A stretch of DNA of 13,280 nt, taken from Gemmatimonadota bacterium (GTDB taxonomy: Bacteria; Gemmatimonadota; Gemmatimonadetes; Gemmatimonadales; Gemmatimonadaceae). Positions 1 to 13,280 of this stretch are shown here, piece by piece (positions within the stretch are counted from its first letter, which is position 1; each line of letters begins with the position of its first letter). The stretch lies in assembly GCA_003222065.1 (NCBI GenBank), contig QHUV01000008.1:1-13280 (forward strand), in the 5' to 3' direction. Made by a program: the position numbers and the translations under genes. The notes under the pieces were generated by a model, which was not told the DNA's origin, ran no database searches, and was given only the letters and a program-made list of their open reading frames with translations.

Positions 1-65
1 CCTCGTGATTGGGCCACCGCTCGATCACGGTTCCGCGGATTCCGAGCATTGATGAGATTAGGTAC

Positions 66-1055
66 ATGAAAGACGCGCTTAGGTACGATGTCGTGATCAT
101 TGGCGCCGGGCCGGCGGGGATGTGTGCCGCGCTATACGCCGGTCGATCGATGCTCAAAGCAGTCGTGCTGGAGCGCGGGTTCCCCGGTGGCGAGCTACTC
201 AACACGGAGCTCGTCGAAGACTATCCCGGCTTCGAGAGTATCCTCGGACACGAGCTCGCGGAAAAATTCCAAGCGCACGCGGTCAAATTCGGCGCCGACT
301 TCCGGAACGGCATGCATGTGACCTCGGTCCGCAAACGCGATGACGGGCAGTTCGACACCCAGACGAGTGAGGGCGACGTCTATCGCTCGCCGGCAGTCAT
401 CATCACGGCGGGTGGTACTCCGGTGAAGCTGGGGATTCCCGGTGAGCTGGAATTCGCGGGGAAGGGCGTCTCCTATTGCGCGATTTGCGACGGCGCGTTC
501 TTCAAGAAGCAGACGATCGCCGTCGTGGGCGGAGGCGATGCCGCGACTGAGGAGGCGGATTTCCTGACACGGTACGCGGACAAAGTGTACCTGATCCATC
601 GGCGCGATTCACTGCGATCGTCCAAGATCCTCCAGAAGCGGCTGTTCGAGAATTCGAAAATCGAAGTCATCTGGGACACCGTTGTCGACCGCATCGAAGC
701 CGATGACCAGGGACTCGTCCACCGACTCAAGCTGCGCAACGTGCGAAGCTCGGAGGAGAAGGATCTCTCGGCGACGGGAATCTTCATCTTCGTCGGCTTT
801 CGACCGAACACCGGGATCATCACCGGCCATGCGGCTCACGACGAGATGGGCTATCTGCTCACGGATGCGAACATGGAGACCTCGATCCCGGGGCTGTTCG
901 CGGCCGGCGACGTGCGCTCGCAGCTGACGCGTCAGGTGACGACCGCGGTGGGCGACGCGACGACGGCGGCGATCGCCGTTGAGAAGTATCTCAAGGCGTT
1001 GGCGGACGGCGAGAAGGTTCCGGAGATCATTGGAACGGGAGGATATTCGGCGTGA
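66..1055 (+). CDS. trxB: Thioredoxin-disulfide reductase (TrxB)
   Basis: FAD/NADPH flavoenzyme that transfers electrons from NADPH to thioredoxin in the cytoplasm. Seen: N-terminal FAD-binding GAGPAG (residues 13-18); redox motif S-Y-C-A-I-C-D-G with Cys138 and Cys141, close to the E. coli positions 135/138; a second nucleotide-binding GGGDAATEE starting near residue 155; HRRDSLRSSK for NADPH specificity; and C-terminal GLFAAGDVR (from residue 276) for FAD. The 329-residue length is normal for the low-molecular-weight family. I start at the ATG at 66 because it puts the usual few residues before the FAD motif; the frame is open further upstream (TTG at 9) but that extension looks non-native. 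It ends in a 4-base overlap (GTGA) with the next gene, so the two are probably co-transcribed. The downstream AhpD-like selenoprotein candidate could draw on its electrons (inference). Confidence 0.96.
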   Translation: MKDALRYDVVIIGAGPAGMCAALYAGRSMLKAVVLERGFPGGELLNTELVEDYPGFESILGHELAEKFQAHAVKFGADFRNGMHVTSVRKRDDGQFDTQTSEGDVYRSPAVIITAGGTPVKLGIPGELEFAGKGVSYCAICDGAFFKKQTIAVVGGGDAATEEADFLTRYADKVYLIHRRDSLRSSKILQKRLFENSKIEVIWDTVVDRIEADDQGLVHRLKLRNVRSSEEKDLSATGIFIFVGFRPNTGIITGHAAHDEMGYLLTDANMETSIPGLFAAGDVRSQLTRQVTTAVGDATTAAIAVEKYLKALADGEKVPEIIGTGGYSA

Positions 1056-1693
1056 AGATCGACTGGCGCACGGTCGGTGCGTTTCAGGAGAACAGCTATC
1101 TCGTCGTCGATCCGTCGACGCAGCGTGCGGCGCTGGTTGATCCGGGTGCGGACGCGGAGCAACTCGTGGAGATGGTACGCGCATCTCGCGCGACGCTCGA
1201 GGCGATCTGGCTAACGCACGCGCACATCGATCACATCGGCGCCATTGCCGGTATCAAGCGCATTTGGGACGTGCCCGTGCACATGCATCCGGCCGATCGG
1301 CCGCTGTTCGATCGTGGCGCCATGCAAGCTGCCGTCTACGGCCTTCCGTTCGAGGAGCCACCGGCTCCTGAGCGTGAGCTCGCCGAGGGCGACATTCTGC
1401 AGCTGGGCGCACTGCGCTTCGGCGTGCTTCACATGCCTGGGCATGCTCCCGGGCACGTCGTCTTCGTTACCGACGGCCACATGATCGGGGGCGATCTTCT
1501 CTTCGCTGGCTCGATCGGCCGGACCGACTTGCCCTTCTCCGATCCTGATCGCATGTCGGAATCGCTCGAGCGGGTCATCATGCTGCCTGACGAGACAGTC
1601 GTCTATCCGGGACACGGTCCGACGACGGCGATCGGCCACGAGCGCTCCACCAATCCTTTTCTTACCGGCGTCGCGCGAGTCGTTAGGCGATGA
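1052..1693 (+). CDS. MBL-fold metallo-hydrolase, glyoxalase II-like
   Basis: 213-residue metallo-beta-lactamase-fold hydrolase of the hydroxyacylglutathione hydrolase/YcbL type, presumably cytoplasmic; substrate unknown, thioesters being the family's typical class. The metal-binding set is complete: T-H-A-H-I-D-H (His56, His58, Asp60, His61), G-H-A-P-G-H (His131), the bridging Asp148 in GGDLLFAGS, and His188 in YPGHGP. S-I-G-R-T-D-L after Asp148 is typical of the YcbL branch. The protein is shorter than true GloB enzymes and lacks their C-terminal glutathione-binding extension, so a bacillithiol, glutathione or other thiol-linked substrate cannot be assigned. The GTG start at 1052 overlaps the trxB stop and has a strong Shine-Dalgarno GGGAGG at 1037-1042, nine bases upstream. 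It overlaps the next gene by ATGA. Confidence 0.9.
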   Translation: MKIDWRTVGAFQENSYLVVDPSTQRAALVDPGADAEQLVEMVRASRATLEAIWLTHAHIDHIGAIAGIKRIWDVPVHMHPADRPLFDRGAMQAAVYGLPFEEPPAPERELAEGDILQLGALRFGVLHMPGHAPGHVVFVTDGHMIGGDLLFAGSIGRTDLPFSDPDRMSESLERVIMLPDETVVYPGHGPTTAIGHERSTNPFLTGVARVVRR

Positions 1694-2163
1694 CAGCCCG
1701 CGGCGTGCCGATGACGGAGACTCTGCTGCTCGCGGTCTGGATCGGCGCCGCGTTGCTGTTCGCGCTGGTCGTCGCGCCGGCGGCCTTCGCCGTACTTCCG
1801 TCACGCATCCTGGCCGGCGCGCTCGTCGGAAGGGTGCTACCCGTCATCTTTTACGCCGGTGTCGTCATCGGCTCGCTGATCGTGATCCTCGACCTGCTCA
1901 GTCGAACGGGCGGGTGGGCGCGCACCGCCGCGGGGGCCCTCGCCGCTCTCGCGTGCGCCGTCGCGCAACTCGTCGTCGGTACCCGCATCGATCGCCTGCG
2001 AGAGGCCATCGGTGGTCCGCTAGACGCGCTGGCCGGCGATGATCCGCGACGCCTCTCGTTCGGCAAGCTGCACGCGATCAGCGTCGGCTGGCTGGGAATC
2101 GCGATGCTTGCGGCCGTCGTTGCGCTCACGCTCGCCGTGCGCGCGTCAGTGTCTCGACAATAG
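1690..2163 (+). CDS. DUF4149-like small integral membrane protein
   Basis: 157 residues with about four hydrophobic helices (roughly 9-35, 48-70, 78-98 and 128-150), so an inner-membrane protein. The segment F-G-K-L-H-A-I-S-V-G-W (residues 124-134), leading into the last helix, resembles the DUF4149/TMEM205-like family, where an F..LH..S pattern is characteristic. No enzymatic residues are visible and the function is unknown. The ATG at 1690 overlaps the previous stop as ATGA, which supports translational coupling; Met8 at 1711 is a possible alternative start. The next gene begins 13 bases after the stop, so this sits inside a four-gene redox-flavoured transcription unit. Family assignment rests on pattern and topology only. 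Confidence 0.78.
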   Translation: MTARGVPMTETLLLAVWIGAALLFALVVAPAAFAVLPSRILAGALVGRVLPVIFYAGVVIGSLIVILDLLSRTGGWARTAAGALAALACAVAQLVVGTRIDRLREAIGGPLDALAGDDPRRLSFGKLHAISVGWLGIAMLAAVVALTLAVRASVSRQ

Positions 2164-2176
2164 GCGGTGGCAGACG

Positions 2177-2734
2177 ATGAGCGATAATTCCCCGGATCGT
2201 GAGCCGCGTGTCGAGCGAGTGAGCGCCGATGAGGCCATGCGGCGGGACGCGACACTCCGGCAGCCATTTCAACGATTCATCGACGAGCGCGGCAGAGTCC
2301 CCAATCTTTTCCGTGTCGCTGCTCATCGACCGGCGATTTCGCGGACGCTAGCCGATCACATGCGCGCCGTCATGGACGAAGGGGAAGTCTCCACGCTCCT
2401 GAAGGAGCTGCTCTCCGTTCGCGTCTCGCAAATCAACGGCTGCGAATATTGACTGGCCTCGCACACCGCCTTGGCAAGGCGGCTGGGTGCGTCGACGGAG
2501 CAGATCGAGGCAATGGCGCACGGAGACCTAACGATCTTCGACGAGTCGTGGCGCGCAGCGCTACGCGTCGCGGAAACAATGACCAGCAATCGCGGACAAA
2601 TTCCGACTGATGTCTATTCGACGCTCGCGTCGCACTGGGACGCGGGCCAGATCATCGAGATCGTCGCGGTAGTGGGCCTCTTCAATTACTTCAATCGGTT
2701 CGCGATCGGGCTTGATATTCCGCCGACGAAATGA
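2177..2734 (+). CDS. AhpD-like (carboxymuconolactone decarboxylase family) selenoprotein, in-frame UGA = Sec92
   Basis: Read through the TGA at 2450-2452, this is one 185-residue AhpD/CMD-family protein ending at TGA 2732-2734. The core reads N-G-C89-E-Y-U92-L-A-S-H96, with Glu77 twelve residues before Cys89. That reproduces the AhpD catalytic spacing Glu118/Cys130/Cys133/His137, with the TGA exactly at the resolving/peroxidatic cysteine. Sequence after the TGA remains family-like (LASHTALARRLG, then a C-terminal FNYFNRFAIGLDIPP). The family performs thiol-dependent peroxide reduction or related redox chemistry; a selenol would make the site more reactive. A SECIS-like hairpin follows at 2460-2491. 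The ATG at 2177 has GGTGG at 2166-2170. Known: AhpD-like CxxU selenoproteins have been described in other bacteria. Inferred: Sec insertion here. Alternatives are a recent nonsense mutation or a sequencing error TGC/TGT to TGA. The family call is near certain; Sec is likely. Confidence 0.8.
2450..2452 (+). other. In-frame TGA, proposed selenocysteine codon
   Basis: The triplet is in frame with the ATG at 2177 and with the downstream reading frame that ends at 2734. It occupies the second position of a CxxC redox motif (TGC at 2441-2443 is the first Cys). Other genes in the window (trxB, MBL hydrolase, aspA, rpmJ) end in TGA, so the codon is not globally reassigned. Confidence 0.75.
2460..2491 (+). 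promoter_or_regulatory. Candidate bacterial SECIS element
   Basis: A stem-loop inside the coding sequence just after the in-frame TGA. Upper stem: CCGCCTT (2466-2472) pairs perfectly with AAGGCGG (2476-2482) around the loop GGC (2473-2475). Lower stem: CGCAC (2460-2464) pairs with GTGCG (2487-2491), with A2465 and C2483-G2486 unpaired between the two stems. The apical loop begins 20 bases after the TGA and starts with GG. Bacterial SECIS elements recognised by SelB are described as having a short stem, a small loop with a G in its first two positions, and a loop within a few tens of bases of the UGA. All three criteria are met. GC-rich coding DNA can form hairpins by chance, so placement is the strongest argument. 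Confidence 0.72.
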
Positions 2735-2836
2735 CCTCTGACTATCATGTGCCGAATTGAGATCGCGACGTCGACCGGCGATCTTCGATAAGCCACATCG
2801 TGGCTCACATACTTCGCCTGTCCGAATCGACTACTC
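2735..2836. other. Spacer before aspA with two inverted repeats
   Basis: A 102-base gap. It holds GATCGC (2761-2766) facing GCGATC (2778-2783), and a 6-bp hairpin AGCCAC-ATC-GTGGCT (2791-2805). Neither is followed by a T-run, so neither is a classic intrinsic terminator. They could be an operator or leader structure for aspA. I found no convincing -35/-10 pair and no clear Shine-Dalgarno before the aspA ATG. Confidence 0.4.
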
Positions 2837-4264
2837 ATGCCAACCAACACTCGCACGGAAAAGGATCCCCTCGGCACCCTCGACGTCCCCGCTGAAGCTC
2901 TATACGGCGTGCAGACGCTCCGCGCCATTCAGAACTTTCCAATCAGCGGGCTCAAACCTCTCCCGCCATTCGTCATCGCGCAGGTGTGGATCAAGAAGGC
3001 AGCCGCGCTGACGCACAAGGCGACCGGCCGGCTCGATCCGCGCCTCGCCGACGCGATCGTTGCCGCGGCCAATGAGGTACTGGCCGGCAAGCATATGGAC
3101 CAATTCGTCGTCGATCCGTACCAGGCCGGCGCCGGGACATCGCACAATATGAACGTGAACGAGGTGCTCGCGAATCGCGCGAATGAGCTCCTCGGGGGAA
3201 AGCGGGGTGAATACAAGCCCGTACACCCTAACGATCACGTCAACATGGCGCAGAGCACCAACGACACGATTCCCACCAACATCCGGCTCGCGTGTCTCGC
3301 TCAACTGAGCGGGCTCGTAACCGCGTTCGAATCGCTGCGCTCCGCCTTGGCCGCCAAGGGACGCGAGTTCGACGACATCGTAAAGGCTGGCCGCACGCAT
3401 CTGCAGGACGCGATGCCGATCCGCCTTGGCCAGGAATTCGACGCGTACGCCGGCTCGATCGAGCGCGGCCTAAAGCGCGTTACCGAGGCCGCTGACTACC
3501 TGCGCGATCTCGGGATTGGCGGTAGCGCCGTCGGCACCGGCGTAACCGTCGAGCCGTCGTACCCCAACCTCATGATCAAGCATCTGAAAAAGATCACGGA
3601 GCTCGATCTGCGCGCGGGGAAGGATCGCGTGCAATTGATGCAGAGCATGGGCGACGTCGCGGGTTTCAGCTCAGCGCTCAAGGTGCTCGCGATCGATCTC
3701 AGCAAGATCGCGAGCGATCTGCGTCTGATGGTCATGGGGCCGCGCACGGGCATCGACGAGATCAAGTTGCCCGCGGTTCAGCCTGGATCGTCGATCATGC
3801 CGGGGAAAGTGAATCCGTCGATACCAGAGATGGTGAACCAGGTGTGTCTTCAGGTTATCGGTCTTGACACAACTGTCGCTGTTGCTTCAGAGCACGGGCA
3901 GCTCGAGCTAAACGTCATGATGCCCGTGATCGCGTTCAACGTCTTGTTGTCCACGCGCATTCTGACGAACGCCACAACCGTGTTTACCGAGCGATGCGTC
4001 AAGGGCATCGAGGCGAATCGCGAGATGTGCGAGTACTGGGTCGAGCGATCGGCGGCGTTGGCGACCGCTCTCGCGCCGCAGATCGGTTATGCGCGGGCCG
4101 CTGAACTGAGTAAGCAATCAGTGAAGGAGAACATTCTGATCCGCGATCTGGTAAAGCGCGAACACGTGTTGCCGGATGATCAGATCGACGACGTTCTCGA
4201 TCTGCGCAAGATGACGGAGATCGGCGTCCCTGGCGGCGCGCACGGCGCCGTCGCCGCAGGCTGA
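2837..4264 (+). CDS. aspA: Aspartate ammonia-lyase
   Basis: Reversible deamination of L-aspartate to fumarate and ammonia; cytoplasmic homotetramer of the fumarase/aspartase superfamily. The 475 residues match the family length (E. coli AspA 478). The N-terminal text Y-G-V-Q-T-L-R-A-I-Q-N-F is aspartase-like rather than FumC-like (YGAQTQRS). Active-site residues can be placed one by one: Thr101 in GAGTS, Ser140-Thr141-Asn142 in QSTND, Thr187-His188 in GRTHLQD, and the mobile loop GSSIMPGKVNP with Ser318 (catalytic base), Ser319, Lys324 and Asn326. These numbers coincide with those known for the Bacillus sp. YM55-1 aspartase. A fumarase-side activity cannot be fully excluded from sequence alone. 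The start is the ATG at 2837, though no good Shine-Dalgarno precedes it. An Rrf2 regulator starts 46 bases after the stop. Confidence 0.92.
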   Translation: MPTNTRTEKDPLGTLDVPAEALYGVQTLRAIQNFPISGLKPLPPFVIAQVWIKKAAALTHKATGRLDPRLADAIVAAANEVLAGKHMDQFVVDPYQAGAGTSHNMNVNEVLANRANELLGGKRGEYKPVHPNDHVNMAQSTNDTIPTNIRLACLAQLSGLVTAFESLRSALAAKGREFDDIVKAGRTHLQDAMPIRLGQEFDAYAGSIERGLKRVTEAADYLRDLGIGGSAVGTGVTVEPSYPNLMIKHLKKITELDLRAGKDRVQLMQSMGDVAGFSSALKVLAIDLSKIASDLRLMVMGPRTGIDEIKLPAVQPGSSIMPGKVNPSIPEMVNQVCLQVIGLDTTVAVASEHGQLELNVMMPVIAFNVLLSTRILTNATTVFTERCVKGIEANREMCEYWVERSAALATALAPQIGYARAAELSKQSVKENILIRDLVKREHVLPDDQIDDVLDLRKMTEIGVPGGAHGAVAAG

Positions 4265-4310
4265 GGCCGCTACACTTGTAACTTCCCGATGCGGGGCGTA
4301 ACGTCCAATC

Positions 4311-4820
4311 GTGCGCATCACCACTCTGGCCGAGTACGGCGTCATCTGCGCGCTTCATCTCGCGAGACGCGCGTCCGAGGGACCCATCACCGGCCGCGAC
4401 ATCGCCGCGGGGGAGCGTCTGCCCGTGGATTACGTCGAACAGATCTTGCTTCGGTTGCGGCGCGCCGGCATCGTGCGCAGCACGCGCGGCGCGCATGGTG
4501 GCTACGAGCTCGCTCGTGGCGCCGATGAGATCTCGATTCGCGCCGTGATCGCTGCATCCGAAACAACGACGTTCGACCTGCATTGCGTCTCGCATCCGGT
4601 TGAGGAAGAGCGCTGCTCCGCGTCGCACACCTGCAGTATTCGTCCGGTCTGGCAGTTGTTGCAGCAAAGGATCGACGACGTGCTCGAGGGAATCCGCCTC
4701 GCCGACTTGCTACATGAGGAAAGTCAGGTGCGCACACTCGTCGGACTACAAGAGCGCGCGGCGATCGATCGTGTCGTTGTGCGTGGCGGCCGACACATGT
4801 TGCCTGTGCTCGGCGGCTGA
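4311..4820 (+). CDS. Rrf2-family transcriptional regulator with a three-cysteine cluster motif
   Basis: 169-residue winged-helix regulator of the Rrf2 family (IscR/NsrR/RirA/CymR relatives). The N-terminus M-R-I-T-T-L-A-E-Y-G opens the typical DNA-binding domain, followed by the recognition-helix region and the wing R-S-T-R-G-A-H-G-G-Y (residues 56-65). Cys92, Cys102 and Cys108 lie where iron-sulfur-binding members carry their three ligands; the spacing is 9 and 5 residues, wider at the first interval than IscR's 5 and 5. An Fe-S (redox, NO or iron) sensing role is therefore probable but not proven. The GTG start at 4311 places the conserved MR at the terminus; no strong Shine-Dalgarno is visible. 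No suf or isc genes are in the window, so its targets are not given by context. The neighbours are aspA upstream and an unknown protein 27 bases downstream. Confidence 0.9.
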   Translation: MRITTLAEYGVICALHLARRASEGPITGRDIAAGERLPVDYVEQILLRLRRAGIVRSTRGAHGGYELARGADEISIRAVIAASETTTFDLHCVSHPVEEERCSASHTCSIRPVWQLLQQRIDDVLEGIRLADLLHEESQVRTLVGLQERAAIDRVVVRGGRHMLPVLGG

Positions 4821-4847
4821 GTCGCGCGCGCAACATTCTCCGAGCTA

Positions 4848-5402
4848 ATGACGTTGTTCGCGCGCTGGCGCACTGAGCGCGATTTTCAGCGCAAAGCGGA
4901 GAAGTTCGTCGAGCGCCTGCTAGCGGAGCCCGATGACGAGGACGTGCGCTGGCTCGCCCAGACTGCGACGCATGGCGACACGGACCACGCGCGCTGGGAG
5001 TTGCGTTACGCTCGTCGGTCGGTCGGGCTGATCACCGCCGAACGCGATGCGCTCGACGATCGGACGGGTTCCCTTGTCGCGCGCGCGCTCGATGCGGCAA
5101 CGACACGCGATCCACAAGTCGCCACGGACATGCACGAGATTGCCGAGCGTCAATTCAACGCTCGATTGAGCGCATATCGCGACGCGCTTTTGGCGCGCGC
5201 TGGCGCAGCGACCGCGGCGCGCCTTGGCCAAACCCTGTTCGCGTTCGCCGGTGGATCGTTTCGGCAGGTCGACGAGAACATTGTCCGCGGCGGCGACGTG
5301 CTCTCGAGGTATCTGGCTGAGGCGAACGGTGCTCTCCGTGACATCTTTGGCAAGGCGTCGCTGCCGGAGAACGTGCCGCCCTCGGCGCTGCGTGGAGCGT
5401 AA
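4848..5402 (+). CDS. Uncharacterised 184-residue protein, mostly helical
   Basis: I do not recognise this family. The protein starts MTLFARWRTERDFQRKAEKF, is rich in Arg, Ala, Glu and Asp, and reads as mainly alpha-helical, with no signal peptide or membrane segment and no cysteine at all. A segment H-A-R-W-E-L-R-Y-A-R-R-S (about residues 46-57) and a later glycine-containing stretch F-A-F-A-G-G-S-F-R (about 130-138) are its most distinctive parts. It follows the Rrf2 gene by 27 bases on the same strand, so it may be co-transcribed with it. Coding is supported by a long open frame with GC-rich third positions. Its last codons (Leu-Arg-Gly-Ala-stop) are written in the heptamer repeat that continues into the spacer, so the C-terminus may have been altered by repeat insertion. 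Confidence 0.72.
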   Translation: MTLFARWRTERDFQRKAEKFVERLLAEPDDEDVRWLAQTATHGDTDHARWELRYARRSVGLITAERDALDDRTGSLVARALDAATTRDPQVATDMHEIAERQFNARLSAYRDALLARAGAATAARLGQTLFAFAGGSFRQVDENIVRGGDVLSRYLAEANGALRDIFGKASLPENVPPSALRGA

Positions 5403-5502
5403 AGCGCTGGGCGTTGAGCGTTGAGCCTCGAACGGGCTGGGCACGGCGCTCTGCGCTCCACACACAGCGCTCCACGCTCCACGCACAGCGCTCCACGCGC
5501 AG
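5390..5502. repeat. Heptamer-based repeats (GTGGAGC/GTTGAGC and reverse complement)
   Basis: Seen: GTGGAGC at 5392-5398, two tandem GCGTTGA units at 5411-5424, and the reverse complement GCTCCAC at 5455, 5469, 5476 and 5490, whose starts are separated by 14, 7 and 14 bases, all multiples of seven. The last block includes a 15-base exact direct repeat, CACAGCGCTCCACGC, at 5463-5477 and 5484-5498. The two orientations face each other between the end of the 184-residue CDS and the 3' end of the tRNA-Leu. This resembles heptanucleotide repeats of some bacterial genomes. There is no spacer structure of a CRISPR type. Confidence 0.7.
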
Positions 5503-5586
5503 TGCCGAAGGGGGGACTCGAACCCCCACGGGCATACGCCCACTGCGCCCTGAACGCAGCGCGTCTACCAATTCCACCACTTCGGC
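5503..5586 (-). tRNA. tRNA-Leu (anticodon CAG)
   Basis: The reverse complement folds as a class II tRNA. The acceptor GCCGAAG pairs with CTTCGGC. The D-arm has the leucine-type GGAATTGGTAGACGC, the anticodon stem CTGCG/CGCAG carries loop TTCAGGG with anticodon CAG (complement of 5550-5552), the long variable arm is built on GGGC/GCCC, and the T-arm is GGGGG-TTCGAGT-CCCCC. The discriminator base is A, as in leucine tRNAs. The 3' CCA is not encoded (the next bases are CTG), so it must be added by nucleotidyltransferase. It reads CUG leucine codons. It is the only feature on the - strand. Confidence 0.97.
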
Positions 5587-5596
5587 GAAGTCACGA

Positions 5597-5625
5597 AGTG
5601 TACACCGCTTGCGTGGCACGGTCAA
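5597..5625 (-). promoter_or_regulatory. Sigma70-type promoter for tRNA-Leu
   Basis: On the - strand, TTGACC (complement of 5620-5625, five of six consensus bases) and TACACT (complement of 5597-5602, four of six) are separated by exactly 17 bases. The tRNA begins 10 bases after the -10 box, so the leader would be only a few bases long. Position, spacing and match are all good. Confidence 0.75.
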
Positions 5626-5719
5626 CGCAGCGCGTGTTGCTCGTGCTGTTCGCGCGACCTAAGTTGCGGCGACTCCTCGCGCCCGCCGCCGCGGCGCCGG
5701 CCCGCCCAGTTCACCCTCG
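5626..5719. other. Spacer between tRNA-Leu promoter and smpB
   Basis: Divergent spacer that must hold the + strand promoter for smpB, unless smpB is read through from upstream. It is very GC-rich near 5670-5705. I see no clear -35/-10 pair for smpB and no hairpin with a T-run. Confidence 0.4.
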
Positions 5720-6193
5720 ATGACGAAGGACTCTGATCGCCCGACCGACAAGATCTCGATCGCGCGCAACAAGCGCGCGCGATACGATTACGAGATTCTC
5801 GACAGCTGGGAGGCGGGTATCGTCCTCACGGGCACGGAGGTCAAGTCACTCCGCGACGGCAAGGCGAACATCGGCGACGCGTATGGGATCGTGCATGGTA
5901 GTGAGATTTTCCTCATCAACATGCACATCGCGCCGTACGAACGGGGCGGATATGCGAACCACGAGCCGGAGCGCACGCGAAAACTGTTGCTCCACAGGAA
6001 GGAGATCCGTCGTCTCATCGGTGCCGTCGAGCGTGAGGGACTGACGCTCATACCGCTCGAGTTGTATTTCCGGAAGGGAGTGGCGAAGGTGTCGCTAGCA
6101 TTAGGCAAAGGGAAAAAGCTCCACGACAAGCGAGAGACGACCCGCCGACGCGACGCCGAGCGCGAGATGGCTCGCGCCATTCGCACCCGCTGA
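5720..6193 (+). CDS. smpB: SsrA-binding protein SmpB
   Basis: Partner of tmRNA (SsrA) in trans-translation: binds its tRNA-like domain and rescues ribosomes stalled on broken messages. The 157-residue protein has the family hallmarks: N-terminal I-A-R-N-K-R-A-R-Y-D-Y, then GTEVKSLRDGKANI (about residues 38-51), the beta-barrel segment NMHIAPYERG, and a basic C-terminal tail beginning GKGKKLHDKRE that enters the decoding centre. The ATG at 5720 gives a normal-length N-terminal extension. The amidase gene starts four bases after the stop, so the two are likely co-transcribed. No ssrA gene was found in this window. Confidence 0.97.
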   Translation: MTKDSDRPTDKISIARNKRARYDYEILDSWEAGIVLTGTEVKSLRDGKANIGDAYGIVHGSEIFLINMHIAPYERGGYANHEPERTRKLLLHRKEIRRLIGAVEREGLTLIPLELYFRKGVAKVSLALGKGKKLHDKRETTRRRDAEREMARAIRTR

Positions 6194-6197
6194 GTCG

Positions 6198-7355
6198 ATG
6201 CTCGCTCCGCTGCTTCTCGCCTTGCAGGTCGCTGCCTCGGCTCCCGGCGCATCGAGCATCGCCATTCGCGCGGCGACATCAGTCCAGCGCGTGGCCCTCG
6301 TCGGCGAGGCGACGGCGCCCATGCTTCGGCCACAATCGCTCGCGCCGCTGTTGCCGGTTGTCGTGACGCAGGAAGCGCCCGGCCGCTACCACGTCCTCGT
6401 TTCAGGCGTCGCTTTTGGACTCGAGGTCGGGGTTGCCACGACGACCATCGGCGGACAAGTCACACCACTCGCTGCCGCGCCTGTCGAGCGCAACGGCCAG
6501 CTTCTCGTTCCGCTGCAATTGGTGTCGGAAGTCTTCCCGGCATACGTGAACAATCTGCGCTGGAATGCGGCGACTCACGAGCTGGTGATCTTCACTCGCG
6601 TCGGCAGTGCGAAGCACCAGGCAAGGCTCGTCGTCGTCGATGCCGGGCACGGTGGACCCGATAATGGGATGACCGGCCCCCTCGGTGCACCGATTAGCAT
6701 TTACGAAAAGGACGTCACACTCGCCGTCGCGAAGCGTCTGGGCCTCGAGCTCAAATCGCGCGGCTTGAGAGTACTCTTCACGCGGACGACCGACACGTTG
6801 ATTACGCTCTCCGATCGGGGCCGAATCGCCAATCAGGCCGGTGGTGATTTGTTCATTTCAGTGCACGTGAATGCGGCGAGCCTCGACTGGAAGGATCCGG
6901 CCGCTGGTCGAGGCTTCGAGACGTACTTTCTCTCCGAAGCCAGGACTGAGGACGCGCGCCGTGTCGAAGAGATGGAGAATCAATCGGTGCGCTTCGAGAC
7001 GGGGACCGCGGTTTCCAACAGCGATCCGCTGAACTATATCCTCAGCGACATGAAGCAGAACGAGCACCTGCGCGAATCCTCCGACTTGGCGGCGCTCGTG
7101 CAGGAGCATCTCGCGTCGATGCATCCGGGCCCGAATCGCGGCGTGAAACAAGCGGGCTTTCGCGTGCTCGTCACCGCCTTCATGCCGGCGGTGCTCGTGG
7201 AGATCGGCTTCGGCACCAATGCGGCCGAGGCAAAGTACCTTTCTGATCGGCGTCATCAGGCGGAGATTGCCAGCGCCATCGCCGATGCCGCGGCGGAATA
7301 TCTTCGCCGGTACGAGCGCAGGGTGGGAGCGGGAGAAGGACGTGACGAGCGCTGA
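6198..7355 (+). CDS. N-acetylmuramoyl-L-alanine amidase (Amidase_3) with N-terminal stalk-like domain
   Basis: Zinc amidase that cleaves the bond between N-acetylmuramic acid and the peptide stem of peptidoglycan; expected in the periplasm. Residues 1-15 (MLAPLLLALQVAASA) look like a short signal peptide, although the n-region lacks a Lys or Arg. Residues about 30-134 resemble a copper-amine-oxidase-N/stalk-type beta domain (a GQLLVPLQLVSEVF stretch then LRWN). The catalytic domain follows: VVDAGHGGPDNG with His151, Glu170 in YEKDVTL, His223 in FISVHVNA, and catalytic Glu335 in LVEIGFGTN. The length of 385 is typical for a two-domain amidase. An in-frame stop lies directly upstream, so the ATG at 6198 is the earliest ATG start. 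The 3' end overlaps pyrD by 14 bases, an odd pairing of cell-wall and pyrimidine genes. Confidence 0.93.
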   Translation: MLAPLLLALQVAASAPGASSIAIRAATSVQRVALVGEATAPMLRPQSLAPLLPVVVTQEAPGRYHVLVSGVAFGLEVGVATTTIGGQVTPLAAAPVERNGQLLVPLQLVSEVFPAYVNNLRWNAATHELVIFTRVGSAKHQARLVVVDAGHGGPDNGMTGPLGAPISIYEKDVTLAVAKRLGLELKSRGLRVLFTRTTDTLITLSDRGRIANQAGGDLFISVHVNAASLDWKDPAAGRGFETYFLSEARTEDARRVEEMENQSVRFETGTAVSNSDPLNYILSDMKQNEHLRESSDLAALVQEHLASMHPGPNRGVKQAGFRVLVTAFMPAVLVEIGFGTNAAEAKYLSDRRHQAEIASAIADAAAEYLRRYERRVGAGEGRDER

Positions 7356-8292
7356 TCGCCTCGCCATCACGGTCGCGGGTCTCGCGTTCCAAAATCCAAT
7401 TGTCCTCGCCTCCGGTACGGCCGGTTATGGAGTCGAATTAGCGAACGTCGTGGACCTCGAAGGGGTGGGGGGCCTAACGACGAAAGCCGTGTCCGTCGAG
7501 CCGCGTGCCGGCAATGACTCGCCCCGCGTCGCCGAGCTCGATGAGGGAATGATAAACTCGGTCGGCCTGGCAAATCCCGGTGTCGAGCGGGTCAAGTCGG
7601 CGTACGTCCCGTGGCTCGCGTCGCATTTGACGCGGACGCGCAAGCTCGTCAACGTCGTCGGCAATGCCGCCGAGGACTACGCGCAGGTCGTTGCAGAGCT
7701 CGACGCATGCGCGCGATCTGCTGGTGACGCCGCCATCGACGCGTACGAGCTGAACGTGAGCTGCCCGAACGTCAAGGCCGGCGGCATGGAATTCAGTGCC
7801 GATCCGGAGTCGCTGCGGACAGTGATTCGTCTTGCCCGCGCGCAGACGCGCCGTCCGCTGTTCGTGAAGTTGTCGCCGATGCTACCCGATATCGTGCGCA
7901 CCGCCAAGGTCGCCGTCGACGCCGGTGCCGATGGCCTAACGCTCGTGAATACGATGCCTGGCCTTGCGATCGACGTCGAGCGGCGGCGTCCAATTCTCGG
8001 TTTCGGCTCGGGAGGGGTGAGTGGACCCGGCCTCCTGCCGGTGGGTGTTCTCGCCACCTGGCGCGTGAGCCGCGCGGTGAAAGTTCCGATCATCGGCATC
8101 GGCGGCGTCTCGTCAGGCAGCGACGCTCTCCAGTACATGATGGCTGGCGCGTCACTGGTCGGCGTCGGGACGGCCGCGATGCGCGATCCGCGCGCGCCAC
8201 AACGCATTGTGAAAGAGCTCGACGCCTGGTGTCGCCGACACGACGTGTATTCGCTCGCCGGCATTGTCGGGACGCTGGAGTGGAGCATATGA
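7342..8292 (+). CDS. pyrD: Dihydroorotate dehydrogenase, class 1B catalytic subunit type
   Basis: Oxidises dihydroorotate to orotate in UMP synthesis, FMN-dependent and cytosolic. Seen: N-terminal FQNPIVLASGTAGYG, catalytic loop N-V-S-C-P-N-V-K with Cys141 as base (class 1; class 2 enzymes have Ser there), KLSPMLPD, LVNTMPGLAID, and FMN-phosphate segments GGVSGPGLLPV and GIGGVSSGSDALQYMMAG. The text resembles class 1B (PyrDB), which normally pairs with the electron-transfer subunit PyrK; no pyrK is in this window. The GTG at 7342 gives 316 residues and has GGAG at 7332-7335. The frame is open back to 7219 but that would overlap the amidase much further and adds non-family sequence. It shares ATGA with pyrF. 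Confidence 0.93.
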   Translation: MTSADRLAITVAGLAFQNPIVLASGTAGYGVELANVVDLEGVGGLTTKAVSVEPRAGNDSPRVAELDEGMINSVGLANPGVERVKSAYVPWLASHLTRTRKLVNVVGNAAEDYAQVVAELDACARSAGDAAIDAYELNVSCPNVKAGGMEFSADPESLRTVIRLARAQTRRPLFVKLSPMLPDIVRTAKVAVDAGADGLTLVNTMPGLAIDVERRRPILGFGSGGVSGPGLLPVGVLATWRVSRAVKVPIIGIGGVSSGSDALQYMMAGASLVGVGTAAMRDPRAPQRIVKELDAWCRRHDVYSLAGIVGTLEWSI

Positions 8293-8981
8293 CCACGACG
8301 CCGATCGTCGCGCTCGACGTCTCGACGTCAAAAGCGGCGCTCGATTTGGTTGACGATCTTGGCGAGGCGTGTCGCTTTTTTAAGGTCGGCGCTGAGCTTT
8401 TCACGGCGTCCGGACCCTCGGTGATTCGTGAAGTTCAGGCGCGCGGCGCGGAAGTCTTTCTCGACCTCAAATACCACGACATCCCAAACACGGTTGCCGG
8501 TGGTGTGCGTGCCGCCGCAGCGTTGGGCGTCCGACTCGTCACCGTTCACGCCGTCGGTGGGCCCGCGATGCTGCGTGCCGCAGTCGATGGGGCCGGTGAT
8601 CAAGGCCGGTGTGGCGTGCTGGCCGTCACCATTTTGACATCCTTGGGCGCGGCCGAGGTCGCGAGCTCGTGGCGGCGTGATCCTGGACTCTGTATCGAGG
8701 ATGAGGTTATCCGGCTCGCCGAGATCGCCAAAGAGGCAGGTGTATTCGGCGTCGTGTGCAGCGGCAAGGACGCTGGAAGCGTGAAACAGCGTTTCGGATC
8801 GTCGCTGGCTGTCCTCGTACCTGGCGTGAGAAGCGAGGGCGGCGCGATGCACGATCAAGCGCGGGTATCGACGCCCGCCGAAGCCGCCGCCGCCGGCGCC
8901 GATTACATAGTCGTTGGCCGGGCGATCACGGGCGCGCCCGATAGGCGGGCAGCGCTGCGACAAATTCGCCAGCAGCTTTAG
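8289..8981 (+). CDS. pyrF: Orotidine 5'-phosphate decarboxylase
   Basis: Decarboxylates OMP to UMP, the last step of de novo pyrimidine synthesis. The catalytic D-L-K-Y-H-D is complete (Asp59, Lys61, Asp64), with Lys32 in FFKVG. The phosphate-binding regions PGVRSEGG and DYIVVGRAIT are present, as is DQAR before the latter. At 230 residues it matches the bacterial short form. The ATG at 8289 overlaps the pyrD stop (ATGA), with GGAG at 8282-8285, which supports coupled expression with pyrD. A 107-base gap separates it from the ribosomal operon. Confidence 0.96.
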   Translation: MTTTPIVALDVSTSKAALDLVDDLGEACRFFKVGAELFTASGPSVIREVQARGAEVFLDLKYHDIPNTVAGGVRAAAALGVRLVTVHAVGGPAMLRAAVDGAGDQGRCGVLAVTILTSLGAAEVASSWRRDPGLCIEDEVIRLAEIAKEAGVFGVVCSGKDAGSVKQRFGSSLAVLVPGVRSEGGAMHDQARVSTPAEAAAAGADYIVVGRAITGAPDRRAALRQIRQQL

Positions 8982-9005
8982 GAGCCGCCCTCGAGGCCGG
9001 CTCAC

Positions 9006-9034
9006 TTGCATGAAGTCAATGTCCCGGCTACTCT
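9006..9034 (+). promoter_or_regulatory. Weak candidate promoter for the alpha operon
   Basis: TTGCAT (9006-9011) and TACTCT (9029-9034) are 17 bases apart in the 107-base gap before rpmJ. Each matches the sigma70 consensus at only about half the positions. A promoter is expected here because the operon starts after an unrelated pyrimidine pair, but this exact placement is tentative. A second TATTAC-like box at 9060 has no suitable -35. Confidence 0.3.
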
Positions 9035-9088
9035 TAGGGTCTGGCCGGAAACGGGCCTGTATTACATCTGAGACATGGTGGAGCACCT

Positions 9089-9205
9089 GTGAAAGTTCGT
9101 ACAAGCGTGAAGCCGATTTGCGAGCACTGCAAAGTGGTCAAGCGCAGCGGCGTCACTCGCATCATTTGCAAGCGCAATCCTAAGCACAAGCAGCGTCAAG
9201 GCTGA
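9089..9205 (+). CDS. rpmJ: 50S ribosomal protein L36 (bL36)
   Basis: 38-residue zinc-ribbon protein of the large subunit: [17 protein letters not shown] at the start and PKHKQRQG at the end, both canonical. Zinc ligands are Cys11, Cys14, Cys27 and His33, so this is the zinc-containing (C+) form. The GTG start at 9089 is supported by GGTGGAG at 9077-9083. It is the first gene of the ribosomal operon, two bases before rpsM. In many bacteria infA or secY/map precedes rpmJ; here pyrF does. Confidence 0.97.
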
Positions 9206-9207
9206 TC

Positions 9208-9585
9208 ATGGCACGCATATCCGGCGTCGATCTCCCACGTGAGAAAAAGGTCGAGATCGGCCTCTCGTACATTTATGGCATCGGCCGGCGCAACGCCGTC
9301 GACATCCTCCGCAAGGCGGGAATCGACACATCGCTTCGGATTCGCGATCTCACCGACGCCGACGTCAACAAGCTGCGTCAGGTGATCGAGCGCGACTACA
9401 AAGTCGAAGGCGCGTTGCGCACCGAAGTCGCCATGAACATCAAGCGACTGATGGACATTGGCTCGTATCGCGGCATTCGCCATCGCCGTGGCTTGCCCGT
9501 GCGGGGCCAGCGCACGCACACGAACGCCCGAACGAAGAAGGGGCCGCGGCGCGCGATCGCTGGTAAGAAGAAGGTGACGAAGTAG
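9208..9585 (+). CDS. rpsM: 30S ribosomal protein S13 (uS13)
   Basis: 125-residue head protein of the small subunit that contacts the large subunit (bridge B1) and P-site tRNA. Start [10 protein letters not shown], the helix-hairpin-helix region [11 protein letters not shown], and the closing [20 protein letters not shown] are all canonical, followed by a lysine-rich tail. The ATG at 9208 has AAGG at 9198-9201, overlapping the end of rpmJ. A 122-base gap carrying a repeat element separates it from rpsK. Confidence 0.98.
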
Positions 9586-9598
9586 CGCAAGCTGCCTC

Positions 9599-9699
9599 GT
9601 CATCCCGAGCTGCGGAGCAGCGAGGGATCTGCTTTTATTACTGCGGAGCGAGAAAACAGCACCCGCCAGCGGGTACCCGCTCGCTCTGCTCGGAATGAC
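9599..9699. repeat. Interspersed repeat copy 1, MITE-like, in the rpsM/rpsK gap
   Basis: A 101-base element bounded by imperfect inverted ends: GTCATCCCGAGC at 9599-9610 and GCTCGGAATGAC at 9688-9699, complementary at 11 of 12 positions. Its first 37 bases match copy 2 (10733-10769) at 36 positions. That block folds as ATCCC-GA-GCTGC-GGA-GCAGC-GA-GGGAT (9602-9628): two 5-bp stems separated by a tandem G.A internal loop. The 3' half holds a perfect 12-base palindrome GCGGGTACCCGC (9669-9680). No coding capacity is evident. The element fills almost the whole gap and would be transcribed. Confidence 0.8.
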
Positions 9700-9707
9700 A
9701 AACACAC

Positions 9708-10085
9708 ATGGCAACTGGCAAGAAAACGAAGCGAGTGGTCGAGGCAGAAGGGATCGCGCATATCGCCGCGACCTTCAACAACACGACCGTGACGATCACC
9801 GATAGCCACGGCAATGCCGTGGCGTGGGGCTCGTCAGGCAAAGCGGGCTTCAAGGGATCGAAGAAGAGTACCCCCTTCGCCGCAACGGTCGCCGCCGAGC
9901 AGTGCGCGCGCGAGGCGATGGGCCTCGGCGTGAAACGCGTCCACGTGCGCGTGCAGGGCCCTGGTAGCGGCCGTGAGTCGGCAATCCAAGCACTTGCCAC
10001 CGCTGGTCTCCAGGTCAAGTCCATCAAAGATGTAACGCCGATCCCGCATAACGGCTGCCGTCCCCCCAAGCGTCGGAGAGTTTGA
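9708..10085 (+). CDS. rpsK: 30S ribosomal protein S11 (uS11)
   Basis: 125-residue platform protein of the 30S subunit near the 3' end of 16S rRNA. Canonical segments: [41 protein letters not shown] and the C-terminal [15 protein letters not shown]. The ATG at 9708 lies eight bases after the end of the repeat element, and the nearest purine-rich ribosome site (GGA, 9692-9694) is inside that repeat, which may influence its translation. rpsD follows after three bases. Confidence 0.98.
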
Positions 10086-10088
10086 GTC

Positions 10089-10724
10089 ATGGGCCGCTAT
10101 GTTGGGCCGAGCTGCAAGCAGTGTCGGCGTGAGGGTACGAAGCTTTTCCTGAAGGGTACGAAGTGCTTCACCGAGAAGTGTCCCGTCGAACGGCGACCGT
10201 ACGCGCCGGGTCAGCACGGACAGAACACCGCTCGTCGGCGAAAGTCCTCTGAGTACTCGAAGCAGCTTCGCGAGAAGCAGAAGATCAAGCGCATTTACGG
10301 CGTGAGCGAGGCGCAGTTCCACAACACGTTCCAGCGAGTCACGACGCTACCTGGAATCACGGGACACAATCTCCTCGCCGCGCTCGAGAGTCGCCTCGAC
10401 AACATGGTGTATCGGCTTGGGTTCGCCGCGAGCCGCAAGGCGGCGCGTCAGCTGATTCGGCATCGTCACGTCGAGATCAGTCAGCGCACCGTCGACATCC
10501 CCAGCTACCAGGTCCAACCGGGCGAAGAGATTCGCGTCAACCTGAAATCGCGTGAGATGGTCGCGGTGCAGGCGTCGATGGACCAGGCCTCGCGCGGTGC
10601 TCCGCTGTCGTGGCTTGCCGTTGACCGCGAGAGCTTCAGCGGTCGCATGCTCGAGCGCCCGACACGCCCGAACATTCCGATCGCGGCGCAGGAGCAGCTG
10701 GTTGTGGAGTTGTATTCGAAATGA
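10089..10724 (+). CDS. rpsD: 30S ribosomal protein S4 (uS4), zinc-binding form
   Basis: 211-residue primary 16S rRNA-binding protein, and in many bacteria the translational repressor of the alpha operon. The N-terminal Cys9, Cys12, Cys26 and Cys31 form an intact zinc-finger pattern (C+ form). The S4 RNA-binding domain follows, with L-E-S-R-L-D-N-M-V-Y-R-L-G-F-A-S-R-K (from about residue 100) and the H-R-H-V-E-I region. The ATG at 10089 is three bases after rpsK, with GGAG at 10075-10078 inside the end of rpsK. A 187-base structured gap separates it from rpoA. Confidence 0.98.
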   Translation: MGRYVGPSCKQCRREGTKLFLKGTKCFTEKCPVERRPYAPGQHGQNTARRRKSSEYSKQLREKQKIKRIYGVSEAQFHNTFQRVTTLPGITGHNLLAALESRLDNMVYRLGFAASRKAARQLIRHRHVEISQRTVDIPSYQVQPGEEIRVNLKSREMVAVQASMDQASRGAPLSWLAVDRESFSGRMLERPTRPNIPIAAQEQLVVELYSK

Positions 10725-10785
10725 CGCGAAGCGTCATCCCGAGCTGCGCAGCAGCGAGGGATCTGCTTTCGCGACACGAGAGTCC

Positions 10786-10810
10786 GCGCACGCGGGGATG
10801 CCGCGTGCGC
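10786..10810 (+). other. Perfect 10-bp hairpin in the rpoA leader
   Basis: GCGCACGCGG (10786-10795) pairs without mismatch with CCGCGTGCGC (10801-10810) around GGATG. It would be very stable in RNA. No T-run follows, so it is not an intrinsic terminator. It could slow polymerase, protect mRNA ends or belong to the repeat element. Confidence 0.7.
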
Positions 10811-10822
10811 ATTCGGTCGGAG

Positions 10823-10857
10823 CCCTAACCTCCATTCGAGTCTGCCGCGCGTTAGGG
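10823..10857 (+). other. Inverted repeat CCCTAAC/GTTAGGG in the rpoA leader
   Basis: Exact 7-bp arms at 10823-10829 and 10851-10857 enclose 21 bases. They lie between the two stronger hairpins. This may be a stem in the leader RNA or a protein site; there is no further evidence. Confidence 0.5.
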
Positions 10858-10870
10858 GCGGGGCAGAGCG

Positions 10871-10891
10871 ATGCCGGACGATGTCCGGTAT
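10871..10891 (+). other. Hairpin just upstream of the rpoA ribosome-binding site
   Basis: CCGGAC (10874-10879) and GTCCGG (10883-10888) pair around GAT, extended by A-T, T-A and G-U pairs to a 9-bp stem. It ends five bases before the Shine-Dalgarno AAAGGAG (10896-10902), so it could affect ribosome access to rpoA. Confidence 0.6.
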
Positions 10892-10911
10892 GACCAAAGG
10901 AGCATTTACTG

Positions 10912-11982
10912 ATGGCAACAACTATCGATCTCAAGGGGCTCGTTCAACCCAAGCTGGTCGAAGCGAGCAAGCGAGATGACAACCCGAACGTCGCCGAATT
11001 CCGGCTGCAACCGCTCGAGCGCGGCTTCGGCCACACGCTCGGCAACGCGATGCGACGCATGCTGCTCTCATCGCTGCGCGGCGCCGCCGTCTGGGGCTTT
11101 CGCATCGATGGCGTCGTCCACGAGCACCAGACCATTCCGGGTGTCGTCGAGGACGTTCACCAGATCATCGGCAATCTCAAGAATCTGACGCTCACGCTCG
11201 CGGACGATGTCGAAGAGACCGTCCTGCGTATTTCCAAGGGCGAGGCAGGTCCGGTAACGGCGGCGGACATCACGTCTTCGGCTGGCGCCCGCATCGTCGA
11301 CACGGGACATCATCTCTTCACGCTGCAAGACGACCGCGACATCAACGTCGATCTGTACGTGAACAAGGGCCGGGGTTACGTCGAAGCCGATCAGCATCCG
11401 ATCGATCGCGGTTTGCCGGTGGATCTCGTTCGCATCGATTCCATCTACAATCCGGTGCGCCGCGCCAATTTCACCGTTGCCGAGACACGCGTCGGCCAGC
11501 GAACGGACTATGACCGTCTGACCCTGACGGTCGAGACCAACGGGACGATTTCGCCAGAAGAAGCGGTGAGCTATGCCGCCGCGCTGGCGCAGACTCACTT
11601 CCAGTACTTCGTCGAGTTCGGGTCGCACTCGTCGGCTCCGCTGGCGCTCTCGAATGATTCGTTGGGAGGAGACGCCGCGCGTCTCGCCCAACTGCTCCGG
11701 ACGCCGATCGATGATCTGGAGCTGTCCGTGCGTTCGGTCAACTCGCTCAAGAATTCGAACATCCGGACGCTAGGCGACCTCGTTCGCCAAACGGAAAGCC
11801 AGATTCTGCAAGTCAAGAATTTCGGCAAGAAGTCGCTGCAGGAGATCGCGGATCTGCTCGAGCGCGAAGGCCTGAACTTCGGCATGCGGTACGAGGAAAA
11901 CGGCGAGGGCGTTCGTATCCTCGACTGGGGCACGCCGCCGAGCCGTGCCGCCGCGGCTGCGCCTGACGACATGGAGGAGTAA
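10912..11982 (+). CDS. rpoA: DNA-directed RNA polymerase alpha subunit
   Basis: 356 residues, somewhat longer than the 329 of E. coli. The N-terminal dimerisation domain shows F-G-H-T-L-G-N-A-M-R-R-M-L-L-S-S (near residues 38-53) and V-H-E-H-Q-T-I-P-G-V-V-E-D. The C-terminal DNA/activator-binding domain shows D-L-E-L-S-V-R-S-V-N-S-L-K near residues 268-280 and V-K-N-F-G-K-K-S-L-Q-E-I near 302-313. The ATG at 10912 has a strong Shine-Dalgarno AAAGGAG (10896-10902) nine bases upstream. It is the only gene of the operon with both a long structured leader and a consensus ribosome site, suggesting separate control of alpha subunit output. rplQ begins three bases after its stop. Confidence 0.98.
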   Translation: MATTIDLKGLVQPKLVEASKRDDNPNVAEFRLQPLERGFGHTLGNAMRRMLLSSLRGAAVWGFRIDGVVHEHQTIPGVVEDVHQIIGNLKNLTLTLADDVEETVLRISKGEAGPVTAADITSSAGARIVDTGHHLFTLQDDRDINVDLYVNKGRGYVEADQHPIDRGLPVDLVRIDSIYNPVRRANFTVAETRVGQRTDYDRLTLTVETNGTISPEEAVSYAAALAQTHFQYFVEFGSHSSAPLALSNDSLGGDAARLAQLLRTPIDDLELSVRSVNSLKNSNIRTLGDLVRQTESQILQVKNFGKKSLQEIADLLEREGLNFGMRYEENGEGVRILDWGTPPSRAAAAAPDDMEE

Positions 11983-11985
11983 CGG

Positions 11986-12342
11986 ATGCGGCATCGCAAA
12001 GCGGGCCGGCAGCTTCGCCGTACGAGCGAGCAAAAGCTCGCCCTCATGCGCAATCTCGCGACATCGCTGATCGAGCATGGAGCGATCGAGACGACCGAGG
12101 CGAAGGCGAAGGAGCTACGGCCCTTTGTTGAGAAGTTGATCACGAAGGCCAAGACCGGTACGCTGCACGCGCGCCGGCTTGCCGTTCGGCACATTCATAA
12201 GCGCGCGGCGGCGGACAAGCTCTTCCAGGAGATTGGTCCCCAGTACGCGACGCGGAATGGCGGTTACACGCGCATTCTGAAGACTGGTCACCGCAAGGGT
12301 GACGGCGCCGACATGGCGCGTATCGAATTGATCGAGGGCTGA
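11986..12342 (+). CDS. rplQ: 50S ribosomal protein L17 (bL17)
   Basis: 118-residue large-subunit protein. Canonical M-R-H-R-K-A-G-R-Q-L-R-R-T-S at the start, M-R-N-L-A-T-S-L-I-E-H in the first helix, T-E-A-K-A-K-E-L-R-P-F-V-E-K-L-I-T-K-A-K, and R-N-G-G-Y-T-R-I-L-K-T-G-H-R-K-G-D-G-A toward the end. The ATG at 11986 has GGAGGAG at 11973-11979, inside the rpoA 3' end. It is the usual last gene of the alpha operon, but here rpmB follows after three bases. Confidence 0.98.
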   Translation: MRHRKAGRQLRRTSEQKLALMRNLATSLIEHGAIETTEAKAKELRPFVEKLITKAKTGTLHARRLAVRHIHKRAAADKLFQEIGPQYATRNGGYTRILKTGHRKGDGADMARIELIEG

Positions 12343-12345
12343 GCA

Positions 12346-12567
12346 ATGGCGATCGATAGAAGCCGGTGCTACTCATGCAAGAAGGGCGTTGCGTTCGGCA
12401 ATAACCGATCGCACGCCAATAACGCCACACGTCGCACCTGGAAGCCGAACCTCCAGGTCGCCCGCGTGCTGGACGCGAGTGGCAAGATCGCCAAAGTAAA
12501 GGTGTGCACGCGCTGCCTTGCGGCGGGGAAGATCAAGCGTGCGCCGCGAGGCGTCGCCGCGGCGTGA
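12346..12567 (+). CDS. rpmB: 50S ribosomal protein L28 (bL28), zinc-binding form
   Basis: 73-residue large-subunit protein. The diagnostic G-N-N-R-S-H-A-N-N-A-T-R-R-T-W-K-P-N-L (residues 18-36) is complete. Cys8, Cys11, Cys54 and Cys57 form two CxxC pairs, the zinc-binding (C+) arrangement. The ATG at 12346 has GAGGG at 12334-12338 and sits three bases after rplQ, so it is co-transcribed with the alpha operon. rpmB is more often found with rpmG or alone; its linkage to rplQ is unusual. The operon terminator follows. Confidence 0.96.
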   Translation: MAIDRSRCYSCKKGVAFGNNRSHANNATRRTWKPNLQVARVLDASGKIAKVKVCTRCLAAGKIKRAPRGVAAA

Positions 12568-12596
12568 CCGCTTGCTCGACCGGCCGCGCGAAGTCG

Positions 12597-12626
12597 AGGG
12601 GAGCTCATCGGGCTCCCCTTTTTTTT
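12597..12626 (+). terminator. Rho-independent terminator of the ribosomal operon
   Basis: GGGGAGC (12598-12604) pairs perfectly with GCTCCCC (12612-12618) around TCATCGG. The stem extends by A12597-T12619, and eight Ts (12619-12626) follow. It lies 30 bases after the rpmB stop and is the only classic intrinsic terminator seen in the window. Confidence 0.95.

Positions 12627-13280
<654 letters not shown>

Follow-up and report, generated by a model that had tools for sequence, protein, structure and literature searches.

We found that positions 2177–2734 (+ strand) of the window, by which we mean the whole 13,280-nt stretch of Gemmatimonadota DNA that was analyzed, very probably encode a 185-residue AhpD-like selenoprotein of the carboxymuconolactone decarboxylase (CMD) superfamily, in which the UGA at 2450–2452 would be read as selenocysteine (Sec) and serve in a presumed redox site. 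The original prediction of a likely selenoprotein was supported by the presence of TGA at the same codon in 32 of 38 relatives, by a covarying hairpin behind that codon, and by a tRNA-Sec and selD in the same genome. All comparative evidence points to this TGA being a selenocysteine codon and not a nonsense mutation. The redox function, the “catalytic” role and the substrate are inferred from what is known of AhpD.

Reading frame and redox site

Readthrough translation gave 185 residues in a single frame, with the TGA at codon 92 as the sole inner stop and a second TGA as the terminator, confirming the 185-codon frame that had been proposed. The Pfam CMD domain (PF02627) matched residues 52–133 of this product at 67.2 bits (gathering cut-off 23), and this match crosses the TGA, as would be expected from the claim that family sequence lies on both sides of it. 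The part upstream of the TGA scored just 26.7 bits against PF02627 on its own, and the downstream part, taken from its internal start at 2471, had no Pfam match. Mechanical ORF calling did break the gene into two pieces, as had been anticipated for automatic annotation, but the upstream ORF opens at 2039 (137 aa) and is 91 aa long only when counted from 2177; the downstream fragment of 87 aa begins at an internal TTG (2471). None of 16 other window genes contained an inner stop and 11 of them terminate in TGA, and on these grounds we ruled out genome-wide recoding of TGA.

The site follows the pattern E-x11-C-x-Y-U-x3-H, which is of the AhpD type, and the TGA occupies the second redox Cys position, because alignment places residue 92 on Cys51 of PA0269 from Pseudomonas aeruginosa. 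The codons concerned are those for Glu77 (2405–2407, +), a proton-relay site aligned with Glu36 of PA0269, for Cys89 (2441–2443, +), the presumed resolving partner of Sec92, and for His96 (2462–2464, +). The steps of 12, 3 and 4 from Glu77 through Cys89 and U92 to His96 are the same as those separating Glu118, Cys130, Cys133 and His137 in Mycobacterium tuberculosis AhpD, and the spacing on which the original prediction relied therefore stands. In AhpD, the proton relay has been described as comprising Glu118, Cys130, His132, Cys133 and His137, with equivalents in PA0269 (PMC3141380, available portion), and alignment to PA0269 together with the 38 relatives showed this five-residue relay to be complete in the window protein. 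The protein combines an E-x11-C-x-x-C/U-x3-H relay with an all-helical AhpD-like fold.

Selenocysteine and cysteine forms in the phylum

We searched 395 genomes of the phylum Gemmatimonadota and obtained matches in at least 230 of them; 38 rows stood clearly apart at more than 126 bits, the best of the remaining rows reaching 71.8 bits. These 38, the window gene included, are the relatives referred to throughout; a partial match in G235 (contig C111, 55.3 bits) that carries both a TGA and the same hairpin was excluded from the counts of 38 and 32. Aligning the homologues, as had been suggested, revealed TGA or TGC at codon 92 in every relative: TGA in 32 and TGC in six (G330, G314, G033, G213, G203 and G329). 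Glu77, Cys89, Tyr91 and His96 were invariant (38/38). The 31 other TGA relatives were 41–74% identical to the window protein, the same-genus relative G361 being at 74%, and the recurrence of TGA at one codon across 32 genes upholds the argument that its placement is not random. One TGA form (L078, G328) has an extra in-frame TAG further on, pointing to a decaying copy or a sequencing error.

A separate homologue search returned 23 loci, nine of them from Gemmatimonadota (four with TGA and five with Cys). The site held Cys in 13 of the 14 loci from outside the phylum; in one such locus, L125, the redox motif was not found by pattern search. Locus L113 had a single stop at a different point of its matched stretch. 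The gene therefore shows the pattern by which bacterial selenoproteins are recognized, in-frame UGA codons conserved at the place of a redox Cys, alongside homologues with Cys itself.

In seven hand-picked comparisons, for which dS at the levels observed is a rough measure, dN was lower than dS in every case, whether before or after the TGA (before it, dN 0.12–0.51 and dS 1.23–2.2, saturated in two; after it, dN 0.20–0.55 and dS 0.76–2.8). A tree of the 38 relatives computed with site 92 masked, rooted at its midpoint and containing several long branches, required three Sec/Cys changes, of which well-supported branches enforce two or more, and placed all Cys rows within one family (f1). The simplest reading is that the Sec form is old and has changed to Cys about three times, mostly in lineages that had lost Sec decoding; the direction of these changes is presumed. 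Such a natural Sec/Cys series of one enzyme in one neighborhood could be used to test the cost of Sec against its benefit.

A covarying SECIS-like hairpin

Bacterial SECIS elements share a small apical loop containing a guanosine (PMC1088965, available portion). The proposed check for such an element downstream of the UGA uncovered a SECIS-like hairpin at 2466–2482 (+), which is conserved with covariation and consists of a 7-bp stem and a 3-nt GGC loop at a UGA-to-loop distance of 20 nt, so that the UGA is immediately followed by a stem-loop whose small apical loop contains a guanosine. In our ungapped alignment (A1), the hairpin occupied columns 17–33, counted from the U of the UGA, in 32/32 TGA genes, with all seven pairs formed in 31 and six of seven in G077. 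The loop was GGC in the TGA genes, with GTC in G196, so that G stood first. None of the six Cys genes had the hairpin, each retaining 2/7 pairs.

Across the A1 stem, 99.6% of cells paired, and the stem sequence varied between groups with pairing preserved. We compared the alignment with 500 shuffles, which retain kinship, although the tested stem was derived from these very sequences: two-sided changes numbered 40 cells against a shuffled mean of 11.0 (0/500 as high), the covariation score was 0.505 against 0.203 (0/500), double changes occurred in 5/7 pairs against a mean of 2.9 (4/500), and there were 9 further pair types against a mean of 7.4 (20/500). When the pairing partners were offset by one to three columns, pairing fell to 33–61%, and RNAalifold recovered the identical seven pairs unaided. 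To see if the stem could be a mere by-product of the encoded amino acids, we recoded the TGA genes with random synonymous codons, applying the codon usage of the window to all relatives, and found the full stem in a mean of 0.17% of recodings (maximum 1.05%). The window stem also contains codons that are rare among the 16 window genes, namely AGG, which encodes 3% of their Arg residues, and TTG, which encodes 12% of their Leu residues. Single-sequence folding of the hairpin region was not better than shuffles in any of three stretches; the hairpin is visible from the alignment only, and the case for it therefore rests on comparison. The covarying hairpin offers a clean SECIS model for this AhpD-like gene family.

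Selenocysteine machinery

The source genome (G000) is a 3.73-Mb draft in 736 contigs that is 81.66% complete. The search for selA, selB, selC and selD that had been proposed succeeded in part, yielding a tRNA-Sec, selD and a selB fragment at a contig edge, while selA was not found in this draft. The tRNA-Sec lies at C8:1432–1524 (77.1 bits) and was called by ARAGORN as tRNA-SeC with anticodon tca; selD (L005 381–1424, contig C8) is directly upstream of it. This selD is itself a selenoprotein gene, with an in-frame TGA at 444–446 (codon 22) in the context CAG-U-AAK, a UxxK site of the kind listed for SelD (PMC13188914, available portion), and its readthrough product scored 390.9 bits against TIGR00476 (cut-off 125). 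The selB sequence is a C-terminal fragment (L004 1492–2340) with two SelB winged-helix domains that runs off contig C716 and, at 35 bits, falls far short of the cut-off of 242 set for the whole-protein SelB model. When the G361 selA protein was used as query against the source genome, in a search run without a positive control, there were zero matches; both genomes of the same genus, G242 and G361, do have selA. We also considered whether the draft lacks selA because the gene lies next to selB, but this was unsupported, as the SelB fragment had no match around selA in G361 or G242.

In the phylum sample, a tRNA-Sec scored above cut-off in 290/395 genomes and selA was detected at E ≤ 1e-30 in 283/395 (280 above cut-off). 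Among the 32 genomes with the TGA form, counted by eye from tables of which one was produced with stricter search filters that may lose weak matches, 30 had a tRNA-Sec (the exceptions being G184 and G349) and 25 had selA, which was not found in G000, G379, G346, G271, G114, G349 and G205. At least one of the two was present in 31/32, with neither found in G349 (86% complete). Only one of the six Cys genomes (G213) had the machinery, namely both tRNA-Sec and selA, and the association between machinery and TGA gave a Fisher p of 7e-5, uncorrected for kinship. The gene in G213 (L055) is thus a Cys version in a genome that retains tRNA-Sec and selA. The phylum appears to use selenocysteine widely, and ordinary gene calling can miss its selenoproteins.

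Relation to known families and structures

The AhpD-like selenoprotein family TIGR01926 is of the same CMD/AhpD type and likewise has Sec at the second position of a CxxU motif. The window protein scored 78.3 bits against this model, below the cut-off of 81.8, which makes it a borderline relative and not a filed member; three of ten hand-picked relatives passed. On sequence, the window gene belongs to a separate clade in Gemmatimonadota whose scores lie on either side of the TIGR01926 cut-off. Other (seleno)protein models were more distant. Against two AhpD-like ones, the window protein reached 67.5 bits (YciW-related model NF053654, cut-off 310) and 40 bits (CFYUT model NF041238, cut-off 175); it reached 24.4 bits against NF041047 (cut-off 110) and 22 against NF041537 (cut-off 510).

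The best PDB sequence match was PA0269 (2ijc, 2o4d and 7xw1; 57.2 bits), whose Glu36, Cys48, Tyr50, Cys51 and His55 align with Glu77, Cys89, Tyr91, Sec92 and His96 of the window protein. PA0269 differs in having Cys in place of Sec and a shorter chain of 145–165 residues. The structures 2prr, 6k40, 2oyo and 2pfx, annotated as peroxidase-related or AhpD, were 24–26% identical to the window protein, and their titles do not mention selenoproteins.

Database homologues numbered 335. Among the 120 that were listed, 112 contained CxxCxxxH, and the names given were of the kind “uncharacterized peroxidase-related enzyme”, “carboxymuconolactone decarboxylase family protein” and “alkylhydroperoxidase like protein AhpD family”, with many unnamed. 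Six homologues (P0006, P0034, P0106, P0116, P0119 and P0121) had Thr at the first Cys and kept the second (TxYC); some members of the family may thus be able to do without the partner Cys. Neither U nor X occurred in any of the 120 listed sequences, in a search for which UGA-truncated pieces would be below or near the length limit. Two sequences had CEYG (P0089) and CEYW (P0095) at the Sec position. TGA is read as Gly under NCBI table 25 and as Trp under table 4, and these two entries may be Sec genes translated with those codes.

Alternative explanations

Considering that the source draft is in 736 contigs and that selA was not found in it, the TGA could represent a Cys codon altered by a nonsense mutation or a base-call error, in a young pseudogene or an assembly artefact. 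We regard this as extremely improbable, since the same TGA occurs in 31 other relatives at 41–74% identity, the covarying hairpin is missing from the Cys genes, and dN remains below dS after the TGA. It is scarcely more credible that a functional 91-residue protein ends at the TGA, with the downstream part made separately or never. Glu77 and Cys89 do precede the TGA, and the TTG at 2471 opens an 87-residue downstream frame, but the CMD domain crosses the TGA, downstream residues including His96 are invariant in all 38 relatives, six relatives have an uninterrupted gene, and termination at this point would cut one compact helical fold.

A reading that accepts the selenoprotein and concerns only its chemistry is that the Sec–Cys pair acts chiefly as a thiol/disulfide adaptor or in some other reduction and not as a peroxidase. 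We consider this a possibility of some weight, albeit the less probable one: the fold, which is common to the debrominase Bmp8, allows it, whereas the names of the closest structures refer to peroxidase-related proteins or AhpD, PA0269 was active as a peroxidase in an H2O2 assay (PMC3141380, available portion), and the five-residue relay is complete. Neither the names, nor the activity of PA0269, nor the relay decides the substrate of the window protein.

Proposed mechanism

For the selenoprotein that we favor, tRNA-Sec and SelB would decode the UGA at 2450–2452, steered by the hairpin at 2466–2482; this decoding is established as firmly as comparison of sequences allows. The product would be an all-helical protein with Sec92 at the second redox Cys position of AhpD and Cys89 as its partner, and Glu77, Tyr91 and His96 could form the proton relay. 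In AhpD, the second Cys is the attacking residue. By analogy, Sec92 would most likely attack a peroxide or disulfide, Cys89 would resolve the intermediate to give a Cys89–Sec92 selenenylsulfide, and a thioredoxin-type system, possibly the TrxB encoded in the same gene row, might then reduce it.

Gene neighborhood

The AhpD-like gene follows three genes on the + strand: trxB (66–1055), which encodes a thioredoxin reductase (NCBIfam TIGR01292, 356.3 bits, cut-off 343.45) and is the first gene of a tight row and a candidate electron donor; a metallo-beta-lactamase-fold (MBL) hydrolase gene (1052–1693, PF00753) overlapping trxB by 4 bases; and a DUF4149 gene (1690–2163, PF13664) overlapping the MBL gene by 4 bases. 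A 13-base gap separates the DUF4149 gene from the AhpD-like start, and this gap together with the two overlaps suggests co-transcription of the row. Between 2100 and 2900, pattern search detected neither a sigma-70-like promoter nor a terminator. Downstream lies a conserved neighbor, aspA (2837–4264, +), of the aspartate ammonia-lyase/fumarase family (NCBIfam NF008909, 625.1 bits, cut-off 510).

A trxB match lay upstream on the same strand in 28/38 relatives (window included), with those of G196 and G203 only 37–38% identical; the MBL gene was upstream in 30/38 and aspA downstream in 31/38. In four relatives (G184, G166, G315 and G209), the locus had no gene in common with the ten from the window that we tried; several loci were truncated at contig ends. 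Among eight hand-picked genomes, four had an intact row without an AhpD match (trxB-MBL-DUF4149-aspA in G242, G144 and G071; trxB-MBL-aspA in G010), and in the other four the row was altered, with no AhpD match within 1500 bases. From this, we concluded that the AhpD-like gene is a removable cassette within a stable neighborhood. Since the trxB-MBL-(DUF4149)-aspA row is kept without AhpD (loci L126, L127, L131 and L129), these genes are neighbors for some other reason too.

Because the row occurs without the AhpD gene, the neighborhood is weak evidence for function and the TrxB link is only a hypothesis; we therefore did not accept gene order as proof of a TrxB–AhpD pair. It strikes us as doubtful that TrxB and the Sec-containing AhpD encoded in its row constitute a dedicated two-protein chain, in which TrxB reduces the Sec92–Cys89 bond directly. 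If they did, the selenenylsulfide would be reduced without thioredoxin or lipoamide adaptors, and Gemmatimonadota would have in this pair a compact, selenium-dependent defense against peroxides or organohalides that is acquired and lost in one piece, as a cassette.

Literature and further candidates

The caution that AhpD-like Sec proteins are an already known class was warranted: Table 1 of PMC13188914 has an entry “AhpD-like protein, TIGR01926, CxxU” next to several further selenoproteins of AhpD-like type, and the TIGR01926 entry is given as COG2128 YciW in PMC9312934. Earlier surveys describe “AhpD-like 1” (COG2128, CxxU), with 299 selenoproteins counted in marine samples (PMC2398784), a Sargasso member with a bacterial SECIS after the UGA (PMC1088965), and an AhpD-like (COG2128) selenoprotein (PMC1794560), all as given in the portions available. 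The main texts of PMC13188914, PMC9312934 and PMC5029168 do not contain the string “gemmatimonad”, and the available portions of the open-access selenoprotein and selenocysteine literature on the phylum contained no AhpD-like selenoprotein from Gemmatimonadota. The class is thus known, and the novelty is mainly the lineage and the clade, which we did not find described. In the portions available, SelO homologues are stated for Gemmatimonadetes (PMC3281104), and most sponge-symbiont bins, from various phyla, are said to have SelA and SelB together (PMC5649159). No open-access literature was found that joins any two of Bmp8, debrominase and AhpD.

A second AhpD-like group in the phylum (L085–L088, L090–L094, L096 and L099–L101) also has TGA at the CxxU position, within CFYU, CRYU or CHYU followed by HH, and its two tested members scored 137 and 149 bits against TIGR01926, well above the cut-off. 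We rejected L089 (G385) as a candidate, its single TGA lying near the match start and off the redox site. Three further CMD-type frames, L097 (G344), L102 (G387) and L095 (G090), each have one TGA in C-x-F-U contexts, followed by a 7-bp hairpin in L097 and L102, and look like additional selenoprotein families.
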